Shown here: positions 1 through 58,814 of the stretch, piece by piece
Layout of the letters: the number at the start of each line of letters is the position of its first letter
How positions within the stretch are numbered: the stretch's first letter is position 1
Origin: Ectothiorhodospiraceae bacterium
GTDB lineage: Bacteria > Pseudomonadota > Gammaproteobacteria > XJ16 > Halofilaceae
Direction: 5' to 3'
Assembly (NCBI GenBank): GCA_007134775.1
Contig: SLKC01000051.1
Coordinates: forward strand, 1-58,814
DNA length: 58,814 nt
The notes under the pieces: model-generated
Seen by the model: only the letters and a program-made list of their open reading frames with translations
Told to the model about the DNA's origin: nothing
The model's database searches: none
Translations under genes and position numbers: made by a program

Positions 1-1151
1 AGCCAGCCGGCGGAGTGCAGGCAGAAGTTGACCCCGGCCAGCCCCGTCGCGAGCAGCGTGTTGGTCGACTCGGTTGCGGCCTGGGCGTCAGGGATCTTCG
101 ACGCGGTCAAGGCACCGCCGGAGCGGAACGGCACGCCGAGGCGGCGGGCCAGCTGGGCCGCCCCATAGAGCACGAGCGATGGCTCCGGCGTGCCGAACGT
201 CGGTGCGCCCGACTGCATCGACATCGACGAGGCGAACATGCCGAAGATGGCCGGTGCGCCGGGGCGTACGAGCTGAGTGAAGGCAATGCCGGCCATCGCT
301 TCGGCGAGCAGCTGGGTGAGTGTGCCCGCGATCGTGACCGGCGACATCGCCCCCGCGAGGATAAAGGGTGCAATGATGCAGGCTTGGTTATTGCGTGCAT
401 AGACCTTCGCCGCCCCGAGCATGGTCTCGTCGAAGACCATGGGCGAGTTGGCGTTGATCAGGCTGGTAACCACCGTATTGTTGGCGACGAACTCTTCGCC
501 GAAGACGCGTTTCGCCATCTCGACGGTATCCTGGGCGCGATCGGGGTGCGTGACCGAGCCCATGAAGCACTTGTCGCTGTATTTGATGTGGCTGTAGACC
601 ATATCGAGGTGGCGCTTGTTGACCGGCAGGTCGACCGGCTCACAGATCGTGCCACCCGAGTGGTGCAGCGAAGAGGTTGTGTACGCGAGCTTCACCAGGT
701 TCTGGAAGTCCTCCAGGGTCGCGTAGCGGCGGCCATTGTCCAGATCGCGCACGAAGGGGCAGCCGTAGCCCGGGACAAAGACGGTGTTCTTGCCGCCGAT
801 ACGCACACTGCGCTCGCTGTTGCGCGCGTGCTGCGTGTACTCGGCGGGGGCGTTGTCCTGGATCAATTTGCGCGCAAGGCCACGGGGGATGCGGACGCGC
901 TCGCCGTCGACCTCGGCGCCGGCATCGCGCCACAGCTGCAGGGCCTCCTCGTCCTCGCGGAATTCGATGCCGATCTCCTCGAGCACGGTCTCGGCGTTGT
1001 ACTCGATTAGCTCCAGACCTTCCTGGTCGAGCACCTCATAGTAGGGCACCTTGCGCGTTACATACGGGGCGCGGCTCGCGGACTGGGCGCCCGAGCGTGC
1101 CGCCTGGCGCGCCGCCCGACCGCCACCACCTCTGCGTCGTCTCTCGCTCAT
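1..1151 (-). CDS. Trimethylamine methyltransferase (MttB) family protein, non-pyrrolysine type, 3' end cut by window
   Basis: This minus-strand frame is open for 383 codons from the ATG at 1151 to the window edge, so the C-terminus is missing. After a basic, Gly/Arg-rich N-terminus, the body carries features of the MttB superfamily of rhizobia and other aerobes: EIGIEFREDEEAL, GKNTVFVPGYGCPFVRDL, HHSGGTICEPVDLPVNKRHL and SGAPTFGTPEPS. Family members transfer a methyl group from a quaternary or tertiary amine to a corrinoid protein; pyrrolysine-free members include glycine betaine methyltransferase MtgB. No in-frame stop or UAG occurs in the visible part, so pyrrolysine is not used there. The substrate cannot be read from sequence. 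It lies downstream of folD on the same strand and opposite a dimethylglycine-dehydrogenase-like gene, which suggests a methylated-amine pathway. No corrinoid protein or reductive activator is visible; they could lie beyond the left edge. Confidence 0.88.
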   Translation of the reverse strand, partial: MSERRRRGGGGRAARQAARSGAQSASRAPYVTRKVPYYEVLDQEGLELIEYNAETVLEEIGIEFREDEEALQLWRDAGAEVDGERVRIPRGLARKLIQDNAPAEYTQHARNSERSVRIGGKNTVFVPGYGCPFVRDLDNGRRYATLEDFQNLVKLAYTTSSLHHSGGTICEPVDLPVNKRHLDMVYSHIKYSDKCFMGSVTHPDRAQDTVEMAKRVFGEEFVANNTVVTSLINANSPMVFDETMLGAAKVYARNNQACIIAPFILAGAMSPVTIAGTLTQLLAEAMAGIAFTQLVRPGAPAIFGMFASSMSMQSGAPTFGTPEPSLVLYGAAQLARRLGVPFRSGGALTASKIPDAQAATESTNTLLATGLAGVNFCLHSAGW

Positions 1152-1187
1152 GGTCGTGCTCCTGATCGCGTCTCGGATGGCCTGCAG

Positions 1188-1207
1188 GAACGGCCGCTCG
1201 GCCGTTC
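1188..1207. promoter_or_regulatory. Perfect 9-bp inverted repeat upstream of the MttB-family gene
   Basis: GAACGGCCG and CGGCCGTTC are separated by CT, giving a perfect dyad 37 bp upstream of the MttB-family ATG. It lies inside the 280-bp gap between folD and that gene. It could be an operator, an RNA hairpin that attenuates read-through from folD, or chance in GC-rich DNA. Nothing else was recognised in this gap. Confidence 0.4.
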
Positions 1208-1431
1208 ACCGGCATAACGCTGAAGTATGCCGCCAAGGCGTCCACCCTCGCTGGCTCGTTGGCGACACGCAGATAGCTGCGGACGCCACCCGATGTGCCG
1301 CATGCAGGAGAAGCGGGCACGCGCTGGGGGGCGGATGTCCCCCGGGGGAAGGGAGGGCGTCGATGCTGCCATTGACGTGCTGCCTTCCTTCGCTGTCGGG
1401 TACACCCGATCGGCTGGGGCGTCGCGGGTGA

Positions 1432-2325
1432 CTACAGTCGCCGGCGCATCTGGGCCTCGTAGTGCTCGCGCTGGCGGCGTGCGGCGGTGACGGAGTTGCG
1501 CATGAGGATTGAGGCGGTGACCGGCCCGACGCCACCCGGTACCGGCGTGATCCAGCCCGCAACCTCGGCGCAGGAGTCGTAGTTGCAGTCGCCGACGACG
1601 CGCTCGCGGCCGTCGTCGTCGATGACTTGGTTGATGCCGATGTCGATCACGACGGCGCCCGGCTTGATCATGTGCCCGGTCAGCAGGTCGGGCTTGCCGA
1701 CGGCGACGAAGACGACATCGGCTCGGCGGGAATGGATCGCGACATCGCGCGTCATGTGGTGGCAGACAGTCACGGTAGCGCCCTCGGCCATCAGGAGGAA
1801 GGCGATCGGCTTGCCCACGATTTCGGAGTGACCGATGATCGTCGCCTCCATGCCCTCGATGCGCATGCCGGTGTGGCGCAGCAGCTCAACCGAGGCCATC
1901 GCGGTGCACGGGGCCAGGTCGAGTTCGCGATAGACGATGTTGCCGATCGAGGCGGGGTGCATTCCCTCGACGTCCTTGAGTGGATCGACTGCCGCCTGCA
2001 GCTGCTTGATCGACAGGCCATCCGGGATGGGGCGCTGGATGATGATGCCCGTCACCCGCGGATCGACGTTCAGGGCCCAGATCGCTGCATGGGCCTCCTC
2101 GGCCGTAATCTCGGCGGGAAAGTGGCGCTCCTCGAACTCAATGCCGACGCGATCGCAGTTGCGCCGCTGATTGCGAACATAAAACTCCGCGGCGGGATTC
2201 TCGCCGATACTGACTGAGACCAGTTTCGGCGCCCAGCCGGCGGACTTGAGCTGGGAGACCTGTTGCATGACGTCGGCAAGGATCTGGTTGGCGACTTCAC
2301 GGCCGTTGATGTCTTTCTCGCCCAT
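1432..2325 (-). CDS. folD: Divergent FolD: methylenetetrahydrofolate dehydrogenase, cyclohydrolase activity doubtful
   Basis: A 297-residue FolD-family protein, normal length, started at ATG 2325 because upstream in-frame sequence is not FolD-like. The fold signatures are present: folate site tyrosine (Tyr49 in FYVRNQRR), Gln97 in IIIQRPIP, PCT, GHSEIVGKP and the C-terminal PVPGGVGPVT. Several catalytic positions are changed. The YxxxK lysine (K54 in E. coli, K56 in human) is Gln53. DVDG is DVEG (Glu120). PCTPxG is PCTAMA. The two residues that contact the NADP 2'-phosphate in the human enzyme (R173, S197) align with His166 and His190. Mutating the human lysine to Gln is known to abolish cyclohydrolase and keep dehydrogenase activity, so this is probably a monofunctional dehydrogenase, perhaps NAD-dependent (inference). 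Its place beside MttB-family and DMGDH-like genes suggests oxidation of methylene-THF from N-methyl groups. Confidence 0.9.
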   Translation of the reverse strand: MGEKDINGREVANQILADVMQQVSQLKSAGWAPKLVSVSIGENPAAEFYVRNQRRNCDRVGIEFEERHFPAEITAEEAHAAIWALNVDPRVTGIIIQRPIPDGLSIKQLQAAVDPLKDVEGMHPASIGNIVYRELDLAPCTAMASVELLRHTGMRIEGMEATIIGHSEIVGKPIAFLLMAEGATVTVCHHMTRDVAIHSRRADVVFVAVGKPDLLTGHMIKPGAVVIDIGINQVIDDDGRERVVGDCNYDSCAEVAGWITPVPGGVGPVTASILMRNSVTAARRQREHYEAQMRRRL

Positions 2326-2357
2326 ATTGTGATGTTCCCGAGCGGTCTTGGAGGGGA

Positions 2358-2386
2358 TTGCCCAGTCGTGATGCGCGCGTATTGTA
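2358..2386. promoter_or_regulatory. Candidate divergent promoter between folD and the DMGDH-like gene
   Basis: In the 215-bp divergent region, the plus strand shows TTGCCC (2358-2363), 16 bp, then TATTGT (2380-2385). The minus strand reads TACAAT at 2386-2381, a good -10 for folD but with no convincing -35. The two -10 elements overlap, so one regulator bound here could control both directions. Motif reading only. Confidence 0.35.
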
Positions 2387-2540
2387 CGCACTGCGTGGCA
2401 CGGGGCACAGTTGCGTCTGGTCGAACCGGGTCGGGCGGATGGCCGCGCGATCCTGGGGACGTGCCGGCGCCCGCTGGAGGCGCTCGCCTCGGGACGGAGC
2501 GGCAGCGATCCTGCGCCTGCCCCCCGACAGGAGATGTGCA

Positions 2541-4985
2541 ATGAAGTCACACGCGCGTGTGGTCGTTGTCGGCGGGGGCTGCGCCGGCGCCAGTGTGCTC
2601 TATCATCTGGCCCTCGCCGGCTGGTCCGATGTCGTGCTGTGCGAGCGTGAGGCGCTGGCAGCGGGGGCGACGGCCCGTGGTGCTGGCGTTTTGGCGCCGT
2701 TCAGCGCCGAGCCAACCCTGCGCGAGATCCATTGCACCACGGCGCGACTGGCTGATGCCTTCGCCGAGGATCCAGCGACGGCGTTCGAGTGCACGGCTTG
2801 TGGTGATCTGCGTCTGGCACGTACGCAGGATCGTATGGACGAGCTGCGACGCTATGCGAGTTGGGCGCGGGCGGTTGGTGTGTCCTGTGAACTGCTCACG
2901 CCGGCGGATGCTCGTGGGAGCTGGCCGCTTGCAGCGGACTGCGAACTCGTCGGCGGTCTTTATCAGCCCCAGGGCAGACGCATGGATCCGGTGGCTCTGA
3001 CGCGGGGCCTGGCGGTGGGGGCGCGTGATCACGGTGCGGAGGTGTACGAGGGAACGGCGGTTGCTGCGGTTCAGCGCAATCGGCGCAGCGGAGAGTGGGT
3101 GGTATCGACCAATCGGGGCGATATCGTGTGCGAGCATGTGGTGACGGCGCTTGGCAGCGACGCGGGCGCCGCCATCGCGAAATGGTTCGGCGAATCGATT
3201 CCCGTTGTTTCGCTGCGCCATCGTTACTGGCGCAGCGACGGGTCGGTCGAATGGCCGTCATCTCGGCTTCCGGGGTATGAAGGCCCACTGCCCACGTTGC
3301 ATGTGCCCGATGACGGCTTTTCGTTCTATCCGATCGCTGAGGCGCTCGGATTCGAGGTGTTCCCGGCCGACGTGGCCGCCGCCCCCGAGGAGGCAGGCAC
3401 CGGCCAAAGGGACAAGGCAACACCGGCGCACTCTGACGGTGACGCGATTGCGTGGGGGGCCGCCGCTTCTGCATGGGTGCCAGCGGTCGCCGGCGCGGAC
3501 GCCGGGCACTGGGTCGATGGCCGCGTCGCCTACAGCCCGGATGGCCGCCCGCTGGTCGGCCCGCTCTTCGGTCTGCCCAATGTCTGGCTCGCGGAGGCTC
3601 TGAGTCGGGGTACGGCGAGTGCCGGCGGGGTGGGGCGGCATCTGGCAGCGATGATCGCCGAGGGAGAACCGGGGATCGATATGGCCCCGTTGCACCCGCA
3701 GCGTTTCGGCTCGCACGTACGCGACGACTATGCGGTGGCGGCTGCCCGGGTGGCCTATACCCACAGCCTGGCACGGACGCAGGAGCCAACGGGGGGAGCG
3801 CAGGCAGAGTTCGCGCTCAAGCAGGCACCGGTCAGCGACCGCCTGCAGGCCCGCGGTGCGCGTTTCGGCGAGCGCAACGGTTGGGCCGAGGTGGTGGACT
3901 TCAACACCACACATACCGCGACGGAAGCTGGCGGGGTTGCCGGTGAGCAAGGGCCTGACCACCGTCCTTCGGTGGCGGCGCAATGTCGGGCCGTGCGCGA
4001 GCGCGTGGGCCTGATCGAGGCGAGTGCGCTGGCCAAGTACGAACTGTCGGGGTCCGGTGCGTTCGCCCTGCTGCGCTCGTTCTGTGCCAGCCCTCTGCCG
4101 GATCCGGGCGAGATCGGACCGGGATATGCACTGCGTCCCGCTGGGCGCGTTGATGGTGTGTTCACGATCGCGCGCCTTGCCGAGAATCGCTTTTACCTCG
4201 TGGCCGAAGCCGTCGCCGAGCGCCACCTCGAGGACCGTCTCGTTCGAGGCCTGCCCGGCGACGGCAGCGTGCGCCTGGACAATGTCAGCGACGACTGGGG
4301 CGTGCTGGTCGTGGCGGGGCCGCATGCAGACCGCCTGCTCCACCGCATCTGCCGTGATGACCTCGGCGATGCGGCGTTTCCGCGGATGAGCTGGCGCGAT
4401 CTGCCGATCGGCAGGGCCCGTGCCCGCGTCCTGCGCATCGACCCGGTGGGCGAGCGGGGTTGGGCGCTGCACCACAAGCTGCCGCTGCAGGGATATCTTT
4501 ACGATTTGCTGGTCGCGGCCGGCACCGATCTGGGGCTCGAGCCCATCGGGCGGCGTGCGTGGGAGTCACTGCGTCTGGAGACGTCGTGCCGCCAGTGGGG
4601 GGAGGATATCGGCCCCTATCGCAGCGCCGTCACCGCGGGGCTGGTCGATTGTCTCGACTGGAGCGTGGATTTCGTGGGGCGCGCCGCGGTGGAGCAGGAG
4701 ATCGCGACGCGACCGCCTGAACGCTGGGTCACGCTCGGCGTGGAGACGGCGGCTGTGGAGCCGCAGGGTGGCGAACCGCTGTGGCATGGGGATCGCGTCG
4801 TCGGTTGGAGCACGTCGGCTGGCTACGGCCATACCGTCGAGCAAGTGATCGCGCTCGGTTACGTCGAGTCGGCTCTCGCCGAAGCGGGCGCCCGGCTGCA
4901 GATCGAGGTGCTGGGTGAGCGGCTGGCGGCTGAGGTGTTGCACAGCGCACCCAGTGATTCACGAGGGGAGCGTTCCGGCTCATGA
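2541..4985 (+). CDS. Dimethylglycine/sarcosine dehydrogenase-like protein (FAD oxidoreductase + GcvT domains)
   Basis: An 814-residue two-domain protein started at ATG 2541 with GGAG eight bases upstream. Residues about 5-400 form a DAO-type FAD domain with the GGGCAGAS dinucleotide motif at 11-18 and the DMGDH-like SPDGRPLVGP. Residues about 430-800 form a GcvT aminomethyltransferase-type folate domain (SALAKYELSGSG, DFVGRAAV). The length matches DMGDH/sarcosine dehydrogenase, which oxidatively demethylate N-methylglycines, give methylene-THF and pass electrons to ETF. The STWHAAG segment that carries covalent FAD in DMGDH reads ATARGAG, so the histidine is replaced by Arg46 and FAD is probably non-covalent. 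The usual TPxEAGL of the GcvT part reads SAVTAGL. The substrate may therefore be another N-methyl amine. etfBA follow on the same strand, fitting ETF as acceptor. Confidence 0.85.
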   Translation: MKSHARVVVVGGGCAGASVLYHLALAGWSDVVLCEREALAAGATARGAGVLAPFSAEPTLREIHCTTARLADAFAEDPATAFECTACGDLRLARTQDRMDELRRYASWARAVGVSCELLTPADARGSWPLAADCELVGGLYQPQGRRMDPVALTRGLAVGARDHGAEVYEGTAVAAVQRNRRSGEWVVSTNRGDIVCEHVVTALGSDAGAAIAKWFGESIPVVSLRHRYWRSDGSVEWPSSRLPGYEGPLPTLHVPDDGFSFYPIAEALGFEVFPADVAAAPEEAGTGQRDKATPAHSDGDAIAWGAAASAWVPAVAGADAGHWVDGRVAYSPDGRPLVGPLFGLPNVWLAEALSRGTASAGGVGRHLAAMIAEGEPGIDMAPLHPQRFGSHVRDDYAVAAARVAYTHSLARTQEPTGGAQAEFALKQAPVSDRLQARGARFGERNGWAEVVDFNTTHTATEAGGVAGEQGPDHRPSVAAQCRAVRERVGLIEASALAKYELSGSGAFALLRSFCASPLPDPGEIGPGYALRPAGRVDGVFTIARLAENRFYLVAEAVAERHLEDRLVRGLPGDGSVRLDNVSDDWGVLVVAGPHADRLLHRICRDDLGDAAFPRMSWRDLPIGRARARVLRIDPVGERGWALHHKLPLQGYLYDLLVAAGTDLGLEPIGRRAWESLRLETSCRQWGEDIGPYRSAVTAGLVDCLDWSVDFVGRAAVEQEIATRPPERWVTLGVETAAVEPQGGEPLWHGDRVVGWSTSAGYGHTVEQVIALGYVESALAEAGARLQIEVLGERLAAEVLHSAPSDSRGERSGS

Positions 4986-5121
4986 CGCGGTATCCTGTTG
5001 GGCTGGATTTGGACGTGAGCCTGGGAAACATCCTAGGGTTCCAGGCATGAGGCAAACCAACGGGCGATCGGTTGGCCGCGTGCGGTCGCCGCCAGTGCCC
5101 GGCAACGCAAAAAGGTGAGAG

Positions 5122-5871
5122 ATGAAGATACTGGTTCCCGTGAAAAGGGTGGTCGATGCCTACGTCAAGGTCCGCGTCAGGAGCGACGGTTCGGGCGTCG
5201 AGACCAACAACATCAAGATGTCGATGAACCCGTTCGACGAGATCGCGGTCGAGGAAGCAGTGCGCCTGAAGGAGGCCGGGACGGCCAGCGAGGTCATCGC
5301 CGTGACTATCGGCGGGTCGCAGGCCCAGGAGCAGCTGCGCACGGCACTGGCGATGGGCGCGGATCGGGCGATGCTGGTGGAAGCCGATGAAGGGCTACAA
5401 CCGCTCGCGGTCGCCAAGACCCTCAATGCCGTGTGCGACCAGGAATCGCCGGACATGGTGATCATGGGCAAGCAGGCGATCGATGACGATGCCAACCAGA
5501 CCGGGCAGATGCTTGCAGCACTGCGGGGTTGGGCGCAGGGAACCTTCATCTCGGCGCTCGAAGTCGGTGAGGGCGAGGCCACGATCACGCGCGAGATCGA
5601 TGGCGGGCTGGAGAAGCTGAAGCTTCCCCTGCCGGCGATCGTGACGGTCGATCTGCGCCTCAACGAGCCGCGTTATCCGAAGCTGCCGAATATCATGAAG
5701 GCCAAGAAGAAGCCGATCGAGCAGACCACGACCGCGGACCTCGGGGTCGAGACGAGCACGGGCCTGACGCAGGTCCGGGTCGAGGAGCCGCCCGCACGCA
5801 AGGGCGGTGTCAAGGTCGATAGCGTCGCCGAACTGGTCGACAAGCTGAAGAATGAGGCAAAGGTGATCTGA
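5122..5871 (+). CDS. etfB: Electron transfer flavoprotein beta subunit
   Basis: A 249-residue protein with the canonical EtfB start [19 protein letters not shown], the [16 protein letters not shown] segment, and AMP/FAD-binding segments GADRAMLV and MGKQAIDDD. The end [10 protein letters not shown] is the usual EtfB recognition-loop region that contacts partner dehydrogenases. A strong ribosome site (AAGGTGAG) lies just before ATG 5122. The stop overlaps the etfA start (5871), so the two are translationally coupled. It is 136 bp after the DMGDH-like gene on the same strand, suggesting it serves that enzyme, though ETF can also serve acyl-CoA dehydrogenases. No ETF-ubiquinone oxidoreductase is in the window. 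Confidence 0.97.
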
Positions 5872-6809
5872 TGGCTATTCTCGTCTATGCGGAACACGAT
5901 GGCAGTGCCCTGACTTCAGGTGCACTTTCGGCGCTCGCTTGTGCCCAGCAGATCGGTGGCGAGATCGATGTGCTGGTGACGGGCAGTGGCGTCGACGAAG
6001 CCGCTGCGGCGGCTGCAAAGGTCGCCGGTGTGCGCAAGGTGCTCGTCGCGGATGCGTCGCACCTCGAGCATCATCTGGCGGAGAATGTCGCCCCGGTCAT
6101 CGAGGCGGTGGCGGCTGACTACGAGTATATCCTCGCTGCGGCGACGACGAGCGGCAAGAACATTATACCGCGCGTGGCGGCAAGGCTTGATGTCCAGCAA
6201 ATCTCTGACATCAGCGGCGTCGAAGCGCCGGATACGTTTGTACGCCCGATCTACGCGGGCAACGCGCTCGCGACGGTTCGCTCGGAGGACCCGAAGAAGG
6301 TCATCACGGTGCGCACGACCTCGTTCGATCCGGTTGCAGCGGAAGGGGGCGAGGCCACCGTCGAGTCCGTCGATCCGGGCGCGGATGCCGGCCTGACGCA
6401 GTTCGTTGGGGCTGAGGTCAGCAGCTCCGAGGGCCCGGAACTGACCACGGCTCGCATTGTCGTGTCGGGCGGGCGCGGTCTCGGCTCGGCGGAGAACTTC
6501 AAGCTCATCGAGGAACTTGCCGAGGAACTGGGTGCCGCGGTCGGTGCCAGCCGCGCCGCCGTCGATGCCGGCTATGTGCCCAACGACTACCAGGTGGGCC
6601 AGACGGGCAAGGTCGTAGCGCCCGATCTCTACATCGCCATCGGGATTTCAGGGGCGATTCAGCACATGGCCGGTATGAAGGAGTCGAAGGTGATCGTTGC
6701 CATCAACAAGGATCCGGAGGCACCGATCTTTGAGGCGGCCGACTATGGACTGGTGGCCGATCTGTTCGAAGCAACCCCGGAACTGAAGAAGGCATTGACC
6801 GCGGCCTGA
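5871..6809 (+). CDS. etfA: Electron transfer flavoprotein alpha subunit
   Basis: A 312-residue EtfA of usual bacterial length. The C-terminal FAD domain carries the family signatures [45 protein letters not shown] and [10 protein letters not shown]. With EtfB it forms the soluble heterodimer that collects electrons from flavin dehydrogenases and hands them to the membrane ETF:ubiquinone oxidoreductase. Its ATG overlaps the etfB stop. A perfect GC hairpin 16 bp after its stop probably ends the transcript that starts with the DMGDH-like gene. Confidence 0.97.
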
Positions 6810-6825
6810 CGCCGTTCCCATGATA

Positions 6826-6849
6826 CCCCGAGCCAGGGAAGGCTCGGGG
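6826..6849 (+). terminator. GC-rich hairpin after etfA, probable terminator
   Basis: CCCCGAGCC and GGCTCGGGG form a perfect 9-bp stem around a 6-nt loop (AGGGAA), 16 bp after the etfA stop. No U-tract follows, so termination strength is uncertain. Confidence 0.6.
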
Positions 6850-6913
6850 GGGATGTGACTGAGCGGGGGGCGTGCCACGCTGTGCGGTCCGGACACTCGG
6901 CGAGGTTGGTGCC

Positions 6914-7135
6914 ATGAATACCTCACCGGCAATCGTTCTCGTGGTCATCGGGCTTGTGCTCGTCGCGCTCGGGCTGGTTGCCCTCACAGGGGCTCTCGAC
7001 TGGTTCGGCCGCCTGCCCGGCGACATCCGCATGGAGGGCGACAACAGCCGGGTCTTCATCCCGATCACCTCGATGGTGGTCGTCTCCCTCGTGCTCAGCA
7101 TTCTCGTCAATCTCCTGTGGCGGTTTTTCCAGTGA
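6914..7135 (+). CDS. DUF2905 family small membrane protein
   Basis: A 73-residue protein started at ATG 6914 (MNTSPAIVLV). Two hydrophobic segments at about residues 5-26 and 50-69 flank a short loop with the family signature FGRLPGDIRMEGDNSRVF. DUF2905 proteins are small inner-membrane proteins without an assigned function. It stands alone between the etfA hairpin and the fnr-type gene on the same strand. Identification rests on the RLPGDIR loop and the two-helix layout. Confidence 0.85.
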   Translation: MNTSPAIVLVVIGLVLVALGLVALTGALDWFGRLPGDIRMEGDNSRVFIPITSMVVVSLVLSILVNLLWRFFQ

Positions 7136-7308
7136 CTCCCTGTCAGCGTGTGGGGCCGAGGCGGGCGCCACGGCCTGCTTGGGGGCGGTAGCGACGAGCC
7201 ATCGTATCGGTGATATTGTGGGTATCGCCTCCGGGCGCGGCGCGACCGTCCCTGGTTTGCGTGGCCGCCGCTCAGGAGGGGGCGTGATGCCGCGGCGGGG
7301 GGAGATCG

Positions 7309-8106
7309 ATGGATGGAGATGGGGAGCGACTGGACGACGAGTCGGTCATTGATCTCGGCCGCCTGAGCCGTTCCTGTCAGGATTGCTCGCTGCGCGGCCT
7401 CTGCCTCCCCGATGGCCTCGAGGCGGCAGACATCGAAATGCTCGAACGCGTTGTCCACCAGCGCCTGCCGTTGGATCGCGGTGAGGAGCTCTTCCGCGCG
7501 GAGGAAGAGTTCGTCAACCTCTACGTCGTGCGCAGTGGCACGATACGGACGACACAGCCGACAGCCCCCGGCGACGAGCAGGTGATCGGGTTCCACCTGC
7601 CTGGGGAGTTGCTCGGCCTCGATGCCATCAGTACCGGGCGCCATCAGTGCAACGCGCTCGCACTCGACCGCACGAGCGTCTGTGCCATCCCCTTCAACCA
7701 GCTCGAACAGGTCGCCGTACGGGTGCCGGCGCTGCAGCAGCAGCTGTTGCGCATCATTTCGCGGGAGATGGTCGAGGATCACAATCATCTGGCCGCCCTG
7801 GGGCGGCGTTCGGCGCACGAGCGACTGGCGCTGTTTCTCTACAGCCTCTCTGAGCGCCTGGAACGGAGTGGACATGGTGGGGATCAGTTCAGTCTCAGCA
7901 TGTCGCGCGCCGACATCGCCAGCTACCTCGGCCTCGCCCTGGAGACGGTCAGCCGCCTCATGACCCGATTGGCGGACGAGGGCGTGATCGCCATCGACCG
8001 CCGCCGTCTGCGCATCGTCGACCACGGTCTGCTGGCGGAGGCGGCGGGCAATCCATCGCGGAGAGATTGCGCCCCGCTGCGCTCGGGGCGGACGGGGTCG
8101 TACTGA
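7309..8106 (+). CDS. fnr: Fnr/Anr-type oxygen-responsive transcriptional regulator
   Basis: A 265-residue Crp/Fnr regulator. The N-terminus has the CxxCx5C cluster (Cys23, Cys26, Cys32); a cysteine matching Fnr Cys122 is Cys125 in SVCAIPF, so all four [4Fe-4S] ligands are present. An extra Cys114 is nearby. A cyclic-nucleotide-like beta barrel spans about residues 45-140, then a dimer helix, and a winged helix with recognition segment ETVSR at 212-216, matching the E-SR residues that read TTGAT half-sites. It should activate microaerobic or anaerobic genes when oxygen is low. The start ATG 7309 is preceded by a purine-rich GGGGGGAG. No convincing TTGAT-N4-ATCAA site was seen nearby. Confidence 0.92.
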   Translation: MDGDGERLDDESVIDLGRLSRSCQDCSLRGLCLPDGLEAADIEMLERVVHQRLPLDRGEELFRAEEEFVNLYVVRSGTIRTTQPTAPGDEQVIGFHLPGELLGLDAISTGRHQCNALALDRTSVCAIPFNQLEQVAVRVPALQQQLLRIISREMVEDHNHLAALGRRSAHERLALFLYSLSERLERSGHGGDQFSLSMSRADIASYLGLALETVSRLMTRLADEGVIAIDRRRLRIVDHGLLAEAAGNPSRRDCAPLRSGRTGSY

Positions 8107-8164
8107 GGCCGGTGTGCTACCCACGGCAGCTGTAGCAGATTGAGTCAATAGTGGGAGGGCGTTC

Positions 8165-8542
8165 ATGCTGCTGCTCGAACGCATCGCCGAGGAGAGGATC
8201 AGTGACGCGCGTGATCGCGGGGATCTCGCCGGCCTGCCCGGCGAGGGCCGACCCCTGCCGGCCGAGGACCTCGAGCTCGTGCCGCGCGAGCTGCGACCCG
8301 CCTACCGGTTGCTCAAGAATGCTGGTTACTTGCCCGAGGATGTGGCGCTGCGCCGCGATATCGCCGATGCGGAGGCGCTGCTCCACGCCGCGCGCGACAG
8401 CGAAGAGCGCGCAGAAGCGAGTGCGCGGTTACGACTGCTGCTCAACCGTCTGGGCAGTCAGCGCGCCGTATCGCTGGCGACGCAAGAGCGTTACTACCAA
8501 CGCATCCTTGCGCGGGTGGAGGCCGCCGGCGACGAGCGGTGA
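8165..8542 (+). CDS. DUF1992 (DnaJ-homologue C28 domain) family protein
   Basis: A 125-residue helical protein. The N-terminus shows the DUF1992 signature: ERIAEERISDARDRGDLAGL followed by GEGRPLP, then PRELRPAYRLLKNAGYLP. This family includes E. coli YhdN and the C-terminal region of DNAJC28. Its molecular role is not established. The gene follows fnr by 58 bp on the same strand and may be co-transcribed with it. Confidence 0.88.
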   Translation: MLLLERIAEERISDARDRGDLAGLPGEGRPLPAEDLELVPRELRPAYRLLKNAGYLPEDVALRRDIADAEALLHAARDSEERAEASARLRLLLNRLGSQRAVSLATQERYYQRILARVEAAGDER

Positions 8543-8616
8543 CCGCTGCTGAGAAGCGCGCGAGGATGATGGTAGACTAGATACATGCGTGAATACGTGA
8601 ATAGACGCTGGATCGC

Positions 8617-8982
8617 ATGCCTACACTGTTGATGAATCTGCGCAGTGTGCCCGATGACGAGGCCGAAGAGGTGCGCGAGCTGCTGCGCAAGCACCATATC
8701 GACTTCTATGAGACGCCGCCCAGCCGCTGGTTCATCTCGATGGGCGGCATCTGGCTCCCCGACGGCGCACCCGTTGATGCGGCCCGGCGGGCGCTGGCCG
8801 AGTACCAGTGTGAGCGCCGTGAACGCATGCGTGCCGAATACGAGCGGCGCAAGCAGGCAGGGGAGGTCGACACGTTCGCGACCGTGCTGCGCCGCGAACC
8901 CGCGCGGGTGATTCTCTATACGGCGGTCTGTGCCGGCCTGCTCTACCTGATGACCGTTCCCTTCCTCCACATCGCCGGCTGA
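8617..8982 (+). CDS. DUF6164 family protein
   Basis: A 121-residue protein with the family start MPTLLMNLRSVPDDEAEEV and FYETPPSRWFIS. The first part resembles the small ferredoxin-like domain that DUF6164 shares with other putative signal-transducing proteins. A basic helical stretch (about 65-90) follows, then one hydrophobic segment at about 100-117 near the C-terminus that should anchor it in the membrane. Function unknown. The gene sits alone on the plus strand and converges with the acyl-AMP ligase fusion, 20 bp apart stop to stop. Confidence 0.75.
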   Translation: MPTLLMNLRSVPDDEAEEVRELLRKHHIDFYETPPSRWFISMGGIWLPDGAPVDAARRALAEYQCERRERMRAEYERRKQAGEVDTFATVLRREPARVILYTAVCAGLLYLMTVPFLHIAG

Positions 8983-9002
8983 GGCTCGCACTGGGCGCGC
9001 GG

Positions 9003-11858
9003 CTAGACCGGCGACCCCGTTTCGGGATCGCCCAGCACGCCTGTGCGGGTGCTCTCCAGATCGGTCTCCCCGCAGTGCTCGAGGATGAAGGCGCGTGCGC
9101 GGTCCCGCAGGCGCAGCGCGGCGTCCCAGTCATCGCCATCGGGTGCGATCGGATCGCCGATGTGCACCGCAATGCGTCCGGGCCGCGGTGACCAGGAGTT
9201 GCCTTTGAGGATCGCGCGGGGGCCGCGCAGGGAGACCGGGACGACAGGTAGCCCCGTGCGCACGGCGAGCATGAAGGCGCCGATGCGGAATGGGCGCAGG
9301 CCTTCGGCTGCCGTGAATGTCCCCTCGGGGAAGAAGAGCACGCGATCGCCGGCGCGGGCCCGTGCCTGCGCGCGCTCGAGGTCCTGCAGCGCGCGCCGAC
9401 TGTCGCCGCGCTCAACGTATTCGCCGCCCAGGCGGCTGACCAGCACATGGGTGAACGGATGTTCGCCCAGCTCGCGTTTCGCGATGAAGGCGAGCGGGCC
9501 GGGCAGTACGGCCCGGAGGGCGGGGGCATCCAGGTAGCTGGTGTGGTTGGCAACCACCACGCAGGGCGTGTCGTCGGGCAGATTCTCGCGCCCGTATACG
9601 CGCAGCGGGATGCCGCCGAGGGTGAAGACGGCTCGACTGATCCCGCGCGCCAGCGCGGCGCGTGCGCGACTTCCGGGCAGCGCCACCAGCAGCGGTAGGC
9701 CGGGGATGACGAAAACGGCACCAACCAGCCAGCACCAGGCAGTGAACAGGCCATCGCGCGTGCGCCGCAGACCTCGGCCCAGGGCGGGGCCGATCCCGCT
9801 CAAGGCGAGCCGCGCGACCTGCAGGACCATGAGCCCCGGCCGGCTCGATGCCACTCCCTGTTCGTAGATGGCGCGCGCGTCGGGCCGCCGGATCTTGCCG
9901 CTCGAGGTCTTCGGCACGGTCTGCGGCGGGACGAGCACGACATCGTCGGGCGGGACCTCGAGCAGCTCCAGCGCGGTTGCGTTGATCCGGTCACGGAGCT
10001 GCTCGCGGATATCGCCGGCGGTCTCACGTGTCTCCGCCATCACGATCAGCCGTTCGACGGCGGTCTCGGGGTCGGGGCTGGCGAACACGGCCACACAATT
10101 CTTGCGCACTCCCTCGATCTGGCCGACGGCCTGTTCGAGGTCGTAGGGGTAGATGTTGCGGCCCGCACGGATGATGAGGTCCTTGGCACGGCCGCACGGG
10201 TAGATCGCGCCGTCGACCCTGTAGGCGTAGTCCCCGGAATTGAGCCAGTCGCCGTCGTAGAGTTCGTGCGTGGCCTCCGCGTTGCGGTAGTAGCCGCTGG
10301 TGCAGGAGGGCCCGCGGAATTGCAGCCGGCCCTGGTGGCGTTCCGGTAGCTCGCGGCTGACCTCGTCGACGATCCGGATCTCGTGGCCGGGCAGGGGCCG
10401 GCCGCAGTCGACGAATTCGAGCACGTCGTCCTCTTCGGCGCCCGCAGGGATGGCCCGCCCCTCGTCGTGGAAGGGGCCACGCTGTACCCGGTCGATCTGC
10501 GGGCGTTCGCCGACCTTGGAGAAGGCGAGGCCGACCGAGGATTCGGCGAGCCCGTAGACGGGGGACATCGCTTCGGCGCGGAAGCCGTAGGGCGCGAAGC
10601 GCTCCTCGAAATGGCGCAGCGTGCGCGGGATCACCGGCTCCGCGCCGTTGAAGGCGAGCCGCCACGAGGAGAGATCGAGGCCGCGGACCTGCTCGTCGTC
10701 GATGCGCCCGGCACACAGATCGTAGGCGAAGTTGGGACCGGCGGAGATTGTGCCGCCGTGGCGATGAATCGCCCACAGCCAGCGCTGGGGCCGGGCGATG
10801 AACTGCAGCGGCGACATCAGCACCAGGTGGAGGCCGTAGTAGAGGGTGCCGAGGCAGGCGCCGATCAGCCCCATGTCGTGGTAGAGCGGCAGCCACGAGA
10901 CGAAGACGTCGGAGGCCGGGTCCGGCTTTACGGACGCCTCCATGGCCCGAATGTTGGCGAGCAGATTCGCGTGTGTGAGTACCACGCCCTTCGGGTTGCC
11001 GGTGGTCCCCGAGGTGTACTGTAGGAATGCGATGTCGTCGCCGCGCCGAGGGACGGCGACCGGGCCGGGCGGTTCGGCGCGAATCTCCTCGACGCTCAAG
11101 ACCCCGCGCAGCCGGGGCAGCAGCCCGTGGAGCAGTCGCCCCACAGAGCGGGTCTCCTGTGAGGTAAGCAGGAAGGTAGTGGCTGCATTGTCGAGCACGC
11201 CCGCCTGGCGGCGGCAGTGCGATTCGATCTGGTCGGCGCGCAGCGGCGGATAGATCGGTACCGGGATGCCGCCGGCACGCAGGATGCCGTGGAAGGCAAA
11301 GAAGAAATCGAAGCCGCTGGGCAGCATGATGGCGACCGTCTCGCCCGGGGCGAGACCGCGCTCGCGCAAGCCCGCGGCGACTTCGCGCGCACCGGCCTGT
11401 AGCTCGGCATAGGTCAGTGTCGCCCCGCCGCCGCCGTCCTCATGCATCGTGACGCAGACGTGGTCGGGGCGTCGGGCCACATGCCAGTCGAGCACCTCGA
11501 TCAGCGTGGTTGCACGGTGCGGCGGGCCGGCATCGGAGCCGGTGGTGCGGTCATCGCGGGTCTGGGGTCGTTCTGCCTCCCCGTCGTCGAGTTCTACCGC
11601 ATGACCCAGAGCGCTCAGCAGATCGCGCGGTGTCCGTGCCTCGATCGCGGTTTCGTCGCTCACGCGGACCCCGAAATCGCGCTCGAGGCGCAGCATGAGC
11701 TCGATCCGGGCCAGACTGTCGAGGCCGAGGTCGCGCTCGAGATGGCTGTCCAGCGTGGGGGCCGGGATATCGCGACCGCGGTGGAGCTCGCGCGCGACCT
11801 CGTGGACCAAAACGAGAAACCGGTCCGGTGCGTGCCGCGCTTCATCGGGCTGATTCAT
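9003..11858 (-). CDS. Three-domain fusion: acyl carrier protein, fatty acyl-AMP ligase, 1-acylglycerol-phosphate-type acyltransferase
   Basis: One 951-residue polypeptide. Residues about 10-90 form an acyl carrier domain whose GLDSL motif puts the phosphopantetheine serine at Ser48. Residues about 118-670 form a fatty acyl-AMP ligase with YTSGTTGNPKG (281-291), SWLPLYHDMGLIG and the catalytic lysine Lys655 in KTSSGK. A hydrophobic segment at about 706-730 is followed by a PlsC-type acyltransferase with NHTSYLD (H771-D777 region) and FPEGTF (843-848). The architecture implies that an activated fatty acid is loaded on the in-cis ACP and moved to an acceptor at the membrane, possibly a lysophospholipid or other lipid (inference). 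AGGAG lies a few bases before the ATG. No frameshift was seen. It is transcribed alone, opposite its neighbours. Confidence 0.92.
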   Translation of the reverse strand: MNQPDEARHAPDRFLVLVHEVARELHRGRDIPAPTLDSHLERDLGLDSLARIELMLRLERDFGVRVSDETAIEARTPRDLLSALGHAVELDDGEAERPQTRDDRTTGSDAGPPHRATTLIEVLDWHVARRPDHVCVTMHEDGGGGATLTYAELQAGAREVAAGLRERGLAPGETVAIMLPSGFDFFFAFHGILRAGGIPVPIYPPLRADQIESHCRRQAGVLDNAATTFLLTSQETRSVGRLLHGLLPRLRGVLSVEEIRAEPPGPVAVPRRGDDIAFLQYTSGTTGNPKGVVLTHANLLANIRAMEASVKPDPASDVFVSWLPLYHDMGLIGACLGTLYYGLHLVLMSPLQFIARPQRWLWAIHRHGGTISAGPNFAYDLCAGRIDDEQVRGLDLSSWRLAFNGAEPVIPRTLRHFEERFAPYGFRAEAMSPVYGLAESSVGLAFSKVGERPQIDRVQRGPFHDEGRAIPAGAEEDDVLEFVDCGRPLPGHEIRIVDEVSRELPERHQGRLQFRGPSCTSGYYRNAEATHELYDGDWLNSGDYAYRVDGAIYPCGRAKDLIIRAGRNIYPYDLEQAVGQIEGVRKNCVAVFASPDPETAVERLIVMAETRETAGDIREQLRDRINATALELLEVPPDDVVLVPPQTVPKTSSGKIRRPDARAIYEQGVASSRPGLMVLQVARLALSGIGPALGRGLRRTRDGLFTAWCWLVGAVFVIPGLPLLVALPGSRARAALARGISRAVFTLGGIPLRVYGRENLPDDTPCVVVANHTSYLDAPALRAVLPGPLAFIAKRELGEHPFTHVLVSRLGGEYVERGDSRRALQDLERAQARARAGDRVLFFPEGTFTAAEGLRPFRIGAFMLAVRTGLPVVPVSLRGPRAILKGNSWSPRPGRIAVHIGDPIAPDGDDWDAALRLRDRARAFILEHCGETDLESTRTGVLGDPETGSPV

Positions 11859-12392
11859 GCCATGTCTCCTTTGCTTCTGTGCCCGCTGTCAGCGAGGTCG
11901 CCTTCGTGCAACATGGTGGCGTCTGCTCTGCCTGTAAACCAGTACACCGCACCCCACCCCACGTGCACATTGCTTGCAGGGATCATCGCCCATTCGCCAG
12001 CGCAGCGATGCGAGAGCTGATCCTGGGGCGGCGTGCGCCCGCACCGACGATGGCCTCACCGAGCGGGGTTGGCATCGGCTTGAGCAGGCGGTCGGCGACG
12101 GCATCCGTATCGTCGACATTCCCCCCGAGCCACCGCATGCGGCGCTCGTCTTCCACGCCCGCCGGCATGACAAGGGTCCGCCAGGTCCCTGACGGGGGAT
12201 CGTTGGTCGGACACGGCGGTTGCGGAGCGCGTTGGACGTGTGCATCCGTGGTCCGGGGCGGTATCATGCGCAGCGACACGGGCGGTCGCGATGCGGTACC
12301 GGGCAGCGCCGGAGACTGCCGGGCAAGGTCGCTCGATTCGGCTCATTCACAGACAGCCCGCTGGTCTAGAGGACCGCGGGGCGGTCTCTCGG
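11859..12392. other. 534-bp divergent non-coding region between the acyl-AMP ligase fusion and the CobD-like gene
   Basis: No gene could be supported. Short open frames on both strands lack recognisable domains. A plus-frame stretch at 12040-12090 reads TDDGLTERGWHRLEQAV, resembling part of an alpha-ribazole phosphatase, without the RHG motif before it or a matching continuation. GC-rich hairpins sit at about 12299-12322 and 12370-12389, the second just before the CobD-like start. The region should contain both promoters, but no clear -35/-10 pair stands out. Confidence 0.6.
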
Positions 12393-13406
12393 GTGGTGGC
12401 TTTGCTGACACACGGTGACAACGTCAGCGAGATGATGCAGCGCCTCGGTCTGGCCGATGCCGACTGGCTCGACCTCTCCACCGGTGTCAATCCGCATGCC
12501 TGGGCGGCCCCGACCCCGCCGTTGGAGGTGTGGCAGCGATTGCCCGATGGCCGTGATGGCCTCGAACGCGAGGCGAGTGCCTACTTTGGTACTGAGTCGG
12601 TACTGGCCGTGCCGGGCAGCCAGGCCGCGTTGTCGCTGCTCCCTTATCTGCGCTCGCCGTCGCGCGTGGGCGTGATCGCGCCTGGCTATGGCGAGCACAG
12701 TGCGGCCTGGCAGCGCGCCGGTCACGAGGTCGTGCCATTGTCGTCGGCCCAGCTCGCCGGGGGGGCGGGAACCGCCTTTGATGTCCTCGTGCTGATCAAC
12801 CCGAACAATCCCGATGGCACACTGTTCGAGCCGCAGACGCTGTTGGACTGGCGCACGGGCCTTGCCAGTCGAGGGGGCTGGCTCGTCGTCGACGAGGCCT
12901 TCATCGATGCCATGCCGGCGTACAGCGTCGCCCGTCACCTCCCGCTGCCCGGGCTCATCGTGCTGCGCTCGATCGGCAAGTTCTTCGGCCTCGCCGGGAT
13001 GCGCATCGGCTTTGCGCTGGGCGAGGTAGCGCTGCTGCAGCGCCTCGAGGAGATGCTTGGGCCCTGGGCGGTGAATGGGCCCGCGCGCTGGGTTGCCCGG
13101 CAGGCGCTCGCCGATCGCGGCTGGCAGGAGCGTATGCGGGCTCGCCTGGTGCAGGAGAGCGAGCGGTTAGGGGCGCTGCTGGCCCGTTACTTCCCGCAGC
13201 GCATCGTCGGCACGCCACTGTTTCGTACCGTTCTCACCGCGGACGCGCCGGTCATCCACGAGCGCCTGGCCCGCGAGGCGGCCCTCGTGCGGTTGCTCGA
13301 TCGCCAGGATGGCCTGCGCTTCGGCCTGCCACCGGACGAGGCCGCGTGGCAGCGCCTTGAGCGGACCCTGGATCGGGTGGTCGAACCGGCTATTAGTCGG
13401 CCATGA
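12393..13406 (+). CDS. cobD: CobD-like L-threonine-phosphate decarboxylase (PLP aminotransferase fold)
   Basis: A 337-residue class I/II aminotransferase-fold protein close to CobD/CobC of cobalamin synthesis. Signatures include LDLSTGVNPHAW near the start, LINPNNPDG, the PLP aspartate in VVDEAFID and the Schiff-base lysine in RSIGKFFGLAGMRIG. CobD makes (R)-1-amino-2-propanol phosphate for the corrinoid nucleotide loop. There is no ATG at the expected place: homologues begin a few residues before the HGD motif, which fits GTG 12393 (GTG 12396 or TTG 12402 are alternatives), all with weak ribosome sites. Its stop overlaps the btuF start. No other cob genes are in the window, and histidinol-phosphate aminotransferase is a less likely alternative. 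Confidence 0.82.
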   Translation: MVALLTHGDNVSEMMQRLGLADADWLDLSTGVNPHAWAAPTPPLEVWQRLPDGRDGLEREASAYFGTESVLAVPGSQAALSLLPYLRSPSRVGVIAPGYGEHSAAWQRAGHEVVPLSSAQLAGGAGTAFDVLVLINPNNPDGTLFEPQTLLDWRTGLASRGGWLVVDEAFIDAMPAYSVARHLPLPGLIVLRSIGKFFGLAGMRIGFALGEVALLQRLEEMLGPWAVNGPARWVARQALADRGWQERMRARLVQESERLGALLARYFPQRIVGTPLFRTVLTADAPVIHERLAREAALVRLLDRQDGLRFGLPPDEAAWQRLERTLDRVVEPAISRP

Positions 13407-14290
13407 AGCGCTGGCTGCTGGTGCTGCTGTGGTTGCCGCTGCCGCTCGTTGCCACGGCGGATGCGGTACGCGTCGTCGACGACGCGGACCGAGAGGTAGT
13501 GCTTGAGCGACCGGCCGAGCGCATCGTGAGTCTCGCCCCGAATATCACCGAGAACCTGTTCTCTGCGGGCGCAGGGAAGCGCATTGTTGCCACCGTCGAG
13601 TACAGCGACTATCCCGAGGAGGCGAAGGAGATCCCGCGTATCGGTCGCTATGACCGGCTCGACCTGGAGGGGATCATCGCCGCCGAACCCGACCTGGTGG
13701 TCGGCTGGATCAGCGGGAATCTGCGGGAACCCATCGAACGGCTGCACGAGCTTGGCGTGCCTGTCTACCTGATTGAACCGCGACGGCCCGGTGATGTTGC
13801 ACACACGGTCAGGCAGCTGGGGCGGCTGGCAGGCACAAGCGCGGTCGCCGAGGCGGTGGCAACGGATTTCCTCGCACGCTTCGAGACACTGCGGGGGCTG
13901 CACGCCGAGCGTGCGCCCGTCGGCGTCTTCTATCAGATCTGGGATGATCCACTGATGACGATCAATGATGCGCACCTGATCAGCGCGCTAATCCGTGGCT
14001 GCGGTGGTCGCAACGCCTTCGGGGAACTCGAATCGCTAGCGCCACGTATCGATCGCGAGGCTGTGCTTGCACGCGATCCGGAGGTTATCGTCGCGAGCAG
14101 TGTCGGTGGCGAACGTCCCGAGTGGCTCGACGACTGGCGTGATTGGCCCGAGCTGCGAGCGGTGGCCCGGGAGAATCTGTACTTTGTTCCGTCCGACAAG
14201 GTCCAGCGCCATACCGTGCGCACCCTTGAGGGCATGGAACGTCTCTGTGGGCAGCTCGAGGAGGCGCGGGAGCGGCGCCGCGCGCAGTGA
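13403..14290 (+). CDS. btuF: Cobalamin-binding periplasmic protein (BtuF-like)
   Basis: A 295-residue substrate-binding protein with a signal peptide (about 1-20, MKRWLLVLLWLPLPLVATADA). The fold is of the helical-backbone class used for cobalamin and siderophores: RIVSLAPNITENLFSAGAG near the N-terminus, then RIGRYDRLDLEGIIAAEPDLV, and YQIWDDPLMTIN, close to the BtuF pattern. It would deliver vitamin B12 to BtuCD in the inner membrane. It overlaps the CobD-like gene by 4 bp and ends 39 bp from the end of btuD, which runs toward it. Cobalamin is preferred over heme or siderophore because of the CobD-like partner. Confidence 0.85.
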   Translation: MKRWLLVLLWLPLPLVATADAVRVVDDADREVVLERPAERIVSLAPNITENLFSAGAGKRIVATVEYSDYPEEAKEIPRIGRYDRLDLEGIIAAEPDLVVGWISGNLREPIERLHELGVPVYLIEPRRPGDVAHTVRQLGRLAGTSAVAEAVATDFLARFETLRGLHAERAPVGVFYQIWDDPLMTINDAHLISALIRGCGGRNAFGELESLAPRIDREAVLARDPEVIVASSVGGERPEWLDDWRDWPELRAVARENLYFVPSDKVQRHTVRTLEGMERLCGQLEEARERRRAQ

Positions 14291-14329
14291 ACGAACGACG
14301 GCCGCCGCCCTGGTGGTGATGGCTGCGGG

Positions 14330-15097
14330 TCAGGCCGGCAAGAATGCCCGCTGGCCATTGCCGACGACCTCCTCGATCGGGTGGTGGTAGAGGCAGGTCA
14401 GATAGTCGGCGCGCAGTAGCTGATCCGCCGGGCCGTGCAGGATCTCGCCGTCGGCGAAGATCATGAGGGCGTGATCGCAGAAGCGCGCAGCCAGGTTGAC
14501 GTCATGCAGCGCCATAACGAGCGCCCCGCCGCGCGCCCGGGCGTGGTCGTGCAGCTTGCCGAGCAGTCGTATCTGGTGGTGGAGGTCGAGATGGTTCGTC
14601 GGTTCATCGAGCAGGGCGACCTTCGGGTCCTGCACGAGTAGGGCAGCGAGCGCCAAGCGGCGCCGCTCGCCGCCGGAGAGGGTGTCGACGCCGCGCTGCT
14701 CAAAGCCGTCGAGCTCGACCTCGGCGAGTGCGTCGCGGGCCCGGCGGGTGTCCTCGGGCCCCTCCCACTGCCAGGGCCCGAGGTGCGGATGCCGGCCGAT
14801 CAGCGCGGTCTCCAGGACGGTCGCCGGAAAGGGATCATCGCTGTCCTGGAGCAGGATACCGAGCCGGCGCGCTATGGCCCGGCGGCTCCATGACCTCAGT
14901 GGGTGGCCCTCCAACAGGATCGTGCCGGCCGCCGGCGAGCGTAGTCCGGCCAGTGTGTACAGCAGTGTTGTCTTGCCGGCCCCGTTCGCCCCGAGTACCG
15001 CCCAGGACTCGCCCGGTGTGACGGTGAGTTCGAGATCGCCGCCGATGCGCTTGCCGCCGATGTCGACGCGGAGTCCATGGGCCGCCAGCAGGCTCAT
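14330..15097 (-). CDS. btuD: ABC transporter ATP-binding protein, cobalamin/iron-chelate type (BtuD-like)
   Basis: A 255-residue ATPase of the FecE/BtuD class. Walker A is GANGAGKTTLL, the signature is LSGGERRRLAL, Walker B is VALLDEPTNHLD, and the H-loop lies in MALHDVNLA. It energises the permease encoded just upstream, with which it overlaps by 4 bp (15094-15097). It faces cobD-btuF, so the transporter is split over two convergent transcripts. Assignment to cobalamin comes from the neighbouring btuF and CobD-like gene. Confidence 0.87.
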   Translation of the reverse strand: MSLLAAHGLRVDIGGKRIGGDLELTVTPGESWAVLGANGAGKTTLLYTLAGLRSPAAGTILLEGHPLRSWSRRAIARRLGILLQDSDDPFPATVLETALIGRHPHLGPWQWEGPEDTRRARDALAEVELDGFEQRGVDTLSGGERRRLALAALLVQDPKVALLDEPTNHLDLHHQIRLLGKLHDHARARGGALVMALHDVNLAARFCDHALMIFADGEILHGPADQLLRADYLTCLYHHPIEEVVGNGQRAFLPA

Positions 15098-16077
15098 CGC
15101 TGGTGTCTCCGTGGCCCGCGGTGGAGCAGCACCAGGAAGATCGGCACGCCGATCAGCGCCGTGATCACGCCGACCGGCAGTTGCTGCGGGGCGATGATGA
15201 CGCGTGCGAGGGCGTCAGCAGCCGTCAGTAGACTGCCGCCGAGCAGCACCGCGGCGGGCACGAGGAGACGGTGATCGGCGCCCGCGATCAGGCGAATCAT
15301 GTGGGGTATCACCAGTCCCACGAAACCGATGGTGCCGCCGACGGTAACGGCGGCCGCGGTGAGCAGCGACGCCGCGAAATAGATGGCCAGGCGCAGGGGG
15401 CCGACCGCCACACCGAGCGCCTGTGCCTGCAGATCGCCGCGCGCGAGCAGGTTGAGGGGGCGGGCCAGGGCAAAGGCGAAGAGCAGCCCGACGACCAGAG
15501 CCAGCCAGGTCCAGCCCGGCCCGCGGGTGTGCGCCAGGTCGCCCATGAGCCAGAAGAGCATGCCGCGCAGCTCGCGCTCGGGGCTGACCGCGAGTAGAAA
15601 GCTGATGACCGCGCCCCAGCCCGCGGCAACGACCACGCCGGTGAGCAGGAGCCGCGTTGGTGTCCAGCCGCCGCGACCGTGGGCGATGGCGAAGACCAGC
15701 AGCATGGAGCCGATCGCGCCCACAAACGCGTTGAGCGACAGCCAGAAGCCGGCGAGACCGGCCAGCATCGACAGCAGCGCACCGACGGCGGCGCCACCGG
15801 AGACGCCGAGGACGTAGGGGTCGGCCAGCGGGTTGCGCAGCAGCACCTGCATCAGGGCGCCGGCGAGGCCCAGCAGACCACCGACGACGAAAGCTGCCAG
15901 GGCCCGTGGCAGGCGGATTTCGAGGATGATGCGGCGGTGCGTCCCCTCCCCCTGGCCGATCAGGGCCTCCCAGATCGTAGTGGGGGAAACGGGGGCGGAC
16001 CCGGCCCCGAGCGCCAGCACGAGGCAGGCCAACGCGAGCAGCGCGAGCACCGGGAGCAGGAGGGTCGCACGGGCCAT
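15094..16077 (-). CDS. btuC: ABC transporter permease, FecCD/BtuC family
   Basis: A 327-residue polytopic protein with about nine to ten membrane segments. The family signature GGLLGLAGALMQVLLRNPLA followed by PYVLGVSGGAAVGALLSM is present, as is the C-terminal GFVGLVIPHMIRLIAGADHR that forms the ATPase-coupling helix. It is the channel for vitamin B12 or a related chelate. It starts 11 bp after the ispA stop and has no space for its own promoter, so it is transcribed with xseB-ispA. In many relatives dxs follows ispA at this position. Confidence 0.87.
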   Translation of the reverse strand: MARATLLLPVLALLALACLVLALGAGSAPVSPTTIWEALIGQGEGTHRRIILEIRLPRALAAFVVGGLLGLAGALMQVLLRNPLADPYVLGVSGGAAVGALLSMLAGLAGFWLSLNAFVGAIGSMLLVFAIAHGRGGWTPTRLLLTGVVVAAGWGAVISFLLAVSPERELRGMLFWLMGDLAHTRGPGWTWLALVVGLLFAFALARPLNLLARGDLQAQALGVAVGPLRLAIYFAASLLTAAAVTVGGTIGFVGLVIPHMIRLIAGADHRLLVPAAVLLGGSLLTAADALARVIIAPQQLPVGVITALIGVPIFLVLLHRGPRRHQR

Positions 16078-16088
16078 GTACGGGCGAT

Positions 16089-16979
16089 CTACCAGGAGCG
16101 GTCGATGATGAAATCGGCCAGTGCGCGCAACGCCGCGAAGTCGTCGTCGCCGTCGAGCGCGGCCAGCGCTTCGCCGCGCATGCGCTCGGCGTGATCACGG
16201 GCGCCGGCCAGGCCCAGCAGCGCGGGGTAGGTCGGTTTGCCCTGCTCGGCATCGGCGCCTTGCATCTTGCCCAGTGTGGCCGTGTCGGCAGTGACATCGA
16301 GGATGTCGTCGACGATCTGGAAGGCGAGCCCGATCGCGGCGCCATAGCGGTCCAGGCGCTCGAGCGTGCCGTGGTCGGCGCCGGCTGCAACGCCGCCGAG
16401 GGTAACGCTGGCCCGGATCAGCGCGCCCGTCTTGAACCGGTGCATGCGCTCGAGCTCGGCCAGCCCGATATTGTGGCCGGCAGCGCCGAGATCGATTGCC
16501 TGACCACCGGCCATCCCGCTCGCGCCCGCTGCACCGGCCAGCGTCGCTGCCATGCGCGCGCGGTCCGCTGGCGCAATGCCCCCGGCGCTGCGCTCACTGA
16601 CGAGGAGCTCGAGCGCCAGTGCCTGCAGGGCATCACCGGCGAGGATCGCCGTGGCCTCGTCGAACTGGCGGTGGCACGTCGGTGCGCCCCGACGCAGATC
16701 GTCGTCGTCCATCGCCGGAAGATCGTCATGTACCAACGAGTAGGCATGGATCAGCTCGACGGCGCAGGCCGGGGCGTCGAGGTTCTCCGGCGCAGCGCCC
16801 AGCGCCCGGCCGGCGGCATACACGAGCGCCGGGCGCAGGCGCTTGCCGGAGCCGAGCACGGCGTAGCCCATGGCCGCGGCCAGGCGTGCGGGTACTTCGT
16901 CGCCACTGGGCAGCCACACCGCGAGCGCGGCATTGACGCGCTCGCGGCCGTCAGCCAGTACGGCTTCGCCGGTGTTCAC
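16089..16979 (-). CDS. ispA: Farnesyl (geranylgeranyl) diphosphate synthase
   Basis: A 296-residue trans-prenyl synthase. The first aspartate-rich motif is [10 protein letters not shown] (85-94) and the second is DDILDV; the isopentenyl-diphosphate site GSGKRLRP (43-50) and GGQAIDL are also present. It condenses IPP with DMAPP and GPP to give farnesyl diphosphate for quinones and undecaprenyl phosphate. Its ATG overlaps the xseB stop by 4 bp, the classical xseB-ispA pair. dxs, the usual third gene, is absent. Confidence 0.96.
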
Positions 16980-17257
16980 GACTCGGTTGCGCTATCGTTG
17001 GTGTGGGGGTTCAGTTCCTCGCCGTCTTCGCGGGCGAGTAGCTGTTGGACTTTCTGTTCGGCCGCTGTGAGCTGTTCGCGGCACTGGCGCGCCAGCATCA
17101 CGCCGCGCTCGAATCGCGCCAGGGAATCCTCCAGGTTGAGATCGCCCTGTTCGAGGTCTGCGACCAGGGTCTCGAGTTCGGCCAGGGAGTCGTCGAAGTG
17201 CGCCGCAATCGCTGTCTCCTCGTTGCCCTCGGGGCTGGGTTGTTCTTGCTTGGCCAT
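16976..17257 (-). CDS. xseB: Exodeoxyribonuclease VII small subunit
   Basis: A 93-residue acidic helical protein started at ATG 17257 ([11 protein letters not shown]), preceded by a GGAAGGGGG ribosome site. The core [32 protein letters not shown] is diagnostic of XseB. It forms a complex with XseA, which is not in this window, and degrades single-stranded DNA. The longer frame up to 17311 lacks family similarity. It is translationally coupled to ispA. Confidence 0.95.
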
Positions 17258-17340
17258 GCATCCCCCTTCCAACGTCGCAGGTACGGTAAACAACGGCTTG
17301 CGGGGGGTCAATTTGACCCGCCGCAGGCCCGCCCCAGTGA

Positions 17341-18717
17341 CTACTGGGTCATTTCGTTCATCGCGTCGATAGCATCGGCCAGGCGGCCGGCCTGCACGAC
17401 CTGGACCTCTGCCGGCGGCCGCCGCGGTCGGTTGGCCTGGGGTAGGATGATTCGCCGGAAACCATGCTTGATCGCTTCATCGACACGCTCCTCGCCGTTC
17501 GGCACCGGCCGGATCTCGCCGGCCAGCCCGATCTCGCCGAACAGGGCCAGATCCGTCGGCAATGGCCGGTCGCGCAGCGACGAGAGCGCTGCCGCGAGCA
17601 CGGCGAGGTCGGCCGCCGTCTCACTGACACGCACACCACCGACGACGTTGACATAAACATCCTGATCGGACATCTGCACACCGGCGTGACGGTGCAGCAC
17701 GGCCAGGAGCATTGACAGGCGATTCTGCTCCAGGCCCAGGGCGATCCGCCGTGGCTGGCTCAGCGGGCTGGTATCGACGAGCGCCTGGACCTCGACCAGC
17801 AGTGGACGTGTGCCTTCACGCGTGACCAGGATCGCGCTGCCGGGCACCGGGTCCGGGTGGCGTGAGAGGAACAGGGCGGAAGGATTTCGCACCGGTTTCA
17901 GGCCGGCATCATCCATTGCGAACACGCCCAGTTCGTTGGCAGCGCCGAAGCGGTTCTTGATCGCGCGGATCATGCGCCAGCGGCTGCCGGCATCGCCCTC
18001 GAAGTAGAGCACGGTGTCGACCATGTGCTCGAGCACGCGTGGCCCGGCCAGCGCACCCTCCTTGGTGACGTGGCCGACGAGGAACAGGGCCGTGCCGGTC
18101 TCCTTGGCCCAGCGCACCAGGCGGGCCGCGCTCTCGCGGACCTGGGCGACGCCGCCGGGTGCCGACTGGACCGTATCGGTGGACAGGGTCTGGATCGAGT
18201 CGACGACGACGACGCCGCCGCGGGCGCCGCCATGGGCCGCTTCCAGCATCGCCTCGACGCCCGTTTCGGCCAGGACCTGCAGTTCGTCCCCCTGGATGCC
18301 CAGTCGTTGCGCCCGCAGCCCGATCTGGGCGATCGATTCCTCGCCACTGACGTAGAGTCCGGGGATTCGTGCCGTGAGATGGGCGAGGCACTGCAGCAGC
18401 AGGGTGGACTTGCCGATGCCGGGATCGCCACCGAGCAGGGTGACCGAGCCGGCAACCAGGCCGCCGCCCAGTACCCGGTCGAGTTCCTCGATACCGGTTG
18501 GCGTGCGCAGCTCGGTCTCGGTTTCGACCGCCGACAGCCGCGTCGGCGCGGCGGGCGTCTTCCTTGGGCGCGCACCCTGGGCCGCAGCGGCCGCCGGTTG
18601 TGCTGCGGCCTCCTCCAGGCTGTTCCACGCGCCACAGTTGGGACATTGTCCGGCCCATTTCGGCGACTCTGCGCCGCAGTCGGTGCAGCGGAACACGGTG
18701 CGCGGTTGCCGGCTCAT
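17341..18717 (-). CDS. radA: DNA repair protein RadA (Sms)
   Basis: A 458-residue protein. The N-terminal zinc finger uses Cys11, Cys14, Cys25 and Cys28. The RecA-like ATPase has Walker [11 protein letters not shown], Walker [11 protein letters not shown] and the RadA-specific KNRFG motif. The C-terminal Lon-like domain includes [12 protein letters not shown] and RRIILPQAN. It is a DnaB-type helicase helping branch migration in recombination. The ATG at 18717 overlaps the corB-like stop by 4 bp; the longer frame upstream is not RadA. Confidence 0.97.
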
Positions 18718-20042
18718 CCCTTGTCCCCTTCGCCGGAACGCCGAGCGAGCCGGATTTCGACAACGCTGGCGCGGGACGCGCGGGGACGCTCGATGTGCGG
18801 GTAGACCCGGACCGAGCGAACCGCGTTCTCGCGGGTCTGGAGGATCTCGACCGGGTGGTCGGCGATGAGGAAGGTGGTGCCCGGCTCCGGGATCATTTCG
18901 AGGTGCTCGAGGATCAGGCCGTTGAGCGTCTTCGGTCCCCTGGTGTCGATATGCCAACCGAGCCAACGGCCCAATTCGCGCAGCGGGGTGCTGCCGTCGA
19001 CGATCCAGGTGCCATCGGCTTGGGGGTGGATATCCCGGCTGGCCGGCAGGCGATCGGTTGTGAACTCGCCCACGATTTCCTCAAGGATGTCCTCCAGGGT
19101 CACTAGCCCGAGGATATCGCCATACTCGTCGACAACGAATCCCATCTGTCGCCGATTGCGCTGGAAATTGAGCAATTGCCGGGTGACCGGCGTGTTCTCC
19201 GGTATGAAATAGGGCGCGCGCGCATGGCCCAGCAGGGTATCGTGATCCAGCTCCTGGATGTCGTGGCCAACGAGATCGCGCAGGGCGATGAAGCCGATGA
19301 TGTCGTCGATGCTTTCCCGGTACACGGGAAGCCGGCTGTTCACGGCGTTGCGCAACTGGTTGACCACCTGATCCCACGGCGCCTCGGTGTCGATACCCTG
19401 GATCTCGTTGCGCGGGATCATGATGTCATCGACGCGCACCTTCTCCAGGTCGAGTACGTTGACCAGCATTTCCTGGTGCGGTTTCGGGATTAGTGAGCCC
19501 GCCTCATGCACGACCGTGCGCAGTTCTTCGGAGTCCAGGGCATCGCCCCGCCCCGCGCGTGCACGCAGGCCCAGGAGCCAGAGCAGTCCATTGGCCAGCG
19601 TATTGATCAGATAGACCAGCGGGTAGAGCACCTTCAGCAGCGGGGTGTAGACAAAGGCCGCCGGGTAGGCGAGGACCTCGGGTCGCAGTGCCGCCAGCGT
19701 CTTCGGGGCGACTTCGGCGAAGATCAGGATGATCACCGTCAGGCCGATCGCGGTGAACCCGAGCGCGGTCTGCCCCCAGAGCTCGAGAGCGATCAACGTT
19801 GCCAGCATCGAGGCCAGCACGTTGACGAAGTTGTTGCCCAGGAGGATCAACCCGATCAGCCGGTCCGGGCGCTCCAGCAGCCGCAGGGTCAGGCGGGCTG
19901 CGCGATGTCCCTTGCGTGCACGGTGGCGCAGGCGGTAGCGGTTGACCGCCATGAGTGCCGTTTCGGAGCCGGAAAAGCAGGCCGAGAGGACGATCAGTCC
20001 AGCCAGCAGGGCGGTCATCAGCGGGACGGGGAGCTCGCTCAC
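18714..20042 (-). CDS. corB: HlyC/CorC (CNNM) family membrane transporter, CorB/YfjD type
   Basis: A 442-residue protein: an N-terminal DUF21 transmembrane domain (about 1-175, SACFSGSETALMAVNRYRL), paired CBS domains (about 200-330, MIPRNEIQGID, VDEYGDILGLVTLEDILEE) and a C-terminal CorC_HlyC domain (about 345-430). The family takes part in magnesium and cobalt homeostasis. In gammaproteobacteria this gene normally sits beside ypjD, as here (27 bp apart). It overlaps radA by 4 bp. Confidence 0.93.
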   Translation of the reverse strand: MSELPVPLMTALLAGLIVLSACFSGSETALMAVNRYRLRHRARKGHRAARLTLRLLERPDRLIGLILLGNNFVNVLASMLATLIALELWGQTALGFTAIGLTVIILIFAEVAPKTLAALRPEVLAYPAAFVYTPLLKVLYPLVYLINTLANGLLWLLGLRARAGRGDALDSEELRTVVHEAGSLIPKPHQEMLVNVLDLEKVRVDDIMIPRNEIQGIDTEAPWDQVVNQLRNAVNSRLPVYRESIDDIIGFIALRDLVGHDIQELDHDTLLGHARAPYFIPENTPVTRQLLNFQRNRRQMGFVVDEYGDILGLVTLEDILEEIVGEFTTDRLPASRDIHPQADGTWIVDGSTPLRELGRWLGWHIDTRGPKTLNGLILEHLEMIPEPGTTFLIADHPVEILQTRENAVRSVRVYPHIERPRASRASVVEIRLARRSGEGDKG

Positions 20043-20069
20043 TGGCGTGGCCTCGGACGGAAGGGAGAG

Positions 20070-20873
20070 TCAGCCGGAGCGCTGGAGGATGATCTCGACC
20101 ACCAGCTTGCTTCCGGAATAGCCGAGCACGAGAAGAGCGATACCGCCGAGTGTCAGTCGGACCGCGGTCAGGCTGCGCCAGCCGGCAAGCCAATGGCCGC
20201 CGAGCAGGATGGCGAACAGGAGCCACGCGAAGATCGACAGCACGGTCTTGTGGACCATCTGCTGGGCGAAGATGTCGTCGAGGAAGAACAGGCCCGTGGC
20301 CAGTGCGATGGTCAGCAGGGCAAACCCGATGGCAATGAGGTGGAACAGCAGCTTTTCCATGACCGACAGCGCCGGCAGCGCCCGCACCGCGCCTAGCGCA
20401 TGATGCTCATGCAGCATGCGGTGCTGGAAGGCGAGCACCAGGGACTGGATCGCGGCCAGGCCAAGCACGCCGTAGGCGCAGATCGATATCAGGATGTGCG
20501 TTGCCATCACCGGTGTGTCGGTCGTGATGATCGGGCCGCCACCCGCCGCCAGTGCGCCCGCCTGGGCGAGCGCCGCAAACGGGAAGACGCCCAGGCCGAG
20601 GGTCTGTACGGGCTGAGTGATGCCGATGAGCATCATCAGCACCACCATCACGGCTGCGGCGAGCGACAGCGAGTAGAAGAAGCCGAGCTGAATGCCCTCA
20701 GGCGTGAGTAGCTGGTTGTGGAGCACGGATGCATGCAATGCCAGCGCGATGACGCTCACCGCCAGCACGGCCGTTGAGGGGCTGGTGCGGGCCTGGTGCA
20801 GGCGCTGCACCAGTATCACCGCGCTGAGTGCATACAGGGCAACGCTGGTGATGCCGGAGACCAGGGAAAACAT
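20070..20873 (-). CDS. ypjD: Inner membrane protein YpjD, cytochrome c assembly (CcsA) family
   Basis: A 267-residue polytopic protein with about eight membrane segments, started at ATG 20873 (MFSLVSGITSVALY). Features of the family include the TPVMATHILISICAYGVLGLAAIQ segment with histidine in the membrane, and LHEHHALGAVRALPALSVMEKLLF. CcsA-family proteins handle heme for cytochrome c maturation; YpjD itself lacks an assigned role. It is the first gene of the minus-strand run to btuD and faces away from the ComEA-like gene. ffh, often upstream in relatives, is not here. Confidence 0.9.
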   Translation of the reverse strand: MFSLVSGITSVALYALSAVILVQRLHQARTSPSTAVLAVSVIALALHASVLHNQLLTPEGIQLGFFYSLSLAAAVMVVLMMLIGITQPVQTLGLGVFPFAALAQAGALAAGGGPIITTDTPVMATHILISICAYGVLGLAAIQSLVLAFQHRMLHEHHALGAVRALPALSVMEKLLFHLIAIGFALLTIALATGLFFLDDIFAQQMVHKTVLSIFAWLLFAILLGGHWLAGWRSLTAVRLTLGGIALLVLGYSGSKLVVEIILQRSG

Positions 20874-21148
20874 TCGGGCGCAGGCAGATCCATTGACACC
20901 GCAATCAGGCGGAATACGCGATGATGACACAGCGCCGCGGGCGCTTGAAGGCCACGTGCCGAGCACGCAGCGATCCCCACGCTGTGTCAGTCGTGACTGA
21001 CAGCGACTGTCCGCATCGACCGACAGCGCCTGTTGTGAGGCGCCGATTGTGCAGCAGCATCCGGGCCGGCGACACTGCGCCCGCCTCGTGCCATGGCGCC
21101 CGCCGGGCCCGGGGAAGGAGAGTCAGAGCAACAACAAGGAGTCTGGAC

Positions 21149-21412
21149 ATGCAACGAATAACCCTCTGTGTCGTGGGTGCGCTGCTGGTCGCCGGTACGG
21201 CCGGTGCCGATGGGCGAGTCGACATCAACAGCGCTGGAGCGGAACAGCTGGCCGCGATGCTCGATGGAGTCGGTGAGGCGCGCGCACAAGCGATCGTGGA
21301 CTACCGTGAGGAGAACGGTGGCTTTGCCCGCGTCGATGACCTCACTGAGGTCAGCGGCATCGGCGAGGCGACCCTGGAGAGCAACCGCGAGCTGATTCGC
21401 GCGGCGGAGTGA
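21149..21412 (+). CDS. ComEA-like helix-hairpin-helix DNA-binding protein
   Basis: An 87-residue protein started at ATG 21149 with AAGGA nine bases upstream. A signal peptide (about 1-20) is followed by VDINSAGAEQLAAMLDGVGEA and the second hairpin LTEVSGIGEATLE, the classical ComEA HhH domain. Such proteins bind DNA in the periplasm during natural transformation or act as general small HhH proteins. Stand-alone short forms are common in gammaproteobacteria and not all serve competence. pilW at 33165 is the only other type IV pilus-related gene here. Confidence 0.88.
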   Translation: MQRITLCVVGALLVAGTAGADGRVDINSAGAEQLAAMLDGVGEARAQAIVDYREENGGFARVDDLTEVSGIGEATLESNRELIRAAE

Positions 21413-21514
21413 ACCGGCCGGGGCGGTCCGTCCCTTCGGATCGCCCCCGGTTGTACCGTTTCGCGAGCGCCCCGTGTACGACGGTCAGCGGCACGGGACG
21501 CGTGGGCGTGGGAC

Positions 21515-21601
21515 TGGTGCCGGGAGTGGGACTCGAACCCACATGGTGTCACCACCACCGGATTTTGAGTCCGGCGCGTCTACCAGTTCCGCCATCCCGG
21601 C
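21515..21601 (-). tRNA. tRNA-Leu, anticodon CAA
   Basis: On the minus strand the 87-nt gene folds as a class II tRNA. The acceptor stem GCCGGGA pairs with TCCCGGC; the anticodon stem is CCGGA/TCCGG with loop CTCAAAA, giving anticodon CAA that reads UUG. A variable arm GGTGGTGACACC and the T-arm loop GTTCGAGTC are present, and CCA is encoded. It is antisense to the leader of queA. Confidence 0.97.
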
Positions 21602-21698
21602 CGAGGCGTGTCGAAACGCTGTTCGAGCAGCGCAACCCTACTGTTGCAGCCCGCTGCGCGCAAGCTTAATGACTCGGAAGTTGCTACCATCGCGCGCC

Positions 21699-23857
<2,159 letters not shown>

Positions 23858-23904
23858 TCCGCGGCTTTGCCGGTGTCGGCGATTCCGTAGACGGAGGCAC
23901 AGTC

Positions 23905-24228
23905 ATGGATTTCCTGATTCAGTCCGCGATGGCAGGTGGCGGGGAGCCCCAGGGCAACCCGATGTTGAGCCTGCTCTTCATGGTCGGCATCTTGGTGCTC
24001 TTTTTCTTCCTGTTCATTCGCCCTCAGCAAAAGCGGGTGAAAGAGCACCGGCAGATGGTGAGCGAACTCAAGGTCGGTGACGAGGTCGTAACGAACGGTG
24101 GCCTGGTTGGCCGTATTGCCGAAGTCGACGAGAGCTTCCTGACCCTGAACATCGCGAAGAATGTCGATGTCAGGATTCAGAAGGACATGATCGCCCGGCT
24201 GCTGCCCAAGGGCACGCTCGATACCTGA
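23905..24228 (+). CDS. yajC: Sec translocon accessory protein YajC
   Basis: A 107-residue protein with one membrane helix (about 20-42, MLSLLFMVGILVLFFFLFI) followed by RPQQKRVKEHRQMVSELKVGDEVVTNGGLVGRI, the YajC signature. It belongs to the SecDF-YajC complex that assists Sec export. It lies 25 bp before secD. Confidence 0.97.
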   Translation: MDFLIQSAMAGGGEPQGNPMLSLLFMVGILVLFFFLFIRPQQKRVKEHRQMVSELKVGDEVVTNGGLVGRIAEVDESFLTLNIAKNVDVRIQKDMIARLLPKGTLDT

Positions 24229-24253
24229 ATTCCGGCCGGTGAGCTGATACTTG

Positions 24254-26116
24254 ATGAATCGCTATCCCCTCTGGACGTACCTGCTGGTTGCGGCCGTCGT
24301 GGTCGTCGGTGCGGTCTATGCCCTGCCGAACGTGTTCGGTGAGGCGCCGGCGGTCCAGGTTTCGTCGGCCCAGGAAGGGGCGCCACTCCCGGCGGACACG
24401 GAGGAGCGCGTCACGGCCCTACTCGACGGCGCGGATATCGAGTATGTCGAGGTGCGCGAGGAGGCCGACAGCCTGCTGTTCATACTGGCCGACGGTGACG
24501 ACCAGTCCGAGGCGCGCGATCGCATCGCCGCGGATCTTGGGCGTGATTTCACTGTGGCGATGAATCGGGTGCCCGCTGCCCCCCGGTGGCTGCAGGCGAT
24601 CAACGCCCAGCCACTGAATCTCGGTCTTGATCTGCGCGGCGGCGTCCATTTCCTGCTCGAACTCGACATGCCTTCCGCCGTCGAGCGCGTGCTCGAACAG
24701 GAAGCCACGGATATGCGCCGTTTCCTGCGCGAGCAAGGGATTCAGTACCGCGGCATCAACCACGAGGGCGGTTCGATCGAGATCGCGTTCGCGGATGATG
24801 CGGCCCGTGAGGCGGCTCGGAATCCGCTGGCGAGTCGCTACGGTGATCTCACCTTCAGCGAGACAACCGCGCTCGGTCGGCCCGCACTTGAGGCCCGGAT
24901 GACCGACGAGGCCTGGGAGGCCGAGCGCGAGGCCGCGCTGGAACAGAACATCACCACCCTGCGCAATCGCGTCGATGAGCTCGGCGTGGCCGAACCGATC
25001 GTCCAGCAGCAGGGGGATCAGCGCATTGTCGTGCAGCTGCCCGGCATCCAGGACACCACGCGTGCCAAGGAGATTCTGGGCGCGACGGCCACCCTTGAGT
25101 TCCGTCTGGTCTACGGCTCGCGCAGCGCCTGGGTGGAAGCCGAAGAGACCGGTCGGGTGCCTTTCGATGCCCGCCTCTACCGCGACCGCGATGGTCAACC
25201 CGTCCTGCTTCAGCGCGACATTATCGTCACCGGTGACCAGATCAACGACGCCTCGTCGGGTTTCGATAGCGACACCGGCCAGCCCAACGTCAGCATCCGG
25301 CTGAACAACCGCGGTGCCAACTCGATGCAGGAGGTCACCGCAGATAATGTCGGCAACGACATGGCCGTGGTCTTCATCGAGAACATCGTGGAGACCCGGG
25401 AAGAGAACGGTGAGATGGTCACCGAGCGCGAGACCATCGAAGAGGTCATCAACATCGCCACCATCCGCGCGGTGCTGAGCCACAACTTCCAGATCACGGG
25501 GCTGGCGAGTTCGACAGAAGCGCGCAACCTCGCTTTGCTGCTGCGTGCAGGGGCACTTCGTGCGCCGGTGGAGATCATCGAAGAGCGCACAGTCGGCCCC
25601 AGCATGGGCCAGGACAATATCAATCAGGGCTTTGCCTCCGTCGTCGGTGGTCTGGCACTGGTGTTGATCTTCATGGCGTTCTACTACCGTGTCTTCGGTC
25701 TCGTTGCGAACCTGGCGCTGGTGGTGAACCTGACCGTCGTGGTCGCGGCCCTGTCGGCGCTGCAGGCGACGCTCACGTTGCCGGGGATCGCTGGAATCGT
25801 GCTCACCGTCGGCATGGCGGTGGATGCGAACGTGATCATCTACGAGCGAATACGCGAAGAGCTACGCGCCGGCAATAGCGTTCAGGCGGCGATCCATTCG
25901 GGCTACGATCGCGCGTTGTCGACCATCGCCGACGCCAATATCACTACGTTCATTGCCGCCATCGTGCTCTTCGCCTTCGGAACCGGGCCGGTGCAGGGCT
26001 TCGCCGTGACACTCTCGATCGGCATCGTGACCTCGATGTTCACCGCGCTCGTCGGTACCCGGGCCGTGGTGAATCTCGTTTATGGCGGGCGCCGACTCAA
26101 GAGTTTGCCGATCTAG
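24254..26116 (+). CDS. secD: Protein translocase subunit SecD
   Basis: A 620-residue protein started at ATG 24254 (MNRYPLWTYLLV); TTG three bases earlier is also open. An N-terminal helix is followed by a large periplasmic P1 region (about 35-430) with GLDLRGGVHFLLE and LRNRVDELGVAEP, then five membrane helices with the RND-type GMAVDANVIIYERIREEL. It uses the proton gradient to complete secretion. It pairs with secF 12 bp downstream. Confidence 0.98.
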   Translation: MNRYPLWTYLLVAAVVVVGAVYALPNVFGEAPAVQVSSAQEGAPLPADTEERVTALLDGADIEYVEVREEADSLLFILADGDDQSEARDRIAADLGRDFTVAMNRVPAAPRWLQAINAQPLNLGLDLRGGVHFLLELDMPSAVERVLEQEATDMRRFLREQGIQYRGINHEGGSIEIAFADDAAREAARNPLASRYGDLTFSETTALGRPALEARMTDEAWEAEREAALEQNITTLRNRVDELGVAEPIVQQQGDQRIVVQLPGIQDTTRAKEILGATATLEFRLVYGSRSAWVEAEETGRVPFDARLYRDRDGQPVLLQRDIIVTGDQINDASSGFDSDTGQPNVSIRLNNRGANSMQEVTADNVGNDMAVVFIENIVETREENGEMVTERETIEEVINIATIRAVLSHNFQITGLASSTEARNLALLLRAGALRAPVEIIEERTVGPSMGQDNINQGFASVVGGLALVLIFMAFYYRVFGLVANLALVVNLTVVVAALSALQATLTLPGIAGIVLTVGMAVDANVIIYERIREELRAGNSVQAAIHSGYDRALSTIADANITTFIAAIVLFAFGTGPVQGFAVTLSIGIVTSMFTALVGTRAVVNLVYGGRRLKSLPI

Positions 26117-26128
26117 GGGGCGAACGCA

Positions 26129-27109
26129 ATGGAATGGTTTCTCTTCAAACGCGAATTCCAGTTCGTCCGCCATCGGCGGCGTGCGTTTATGTTCTCGGGC
26201 TGTCTGCTGCTCGTGGCCGTGATCTCGCTGGCGGTGCAGGGCCTGCGGCTCGGCATCGATTTCACGGGTGGATACCTGGTCGAAGTCGGCTTCGATGAAT
26301 CCGTCGAACTCCAGCCGGTACGGGGCGTGCTGTCGGACGCCGGCTTCGAGGACTTCCAGGTCCAGCACTTCGGCAGCTCGCGCGAGGTATTGATCCGGAT
26401 TGCGCCCGGCGCGGATACCGAAGCGGTCGAGGCGGAGAGGCCCGAGGAGGGCGCCGCGGACATCGGTGCCGGCATCTCCGACGAGGTGTTGCGCCTGCTG
26501 CGCGGGGCGATGGCGCAGGAGCCGGAGATGCGGCGCGTCGAGTTCGTCGGGCCCCAGGTCGGGCAGGAGCTGCGCGAACAGGGCGGTCTCGCGATGCTCT
26601 ACGCCCTCGGCATGATCCTGGTCTATGTCGCCTTCCGCTTTGAAAAGCGCTTTGCGGTGGGTGCGGTGGCGGCGCTGGCCCACGATGTCATCGTCGTGGT
26701 CGGCATCTTTTCGCTAGCGCAGATTGAGTTCAGCCTGCCCGTGCTCGCCGCGATCCTGGCCGTGATCGGCTATTCGCTCAACGACACAATCGTCGTCTTC
26801 GACCGGATACGGGAGAACTTCCGCCGCCAGCGCCGCGGCACGCCCGACGAAATCACCAATACCTCGATCAACCAGATGATCCCCCGAACGCTCGTGACCT
26901 CGCTGACCACGATGATGGTGCTGGTGTCACTGCTCGTATTCGGTGGCGAGGTGATGTTCGGGTTTGCCCTGGCCCTGGCCATTGGAGTGATCGTCGGGAC
27001 CTACTCGTCGGTCTATGTGGCGAGCACCCTGCTGTTGGCCTCCGGCCTGTCACGCGAGGACATGATGCCGGTACAGAAAGAGGGGGCCGAAGTGGAGGAT
27101 CGGCCGTAG
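26129..27109 (+). CDS. secF: Protein translocase subunit SecF
   Basis: A 326-residue partner of SecD. It has an N-terminal helix, a short periplasmic domain with GLRLGIDFTGGYLVEV, then five helices including GYSLNDTIVVFDRIRENFR and TTMMVLVSLLVFGGEVMFGF. The length is slightly above the E. coli protein because of a longer P4-side loop rich in Glu/Ala near residues 95-115. Last gene of the queA-secF operon; it converges with suhB. Confidence 0.98.
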   Translation: MEWFLFKREFQFVRHRRRAFMFSGCLLLVAVISLAVQGLRLGIDFTGGYLVEVGFDESVELQPVRGVLSDAGFEDFQVQHFGSSREVLIRIAPGADTEAVEAERPEEGAADIGAGISDEVLRLLRGAMAQEPEMRRVEFVGPQVGQELREQGGLAMLYALGMILVYVAFRFEKRFAVGAVAALAHDVIVVVGIFSLAQIEFSLPVLAAILAVIGYSLNDTIVVFDRIRENFRRQRRGTPDEITNTSINQMIPRTLVTSLTTMMVLVSLLVFGGEVMFGFALALAIGVIVGTYSSVYVASTLLLASGLSREDMMPVQKEGAEVEDRP

Positions 27110-27151
27110 GGAAGGGAGTAGCGACGCGGTGCCAGGCCGTCGGATTCCCTG

Positions 27152-27952
27152 CTACTGGCCCCTCGATTGCTGTTGCAGCTGCTGGCGAACCACTTGGGTC
27201 ATCTCATGGAAGACCTTCGGGCTCGCGGCGAGGACGTTGCCGCTGGCGAGGTAGTCGGGGCCGCCGTAGAGATCCCCGATGATGCCGCCCGCTTCGCGAA
27301 CCATCAGGGCCCCCGCCGCGATGTCCCAACGGCTGAGCCCGAGTTCCCAGAAGCCATCGAAGCGGCCGGCGGCGAGATAGGCAAGATCGAGCGCGGCCGC
27401 ACCGGGGCGGCGGATGCCGGCGGTTGCGCCCATGAAATGGCGCAGCAGCGCTAGGTAGATTTCCCCGGGTTGATCATCGCGGTAGGGAAAGCCGGTGGCG
27501 AGCAGTGCCCCCTCCAGTCCGCGCCGGCTGCTGACCCGGATGCGGCGGTCGTTGAGCGCAGCGCCGCCACCGCGCGTGGCGGTAAAGAGTTCCTGTCGCG
27601 TCGGGTCATAGATGACGCCGACTTCGAGCCGTCCGTTGCGTTCCAGCGCAATGGAGACGCCGAAGTGGGGGAAGCCGTGGAGAAAATTCGTCGTGCCGTC
27701 CAGGGGATCGATGATCCAGAGGTATTCGCTGTCCCCCTGCCGACCCGACTCTTCCGCGAGGATCGCGTGGTCCGGGTAGGCGCGCTGGATGATACTGATG
27801 ATGCGGCCCTCCGCCTCGCGGTCGACCTCACTGACGAAATCATTACGCTGTTTGGCCTGGACCTGTACCGCGTCCAGTCGGTCATAATGACGCATGATCG
27901 CGTCACCAGCGGCGCGCGCCGCGCGGACCGCAATGTTGAGCATGGGCTTCAT
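27152..27952 (-). CDS. suhB: Inositol-1-monophosphatase family protein SuhB
   Basis: A 266-residue phosphatase started at ATG 27952 (MKPMLNIAVRAARAAG, as in E. coli SuhB). Metal-binding motifs are EESG, WIIDPLDGTTNFLHGFPHF and RWDIAAGALMVREAGG. SuhB dephosphorylates myo-inositol phosphates and also acts as an rRNA antitermination partner. Its start codon is only 2 bp from that of trmJ on the other strand. Confidence 0.97.
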   Translation of the reverse strand: MKPMLNIAVRAARAAGDAIMRHYDRLDAVQVQAKQRNDFVSEVDREAEGRIISIIQRAYPDHAILAEESGRQGDSEYLWIIDPLDGTTNFLHGFPHFGVSIALERNGRLEVGVIYDPTRQELFTATRGGGAALNDRRIRVSSRRGLEGALLATGFPYRDDQPGEIYLALLRHFMGATAGIRRPGAAALDLAYLAAGRFDGFWELGLSRWDIAAGALMVREAGGIIGDLYGGPDYLASGNVLAASPKVFHEMTQVVRQQLQQQSRGQ

Positions 27953-27954
27953 CG

Positions 27955-28830
27955 ATGACGACTCCGACGGGTGAATCGGCGCGGGCTGCGGAGTGTAGCA
28001 GAACGCCTGCGCAGGGCGGGGCCAGTGCGCCCCGCTTCGTGCTGGTGGAGACCTCGCATCCGGGCAACATCGGCAGCGCCGCGCGCGCGATCGCGACCAT
28101 GGGCTTCGGCCGCCTGATCCTGGTGCGGCCGGAGAGGTTTCCCCACGCCGAGGCGACGGCGCTCGCCGCGGGCGCCGATGATGTGCTCGCCGCCGCCGAG
28201 GTCGTCGCCAGCCTCGACGAAGCGGTTGCCGATTGCGTCGGCGTCTACGGCACCAGCGCCCGCACGCGGACACTGGACTGGCCCCGTTGTGATGCGCGGG
28301 CTGCGGCCCTGGAAGCGAGTGGCGCGAGCGGCCCGGTTGCCTTTGTGTTCGGTCGTGAACGCTCCGGCCTGACCAATCGCGAACTCGACTGCTGCACCGC
28401 CATGATCACCATCCCGACCGGTGCAGGGTATGGTTCGTTGAATCTCGCACAGGCGGTCCAGATCATCGCCTATGAGCTGTGCGTGGCGCTGCAGTCGCCG
28501 GAGACGGCGCCCGGGCGCGCGCACGCGGGCGAGGAGATGCCCACGCACGCCGAGCGCGAGCGCTTCTATGCGCATCTCGAGGAGACACTCGTCGATATCG
28601 GCTTCCTCGATCCGGGCCAGCCAAAGCAGTTGATGCGCAGGCTACGGCGCTTCTTCCACCGCGCCGCTCCGAGTCGAGTCGAACTCAACATCCTCCGCGG
28701 TGTGCTGCGCAATGCGGGAAATCCCGAACCCGGTTCACCCGCGCGCGCACGCCTGCAGGCGGCGCGCGATGGCGGAGAGGGTGCTACGATACCCGGCGAA
28801 GTTGATTCATCCGCTCCGCGGCAGGAGTGA
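27955..28830 (+). CDS. trmJ: tRNA (cytidine/uridine-2'-O)-methyltransferase TrmJ
   Basis: A 291-residue SPOUT methyltransferase. Signatures are FVLVETSHPGNIGSAARAIATMG, FGRERSGLTNREL and the knot motif GYGSLNLAQAVQIIAYEL. It methylates the ribose of tRNA nucleotide 32. ATG 27955 gives about 25 residues before the conserved FVLVETSHPGN; homologues usually have about 6, so a downstream non-ATG start (for example GTG 28036) is possible. If 27955 is right, the promoter lies inside suhB. The suhB/trmJ/cysE/isc order is typical. Confidence 0.94.
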   Translation: MTTPTGESARAAECSRTPAQGGASAPRFVLVETSHPGNIGSAARAIATMGFGRLILVRPERFPHAEATALAAGADDVLAAAEVVASLDEAVADCVGVYGTSARTRTLDWPRCDARAAALEASGASGPVAFVFGRERSGLTNRELDCCTAMITIPTGAGYGSLNLAQAVQIIAYELCVALQSPETAPGRAHAGEEMPTHAERERFYAHLEETLVDIGFLDPGQPKQLMRRLRRFFHRAAPSRVELNILRGVLRNAGNPEPGSPARARLQAARDGGEGATIPGEVDSSAPRQE

Positions 28831-28833
28831 GCC

Positions 28834-29658
28834 ATGTTCAAACAACTCCTCGAGGACATCGACTGCGTCTTCGATCGCGATCCCGCTTCGCGCAACCGCT
28901 TCGAGATACTGACGACCTATCCAGGCGTACACGCGTTGCTCTTTCATCGGGTCAACCACCGTTTATGGGGTTGGGGGCTAAAATGGCTCGGCCGTTTCGG
29001 CTCCCATGTGGCGCGGTTCCTGACCGGTATCGAGATCCATCCCGGCGCCATGATCGGGCGCCGCTTCTTTATCGATCACGGTATGGGGGTGGTCATCGGG
29101 GAGACCACCGAGATCGGGGATGACTGTACGCTTTATCACGGCGTCACGCTGGGTGGGACGACCTGGCACAAGGGCAAGCGCCATCCCACTCTGGGCGACA
29201 ACATCGTCATCGGTGCCGGCGCCAAGGTGTTGGGTCCGATTACCTTGGGTTCGGGGGTGCGCGTGGGGTCGAACTCCGTCGTGACGCGAGACGTGGCTGC
29301 CTGCCAGACCGTGGTCGGGATCCCGGCGCGGGTCGTGCGCAAGAAGGAAGGCGCGGATCGGCGGCGCGAGGCCGAGGCGCGGCGGATCGGGTTCGAGGCG
29401 TACGGCCAGACCGGTGAAATGCCCGACCCCGTGGCCAACGCGATCAATCAGCTACTCGACCATATCAGTGTGCAGGACCGGCGCACCGAGGCGTTGTGCA
29501 AGGCTGTGCAGGAACTCGGTGCCCAGCTGCCCGGCGCAAGTATCCCAGAGATCAATCCCTGCGACATCGGGCTCGATGACCTCGATGAGCTGGCCTCCCG
29601 CGCCGAGGAGTCTCGCGCGGACACCGCCTCATCCGGGGCGGATACGGCATCTCAGTAG
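28834..29658 (+). CDS. cysE: Serine O-acetyltransferase
   Basis: A 274-residue left-handed beta-helix acetyltransferase. Conserved segments are [38 protein letters not shown] and NSVVTRDV followed by VVGIPARVV. The N-terminal helical part is short, so it resembles the shorter EpsC-like form. It makes O-acetylserine for cysteine synthesis. The C-terminal tail (about 245-274) is acidic and unconserved. It starts 3 bp after trmJ; an Isc-type box begins at its last codon. Confidence 0.95.
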
Positions 29659-29682
29659 TACTTGACCGTTTTGGTTGGGTAT
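29658..29682 (+). promoter_or_regulatory. Type 1 IscR-binding box, with a TTGACC -35
   Basis: The 25-bp site opens with GTACTTGACC and closes with GGTTGGGTAT around a T-rich centre. It matches the E. coli type 1 Isc consensus at about 21 of 25 positions by eye, and TTGACC (29662-29667) would be the -35, as in E. coli PiscR. No convincing -10 is seen. The 245 bp between the box and iscS contain no iscR; only a short frame without similarity is open. Confidence 0.75.
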
Positions 29683-29929
29683 GGGAGCTTGGGCCCAGAT
29701 CGACATGTTTTCTGCCGGCGTGAAGTCCGCGGCTCGCAGTCGCTACGCGAGTCGCGGCGATGTTCGGCGTTGCCCTGATCCGGCGAGGTGGTCCGTGCTG
29801 TCTGCGAGCATTGCATCGCGCCACGGTGATCCCGCTTGCCTGTCTGGAACCGATCTTCGCCCGCTCGTGGCGCTGAGGGTCCATCGATAGCCCGAGGGAG
29901 CGGCGAGCCGGGCGGGGAGGGCAGCAGTG

Positions 29930-31096
29930 ATGGCGGCTATCTATCTCGATTACGCAGCGACGACCCCGGTTGCCCCCGAGGTGGTCGAGCAGCTCTGTGA
30001 CTGCCTGGGGCACGAGCCGGGCAATCCCGCTTCGAGCGGACATGCCTACGGGCGCGCGGCGCAGGCCCGGGTCGAGGATGCGCGTGCCGACGTCGCCAGT
30101 GTGATCAATGCCGATCCGCGCGAGATCGTGTTCACCTCGGGTGCCACCGAAGCGAACAATCTGGCGATCCAGGGCGCGGCGCGGTTTCGTGCCGGTCAGG
30201 GGCGCCATATCGTCGTCGGTGCAACCGAGCACATGGCGGTACTGGAGACGGTCCGCGCACTCGAATTCAGTGGATTCCAGGTCAGTCAGGTTGCAGCGGC
30301 CGATGACGGCCGCATTCTTCCCGAGGCGGTGACGGCCGCACTGCGCGCCGACACGATCCTGGTCGCGGTGATGCATGCCAACAACGAGACGGGCGTCATC
30401 AACGACATCGCGGCGATCGGGGCGTGTGCGCGTCGGCATGGGGCCCTGATGCATGTCGATGCCGCCCAGACCGTGGGTAAACTGGCGCTCGATGTGCAGG
30501 GGCTCGATGCCGATCTGGTGGCGCTGTCGGCGCACAAGAACCATGGACCCAAGGGGGTCGGCGCGCTCTGGGTGCGGCGCCGCCCGCGTGTGCGACTCAC
30601 GCCGCTGATGTATGGCGGTGGCCATGAGCGCGGACTGAGAGCCGGAACGCTGGCGACCCATCAGATTGTCGGCATGGCCGTTGCGCTCGCGAGCGCGGAG
30701 CAACGCCGGAATGCAGACTGGAGCCATGCGGAGGGCTTGGGTGAGCGCCTGCGCGAGCGCCTGGCAGCGGTCGCGGATTGGTACGAGAATGCAGCGGCGG
30801 CGCCGCGTCTGCCGGGCATCCGCAGTATCGGGTTCGCCGGGATTGACGGGGTGTCGTTGGCGACGGCACTCGCCGATGAGGTCGCTCTGTCGACGGGGTC
30901 CGCATGCACTACCGGTAGTACGGAGCCGTCGCATGTATTACGGGCGATGGGACAGGATGCCGCGACCGCGGCGCAGGCCGTGCGCCTGTCATGGGGTCGG
31001 TACACGACCCCAGAGGAGATCGATCGCGCAGCGATGGCCATCGCGACGGTCGTGAACCGAATGCGTGCGGCGGAGGTCAATACAACAGCATCGTGA
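29930..31096 (+). CDS. iscS: Cysteine desulfurase, IscS/NifS family
   Basis: A 388-residue class V aminotransferase-fold enzyme started at ATG 29930 (a GTG three bases earlier is possible). It has YLDYAATTP, FTSGATEANN, His101 in ATEHMAV, the PLP lysine Lys203 in SAHKNHGPKG, and the persulfide cysteine Cys326 in STGSACTTGS. It takes sulfur from cysteine for Fe-S assembly. It is about 15 residues shorter than E. coli IscS at the C-terminus and lacks the LxxExxI-type tail that contacts IscU. No iscU, hscBA or fdx follows; iscA is the next gene. It is preceded by an Isc box and a 245-bp leader. Confidence 0.93.
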   Translation: MAAIYLDYAATTPVAPEVVEQLCDCLGHEPGNPASSGHAYGRAAQARVEDARADVASVINADPREIVFTSGATEANNLAIQGAARFRAGQGRHIVVGATEHMAVLETVRALEFSGFQVSQVAAADDGRILPEAVTAALRADTILVAVMHANNETGVINDIAAIGACARRHGALMHVDAAQTVGKLALDVQGLDADLVALSAHKNHGPKGVGALWVRRRPRVRLTPLMYGGGHERGLRAGTLATHQIVGMAVALASAEQRRNADWSHAEGLGERLRERLAAVADWYENAAAAPRLPGIRSIGFAGIDGVSLATALADEVALSTGSACTTGSTEPSHVLRAMGQDAATAAQAVRLSWGRYTTPEEIDRAAMAIATVVNRMRAAEVNTTAS

Positions 31097-31151
31097 GCCG
31101 GCGTGATCGCGCCGGACCGGTATCAGTGGGGCAATTGGGAGGTTGACGATA

Positions 31152-31475
31152 ATGGCAATCACGCTGACGGAGAACGCGGCGGATCGGGTCCAGCGCTTTC
31201 TGGAAAAGCGGGGCCGCGGCGTGGGCGTACGCCTCGGTGTGCGCAAGACCGGGTGCTCGGGCTACGCTTATGTCGTCGACTTTGCCGACGAGGTCGGCGA
31301 GGGGGATCGCGTGTTCGAAGATCGCGATGTCACCGTCGTCATCGCGCAGGACCACCTTCCCTATTTGGACGGTACGGAACTCGATTTCGCACGCCAGGGT
31401 CTCAACGAGACCTTCGTGTTCAATAACCCGAACGTGAAGGAGGAGTGTGGCTGCGGTGAGAGCTTCACTGTGTGA
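31152..31475 (+). CDS. iscA: Iron-sulfur cluster assembly protein IscA
   Basis: A 107-residue A-type carrier. The three cluster cysteines are Cys35 (GCSGY), Cys99 and Cys101 (CGCGESF), the same numbering as E. coli IscA. ATG 31152 is preceded by GGGAGG nine bases upstream. A-type proteins deliver [4Fe-4S] clusters to targets. With iscS it forms a two-gene unit. SufA or ErpA identity is less likely because of the high match to IscA at [13 protein letters not shown]. Confidence 0.95.
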
Positions 31476-31526
31476 TCGACCCGTCGCCACACAGTGAGAG
31501 GGAGTGCGTTGATGCGGGCGAGTCTT

Positions 31527-31555
31527 TTGCGCGCAACCCGGGGGCCGCGTACAAT
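31527..31555 (+). promoter_or_regulatory. Sigma70-type promoter for ndk
   Basis: TTGCGC (31527-31532), a 17-bp spacer and TACAAT (31550-31555) lie 48 bp before the ndk ATG. CTGGAG just before the ATG is the ribosome site. This would start the ndk-rlmN-pilW-rodZ transcript. Confidence 0.65.
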
Positions 31556-31602
31556 CTCGCGGTCATTTCCGGGCAGATCAACGAACACTGGAGCCGCACA
31601 TC

Positions 31603-32034
31603 ATGAGTGTAGAACGCACCCTTTCCATCATCAAACCCGATGCCGTTGCAGCGAACCGGATCGGCGCCATAATCGGGCGACTGGAAGATGCCGGCCTGCG
31701 CGTTGTGGGCCAGCGCATGGTGCAGCTCACGCGCGAGCAGGCTGAAGCGTTCTATGTGGTGCATCGCGAGCGGCCGTTCTATCAGGATCTCGTCGCCTTC
31801 ATGACTTCGGGGCCGGTTGTAGTGCAGGTGCTCGAGGGCGAGCATGCGATCGAGCGCAATCGCGAAGTGATGGGGGCGACCGATCCGGCCAAGGCCGAGC
31901 CGGGCACGATCCGCGCCGATTTCGCGAGCAATATCGAAGAGAACGCGGTCCACGGCTCCGACAGCACCGAAACGGCGGAGCAGGAGATCGCCTTCTTCTT
32001 CGCGGGCGGGGGAATATGCACGCGCACCCGTTAA
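31603..32034 (+). CDS. ndk: Nucleoside diphosphate kinase
   Basis: A 143-residue enzyme with [12 protein letters not shown], the active-site histidine in NAVHGSDS, and [11 protein letters not shown]. It balances NTP pools by gamma-phosphate transfer. The C-terminal residues after EIAFFFA run into a 19-bp overlap with rlmN, so the last residues (GGGICTRTR) are shaped by the rlmN start. Confidence 0.98.
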
Positions 32035-33164
32035 GGTTCCGCGAGCGCGCCGACCTCGATGGGGAAGCCCGCACCAACCTGCTCGATCTCGATCGCGAGG
32101 GGTTGCAGCGCTTTTTCCGTGAACAAGGCGAGAAGCCGTTCCGGGCGGAGCAGATACTGCGCTGGCTCTACCACCAGGGCGAGTGCGACTTTTCACGGAT
32201 GACGAATCTGGCGCGCCCGCTGCGCGAGCACCTGGCGCAGACGGCCGAGGTTCGGATGCCGGCGCTCGTCGAGGTCCAGGATTCTGCCGACGGGACGCGC
32301 AAGTGGGTATTCGGCCTCGATGGGGGTAACCGTATCGAGGCCGTCTTTATCCCCGAGGCCGACCGCAATACGCTATGCATCTCCACGCAGGTCGGATGCG
32401 CCCTGGACTGCTCCTTTTGCGCGACCGCGCGCTCCGGTTTCAATCGCAACCTGACGACGGCAGAGATTATCGGCCAACTGTGGCTGGCGAACCGGAGCCT
32501 ACTCACCGACCATCCGAAGGGGGAGCGTGGTATCACCAATGTCGTGCTCATGGGCATGGGCGAGCCGTTGCTGAACATGAAGGCGGTGGTGCCTGCGCTG
32601 AACTTGATGCTCGACGATCTGGGCTTCGGCCTGAGTAAGCGCCACGTCACCGTGAGCACGTCGGGCGTCGTGCCCAAGATGGATCGCCTGCGCGAGGCGG
32701 TGGACTGCAGTCTCGCCGTCTCGCTGCATGCGCCGAACAATGCCCTGCGCGACGAGCTGGTGCCGCTCAACCGGGCCCATCCCATCGAGGACCTGATGGC
32801 GGCCTGTCAGCGCTGGGTGGAACACACGCGGCGGCGCCATATCATGTTCGAGTACGTGATGCTCGCGGGCGTGAACGATCAGCCGCATCACGCGCGCGAA
32901 CTCGCGGCATGGGTAGGCGGATTGCCCTGCAAGGTCAACCTGATCCCCTTCAACCCCTTCCCGGGTGCCGGTTACGAGCGCTCTAGCGACGAGGCGATCG
33001 ATCGCTTCCGGCAGATCCTGATGGATCGCGGTATCATCACGATAACGCGGCGCACACGGGGCGAAGACATCGACGCCGCCTGTGGGCAACTCGCCGGTGA
33101 GGTCGAGGATCGCAGCAAGCGCTGGCGGCGGTTCGCCGAGCCCCGGTTCGGGGAGAGGGCCTGA
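32016..33164 (+). CDS. rlmN: Dual-specificity RNA methyltransferase RlmN (23S A2503, tRNA A37)
   Basis: A 382-residue radical SAM enzyme. The cluster motif is CALDCSFC, preceded by [17 protein letters not shown] and the C-terminal cysteine region (DAACGQLA) fit the methyl-carrying cysteine pair. It makes 2-methyladenosine. ATG 32016 lies inside ndk; conserved sequence begins only at [14 protein letters not shown], so a start slightly downstream cannot be excluded. It is directly followed by pilW. Confidence 0.97.
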
Positions 33165-33929
33165 ATGCAGCGAATCTATTGCCGGCTCCTCCTGGTGCCC
33201 GCTCTTGTGACCGTACTCGCGGGGTGCGCGGTCCAGGAGCAGAGCGGGATGTTCGGGGGCGCCTCTGACGAAGAAGCGGCGGCCATCAATGCCCGTCTCG
33301 GTGCCGGCTATCTGCGCAGAGGTGACCTGCAGGAAGCCGACGATAAGCTCCAGCGCGCACTCGAGCAGGATTCGCGGAATGCCGATGCCCATGCGGCCTA
33401 CGCCATCCTGCAGATGCGCCTGGACGACCCGGACAAGGCTGAAGAACACTTCGATCGGGCCCTGCGGCTCGAGCCGGACAGCCCACAGATCCAGAACAAT
33501 TTCGCGACCCTGCTCTGCGAGCAGGGCGATTACGATCGCGCCATCGAGCTGTTCCTCGAGGCGGCTTCCAACCGGCTCTACGACACGCCTGCCTACGCCT
33601 ACGCAAATGCTGGGACCTGTGCCCGTGATGCGGGTCGTGATGAAGAGGCCCGCGACTATTTCCACCAGGCGCTCGATGTCGATCCGCGGTTCGCTCGTCC
33701 GCTGCTGGAGCTGGCCGAGCTTGCGCACGATCAGGAACAGATTGGGGCAGCGGCGGATCACCTCGAACGTTATCACGAGCGCGCTCGCCAGTCGGCGCGC
33801 AGCCTCTGGCTCGGCGTGCGGATCGAGCGGATGCGGGATGACCGTGAGGCGGCGGACGAGTATGGGCGCTCGCTGGTGCGCCACTTCCCCGATTCTAACG
33901 AAGCGCAACGATTCCTTGAGACGCGGTGA
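33165..33929 (+). CDS. pilW: Type IV pilus biogenesis/stability lipoprotein PilW (PilF)
   Basis: A 254-residue lipoprotein. The lipobox LAGC puts the lipidated cysteine at Cys21. The rest is about six TPR repeats (for example LGAGYLRRGDLQEADDKLQRAL and YAILQMRLDDPDKAEEHF). PilW/PilF helps secretin assembly in the outer membrane. Its ATG directly follows the rlmN stop and its own stop overlaps the rodZ start (TGATG). Confidence 0.95.
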   Translation: MQRIYCRLLLVPALVTVLAGCAVQEQSGMFGGASDEEAAAINARLGAGYLRRGDLQEADDKLQRALEQDSRNADAHAAYAILQMRLDDPDKAEEHFDRALRLEPDSPQIQNNFATLLCEQGDYDRAIELFLEAASNRLYDTPAYAYANAGTCARDAGRDEEARDYFHQALDVDPRFARPLLELAELAHDQEQIGAAADHLERYHERARQSARSLWLGVRIERMRDDREAADEYGRSLVRHFPDSNEAQRFLETR

Positions 33930-35047
33930 TGAGCCACATGGACCAGACGCAGGAGGGGGCGAACGGCGCTGCCAATTCGGGGCCGGGAGCGCAGTTGCGT
34001 GCCGCGCGCGCGGAACGTGGTCTCGGGGTTGCCGAGATCGCCAGCGAGCTGCGCCTCAGCGAGGCACTGATTCATGCGCTCGAGGAAGGCCGCTACGACG
34101 AGCTGCCGCCGGCCCCGTTCGTGCGCGGCTATCTGCGCAGTTATGCGCGCCTGCTCCATATCGACGGTGACGCCGTTGTCGCCGCCTATGAAAGCGATGC
34201 GGGTGAGCAACAAGCCCCCTACGTGGTTGCGTCGCCGCCACCGGCAGACCGTGTGCACTTCTCGCCGAGGCTGGCCATGCTGCTACTCCTCGGCTTGGCT
34301 GTGGGCGGGGCAGGCGCTTGGTGGTATCTCGGCGATCCGGCCGAGCTGATGCCTGAACAGGCAATGCTTGATGACGAAGCGGTCGCGCCGGATGAGGTCG
34401 AACCCATCGATCCGGAGATGCTCGAGGAACCGGAAATCGAGGCGCCCGCCACTGAGGGGCCGTTTGTCGTCTACCCGGAACTCGTGATGCCGGATATCGC
34501 GACGGATCCGGAGGGAATCGCCGAACGTGATGAAGAGATCGAGGCGATTTTCGAGGAAACACCCGTGGATGCCGATCCGGACGCGGTGGAGGAGCCGGAA
34601 CCACCCGTTGCTGAGGAGCAACAGGAGCAGATACTTGCACTGGACGAGTTCCCGATCGGCACGGAACGGGAGTTCGACGCGGCCGCCGAGGCGTCCGGAG
34701 AGCCGGATGCGGAAGAGGCGCCAGTGGATCCGGCCAGTGTGAGCGAGCGCGCCGAAGAAGCGGTGGACGCTGCCGACGAAGCGGGGCCGGACCAGATGAC
34801 GCTGCGCTTTGGGGGTGAGACCTGGGTAGAGGTCTACGATGACCGCGAGCAGCGCCTCGTCTATGCCCTTTACGGGGGCGAAGAGGTGGTTGATGTGCAG
34901 GGACGGGCGCCTTTCGAGATCTTCCTGGGCAACGCACCGGTGGTTGAGGTCGAATTCGGTGGCGAGACCGTGGACGTGGCGCCGTTTGTCCGGGCGAATG
35001 ACACGGCACGCTTCCTCCTCGATGAAGAGGGGGCACGCGCGCCCTGA
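33929..35047 (+). CDS. rodZ: Cytoskeleton protein RodZ
   Basis: A 372-residue bitopic protein. An N-terminal helix-turn-helix of Xre type spans about 20-85 (LRAARAERGLGVAEIASELRL), a basic juxtamembrane stretch is followed by a helix at about 114-133, and a DUF4115 domain is at the end (MTLRFGGETWVEVYDD). The linker between (about 140-290) is very rich in Glu, Asp, Pro and Ala. RodZ ties MreB to the elongation machinery. ATG 33929 overlaps the pilW stop. ispG, the usual next gene, is missing. Confidence 0.94.
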   Translation: MSHMDQTQEGANGAANSGPGAQLRAARAERGLGVAEIASELRLSEALIHALEEGRYDELPPAPFVRGYLRSYARLLHIDGDAVVAAYESDAGEQQAPYVVASPPPADRVHFSPRLAMLLLLGLAVGGAGAWWYLGDPAELMPEQAMLDDEAVAPDEVEPIDPEMLEEPEIEAPATEGPFVVYPELVMPDIATDPEGIAERDEEIEAIFEETPVDADPDAVEEPEPPVAEEQQEQILALDEFPIGTEREFDAAAEASGEPDAEEAPVDPASVSERAEEAVDAADEAGPDQMTLRFGGETWVEVYDDREQRLVYALYGGEEVVDVQGRAPFEIFLGNAPVVEVEFGGETVDVAPFVRANDTARFLLDEEGARAP

Positions 35048-35105
35048 GCCGGCATCATTGCAGCGATTGCCCTGCAGGCGTGTCGATCGCTGTGGGCGGA
35101 CTGCT

Positions 35106-35133
35106 TTTGCGACCGCGGACAAGGGTGTATATT
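35106..35133 (+). promoter_or_regulatory. Candidate promoter for hisS
   Basis: TATATT (35128-35133) lies 57 bp before the hisS ATG, with TTTGCG/TTGCGA at 35106-35112 as a -35 (15-16 bp spacer). It is the clearest -10 in the 142-bp gap left where ispG is normally found. Confidence 0.5.
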
Positions 35134-35189
35134 GCGCGCCTGCGCCCGTGCGCACTCCCGGTTCCTGAATCTCCCCGGATTTTTCCGCG

Positions 35190-36488
35190 ATGCCGGATCT
35201 TCCCCGAACAGTCCGCGGCATGCACGACATCCTGCCGCCCGCCTCCGCTACCTGGCAGTGGCTCGAGGCGGAATTCCGTGCATTGATGGCTCACTACGGT
35301 TATGCCGAGATCCGTACGCCGCTGATTGAACGTACCGAACTCTTTCAACGCTCGATCGGCGAGGTCACCGACATCGTCGAGAAGGAGATGTATACGTTCC
35401 AGGATCGCAACGGCGACAGCCTGTCGTTACGGCCCGAGCAGACCGCCAGTTGCGTGCGCGCCGGTATTGAGCACGGGCTGTTGCACAACCGCACGCAGCG
35501 GCTGTGGTACGTCGGGCCGATGTTCCGTCACGAGCGCCCGCAGAAGGGTCGGTATCGCCAATTCCACCAGTTCGGTATCGAGACCTTTGGCATGGCCGGG
35601 CCCGATATCGATCTCGAACTGATCCTGCTCGGCGAGCGTTTCTGGCGCCGACTCGGTCTCGATGCCATGGTGACGCTTGAGATCAATTCGCTGGGTACGC
35701 CGGAGTCGCGGGCGCGGTACCGTGAGCGATTGGTGGCGCATTTTTCCGCATGGCGCGAACAACTCGATGCCGATGAACTCAGGCGTCTGGAGGAAAATCC
35801 GCTGCGACTGCTCGACAGCAAGAATCCCGCGCTGGCGGAGGCAATTGCTACCGCACCGGAACTCACCGAGGCACTCGATGCCGAATCGCGCGAGCATTTC
35901 GAGTGGATCTGCGAGGGCCTGAGGCGGGTCGGCGTCGATTTCCGGGTGAATCCCCGTCTTGTGCGCGGCCTCGACTACTATACGCGTACCGTGTTCGAGT
36001 GGGTCACGGATCGTCTTGGCGCGCAGGGCACGGTCTGCGCGGGTGGTCGCTACGATGGACTCGTAGAGCAACTGGGCGGTCGGCCGACATCGGCAGCGGG
36101 CTTCGCCCTCGGTATCGAACGCCTGCTCGCTCTACTCGAGGCAGAAGATCTGGTGCCCGCCCCGTCAGCGCCGCACGCCTGTCTGCTGCCGGTCGGTGAC
36201 GCGGCGACTCTCGAAGGGCTGCGTCTGGCCGAATCGTTGCGCGACGCACTGCCCTGGCTGGAACTGGAGACCTTGTGCGGTGGCGGCAGCATGAAGAGCC
36301 TGTTCCGTAGGGCCGATCGCAGTGGCGCCCGGTTCGCGATCATCCTCGGTGAAGACGAGATCGCACAGGGCACGGTGACGGTCAAGGATCTGCGCGGCGA
36401 GACGGGGCAGCAGACGGTCAAGCCGGACGAACTCGCGGGCTGCCTTGCACGACAACTCGATCGGCCGAACACTGAGGCGGGGGTGTAA
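35190..36488 (+). CDS. hisS: Histidine--tRNA ligase
   Basis: A 432-residue class II synthetase. Features include [11 protein letters not shown], motif 1 around [15 protein letters not shown], motif 2 [23 protein letters not shown] and the histidine-specific [13 protein letters not shown]. Motif 3 is in [14 protein letters not shown] typical HisRS anticodon domain is at the C-terminus. It precedes yfgM and bamB as usual in the order. Confidence 0.98.
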
Positions 36489-36551
36489 TGCCTCTGCGGT
36501 CACCGCGGGCGGTCGGCGCATGACCGGCGCAAGCGATCAGGAGTAGAGAAC

Positions 36552-37205
36552 GTGGCGGATTACGAAGACGAACAGCTTGAGGCGCTGCGACGCTGGTGGG
36601 AGGAGAATGGCCGCTCGGTGATCGTCGGTGCGATCCTGGCGATTGCCGGCGTAGCCGGTTGGCAGGGCTGGCAGTGGTATACCGACACGCAATCAGAGGG
36701 CGCGGCGGCCGTCTACAGCCAGATCCAGGTGCAGATGCCGATGGGCGACGCCGAGACGATCGTGGCTGCGGCGGAGACCCTGCGCGGGGATTTCGCCCGC
36801 ACTCATTACGCCACTCTGGGGGCCCTGTCGGCGGCACGCGTCATGGTGCGAAACAATGACTACGATAGCGCCGTCGAATGGCTTGAATGGGCACGCGAGC
36901 AGGCACGCGATCCGAGCCTGGAAGCAGTCGCGACCCTGCGCCTTGCGCGTGTGCTGGGTGAGCGGGGTGATATCGAGCGCGCCCTGGGGCTGTTGGCGGA
37001 TGGGGCAGCGCCGGGCTGGGAGGCGCTGCATCACGAGACGCGTGGCGATCTGCTCATCGAACAGGGTGACTATGAGCGGGCGGCGGCGGCCTATCAGCAG
37101 GCGCTCGATGCCGATGGTGAAGTCACCGACCGCGAGATCGTCCGACTCAAGCGCAATCGTGCCGAGGCGGGCAAGGCCGCCGGTGATGGCGTGGTGGATT
37201 CCTGA
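36552..37205 (+). CDS. yfgM: YfgM family ancillary SecYEG/BamB-linked TPR protein
   Basis: A 217-residue protein with a GTG start (36552). It has the YfgM opening DYEDEQLEALRRWWEENGR, a membrane helix at about 22-40 and a periplasmic TPR-like domain (ARVLGERGDIERALGLL, LLIEQGDYERAAAAYQQAL). YfgM links the Sec translocon to periplasmic chaperones. Its last base overlaps the bamB start. Confidence 0.94.
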   Translation: MADYEDEQLEALRRWWEENGRSVIVGAILAIAGVAGWQGWQWYTDTQSEGAAAVYSQIQVQMPMGDAETIVAAAETLRGDFARTHYATLGALSAARVMVRNNDYDSAVEWLEWAREQARDPSLEAVATLRLARVLGERGDIERALGLLADGAAPGWEALHHETRGDLLIEQGDYERAAAAYQQALDADGEVTDREIVRLKRNRAEAGKAAGDGVVDS

Positions 37206-38365
37206 TGCGGTCGGCCGTTGCGCTATTCGCCGCCTTCACGCTGCTGCTCGCGGGTTGTGCGAGTGTCGAGGATACTACGCCGGATCCGACACCGCTCGCG
37301 GACTTCGAGGCCGAAGCGAACTTGGAGAAGCGGTGGTCAGTGAGCACAGGTGGGGCATTCAATCGGCGGTGGATTCAGCTACAGCCGGCGATCCGCGACG
37401 ATGTGCTCTACACCGTGAATGTCTCCGGCGAGGTCAAGGCCCATAACCGGGACACGGGCAAGCGCTTGTGGCGCAGTCCGATGGGCCAGTTCGTCTCCTC
37501 GGGGGTCGGCGTCGATGACGAGCATGTCTACATCGGTACGCAGGACGGGATGCTGATCGCCCTCGACCGAACCGATGGTGAGCGGGTATGGGATCGCTCG
37601 ATGCGGGGGGAATTGCTGGCGCCACCCGCCGCGGACGAGGGAGTCGTCATCGTGCGCACCGTCGACGGACGCGTGACAGCACTTGCCCCGGAGGACGGCG
37701 AGCGCGCCTGGAGCTTTTCGTCGTCGGTCCCGGAACTCTCGCTTCGGGGAGCGAGCCAGCCGGTGATCATCGAGGGCGGCGTGCTCGTTGGTCTCGACAA
37801 CGGTCGTGTGAGGGCAGTGGAGTCGCGTTCGGGCGAGTCCTTCTGGGAGACACAGGTGGCCGAGCCCGAAGGTCGTACCCCGATCGACCGCATGGTCGAC
37901 ATCGATGGCCGGCTCGGTGTCGGCCGCGAGATGATCTACGCAGCGGCCTATCAGGGGCGGGTGGTCCAGATCGAACCGCGCCAAGGCCTTGTTGGCTGGT
38001 CCCGCGAGATATCCTCCTATGTCGGGCTCAGCCTCGATGAGCGGCGCGTTTTCGTGACCGACGAGCGCGGAACTGTCCGAGCGCTCGACAAGCGTGATGG
38101 CAGTGAGCAGTGGCAGCAGGAGCAGCTTGCATGGCGTGGTGTCTCGGCTCCGATCCCCGTGCCCGATACCGACTGGCTTGTTGTTTCGGACCGTGAGAAT
38201 CACGTCCATCTGCTCCACCGCGAGGACGGGCGCATTATCGCCCGCGGGCGGATGGAGGGGCGTTGGGGTATTCTCTCCGATCCGTTGGTCGATGACGACG
38301 GTCGTATCTATATTCAGGGTCAGGGGGCGACCGTGACCGCTTTCGATCCCGTTCCCCGCGACTGA
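37205..38365 (+). CDS. bamB: Outer membrane assembly lipoprotein BamB
   Basis: A 386-residue lipoprotein with lipobox LAGC (Cys18) and an eight-bladed PQQ-like beta propeller; blade motifs such as VKAHNRDTGKRLWRSPMG and LIALDRTDGERVWD repeat. BamB is an accessory of the BAM complex that folds outer-membrane proteins. It lies between yfgM and der, the standard order. Confidence 0.96.
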   Translation: MRSAVALFAAFTLLLAGCASVEDTTPDPTPLADFEAEANLEKRWSVSTGGAFNRRWIQLQPAIRDDVLYTVNVSGEVKAHNRDTGKRLWRSPMGQFVSSGVGVDDEHVYIGTQDGMLIALDRTDGERVWDRSMRGELLAPPAADEGVVIVRTVDGRVTALAPEDGERAWSFSSSVPELSLRGASQPVIIEGGVLVGLDNGRVRAVESRSGESFWETQVAEPEGRTPIDRMVDIDGRLGVGREMIYAAAYQGRVVQIEPRQGLVGWSREISSYVGLSLDERRVFVTDERGTVRALDKRDGSEQWQQEQLAWRGVSAPIPVPDTDWLVVSDRENHVHLLHREDGRIIARGRMEGRWGILSDPLVDDDGRIYIQGQGATVTAFDPVPRD

Positions 38366-38378
38366 CGGGCCAATCCTC

Positions 38379-39794
38379 ATGCACCCCGTCCTGGCGCTGG
38401 TCGGACGTCCTAATGTCGGCAAGTCCACACTGTTCAATGCGCTTACGCGCAGCCGGCGCGCTCTGGTGGCGGATGAGCCGGGCCTGACGCGGGATCGCCA
38501 GTACGGCCTCGCCCGTATCGATGGACGCGATGTGACGCTGGTCGATACGGGCGGGCTCAGCGGCGAGGACGCGGGCATCGACGCCCGCATGGCCGAGCAG
38601 ACGAGCGCTGCCATCGCCGAGGCCGATGCGGTCCTGCTCCTGGTCGACGCCCATGCCGGGCTGTTGGCGAGTGACGAACTCGTCATCGATCGGCTTCGCC
38701 GCGCGGGGACACCTTTCTGTCTCGTCGTCAACAAGATCGACGGCGTCGACGAGGACCGCGCGCTGGCCGAGTTTGCCGCCGTCGGCGCGGGCGCCGTCGC
38801 CGCGGTCTCAGCGGCTCGCCGCCGGGGGCTGCGTCGGCTCGACGCCGTGATCGGCCCGTTGTTGCCGCCGGCATCGGAGGGGGAGCAGGTCCTCCCCGCC
38901 GTGGCGAGCGATGGCGATATCCGTGTCGCCGTCGTCGGTCGTCCCAATGTCGGCAAGTCCACGCTGATCAATCGACTCGTCGGTGAGGAGCGGCTCCTTG
39001 CCTTCGACACCCCCGGCACGACGCGCGATGCGGTCGAAGTCCCCTTCGAGCGCGATGGCCAGCGCTTCATCCTCGTGGACACAGCGGGACTGCGCCGGCG
39101 CGGTCGCGTCCACGGGACGGTCGAGAAGTTCAGCGCGGTGCGTACCCTGGAGGCGATCCGCGGTGCCCACGTCGTCATCCTCGTGCTGGACGCCCACCAG
39201 GGGCTGGTCGAGCAGGATCAGCACCTGGCGGGGCACGTCATCGATGTAGGGCGGGGGCTCGTGCTCGCTGTCAACAAGTGGGATGGTCTCGATCGCGAGC
39301 ACAAGGCGGATGTACGGGCTGAGTACGACCGCCGGTTTGGTTTCCTCGACTTCGCCAGCACGCGCTACCTATCGGCCCTCCACGGCACCGGCGTCGGGCA
39401 TCTGCTCAAGGCCGTACGGGCTGCTCACGATGCGGCGGGCCGACAGCTAGGGACGCCCGAGCTCACCCAGGTGTTGGAGGATGCCGTGCTCGCCCATCCC
39501 CCCCCGCGGGCCGGCGGGGGGCGCATCAAGCTGCGCTACGCCCACCAGGGCGGCACCTATCCGCCACGCATCATTGTCCATGGCAGCCGTGTCGATCGAC
39601 TGCCGGCGAGCTATCGGCGCTATATCGTGAACACGTTTCGCCGGGCTTTCGGTCTCCAGGGGACGCCGATCCACGTTGAGTACCGCGCCGGCCGCAATCC
39701 CTATGCCGGTGTAGCGCACAAGGAGAGCCGCCGCCAGGCCGATCGTCATGCCGGTGCGCGTGATCGACGGCGCCGCCACACGCGCCGCCGGTAG
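38379..39794 (+). CDS. der: Ribosome biogenesis GTPase Der (EngA)
   Basis: A 471-residue protein with two tandem GTPase domains, each with GRPNVGKST (near residues 8 and 188), DTGG/DTAG switch motifs and NKID/NKWD, and a C-terminal KH-like domain (IKLRYAHQGGTYPPRIIVHGS). It acts in 50S maturation. The last residues are a basic tail (HKESRRQADRHAGARDRRRR). Last gene of the ndk-der block. Confidence 0.98.
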   Translation: MHPVLALVGRPNVGKSTLFNALTRSRRALVADEPGLTRDRQYGLARIDGRDVTLVDTGGLSGEDAGIDARMAEQTSAAIAEADAVLLLVDAHAGLLASDELVIDRLRRAGTPFCLVVNKIDGVDEDRALAEFAAVGAGAVAAVSAARRRGLRRLDAVIGPLLPPASEGEQVLPAVASDGDIRVAVVGRPNVGKSTLINRLVGEERLLAFDTPGTTRDAVEVPFERDGQRFILVDTAGLRRRGRVHGTVEKFSAVRTLEAIRGAHVVILVLDAHQGLVEQDQHLAGHVIDVGRGLVLAVNKWDGLDREHKADVRAEYDRRFGFLDFASTRYLSALHGTGVGHLLKAVRAAHDAAGRQLGTPELTQVLEDAVLAHPPPRAGGGRIKLRYAHQGGTYPPRIIVHGSRVDRLPASYRRYIVNTFRRAFGLQGTPIHVEYRAGRNPYAGVAHKESRRQADRHAGARDRRRRHTRRR

Positions 39795-39902
39795 GTGTCC
39801 CGCCGAGATCCGCAGGCACGGAGTACGCACGTATTCTGCGACGGCGTGCCCGATTCTGCGTTATGATGGCGCGTAAGAAGTAAGCTCACGAGGTAGCAAT
39901 CG

Positions 39903-40394
39903 ATGCGCTCCCGACCCCGTTTGGCACTGGCTCTGGTACTTGCGGTCTCCGTGGTGGCGGGCGCGGGCGCCGGCCTGTTCGTGGCGACGAAAGCCGGTGC
40001 CGAGGACCCGCCGGCCGCGACGGTCTATCTTACGCCCCAGTGCGGTTGCTGCGGTGACTGGGTGGACCATCTGGATGCCGCCGGCTTTGCCGTCGAGGCA
40101 CGCGAAGTCGATCAGGGCGAATTGAATGGCATGAAGATGGAAGCGGGCATCTCGCGTGAGCTGGCCTCCTGCCACACGGCCTTCATCGGCGACTACGTCA
40201 TCGAAGGCCATGTGCCCGCGGCAGAAATCCGGCGGCTCCTGGACGAGGAGCCCGACGTTGCCGGGCTCAGCGTGCCGGGTATGCCGATCGGCTCACCGGG
40301 GATGGAAATGGGGGGGCGACAGGATCCCTACGATGTGATCGCCTTCGACACGGAAGGGGCAACCACGGTCTTCGCCTCCTACCATCAGGATTGA
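39903..40394 (+). CDS. DUF411 domain protein, exported, probable metal-related
   Basis: A 163-residue protein with a signal peptide or N-terminal helix (about 8-30) and the DUF411 signature LTPQCGCCGDWVDHL (Cys47, Cys49, Cys50), LASCHTAFIGDYVIEGHVPA and a Gly/Met-rich GMPIGSPGMEMGG segment. DUF411 proteins occur with copper-resistance genes and may bind metal; nothing around it supports copper specifically. It overlaps the convergent acpH by 10 bp. Confidence 0.88.
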   Translation: MRSRPRLALALVLAVSVVAGAGAGLFVATKAGAEDPPAATVYLTPQCGCCGDWVDHLDAAGFAVEAREVDQGELNGMKMEAGISRELASCHTAFIGDYVIEGHVPAAEIRRLLDEEPDVAGLSVPGMPIGSPGMEMGGRQDPYDVIAFDTEGATTVFASYHQD

Positions 40395-40984
40395 TCGCGG
40401 GCGAGGCGGGCGTCCTCGGCGCTCGCGTAGCAGCGCACGGCCGGCCAGAAGGCCCGGAAGTCCTGCTCAAGTCCCTGCCTTGCCTCGGTGAGATCCGCGA
40501 TCGCGGCGAGCAGCGCCGCTGGGCGGGACAGCCGCCGACTCATCGCGTGCAGGGCCGTCACGACGCCGTCCCAGTCGGCATAGGCGGCAAGCCAATCCTC
40601 CTCGATCATCGCCGGCAGGACGTGGCGAGCACGTAGCGGCATCAGGCCGCGGTGGGCATCGAGTTGGCTATATACGTGCCTGCGCCAGACGCTGAAGCTC
40701 GACGTATTCAGGGTGGCCCAGTCACGGGCGAGGAAGTGGTCGAATGCCATGTCGACCGTGATACCTGCGATCCGGCGGTGCGCCGGTGGCAGCCGCTTCA
40801 CGGCACGCCGGACGGCGGCGTGGCGATCGGTGAAGCAGTCGATGCGGCGATGCAGGCGAATGCCGCGAACCACCGTGGGCGGGTACCGGTACTCGGGCCG
40901 CCCCTTGACGAAATCGCCGAGGAAATTGCCGAGGACGCCCTCGTCGCTACTGTCCGCCAGCAGCAGGTGCGCGAGATGATTCAA
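40385..40984 (-). CDS. acpH: Acyl carrier protein phosphodiesterase
   Basis: A 199-residue HD-like hydrolase with the AcpH opening MNHLAHLLLADSSDEGVLGNFLGDFVKG, GIRLHRRIDCFTDRH and ITVDMAFDHFLARDW. It removes the 4'-phosphopantetheine arm from holo-ACP. It is divergent from the DUF2970 gene (41 bp apart) and convergent with the DUF411 gene. The ACP domain of the 9003-11858 fusion is a conceivable but unproven substrate. Confidence 0.92.
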   Translation of the reverse strand: MNHLAHLLLADSSDEGVLGNFLGDFVKGRPEYRYPPTVVRGIRLHRRIDCFTDRHAAVRRAVKRLPPAHRRIAGITVDMAFDHFLARDWATLNTSSFSVWRRHVYSQLDAHRGLMPLRARHVLPAMIEEDWLAAYADWDGVVTALHAMSRRLSRPAALLAAIADLTEARQGLEQDFRAFWPAVRCYASAEDARLARDQS

Positions 40985-41025
40985 ACGGGATACCCGTGTT
41001 CCACAGTACGACTACAGGATAGCGC

Positions 41026-41259
41026 ATGAGTGACGACGAGCGTCCGGGCAGCGCTGCGAGTGGGCGGCTCGGCTGGCTGGCTATTGTCAAGAGTGTCGCC
41101 GCCGCGTTCTTCGGCGTCCAGACCGAGGCAAACCGGCAGCGCGATTTCACGCATGGCAAACTGCACCACTTCATCATCGTTGGCGCCCTGGCCACGCTCG
41201 TTTTCGTTGTCGTGCTCGTCGGCATGGTCCACCTGATACTGGCCAGTGCCGGGGCGTGA
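41026..41259 (+). CDS. DUF2970 family membrane protein
   Basis: A 77-residue protein with the DUF2970 core LAIVKSVAAAFFGVQTEANRQRDF followed by a C-terminal hydrophobic helix (about 50-72). The family is small, membrane-bound and without known function. It is the only plus-strand gene between acpH and valS. Confidence 0.88.
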   Translation: MSDDERPGSAASGRLGWLAIVKSVAAAFFGVQTEANRQRDFTHGKLHHFIIVGALATLVFVVVLVGMVHLILASAGA

Positions 41260-41389
41260 AGCCTGCCTCGGACGCACGGTCCAAGCGCGTGTGCCAGCGC
41301 CTTCTACGCCGTGATATCGATCCCCGCCTTTCACTGAGCGTTGCGGTGTCGCTCGGCGCACTGTGCCGGCGGTGCGGCCATCGCCGAGT

Positions 41390-41417
41390 CCGGTGGTGGC
41401 CGGTTCGCCACCGCCGG
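41390..41417 (-). terminator. Hairpin after valS, possible terminator
   Basis: CCGGTGGTGGC and GCCACCGCCGG form an 11-bp stem (one G-U/T-C position) with loop CGGTTC, directly after the valS stop in the minus direction. No U-tract is seen. It could also serve the convergent DUF2970 transcript. Confidence 0.5.
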
Positions 41418-41423
41418 CAGGGG

Positions 41424-44198
41424 TCACAGTGTGGCGATGCGCTCGCGCTGCGTGCGCAGCTCGGCCAGCGAGTAGTGTAGCTCGTCGCGCTTGCTGCGTT
41501 CGCGCTCGACGACCTCGTCCGGCGCCTTGGCGACGAAGGACTCATTGGCCAGCTTCTTTTCGACGCGTTCGATCTCCGCCTCCAGCTTCGCCGTCTGTCG
41601 GTCCAGTCGTTCGAGCTCGGCATCGCGGTCGATCAGCCCGGCCAACGGGACCATCAGCTTGAGTTCACCCACGAGGGCGGTCGCCGCCTGTGGCGGCTCC
41701 GCCTCGGCGCTGAGCACCTCGATTGATTCGATCCGCGCCAGCAGGGCGAGGGCGGCCTCGTGGCGCTCGATCGCGGCGATATCCTCGGCGCTACCGCCCG
41801 CCAGGATGAGCGGGATGCGCCGGCCCGGCTGTAGGACCATTTCCGAACGCATGCGGCGGATCTCGAGGATGACCTGCTGCAGCCATTCGATCTCGGCGAC
41901 CGCGGCGGCATCGATGCGCTCGGCCTCCGGTTCGGGCCACGGCGCAATCATGATGGTATCGCCACCACGTCCGGCGAGGGGGGCCACCTTCTGCCAAAGC
42001 GCCTCGGTGATATAGGGCATCAGTGGGTGGAGCAGGCGCAGTAGCGCCTCGAGCACGCCAACGAGGGTGCGCCGCGTCCCGCGCTGCAGGGCCGCCGTGG
42101 CGCTATCGTCATTGAGGACGGTCTTCGCGAGTTCGACATACCAGTCGCAGTACTCGTCCCAGGTGAATTCGTAGAGCGCCTGCGCGGCCAGGTCGAAGCG
42201 GTAGCTCTCGATGTGCTCGCGCACCGCCTGTTCGGTCTGCTGCAGGCGCGAGACGATCCAGCGATCCGCGATCGTGTAGTCCAGCGGGTCATCGCCCAGG
42301 CCCGTGTCCCGGCCCTCCGTGTTCATCAGCACGAAACGCGTCGCATTCCAGAGCTTGTTGCAGAAGTTGCGGTAACCATCCACCCGCCCCAGATCGAAAC
42401 GGATGTCCCGCCCCGTGGAAGCGAGGGCACAGAAGGTGAAACGCAGCGCGTCCGTGCCGAAGGCCGGGATGCCCGACGGGAAGTGATCGCGCGTCATCTT
42501 CTCGATCGCATCGCGCATCTGGGGCTGCATCAGTCCGGCGGTACGCTTGGCCACGAGGCCCTCGAGATCGATGCCGTCGATCAGATCGATCGGGTCGAGC
42601 ACGTTGCCCTTCGACTTCGACATCTTCTGGCCTTCGGAATCGCGTACCAGGCCGTGGATATAGACCTCGTGGAAGGGCACGTCCTGCATGAACTTGAGCC
42701 CGAACATGATCATGCGCGCGACCCAGAAGAAGATGATGTCGAAACCCGTCACCAGCACGGAGGTGGGATAGAACGTGCGTAGCGCCTTCGTATCCTCGGG
42801 CCAGCCGAGCGTGGAGAAGGGCCACAGCGCCGATGAATACCAGGTATCCAGGACGTCCTCGTCGCGCGTGAGGGGGAGATCCGCGGGCAATCCATGCTTG
42901 CGCCGCGCTTCGTCCTCGTCGCGGGCGACATAGATATTGCCCTCGGCGTCGTACCAGGCGGGGATGCGGTGTCCCCACCAGATCTGGCGAGAGATGCACC
43001 AGTCCTGGATCTCCTCCATCCAGTTGTAGTACGTCCGCGCCCAGTTTTCGGGCACGAAGCGGATGCGCCCGTCGCGCACGGCGGCGATGGCCGGTTCGGC
43101 CAGCGGCTTGGCCCGCACGAACCATTGGTCCGTGAGATAGGGCTCGATGACGGCTCCCGTGCGGTCGCCGCGCGGGATGGTGAGGGTGTGGCGCTCGACA
43201 CGCTCAAGCAGCCCTGCCGCGTCGAGGTCGGCAACAACCTGCTTGCGCGCGTCGAAGCGGTCCAGTCCCTGGTAGGCGCTCGGAGCGGCGTCGTTGACGC
43301 GCGCGTCGGGCGTGAAGATGTTGATCTGTGGCAGACCGTTGCGCTCACCGACGGCATAGTCGTTGAAATCGTGTGCCGGGGTGATCTTCAGGCAGCCGCT
43401 GCCGAAATCGGGATCGACATAGGGATCACCGATGATCGGGATCTCGCGCTCGGCGAGGGGTAGTGTCACCGACTTGCCGATCAGCGCACGGTAGCGCTCG
43501 TCCTCGGGATGGACCGCCACCGCGGTATCACCGAGCATGGTTTCGGGACGGGTGGTGGCGACCACGACGTGTGCGCTGCCATCGGTCAGTGGATAGCGCA
43601 TGTGCCAGATATGGCCCTGCTCCTCCTCGGAGACGACTTCGAGGTCGGAGACCGCCGTGTGTAGCACCGGGTCCCAGTTGACCAGGCGCTTGCCGCGATA
43701 GATCAGTCCCTCGTCGTAGAGCTGGACGAAGGTCTCGACGACGGCTGCGGAGAGGCCGTCATCCATGGTGAAGCGCTCACGGCTCCAGTCTGGCGAGGCA
43801 CCGAGGCGGCGCAGCTGGCGCGAGATCTGGTTGCCCGACTCCTCCTTCCACTGCCACACGCGCTCGACGAACGCCTCCCGGCCGAGCTCGTGGCGGCTGG
43901 CGTTCTCCTGGGCCAGCTGGCGTTCGACCACCATCTGTGTGGCGATCCCGGCGTGATCGGATCCCGGCTGCCACAGCGTGCGGTCACCGCGCATGCGGTG
44001 GTAGCGGATGAGCGCGTCCATGATGGTGTCCTGGAACGCATGCCCCATGTGCAGCGTACCGGTCACGTTCGGCGGTGGGATCATGATGCAGAACGGTGGG
44101 CCCTCGCCGCGGGGCTGGAAGAAGCCCTGTTCTTCCCAGTACTGATACCAGCGGGTCTCGATCGCGTGCGGGTCGTAGGTCTTGTCGAGCGTCGTCAT
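41424..44198 (-). CDS. valS: Valine--tRNA ligase
   Basis: A 924-residue class I synthetase started at ATG 44198 ([18 protein letters not shown]). The HIGH motif is HMGH at 50-53 within [25 protein letters not shown] is the KMSKS loop; an editing CP1 domain includes [19 protein letters not shown]. The C-terminal coiled coil ([21 protein letters not shown]) is present. Length is close to the usual 950. It follows a small gene and holC. Confidence 0.98.
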
Positions 44199-44399
44199 CG
44201 CCGTTGTTCCCGTCGTTCTGCGCAGGCGCGGCAAGATAGCACAACCACCCGCGACTCCGGATGGCCCCGTGCCGGTTTCGACGCACCTGCGACCGATCAA
44301 CTGTGCTTGGGGGGCACGACGACGCGATGTCAACCCCTGAGCGGTGAGATCAGCTGGGCGCCCGGTGCAGGCGCACAAGGAGAACAGGGAGGTCTCTGC

Positions 44400-44648
44400 C
44401 TACGGCTCCGATCCGCCCGAGCGCTGTTCGATTGCCTTGCTGATGGCGCGCGCGACCGCCTCTTCGATGCGCTTGCTGTGGCGTTCGACCACGCGCGCGG
44501 CAATCGCCTCGATCTCGGCCTCGCTCAGCACGGTCGACTGCCTCTGGGGCGCCGACTGGTGCGGGGCTTGCGCCGCTTTGTCCTGCCCGCGACGAACCAC
44601 ATCGTTGAGCACGGGGATACCCTGTTTGTCCGGCGGCTTGTTCGTCAT
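44400..44648 (-). CDS. Conserved-looking small protein of unknown function between holC and valS
   Basis: An 82-residue protein started at ATG 44648, which overlaps the holC stop by 4 bp, so translation is probably coupled. It is hydrophilic: a proline- and glutamine-rich first half (VLNDVVRRGQDKAAQAPHQ) and a helical second half (LSEAEIEAIAARVVERHSKRIEEAVARAI) that could form an amphipathic or coiled-coil helix. No domain is recognised. The overlap and codon use support a real gene. Confidence 0.7.
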   Translation of the reverse strand: MTNKPPDKQGIPVLNDVVRRGQDKAAQAPHQSAPQRQSTVLSEAEIEAIAARVVERHSKRIEEAVARAISKAIEQRSGGSEP

Positions 44649-45076
44649 CGGTTCACCTGGTGATGGTGGAGTTCGCAACCCGACTCGCGATACCGAGTAT
44701 AGCGCGCGCGCGCCGCGGAGCGGATACTCGGTGACTGGTTGACGACCTCGGCGATGCGCGCGAAACGTTCGATGAAGGGCGGGATCTCTTCGGCTTCGTT
44801 GACGAGGAGGTGGCGCGCGTCGGCGTCGTCGGGGCGATCCCCGATGACGATCGGACAGCTCGCCTCCTCCTCGCCGCCGGCGCGTTCGTGTGGCACGAAG
44901 CTGCCCTGGCTGAAGGTCCAGAGGTGCTCATCGAGCACACGCGCGTGCTCGCCAGCGGGGGCGTGTATCCAGACCCGGTGGCCGAGCCGCCACGCCTTCT
45001 CGACCAGCCGGCAGAGGTAGTTGAGCCGGCGACGCTCATCGTCGTCGGCGAGGATATAGAAATCGACGCGGGGCAT
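44645..45076 (-). CDS. holC: DNA polymerase III subunit chi
   Basis: A 143-residue protein with RVDFYILADDDERRRLNYLCRLVEKAWRLGHRVWIHA and the later LVNEAEEIPPFIERFARIAEVV, matching HolC. Chi links the clamp loader to SSB. The start at ATG 45076 gives MPRVDFYIL; an upstream start at 45103 is less likely. pepA, which usually lies between lptF and holC, is absent. Confidence 0.93.
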   Translation of the reverse strand: MPRVDFYILADDDERRRLNYLCRLVEKAWRLGHRVWIHAPAGEHARVLDEHLWTFSQGSFVPHERAGGEEEASCPIVIGDRPDDADARHLLVNEAEEIPPFIERFARIAEVVNQSPSIRSAARARYTRYRESGCELHHHQVNR

Positions 45077-45121
45077 GCTCGGGTCCGGATTCCGGCTGGG
45101 CACAAGCGCATCGCGTCCGCG

Positions 45122-45149
45122 TCTGTCACGGACGTCAACGCGTGTATAC
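45122..45149 (+). promoter_or_regulatory. Promoter for lptFG
   Basis: TATACT (45144-45149) is a strong -10, with CTGTCA (45122-45127) 16 bp upstream as -35. It lies 97 bp before the lptF ATG in the region divergent from holC. Confidence 0.55.
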
Positions 45150-45245
45150 TGATTCTAGCAGGCCCCCGAGCCGACGTGCCCGCGTGCGATTTTGCCGCGG
45201 GCACGGCACAATGCGTCGACGTTGCCGCCACGCCGCAGCCGGCCC

Positions 45246-46361
45246 ATGCGCCTCACCGTCATCGATCGTTATATCCTGCGCGAGATCCTCCTTGCCTGTG
45301 CGGCGGTACTCGCGGTCTTGCTGCTGGTGATACTGACCAACAGCCTGATCTACATGCTCGGCCAAGTGGTCGATGGCCGTATCGCCGGTGATGCCCTGCT
45401 GCCGTTGCTGCTGGCCAACGTCTCGCAGGCGCTGGTGATGCTCGTGCCCCCGGGACTCTATCTCGGCGTGCTGCTCGCCTTTGGGCGGTTGTACTCGGAT
45501 AGCGAAATGTCGGCATTGCGCGCTGGCGGGTTCGGGCCGGCACGGCTCTACCGGCCGGTGAGCCTGGCCGGTGTGATCGTGTCGGTGCTGGCTGCGTTTC
45601 TCAGTCTGCAGGTCGCACCCTGGGCCGAACGGGTCGACCACGATCTGCGTGTGCAGATTGCGGAGCGTTCGGAACTCGTCGGCCTTGCCGCGGGGCAGTT
45701 CACGCGGGCATCGGGCGGCGATATCGTGCTCTTCGCCGAGCGCCGTACCGACAGCGGCATCCTTGAGGAGGTGTTCGTCGAGGCCGAGGATGGCAGTGGC
45801 GTTCCGGTCATCATCCGGGCCCGAGAGGCCGTCCAAAGGACCGATGAAGAAACCGGTTGGCGCTACATCGAGTTCCGCGACGGCCAACGCTATCGGGGCG
45901 CTCCGGGCGCGGCAGATCTCGCGGTCGTCGACTTCGAACGCCACGGTCTGCGGTTGCCGGAACAGGATGTTGATCCGGGGAGGCCCGATCGCGAGGCGCG
46001 TTCGCTTGCCGAGCTGCGTGAAGCAGGTGGACCCAAGGATCTGGCCGAGATCCAGTGGCGGCTATCAGTGCCGGTCGCCTGCATGACCCTGGCCCTGGCC
46101 GCTCTGCCGCTGGCGCGAACCACGCCGCGCAAGGGCCGCTATGGCCGCGTCGCGCTGGGGCTGCTGCTGTACATGTTCTATGCGAACTTCATGGTCATCG
46201 CGCGCGAGGCCGTTGCCGACGGCACCGTGCCCGGTGTGATTGGCATGTGGTGGGCCCACGCCGTCGTCCTCGCCGGTATCGCGCTGCTGGTGCTACAGCA
46301 GAACGGCTGGCGCTGGAGCTTCGAGGTGATGCGGCACACCTTGCGGAAGCGGCGCCGATGA
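45246..46361 (+). CDS. lptF: LPS export ABC transporter permease LptF
   Basis: A 371-residue permease started at ATG 45246 (MRLTVIDRYILREILLA). Two helices at about 15-35 and 60-85 precede a periplasmic jellyroll (about 125-260), then three C-terminal helices. LptF with LptG and LptB2 extracts LPS from the inner membrane. It overlaps lptG by 4 bp and is divergent from holC. Confidence 0.96.
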   Translation: MRLTVIDRYILREILLACAAVLAVLLLVILTNSLIYMLGQVVDGRIAGDALLPLLLANVSQALVMLVPPGLYLGVLLAFGRLYSDSEMSALRAGGFGPARLYRPVSLAGVIVSVLAAFLSLQVAPWAERVDHDLRVQIAERSELVGLAAGQFTRASGGDIVLFAERRTDSGILEEVFVEAEDGSGVPVIIRAREAVQRTDEETGWRYIEFRDGQRYRGAPGAADLAVVDFERHGLRLPEQDVDPGRPDREARSLAELREAGGPKDLAEIQWRLSVPVACMTLALAALPLARTTPRKGRYGRVALGLLLYMFYANFMVIAREAVADGTVPGVIGMWWAHAVVLAGIALLVLQQNGWRWSFEVMRHTLRKRRR

Positions 46362-47419
46362 CACTATTGACGCGCTACATCGTGCGTACGGTCGTCGCCG
46401 GCGCGTTGCTGGTGCTCCTCGCCCTGATGAGCATCGATGGCCTCATGAGCTTCTTCCGCGAGATCGGCGATACCGGCGCGGGCGACTATACCGTCACCCT
46501 GGCGCTGCTCTATGTCCTGTTGACCTTTCCCGAACGCATCTACGATCTCTTTCCGCCTGCCGTGGCAATCGGTGGCGTATTGGCACTGGGGGCCCTGGCC
46601 GCTAATTCCGAGCTGGTCGTGATGCGGGCCGCCGGTGTCTCGATCGCCCGTATTCTCGGGCAGGTGCTTCAGGGTGGAGCCGTGCTCATCATCGCGGTGA
46701 TCCTTATCGGCGAGGGCGTGGCACCCGCAAGCCAGCACTACGGCGAGCGCATGCGCGCGACTGCGATCGCCGGCGACGATGCTGCGGACAGCGCGCGCGG
46801 CCTATGGCTGCGCGATGAACATCGATTCGTCAGTATCGAGCGGTTGCGCCCGGGCTACGAGCTTGAGCAGGTAACGCTTTACGAATTCGACGAGGGCACC
46901 TTGGCGGTCACCTTGACCGCGCAACGGGTGCGATACATCGAGGAGCGCTGGATCCTCGAGTCGGTTCGCGAAACGCGCCTCGATAACGATTTTCGACGCA
47001 CCCGCGAGCACGAAGAGCTGGTTCGCGAGGAGCTGCTGCGCCCGGAGATGCTCGAGGTGCTGGCCATGAGCCCGGATACGCTGCCGGCATGGCAGTTGTA
47101 CGACTATGTCCGCTATCTGCAGCGTAACAACCTGGATTCCGCGACCCAGGAGCTGGCGTTGTGGAAAAAGTTGGTCACGCCTCTCTCCACACTCGTGATG
47201 CTGATGTTGTCATTGCCGGTAATCTTCGGTCCGCTGCGTTCGACTGGCGCCGGCCAGCGCATCTTCATCGGCAGCCTGATCGGGATCGGTTACTACCTGG
47301 TCTCGGAGCTCTTTGCCCATGTGGCGATCGTCTATGGCTTCTCGGTGCCGCTCGCGGCGCTCGCGCCGGTGATCCTATTCGCCGGCATTGCGCTCATCGC
47401 CCTCCGACGTACCGTCTGA
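46358..47419 (+). CDS. lptG: LPS export ABC transporter permease LptG
   Basis: A 353-residue permease with MTLLTRYIVRTVVAGALLVL, the coupling-helix region ANSELVVMRAAGVSIARI and DYVRYLQRNNLDSATQELALWKKLVTPLSTLVMLML, typical of LptG. Partner of LptF. Its 3' end overlaps the convergent RDD gene by 45 bp. Confidence 0.96.
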   Translation: MTLLTRYIVRTVVAGALLVLLALMSIDGLMSFFREIGDTGAGDYTVTLALLYVLLTFPERIYDLFPPAVAIGGVLALGALAANSELVVMRAAGVSIARILGQVLQGGAVLIIAVILIGEGVAPASQHYGERMRATAIAGDDAADSARGLWLRDEHRFVSIERLRPGYELEQVTLYEFDEGTLAVTLTAQRVRYIEERWILESVRETRLDNDFRRTREHEELVREELLRPEMLEVLAMSPDTLPAWQLYDYVRYLQRNNLDSATQELALWKKLVTPLSTLVMLMLSLPVIFGPLRSTGAGQRIFIGSLIGIGYYLVSELFAHVAIVYGFSVPLAALAPVILFAGIALIALRRTV

Positions 47420-47857
47420 CGGCATCGCTCGTGGTAGCACGACGAGGCTCGTGCCGGAGGCGATGTCGTGCCAAGTGCGCTTTTCGCGATCGAAGAGACT
47501 CCAAACGAATCCGGCTGCGAGGGTGGACCACGACAGCAGGGCAACGCCATAGCGGATCAGGCAGTCTCCCCAGCTCGGACGGCGCCCGCTGTCATCCCGG
47601 ATGATGACGACGCGCCACGTGCGCATACCCAACGTCTGCCCGCCATGGGTCCAGAACCAAGCGAAATAGAGGTAACCGAGGCCCAGAAGGTAGAGCCACA
47701 ATAGGATTCCGCCCTCGTAGGGTTCACCCATGATGATCTCGTAGAGGGCGACCATCGGGAGCGAACCGAGCAGGATGATCGCGATCAACAGCAGGGCGTC
47801 ATAGAGCATCACGCCGACGCGGCGGATCAGGCTGCAGGGCGGGGCGAAGATCGTCAT
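47375..47857 (-). CDS. RDD family membrane protein
   Basis: A 160-residue protein started at ATG 47857 (MTIFAPPCSLIRRVGVMLYDALLL). The RDD-domain pattern is present: RRVGVMLYD in the first helix, WTHGGQTLGMRTWRVVII after the second, and REKRTWHDIASGTSLVVLP near the end. Three membrane helices are predicted by eye. RDD proteins have been linked to ion transport, without a firm role. It overlaps lptG tail-to-tail by 45 bp. Confidence 0.88.
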   Translation of the reverse strand: MTIFAPPCSLIRRVGVMLYDALLLIAIILLGSLPMVALYEIIMGEPYEGGILLWLYLLGLGYLYFAWFWTHGGQTLGMRTWRVVIIRDDSGRRPSWGDCLIRYGVALLSWSTLAAGFVWSLFDREKRTWHDIASGTSLVVLPRAMPSDGTSEGDERNAGE

Positions 47858-48058
47858 TGCACTTTTCGACGTATAGAAGGCGCGCGAGAGTATCGTTGAT
47901 AAGTCCGGCTCCGTCGAGAGCCGAGAGGCTGCGGCCGGCATTGGGTGATGCTGCCACGGTACGACTGGGAATGATGTATTGCCGTAATGGATCTGCGGAT
48001 CAACCGCCATCTGAACCGTGACAGGGGGATGAAATCAGTTAGCAGGATGAAAGGGGAA

Positions 48059-48086
48059 TTGCAAACAGTGCATGCACTCCTATAAT
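48059..48086 (+). promoter_or_regulatory. Sigma70 promoter of the histone-H1-like gene
   Basis: A perfect TATAAT (48081-48086) is preceded 16 bp upstream by TTGCAA (48059-48064). The gene start is 35 bp downstream, with GGAG at 48108-48111. It is the strongest promoter seen in the window. Confidence 0.75.
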
Positions 48087-48120
48087 GCGAAGTGCGTCCG
48101 ACTAAATGGAGTCGCTCATT

Positions 48121-48759
48121 ATGCCCCGTATGAAAGAAGATGGAACGACGGAGACGGTCGAAGGTGGAGACAGCACGGTTGCCGCAAACATGACGACAGC
48201 GACAACGGGGAGCGTGTCCACCCGCAAGAAGGCAGCGAAGAAGAAGGCCGGCGCGCGCAAGAAGGCAGCGTCGAAAAAAGTGGCCTCGAAGAAGAAGGCG
48301 GCCGCGAAGAAGACCGCATCGGGCAAGGTAGCCTCGAAAAAGACGGCTTCCAAGAAGAAGTCGGCGGCAAAGAAGAAGGCTGCCTCGAAGAAGAAGGCAG
48401 GGGCCAAAAAGAAGGCAGCGGCATCCAGTGTGACGGACCGTCTGCGCGCGCAGGTGCGCGAGGTGAAGGCCGAGCTCAAGGAAGTCAAGGATGAGCTGAA
48501 ACTGGCACAGAAACGCGAGGCGGCGCTGCGCAAACTGAGCGAGGCCAAGGAGCGGGCAGTGGGACGTTTCGCGGCTCGGTGGGAAAAGGATGAACTCGCG
48601 CGTATCGAGCGCGTCGCGGGGAGTAAGCAGAAACCCGCCTCGAAGAAGAAGGCGGCCAGCAAGAAGAAGGCGGCCAGCAAGAAGAAAGCGGCCAGCAAGA
48701 AGAAAGCGGCCAGCAAGAAGAAAGCAGCCAGCAAGAAGAAGGCGGCCGCAAGGGCATGA
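48121..48759 (+). CDS. Histone-H1-like, lysine/alanine-rich DNA-binding protein with central coiled coil
   Basis: A 212-residue, highly basic protein. ATG 48121 is preferred over ATG 48106 because GGAG sits nine bases before it. An acidic and threonine-rich leader (1-33) is followed by a first Lys/Ala-rich block (34-100, KKAAKKKAGARKKAA), a predicted coiled coil with heptad-like charge (about 103-165, DRLRAQVREVKAELKEVKDEL), and a second block (170-212) of AASKKK repeats. Such tails resemble eukaryotic H1 C-termini and bacterial H1-like proteins (for example AlgP, PhaF-type regions) that compact DNA or organise granules. It stands alone between the RDD gene and xerD. No catalytic domain is present. 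Confidence 0.9.
   Translation: MPRMKEDGTTETVEGGDSTVAANMTTATTGSVSTRKKAAKKKAGARKKAASKKVASKKKAAAKKTASGKVASKKTASKKKSAAKKKAASKKKAGAKKKAAASSVTDRLRAQVREVKAELKEVKDELKLAQKREAALRKLSEAKERAVGRFAARWEKDELARIERVAGSKQKPASKKKAASKKKAASKKKAASKKKAASKKKAASKKKAAARA
48652..48741 (+). repeat. Five tandem 18-bp units encoding AASKKK
   Basis: The unit GCGGCCAGCAAGAAGAAG or close variants repeats five times in frame, with most changes at third positions (AAA/AAG, GCG/GCA). Partial units flank it on both sides. Repeat-number variation by slippage is plausible. Confidence 0.9.
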
Positions 48760-48787
48760 CACCGGATGGCGCGTGATGAGCAGGGGA

Positions 48788-48827
48788 CGGGCTCGGGAGG
48801 GCTGGCCACCGTCAGCTCCCGAGCCCG
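48788..48827 (+). terminator. Strong 12-bp hairpin between the H1-like gene and xerD
   Basis: CGGGCTCGGGAG pairs perfectly with CTCCCGAGCCCG over a 16-nt loop, 28 bp after the H1-like stop and 18 bp before the xerD ATG. No U-tract follows. It probably ends the H1-like transcript, and could limit read-through into xerD. Confidence 0.65.
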
Positions 48828-48845
48828 CCTGATGCGATAGCCGCA

Positions 48846-49766
48846 ATGGTGCGTGAACGGGTTGCAACTCGGACTCCGGGCGAGGCCGAGATCGACCGGT
48901 TCCTTGATGCCCTCTGGACCGAGCGCGGGCTGAGCCGGCGGACCCTTTCCGCCTACGGCACGGACCTCCGTGTATTTGCCCGCTGGCTTGCTGCACGGGA
49001 TCGGCAGCTGCTTTGCGCCGGGCGGGCGGACTTGCAGGCCTACCTCGCCGATCGGGTGGGAGATGGTATCCGAGCGCGGAGCCTGCAGCGCATACTCAGT
49101 ACGCTGCGGCGCTTTTATCGCTTCCAGATCCGAACCGGGGCCATGGACGTCGACCCGACGGCGAATCTTGCGAGCCCGCGTAGTGGGCGGCCGCTGCCGA
49201 CTTCCCTCTCCGAGGCCGAGGTCGAGGCATTGCTGGGGGCCCCATCGACGGATCACCCCCGCGGCATCCGCGACCGTGCCATGCTGGAGCTACTCTATGC
49301 CTGTGGCTTGCGGGTGAGCGAGCTGGTCGGACTGCGGTTCGACCAACTCCACCGTGCGCACGGTATCGTCCGCCTAGTCGGCAAAGGGGGAAGGGAGCGC
49401 CTCGTCCCGGTCGGCGAAGACGCGCTCGACTGGCTCGAAGTCTATCTTGCGGACGCTCGACGGGCGCTCCTGGGTCGGCACGGCGTTTGTAATGCCGTTT
49501 TCGTCACCACGCGCGGTGCGGCGATGACGCGTCAGGCATTCTGGTATATTGTCAAACGCTACGCGCGCGAGATCGGGATCCAGCGGTCCCTGTCACCGCA
49601 TACGCTGCGCCACGCATTTGCAACACATCTGCTCAATCACGGCGCCGATCTGCGTGCTGTACAGATGCTTCTCGGGCACAGCGATCTGTCGACGACGCAG
49701 ATCTACACCCATGTTGCCCAGGCACGACTGCAGGAGTTGCATGCCCGCCATCACCCGCGCGGATGA
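48846..49766 (+). CDS. xerD: Site-specific tyrosine recombinase XerD
   Basis: A 306-residue recombinase. N-terminal SAM-like core-binding domain (about 13-100), catalytic domain with the RKHRHY set: Arg in CGLRVSEL, Lys in GKGGRER, HTLRHAFATHLL, LGHSDLSTTQ and the nucleophile Tyr in QIYTHV. With XerC it resolves chromosome dimers at dif. The downstream dsbC keeps the usual xerD-dsbC order, which supports XerD over XerC or an integrase. Confidence 0.95.
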   Translation: MVRERVATRTPGEAEIDRFLDALWTERGLSRRTLSAYGTDLRVFARWLAARDRQLLCAGRADLQAYLADRVGDGIRARSLQRILSTLRRFYRFQIRTGAMDVDPTANLASPRSGRPLPTSLSEAEVEALLGAPSTDHPRGIRDRAMLELLYACGLRVSELVGLRFDQLHRAHGIVRLVGKGGRERLVPVGEDALDWLEVYLADARRALLGRHGVCNAVFVTTRGAAMTRQAFWYIVKRYAREIGIQRSLSPHTLRHAFATHLLNHGADLRAVQMLLGHSDLSTTQIYTHVAQARLQELHARHHPRG

Positions 49767-49849
49767 CGACCGCACCGTTATCGGACCACCGGCGGGGGGG
49801 GGACGGGGACCAACAGCCTGCGCGCGCCCAAACCGGACGGAGAACTGTC

Positions 49850-50593
49850 ATGCGTCGATATCTCGTCGGGGTCGGCACCCTGCTGGTGCTGCTCGCCACA
49901 GTCACCGCGAATGCGGATCCGGATGCGTTGCGTGCGCATCTGGCCGAGGAGTATCCCGATTTCTCCGTGGATTCGATCGAGCCCGCGCCACTCGAGGGTC
50001 TCTACGAGGTCGTTTCCGGGGCTGAGGTCATGTATATCAGCGCCGATGGCCGCTATGTGCTCCGCGGGGAGTTGCTCGATCTGGTCGCGGGGCGCAATCT
50101 GACCAGCGAAGTCCAGCAACAGCTCAGTCATCAGCAGGTCGAAGCGCTTGGCGAAGAGAACATGGTGGTCTACGAGCCCGCTGGCGGCGAGGTCGAGCAT
50201 CAGATTACCGTTTTCACCGATACCACCTGCGGCTACTGCCAGGAGCTGCATCAGGAGGTGCTTGCGGCGATTGACCGCCACGGTATCGAGCTACGCTATC
50301 TGATGTTCCCCCGGGCTGGACTCGGCAGCCGGGCCGCCGAGACGTTGCGCGATATCTGGTGCGCGGATGATCCGCAGGCGGCGATGACCGCGGCCAAGCG
50401 CGGGGAGAGCGTGCCTGCTCGCGACTCGTCGTGTAACCCGCCTGTGGCGGAGCATTTCGAAACCGGGCAGCAGATCGGCGTCACCGGCACGCCCTATATC
50501 CTGCTCAATGACGCCGGGCCCGTCTTTGCCGGTTATCGCCCGGTAGAACAGCTCATCGAGATGTCCCGCGAGAGTGGCGGTTTGCGCGAGTGA
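49850..50593 (+). CDS. dsbC: Thiol:disulfide interchange protein DsbC
   Basis: A 247-residue periplasmic protein started at ATG 49850 with a signal peptide (about 1-22). An N-terminal dimerisation domain is followed by a thioredoxin domain with active site CGYC (Cys127, Cys130) in FTDTTCGYCQELH. The cis-proline loop is GVTGTPYILL. A second cysteine pair (in DIWCADD and DSSCNPP) matches the structural disulfide. It isomerises wrong disulfides and is kept reduced by DsbD. Confidence 0.95.
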   Translation: MRRYLVGVGTLLVLLATVTANADPDALRAHLAEEYPDFSVDSIEPAPLEGLYEVVSGAEVMYISADGRYVLRGELLDLVAGRNLTSEVQQQLSHQQVEALGEENMVVYEPAGGEVEHQITVFTDTTCGYCQELHQEVLAAIDRHGIELRYLMFPRAGLGSRAAETLRDIWCADDPQAAMTAAKRGESVPARDSSCNPPVAEHFETGQQIGVTGTPYILLNDAGPVFAGYRPVEQLIEMSRESGGLRE

Positions 50594-50723
50594 GCGGTGC
50601 CGAGCGGGTCATCGAGCGCCGTTGCAAGGTAGGGCGCGGTCCGCTCCCACAAAGGCATTGGCGAGTCCTCTGCCGGCCGGCCACTTCCCGCTGTTGAGTC
50701 GCTAGATGGAGACGCATTCCGCC

Positions 50724-52613
50724 ATGGCCAAGAGCTACGACGCCTCCGCCATCGAGGTACTATCTGGACTGGAACCGGTTCGCAAGCGACCGGGCATGTA
50801 TACGGATACGATGCGCCCGGATCACCTCGCCCAGGAGGTGATCGACAACGCCGTCGATGAGGCGCTGGCCGGGCATGCCAATCGGGTCGACGTGCGCCTC
50901 TACGCCGATGGATCACTGGAGGTGGCGGATGATGGCCGCGGCATGCCCGTCGACCTTCACCCCACCTATGCAGTGCCTGGTGTCGAGGTCATCCTCACGA
51001 CCCTACATTCGGGCGGCAAATTCAGCGAAGGGCATTACCGCTTTTCCGGCGGTCTGCACGGAGTGGGCGTGGCGGTCGTCAACGCGCTGTCCCATCGCCT
51101 CGACGTGACGGTACGCCGCGACGGCATGGAATACGCCATGTCCTTCGCCGGTGGCGAGAAGCAGCAGGAGCTGACGCCGAATGGCCGGGTTGGCAGGCGC
51201 AATACGGGGACCCGCCTGCGTTTTTGGCCGGATCCGCAGTACTTCGACAGTATACGGTTCAGTCGTGCGCACCTGCGGCGCTTGCTGCGGGCCAAGGCGG
51301 TGCTCTGTCCGGGCCTCACGGTCACCTGGTTCGACGAGGCCGGTGGCGAGGAGGAGCAGTGGCAGTTCGCCGACGGCATGGCCGAGTATCTGCTGGGTGC
51401 CGTGGGCGAACAGGAGACGGTTCCCCGCAAGCCCTTCCAGGGGCACATGACCGGTACCACGGAGGCGGCCGATTGGGCAATCGTGTGGGTGCCTGAGGGG
51501 GAGCCAATCGGCGAGAGCTATGTCAATCTGGTGCCGACCACGGCGGGTGGTGCGCACGTCAATGGCATGCGCAACGGCCTGACCGAGGCACTGCGCGATT
51601 TCGCCGAGCGCCGCAATCTCGTGCCGCGCGGCATCCGGCTGACCGCAGAGGATGTGAACGCCCATGCCGCCTATCTGCTATCGGTGAAGTTGGCCGATCC
51701 CCAGTTCGCCGGCCAGACGAAGGAGAAATTGGCCTCGCGTGCTTGCCAGGCCTTTGTCGCCGGTGTCATCGGCGATGCCTTTGCCCAATGGCTCAATCGT
51801 CATCCGGAGTCGGGGGAGGCGATTGCGCAGCTCGCGATCAACAGTGCGCAGCGTCGCGTGCAGGCACAGAAGAAGGTCAAGCGCAAGAAGGTGGCCTCCG
51901 GGCCGGCGCTGCCGGGGAAGCTGGCAGACTGCACCAGCCAGGACGTGGCGCATACGGAGCTCTTTCTTGTCGAGGGGGATTCTGCGGGCGGTTCCGCCAA
52001 GCAGGCGCGCGATCGCAGTTATCAGGCCGTGATGCCGCTGCGCGGCAAGATCCTCAATACCTGGGACGTCAAGCCCGAGGAGGTGCTGGCTTCGCAGGAG
52101 GTGCACGACATCACCGTCGCTCTCGGCGTCGACCCCGGCAACGCCGATCTGGGCAAGCTGCGCTACGGCAAGGTCTGCATCCTTGCGGACGCCGACTCGG
52201 ACGGTCTGCACATCGCCACGCTCCTCTGCGCACTCTTCGTCCGCCACTTCCGGCCACTGGTCGCGGCGGGCCACGTCCACGTGGCCATGCCGCCGCTGTA
52301 CCGGATCGATGTGGGCAAGCAGGTCTTCTACGCGATCGACGAATCGGAGAAGGACGGCATCCTCGAGCGCGTTGCAGCCGAAGGCTTGCGCGGTAAGCCG
52401 CAGGTGACTCGCTTCAAGGGGCTCGGCGAGATGGATCCTCTGCAGTTGCGCGAGACGACGATGGCCCCTGAAACCCGGCGGCTCGTGCAGCTCACCATCA
52501 CGGATGGCGACGATACAAACAAGGTGCTCGATATGATGCTCGCGCGCAAGCGCGCCGCCGATCGGCGCGGTTGGCTTGAACAGCACGGTAACCTCGCGGA
52601 AGTGCCCGTCTAG
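50724..52613 (+). CDS. parE: DNA topoisomerase IV subunit B
   Basis: A 629-residue GHKL ATPase. ATG 50724 gives MAKSYDASAIEVLSGLEPVRKRPGMY as in homologues; ATG 50706 is also open. Motifs: EVIDNAVDEALAG, DDGRGMPVD, GGLHGVGVAVVNALS, and the TOPRIM EGDSAGGSAKQARDR with DADSDGLHIATLL. ParE rather than GyrB because of length and parC nearby. It partners ParC for chromosome decatenation; here parE and parC are split by two genes. Confidence 0.96.
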   Translation: MAKSYDASAIEVLSGLEPVRKRPGMYTDTMRPDHLAQEVIDNAVDEALAGHANRVDVRLYADGSLEVADDGRGMPVDLHPTYAVPGVEVILTTLHSGGKFSEGHYRFSGGLHGVGVAVVNALSHRLDVTVRRDGMEYAMSFAGGEKQQELTPNGRVGRRNTGTRLRFWPDPQYFDSIRFSRAHLRRLLRAKAVLCPGLTVTWFDEAGGEEEQWQFADGMAEYLLGAVGEQETVPRKPFQGHMTGTTEAADWAIVWVPEGEPIGESYVNLVPTTAGGAHVNGMRNGLTEALRDFAERRNLVPRGIRLTAEDVNAHAAYLLSVKLADPQFAGQTKEKLASRACQAFVAGVIGDAFAQWLNRHPESGEAIAQLAINSAQRRVQAQKKVKRKKVASGPALPGKLADCTSQDVAHTELFLVEGDSAGGSAKQARDRSYQAVMPLRGKILNTWDVKPEEVLASQEVHDITVALGVDPGNADLGKLRYGKVCILADADSDGLHIATLLCALFVRHFRPLVAAGHVHVAMPPLYRIDVGKQVFYAIDESEKDGILERVAAEGLRGKPQVTRFKGLGEMDPLQLRETTMAPETRRLVQLTITDGDDTNKVLDMMLARKRAADRRGWLEQHGNLAEVPV

Positions 52614-52626
52614 GGCGGAGGTGACC

Positions 52627-53553
52627 ATGGCGATCGATCTCAGCCAGTACCTCGTCATCGGCGTCTCCTCGCGCGCGCTCTTCGATCTCACCGAGGAGGA
52701 CCGGATCTTTCGTGAGCAGGGGCTCGAGGCCTACCGCCGTTACCAGCTTGAGCGCGAGAATGAAGTGCTGATGCCGGGGACCAGTTTCGGTCTGGTCAAG
52801 GCGCTGCTCCGTCTCAACGCGATCGATCAGGCGGCGCGTCGCGTCGAGGTCGTGATCATGTCGCGCAACTCCTCGGAGACCAGTCTGCGGATCTTCCACT
52901 CGATCCAGCACTACGGCCTCGATATCACGCGTGCCGCGCTGACCGGCGGCGCCTCGCTCGTGCCCTACCTACGCGCGTTCAACGTCGACCTCTTCCTCTC
53001 GCGCGATCCCGACGATGTCGCCCGGGGGCTGCAGAGCGGAACCGCATCCGCGCTGCTCTACGATGTGCCCAGCGATGTCAGCGCGGATGTCGACCAGATC
53101 CGGATCGCGTTCGATGGCGATTCCGTGCTCTTCTCCGACGAGGCCGATCGGATCTATCGGGAACACGGGCTCGAGGCGTTCCAGGCGCACGAGATCCAGC
53201 ACGCCCACCGCCCCCTTCCCGAAGGGCCGTTGGCGAAGCTGCTCAAATCCCTCGCCGATGTACGGGGATTGGAACAGCCGTCGGACGCGACGGTGCCATC
53301 GATTCGCACCGCCTTGGTGACGGCTCGCAACAGCCCGGCCCACGAGCGTGTGATTCGTACCTTGATGGCCTGGGGCGTAACCATCGACGAAACCTTCTTC
53401 TTGGGGGGGATGTCGAAGCACGAGGTTCTGCAGGCCTTCCGGCCGCACATGTACTTCGATGACCATCCCAGCCACTGTGCCACGGCTGCCGGCGGTGTGC
53501 CGACGGGGCGCGTGCCCAGTTATGATGACCCGGGGACCGGTATCGGCGATTGA
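52627..53553 (+). CDS. 5'-nucleotidase, cytosolic type I (PF06189) family
   Basis: A 308-residue protein started at ATG 52627 with a GGAGGTG ribosome site. It carries the family pattern YLVIGVSSRALFDLTEED, EVVIMSRNSSETSLRIFHSI, IAFDGDSVLFSDEADRIY (HAD-like DxD) and FFLGGMSKHEVLQAFRPHMYFDDH. It should hydrolyse nucleoside 5'-monophosphates, possibly AMP or IMP. It lies 13 bp after parE. Confidence 0.9.
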   Translation: MAIDLSQYLVIGVSSRALFDLTEEDRIFREQGLEAYRRYQLERENEVLMPGTSFGLVKALLRLNAIDQAARRVEVVIMSRNSSETSLRIFHSIQHYGLDITRAALTGGASLVPYLRAFNVDLFLSRDPDDVARGLQSGTASALLYDVPSDVSADVDQIRIAFDGDSVLFSDEADRIYREHGLEAFQAHEIQHAHRPLPEGPLAKLLKSLADVRGLEQPSDATVPSIRTALVTARNSPAHERVIRTLMAWGVTIDETFFLGGMSKHEVLQAFRPHMYFDDHPSHCATAAGGVPTGRVPSYDDPGTGIGD

Positions 53554-53611
53554 GGTTCCGGCCCGGTGACGGAGCGCTGCTGCGCCTGGCGTGGGAGGGA
53601 GCGTGCCGGCG

Positions 53612-54241
53612 ATGACGGCGGGTCGTGCGAGGCGAGGGTTTTGCGGCGCGCTGCTTGCGCTTGCGGTTGCGGCCGACGCCGCATCGCCCGTTGCGGCCGG
53701 TGCGGCCGACGCGCCGGATCGGCCCAATTTCGTCTCGATCTACGGCGCCGTCAACTTCCAGGAGCGGGTTATCGAGTTCGTTCGCGACGGTACCGCCACG
53801 TTCCAGAGCTCCTATCTGTATGCCCTGGCCGGCACCTGGTCGTGGGGCCGTACCCCGCCGGCGCGCTGGGAGCTTGAGGGGCAGCTGGTGAAGCACAGCG
53901 GTTTGCAGAACCACTGGGAGGTCAATGTGGTGCCGACCGTGCGCTGGCTCCACACCCCCTGGGATCGCTATGTCGATACCCGCTTTGCCATCGGCTGGGG
54001 CCTGTCCTGGGCCAGTGAGGAGCCGCCCATTGAACCGCGACAGGAGGAGGAGGTGAGCGCGGGGGAATCGTCACGACTGCTCAGCTATACCCTACTTGAG
54101 ATCGAGATGAAGCCGCCTGCCGCTCGCCACTGGAGTGGTTTCGTGCGCCTCCACCACCGCTCCGGAGTGGGCGGCGCATTCGGCGGCGTCGAGGGCGGCT
54201 CGAACTTCCTCGGCCTCGGCATCCGCTACTACTTCCGCTGA
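53612..54241 (+). CDS. Outer-membrane beta-barrel protein, PagL-like (putative lipid A deacylase)
   Basis: A 209-residue exported protein started at ATG 53612 with a signal peptide to about residue 30. Alternating hydrophobic strands and the aromatic-glycine end LGLGIRYYFR suggest an eight-stranded barrel. The segment RLHHRSGVGGAFGGVEGGSN recalls the His-x-Ser of PagL lipid A 3-O-deacylase, but the usual Asn after the serine is Gly, so activity is uncertain. It could be an outer-membrane barrel with another role. It lies between the nucleotidase and parC. Confidence 0.6.
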   Translation: MTAGRARRGFCGALLALAVAADAASPVAAGAADAPDRPNFVSIYGAVNFQERVIEFVRDGTATFQSSYLYALAGTWSWGRTPPARWELEGQLVKHSGLQNHWEVNVVPTVRWLHTPWDRYVDTRFAIGWGLSWASEEPPIEPRQEEEVSAGESSRLLSYTLLEIEMKPPAARHWSGFVRLHHRSGVGGAFGGVEGGSNFLGLGIRYYFR

Positions 54242-54344
54242 ACGCCGCATCCCCGGCTGCAACACGGCGACGAGCCGTGCGAAGATACGCCACCCCGCCG
54301 CCCGTCCGTGCAGTCGGGCCGCACCTTAGCGCACTGGGATACGC

Positions 54345-56603
54345 ATGACCGAATCTTCCGAGAACGGCGATACCTTCGAGGAGCGCGAGCGTCAGCCGCT
54401 GGCCGCGTTCGCCGAGAAGGCCTATCTCGACTACTCGATGTACGTCATCCTCGACCGGGCATTGCCGCATATTGCCGACGGCATGAAGCCCGTGCAGCGG
54501 CGTATCGTCTATGCGATGTCCGAGCTCGGACTCAACGCGAGCGCCAAGCACAAGAAGTCGGCGCGTACGGTCGGTGATGTGCTGGGCAAGTTCCATCCGC
54601 ACGGCGACTCGGCCTGTTACGAGGCCATGGTGCTGATGGCGCAGCCGTTCACCTATCGCTATCCGCTCGTCGACGGGCAGGGCAACTGGGGCTCGCCGGA
54701 CGATCCCAAGTCGTTCGCCGCCATGCGCTATACCGAGGCCCGTCTTGCGCCCTTCTCCGAGGTCCTCCTCGCTGAGCTGGGGCAGGGCACGGTGGACTGG
54801 CAGCCCAATTTCGACGGCTCCCTGCAGGAGCCGACCCTGCTGCCGGCGCAGGTGCCCCACGTATTGCTCAATGGCACGACTGGCATCGCCGTCGGCATGG
54901 CTACAGATGTCCCGCCACACAACCTGCGCGAAGTGGTCGACGCCTGCCTGTTGCTGCTCGATCGCCCGAAGGCGAGCATCGCCGATCTCTGCGGCTGCAT
55001 GCCGGGGCCCGACTACCCGACGGCGGCGGAGGTGATCACCCCGCGGACCGAGCTTGAGCGGATCTACGCGAGCGGGGGCGGCAGCGTCAGAGCACGGGCG
55101 CGCTGGGAGCGCGAAGGCAGCGATGTCGTGATTACGGCGCTGCCCTACCAGGTCTACGGCAACCGCGTGCTGAGCCAGATCGGCGAACAGATGCAGGCGA
55201 AGAAGCTGCCGATGATCGACGATCTGCGCGACGAGTCGGATCACGAGAACCCAGTGCGCATCGCCATAACGTTGCGCTCGGGGCGGGTCGACGTCGAGGC
55301 CCTGATGGATCACCTGTTCGCTACGACCGACCTCGAACGCAGCTATCGGGTCAACCTCAACCTGATCGGCACGGATGGTCGCCCTGGGGTGCGCGATCTG
55401 CGCACGCTGTTGCGCGAGTGGCTGGACTGGCGCCAGGAGACGGTGCGGCGACGCCTGCAGTGGCGTCTCGATCGGATTACCGATCGCCTGCATGTGCTCG
55501 CCGGACTGCTGACCGCCTATCTCAACATCGATGAGGTCATCCGCATCATCCGCGAGGAGGACGAGCCGAAGGCGGTTCTGATGAGCACATTCGATCTGAG
55601 TGCGCGGCAGGCGGAGGCCATCCTGGAGCTGCGCCTGCGCCACTTGGCGAAGCTTGAGGAGATCAAGCTTCGCGGAGAGGAGGAGGCGTTACAGCAGGAG
55701 AAGGTCGACCTCGAGAAGACGCTGGGCTCGGATCGGCGCATGAAGACCCTGATGAAGAAGGAGCTGCGCGCGGTCGCCGAGACCCATAGCGATGAGCGGC
55801 GCTCGCCGCTGACCGAGCGCGGCCCGGCAAAGGCGCTGCAGGAGTCGGACCTGGTGCCCAGTGAGCCGGTGACCGTCGTGCTCTCACGCCAGGGCTGGGC
55901 GCGGGCGGCGAAGGGGCACGACATCGAACCCGAAAGGTTGAGCTACAAGGCCGGTGACGGTTTCCAGGACGCGGCTTGGGGGCGCAGTAATCAGCCAGTG
56001 ATGTTCCTCGACAGCACCGGCCGGGTCTACACCCTGCCGGCCCACCGCCTGCCCAGCGCGCGCAGCCATGGCGAGCCCCTGGCCTCCCTGCTCAAGCCGC
56101 CCGATGGCGCGACCTTCGTCGCCAGCCTGATGGGGCGGGATCAGCAGCCCTACCTTTTTGCGACGGACACGGGCAATGGTTTTATCACGCGTCTCGGTGC
56201 AGTCCAGGCGCGCACGCGCACGGGCAAGGCCGTGCTGACGGTGCCCCAGGGGGCGGAGCCGCTGATTCCGGCCCCGATCTACGATCCCGCGTCCGACTGG
56301 ATCTGCGCGATCCACTCCAACGGGAATCTACTGGTCTTCGCCGCCAGTGAGGTACCCGAGATGGCGCGGGGCAAGGGTGCGCGCCTGATTGGTATCCCGG
56401 CGAAGAAGTTCACGGCCGGTGAGGAGCGCATGGTGGCGATCGCCTCGGTACCCGAGAACGGCAAACTGGTGATTGAGGCCGGCAAGCGCCACACTCGCCT
56501 CCGGCGCCAGGATCTCGCTGAATACTTCGGTGAACGGGGGCAGCGTGGCAAGAAGCTGCCGCGCGGTTTCCAGCGAGTCGATCAGGCCTATGTGGACCTG
56601 TAG
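54345..56603 (+). CDS. parC: DNA topoisomerase IV subunit A
   Basis: A 752-residue protein. The catalytic tyrosine is Tyr129 in [11 protein letters not shown], and the quinolone region [12 protein letters not shown] has Ser89 and Glu93, i.e. the wild-type susceptible residues. The C-terminal blades are degenerate, as in ParC, and lack the GyrA-box. With ParE it separates daughter chromosomes. Confidence 0.97.
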
Positions 56604-56720
56604 TACGCAGGCCTGACCGCCGCCTGGCGGGCTCGGCACGATGCAGCGTCGGCTCGCCGTCGCATGAAAGGGCGTAGGTGCGGCACTCGCGCTTTACTGT
56701 CGAACGATGAGGAGAGGGTT

Positions 56721-57986
56721 GTGCGGTTCATGGTTCTCGGAGGTGGTCTGGCCGGTGTGCCCACGGCCTGGTATCTGCACCAGTCCGGGCATGAAGTCAC
56801 GCTGATTGATCGCGCGCCGGCGCTGGCGGCGGAGGGCAGTCACGCCAACGGCGCGATCCTGCACGCGGGCAACGCCGAGCCGTGGAACTCGCCCGCGGTC
56901 GTCGGCCAGCTACTGCGCTGGATCGGTCGCGAGGACTCGCCGCTACTGTTGCGCCCTGGTCAGCTTCCCAATCTGGCGTTCTGGGGGCTGCGCTTCCTGT
57001 GGCACAGCCGGGCCGCGCCGTACCGCTTCGGTTTGGAGGTGAACACCCGGCTGGCGGTCTACAGTCGCCAGTGCATGGAAGAGCTGGCGGCGAACACGGG
57101 GGATGGCTGGGACCGGGCCCAACGCGGCAGCCTGAAGGTCTGCCGCAGCCAGCGCTCCCTCGACGAGGTGCTCGGTGGCGTCGAGACCCTGCGCGAACTC
57201 GGTGTCGCCGTAGAAGAACTCGATCGCACGCGGGTTCTGGCTCACGAGCCTGCACTGGCAGACGGCGCTGACGATGTCCTCGGCGGCGTCTACTTCCCCG
57301 AAGATCAGTCCGGTGATCCCTGTCAGTTCTGCCGCCGGCTCGGTGCCCGGCTTGAGGCAGGGGGGGCGCAAGTCGAACTGGGCACCTCCATCCAGCGACT
57401 GGAACGTGACGGCGCGCGCGTCACCGCCGTGGTTACGGACCGCGGCCGCTTCACGGCCGATCGCTTCGTCATCGCCACTGGCGTTGACGCGCCGCAGCTC
57501 GTAGCCCCCCTGGGACTCCGGTTGCCGATTCGGGCGGTGAAGGGGTACGCCGCCACGATACCGACACACGGTCATGCGGACGCACCGCGGTTGCCTGTGA
57601 TCGACGATGACCGCAAGGTGGTGATGGCCCCGCTCGGGAATCGGCTACGCGTGGCGGGGATGGCCGAGTTCGCCGGCCATGACCGGACCATCCACCGCCA
57701 TCGCGTGGATGCCGTGGTGCGCACCGCGCTGGCCGCGTTACCTGCGTTCGCCGGGCGTGTCGATGATGCGGAGATCGAGCCCTGGGCCTGCCTGCGACCG
57801 CTGATGGTGGATGGCCGCCCCCTGATCGGGTCGACCCCGCTGGAGAATCTCTATCTCAACACAGGGGCGGGGCATCTGGGCTGGACCATAGCGGCCGGGG
57901 CCGGTCGCCTGGCCGCCGATCTGGCGTGCGGCCAGTCCCCCGAGATCGACCCGAGTGGTCTACTCTACGAGCGCCAGGCGAACTGA
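56721..57986 (+). CDS. dadA: D-amino acid dehydrogenase (DadA-like) FAD oxidoreductase
   Basis: A 421-residue flavoprotein, GTG start at 56721 preceded by GAGGAGAG. The dinucleotide motif is VLGGGLAGVPTAWYL; other DadA features are HEVTLIDR, GSHANGAILHAG, EDQSGDPCQFCRRL, LPIRAVKGYAATIP and TGAGHLGWTIAAGAG. DadA oxidises D-alanine and other D-amino acids to keto acids and feeds the quinone pool. No alanine racemase is adjacent, so the substrate is not certain. Confidence 0.87.
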   Translation: MRFMVLGGGLAGVPTAWYLHQSGHEVTLIDRAPALAAEGSHANGAILHAGNAEPWNSPAVVGQLLRWIGREDSPLLLRPGQLPNLAFWGLRFLWHSRAAPYRFGLEVNTRLAVYSRQCMEELAANTGDGWDRAQRGSLKVCRSQRSLDEVLGGVETLRELGVAVEELDRTRVLAHEPALADGADDVLGGVYFPEDQSGDPCQFCRRLGARLEAGGAQVELGTSIQRLERDGARVTAVVTDRGRFTADRFVIATGVDAPQLVAPLGLRLPIRAVKGYAATIPTHGHADAPRLPVIDDDRKVVMAPLGNRLRVAGMAEFAGHDRTIHRHRVDAVVRTALAALPAFAGRVDDAEIEPWACLRPLMVDGRPLIGSTPLENLYLNTGAGHLGWTIAAGAGRLAADLACGQSPEIDPSGLLYERQAN

Positions 57987-58056
57987 CCGTGCTGCACGGA
58001 CGGCCCTGGCGCTTCGTAGCGGGCGGGGGCGCTGTTCACCATCGTTTTGGCTGGGG

Positions 58057-58814
58057 TCAGGCGTCGGCGCTGGAGTGCCCGGCGCGTATCGGGCCGCGAC
58101 GCAGGGCGAGCAGTCCGGCGCCGATGATCAGCGCTGCGCCCGCGATGAACAGCAGGTCCGGAACCTCTTCCCAGAGCAGGAAGCCGTAGACGCCGGCGAA
58201 GAGGACGGAGGTGTAGGTAAAGGGGCCGATCTGTGCCGGTGAGGCCGCGCCGTAGCCGCGGGTCAGCAACCACTGTCCGAGGGTCGCAAGCAAGCCGATC
58301 GCGATCAACAGCGCCCACATCATCGCCGATGGCGTCTGCCATGCGGCGATCGCCAGCGGCGCGGAGCACAGCGTGGCCAGCACGGCGAACCAGAACACCA
58401 CGCGGATCGCGGGCTCGGTGCGCGTCAGCTGGCGGACCGAGACCTTCGCCCAGCCGGCTAGCGCACCGCCGGCGAGACCGACCAGTGCCGCAAGCTCGAA
58501 CTGCCCGGTGGGCTCGAGAACCAGAATGACGCCCAGCATGCCGACCGGGACCGCCAGAACGGCCGCGCGCGAGCCGCGCTCGCCAAGCCAGAAGAGGGCG
58601 ATGATCGGCATGAACAGTGGTGCGGTCATCTTCAACAGCATGCCGTCGGCGAGCGGCAGCTGGCCAAGCGCGTAAAAGAAGCAGTACATCGCTGCGAGGC
58701 CGACCAGCGCGCGCTGCAGGTAGAGCGGCCAGAGGCCGGCACTGGGCCATAGCCCCGCCGAGCCGCGTCCGGTCAGCAGTGGCAGAAGCACGAGCAGACC
58801 GATCAGGCTGCGGA
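58057..58814 (-). CDS. EamA/DMT family transporter, 5' end cut by window
   Basis: The frame is open to the right edge and lacks its N-terminus; 252 codons are visible. About nine hydrophobic helices remain. EamA features include ALVGLAAMYCFFYALGQLPLADGMLLKM near the start and YGAASPAQIGPFTYTSVLFAGVYGFLLWEEVP near the end. The substrate is unknown; RhaT/YdcZ-like metabolite export is typical. It converges with the DadA-like gene. Confidence 0.9.
   Translation of the reverse strand, partial: RSLIGLLVLLPLLTGRGSAGLWPSAGLWPLYLQRALVGLAAMYCFFYALGQLPLADGMLLKMTAPLFMPIIALFWLGERGSRAAVLAVPVGMLGVILVLEPTGQFELAALVGLAGGALAGWAKVSVRQLTRTEPAIRVVFWFAVLATLCSAPLAIAAWQTPSAMMWALLIAIGLLATLGQWLLTRGYGAASPAQIGPFTYTSVLFAGVYGFLLWEEVPDLLFIAGAALIIGAGLLALRRGPIRAGHSSADA

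Follow-up and report, generated by a model that had tools for sequence, protein, structure and literature searches.

The window analysed here, a 58,814-nt stretch of DNA from an Ectothiorhodospiraceae bacterium, carries on its minus strand (positions 9003–11858) a real open reading frame for a 951-residue protein in which an acyl carrier protein (ACP) domain, a genuine FAAL-type acyl-AMP ligase, a hydrophobic hairpin and a PlsC-type acyltransferase are fused. We somewhat favor the view that this ACP-FAAL-PlsC protein is a membrane-associated, self-loading acyltransferase whose acceptor would be a lysophospholipid or another lysolipid.

Domain anatomy and conserved residues

The gene starts with an ATG at position 11858 and its stop codon ends at 9003; a Shine-Dalgarno sequence (AAAGGAG on the complementary strand, 11866–11872) lies 7 nt 5' of the ATG. 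Its full-length homologs are 41–54% identical and nearly all free of internal stops, which shows that the reading frame is not a chance one. Three Pfam domains scored above their cut-offs, in the order PP-binding (residues 20–83, E value 4.7e-11), AMP-binding (residues 124–524, 1.1e-73) and Acyltransferase (residues 752–877, 2.6e-29). A first-pass annotation made from the sequence had named these three activities in a single protein without giving a strand, and the domain searches bear it out.

The residues it had singled out are all present and conserved as well. In the ACP domain (PF00550; 11610–11801, minus strand) the predicted phosphopantetheine site is Ser48 of a DSL motif (GLDSL; codon 11715–11717), which was retained in all 86 rows of a 91-member alignment in which that column is filled. 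Lys655 of the ligase (codon 9894–9896) lies in PKTSSGK, and the acyltransferase motifs NHTSYLD and FPEGTF occupy residues 771–777 and 843–848; Lys655, His772, Asp777 and Glu845-Gly846 were found in 91/91 homologs. Judged from this alignment, the catalytic residues, together with the published FAAL markers of CoA rejection, are invariant or nearly so in the 91 members.

The ligase occupies about residues 116–669 (9852–11513, minus strand), and its best relatives in the PDB are all FAALs: EcFAAL (3pbk, about 1e-88), an olefin synthase FAAL, a Legionella FAAL, FadD32 and FadD23. An AlphaFold model built from 42 homologs (mean pLDDT of 85) superimposed on EcFAAL with a TM score of 0.92 on the target. 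According to Patil et al. 2021 (PMC8460268), EcFAAL excludes CoA by means of W224, P226, M231 and F279, together with a short helix specific to FAALs. The four residues align with W322, P324, M329 and F377, each present in 91/91 homologs, and the helix corresponds to about residues 350–357, of which the two positions counted (353 and 357) were conserved in 91/91. A 45-residue segment with the FAAL-specific insertion (residues 440–484; 10407–10541, minus strand) aligned to EcFAAL without gaps and is missing from E. coli FadD, E. coli Aas and a second fusion protein of the same genome. The domain thus combines an ANL fold, catalytic lysine and ATP-binding motifs with the FAAL insertion and a blocked CoA pocket, and these sequence features mark it as a true FAAL, a ligase class whose members load ACP rather than CoA. 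The best 25 NCBIfam models listed for the whole protein all scored under their cut-offs, so no curated NCBIfam name applies.

Between ligase and acyltransferase lies a helical hairpin (residues 677–747; 9618–9830, minus strand) with a hydrophobic stretch at about residues 703–727 (Kyte-Doolittle maximum of 2.33). AlphaFold places helices at residues 689–726 and 730–747, and by hydropathy 96% of the homologs have a hydrophobic stretch N-terminal to the acyltransferase. The hairpin presumably resembles the two-helix membrane motif at the N-terminus of PlsC. The membrane anchor proposed in the first-pass annotation may thus be monotopic and PlsC-like rather than transmembrane.

The acyltransferase part (ACYLTRANSFERASE; residues 752–877, 9228–9605 on the minus strand) is a PF01553 domain (102.1 bits against a cut-off of 23) with the NHX4D and FPEG motifs, and its sole sequence relative of solved structure at an E value of 0.01 is PlsC (5kym, 4.3e-26). 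The AGPAT model TIGR00530 was its best NCBIfam model and was narrowly missed (96.6 versus 102.95 bits). At position 848, where E. coli PlsC has the arginine of FPEGTR and Aas reads FPEGRI, the 91 members have F (75), L (13), I (1) or R (2). In PlsC this arginine is regarded as the contact for the acceptor's phosphate group, and its replacement would make LPA a less likely acceptor here.

Distribution and genomic neighborhoods

A collection scan recovered at least 586 confirmed relatives, some of which may carry only part of the architecture; the best 80 of these are 44–53% identical over most of the query, except where a contig end truncates the copy. The sequences of named origin used for the tree come from Pseudomonadota, Thermodesulfobacteriota, Actinomycetota, Acidobacteriota, Nitrospirota, Planctomycetota and Candidatus Tectimicrobiota. 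The one-protein acylation machine of the first-pass annotation is real in its architecture, but it is not singular, being one member of a widespread family without a name. The gene was found in 6/398 genomes of an even Pseudomonadota sample (about 1.5%, counting the genome of the window) and in 2/200 up to 6/199 genomes of other samples. Within the window's genus it is present in two of three genomes, with 54% identity between the copies, and none of the window's other genes was found adjoining the second copy. Phyla are interspersed on the family tree (13 changes), a mixing to which misbinning of MAGs can contribute, but Mycobacterium innocens and Rhodococcus aetherivorans, both isolates, are among the relatives too. 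Halospina and Marinobacter salicampi are other cultured carriers. The picture is of an accessory gene that is mobile or often lost.

No universal or conserved operon surrounds the gene, and most loci have no shared neighbor. However, in 9 of 106 loci it directly adjoins a gene for an Atg22-like MFS protein (PF11700), which lies downstream on the same strand (L044, L100, L134), upstream on the same strand (L079, L081, L056), divergent (L071, L089) or convergent (L073). L079 is from Pseudomaricurvus alkylphenolicus. The L056 copy (6637–7950), from a Polaromonas MAG, is a remnant with an internal deletion that sits immediately upstream of the enzyme gene. PF11700 occurs in 108/299 genomes, and this base rate would give about 0.02 adjacencies (assuming about 3500 genes per genome) against the nine observed. 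In the roughly 1.2 Mb of flanking DNA there was no other strong Atg22-like match, and one weak match lay at 4.9 kb. The nine rows represent nine changes at separate places on the tree, eight of them forced by supported branches, so the link does not stem from a single recent inherited event. The MFS HMM was trained on six of these neighbors and its scores are therefore not independent of them; PF11700 membership was confirmed separately for several. Genome-wide co-occurrence with PF11700 was weak, at 13/22 genomes (all of which except G001 carry the enzyme gene) versus 108–122/299.

The window's own genome has a PF11700 gene of a lower-scoring subfamily, unlinked to the enzyme gene. It lies on another contig (C156), about 1.3 kb from a gene for a PlsB-like acyltransferase of 510 residues, which is under the normal PlsB length; the pair occupies L153:2856–4385 (minus strand) and 5683–7071 (plus strand). 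The same genome has six other PF01553 genes, and some of their products could take the role of PlsC. Its second three-domain fusion has 890 residues (contig C129; L119:2750–5422, plus strand). That protein has the order AMP-binding (CoA-ligase type, without the FAAL insertion), PP-binding (595–645) and Acyltransferase (706–833); its gene diverges from that of an FtsH protein and adjoins an ORF that by eye resembles a metallo-beta-lactamase-fold RNase.

Other contexts recurred at lower numbers. FtsH genes adjoin or lie near the enzyme gene at L065, L072, L109 and L118, a PDH set lies near it at L107, L108, L111, L112 and L114, and a FadD-like ligase gene does so at L056, L081, L114, L116 and L117. 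Four copies (L113, L114, L116, L118) are on plasmids of Methylobacterium, Cupriavidus, Paraburkholderia and Sinorhizobium, surrounded by genes for universal stress proteins (Usp), Hsp20, FtsH, DUF302, PDH, acsA and nicotinate phosphoribosyltransferase. The FtsH, PDH, FadD-like and stress contexts suggest stress induction in some lineages and are too rare to define function. Some of the plasmid surroundings are similar to the low-oxygen-activated (lxa) island of Burkholderia; we rejected membership in that island because the lxa papers searched name no such gene and stress neighbors are rare over all loci. In two loci from two phyla (L053:10783–12547 and L113:9216–10715) the enzyme gene is followed by a lipid-related pair, a metallophosphoesterase gene (57% identical between the two) and a CDP-archaeol synthase-like gene.

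Within the window, the genes downstream of the enzyme gene on the opposite strand (7309–8982, plus strand) encode a Crp/FNR-type regulator, a DnaJC28-domain protein and a DUF6164 protein, with no sign of a functional tie to the enzyme. Control by FNR, raised by the regulator gene (7309–8106), was also rejected: FNR-like boxes with at most one mismatch occurred at about the chance rate upstream of 83 loci (5 seen, 2.2 expected), and a Crp/FNR regulator was close by only in the window and in one other lineage (L033 and L121, an identical gene). The region at 12240–16077 encodes an aminotransferase-family protein (Pfam), then what appear by eye to be the binding protein, ATPase and permease of a B12-type ABC uptake system.

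Proposed acylation line and its acceptor

The order of domains probably describes a three-step line: acyl-AMP formation, loading of Ser48 and transfer onto some lipid. The FAAL domain, judged by its family and conserved residues, would convert free fatty acid and ATP to acyl-AMP. The acyl group would then pass, within one chain or between chains, to the phosphopantetheine arm on the protein's own Ser48 and not to CoA, since the CoA-rejection features are intact and the carrier is fused. Finally, the membrane-held PlsC-type domain would take the acyl group off the ACP and attach it to a hydroxyl group on a membrane lipid, most likely a lysophospholipid or another one-chain lipid. Because a FAAL loads ACP and not CoA, loading of the ACP in cis followed by hand-off to the PlsC-type domain is the natural reading, and acyl transfer in cis appears well supported by the anatomy. 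The FAAL type and the conserved active sites uphold in part the earlier proposal of an in-cis carrier machine using free fatty acids, to which the MFS neighbor adds a lysolipid context.

It is very unlikely that the protein instead supplies acyl-ACP to another pathway in trans, with the PlsC domain secondary. FAALs do typically feed PKS/NRPS lines and FAAL-ACP didomains exist (PMC11837247), but no PKS/NRPS neighbor recurs at these loci and the acyltransferase keeps its catalytic residues in 91/91 members.

For the acceptor, the recurrent Atg22-like neighbor points, by analogy, to uptake and re-acylation of lysolipids as in LplT-Aas. E. coli LplT is an MFS flippase that delivers lysophospholipid to Aas, the acyl-ACP synthetase/2-acyl-GPE acyltransferase; lplT and aas are neighbors in E. 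coli, and the LplT and Aas proteins associate in a complex (PMC11416262). This parallel, an argument from context, is what chiefly speaks for a lysolipid acceptor, and a lysophospholipid could well be the physiological one, although we name it tentatively. With such an acceptor, the reaction would amount to fatty-acid salvage and lysolipid re-acylation, as by Aas but with the enzyme's own ACP, and in part of the family the MFS protein would act as LplT does. Against this, the adjacent MFS gene is Atg22-like, not LplT, is present in under 10% of loci and is not found at the window's locus. Our searches gave no useful paper linking Atg22 to lysophospholipid. Relatives of Atg22 are known as amino-acid effluxers, so a lysolipid would be a putative cargo for these MFS proteins. 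We also considered that the enzyme family simply replaces LplT. LplT was not detected in the window's genome at an E value of 1e-10, but a strong LplT match occurs together with the enzyme gene in 3/20 genomes searched, so the gene is not a simple LplT replacement.

Two other acceptors would fit some of the same observations. A lyso-aminolipid related to ornithine or glycine lipids, or some other specialized lipid of the membrane, would make the enzyme a source of a stress-induced minor lipid; the patchy distribution suits an accessory lipid, stress genes (Usp, Hsp20, FtsH, DUF302, PDH) surround some copies, the lost FPEGTR arginine would argue against an acceptor with a free phosphate, and models of OlsA-type lyso-ornithine lipid acyltransferases matched, at 65.8 bits, far below their cut-off of 300. 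We nevertheless think this fairly unlikely, as no N-acyltransferase (OlsB-like) gene was noticed adjoining the enzyme gene and the closest solved relative is PlsC. That same relative, the AGPAT model as best NCBIfam match and the metallophosphoesterase and CDP-archaeol synthase-like genes at L053 and L113 would suit a self-loading 1-acyl-G3P acyltransferase making phosphatidic acid de novo from exogenous fatty acids. This is distinctly improbable given that TIGR00530 was missed, that nearly all members have FPEGTF in place of FPEGTR, and that other PF01553 genes in the window's genome could act as PlsC.

Relation to known systems and significance

Fusion of a ligase to an LPLAT domain is a kind already known from Aas; what is new here is the fused ACP, the FAAL-type ligase, the reversed order and the Atg22-like partner. 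Like the present protein, E. coli Aas joins a PlsC-type acyltransferase to an acyl-AMP-forming acyl-ACP synthetase, and Aas acts on a membrane lipid, as the present protein would. In Aas, however, the acyltransferase comes first (HX4D at residue 36) and AMP-binding follows, with neither an ACP nor the FAAL insertion, as the first-pass annotation had stated for order and carrier. With order reversed and an ACP added, the protein falls below the cut-offs of the Aas equivalogs PRK08633 (158.6 versus 1221) and PRK06814 (133.2 versus 1349), and its acyltransferase part below that of PRK08043 (21.3 versus 886). PlsC (1-acyl-G3P acyltransferase, 5kym) and OlsA share the overall domain and the HX4D and FPEG motifs, but they are stand-alone enzymes, and the present protein has lost the arginine of FPEGTR. 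The AlmEFG system of Vibrio cholerae is likewise a line of ligase, carrier and membrane acyltransferase, but it consists of three separate proteins that carry glycine to lipid A.

Stand-alone FAALs and FAAL-ACP didomains (EcFAAL, FadD32, the olefin synthase FAAL, HapA, NocH) share the ligase fold and the CoA-rejection features, and the didomains also hold their ACP in cis. They feed PKS/NRPS lines without a PlsC domain, and the described order is FAAL-ACP, whereas here the ACP is N-terminal. The literature searched, with most subscription papers and preprints outside it, contained no named characterization, and the domain databases gave no curated family name. PlsC goes unmentioned in a 2025 review of FAALs. 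One clause in the consulted part of Patil et al. 2021 (PMC8460268) notes that FAALs occur fused to lysophospholipid acyltransferases, apparently in this architecture or one close to it, and gives them there no name, function or neighbors.

Since a single chain unites the activating, carrier and membrane acyltransferase parts, the protein would offer a minimal and easily assayed case of in-cis acyl channeling to membrane lipids, and would show a FAAL at work beyond the synthesis of polyketides and peptides. According to a review, a part for FAAL or FACL enzymes in making aminolipids is yet to be established (PMC11631085), and the protein is a direct candidate for such a role. The transporter link, if true, would give bacterial Atg22-like MFS proteins a testable cargo. 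It is conceivable, if somewhat doubtful, that CoA-independent ACP-FAAL-PlsC enzymes and Atg22-like MFS flippases form a third, unrecognized type of bacterial lysolipid salvage, spread over seven phyla, and that lysolipids would be the first substrate class for these transporters. The family as a whole probably repairs or remodels membrane lipids.
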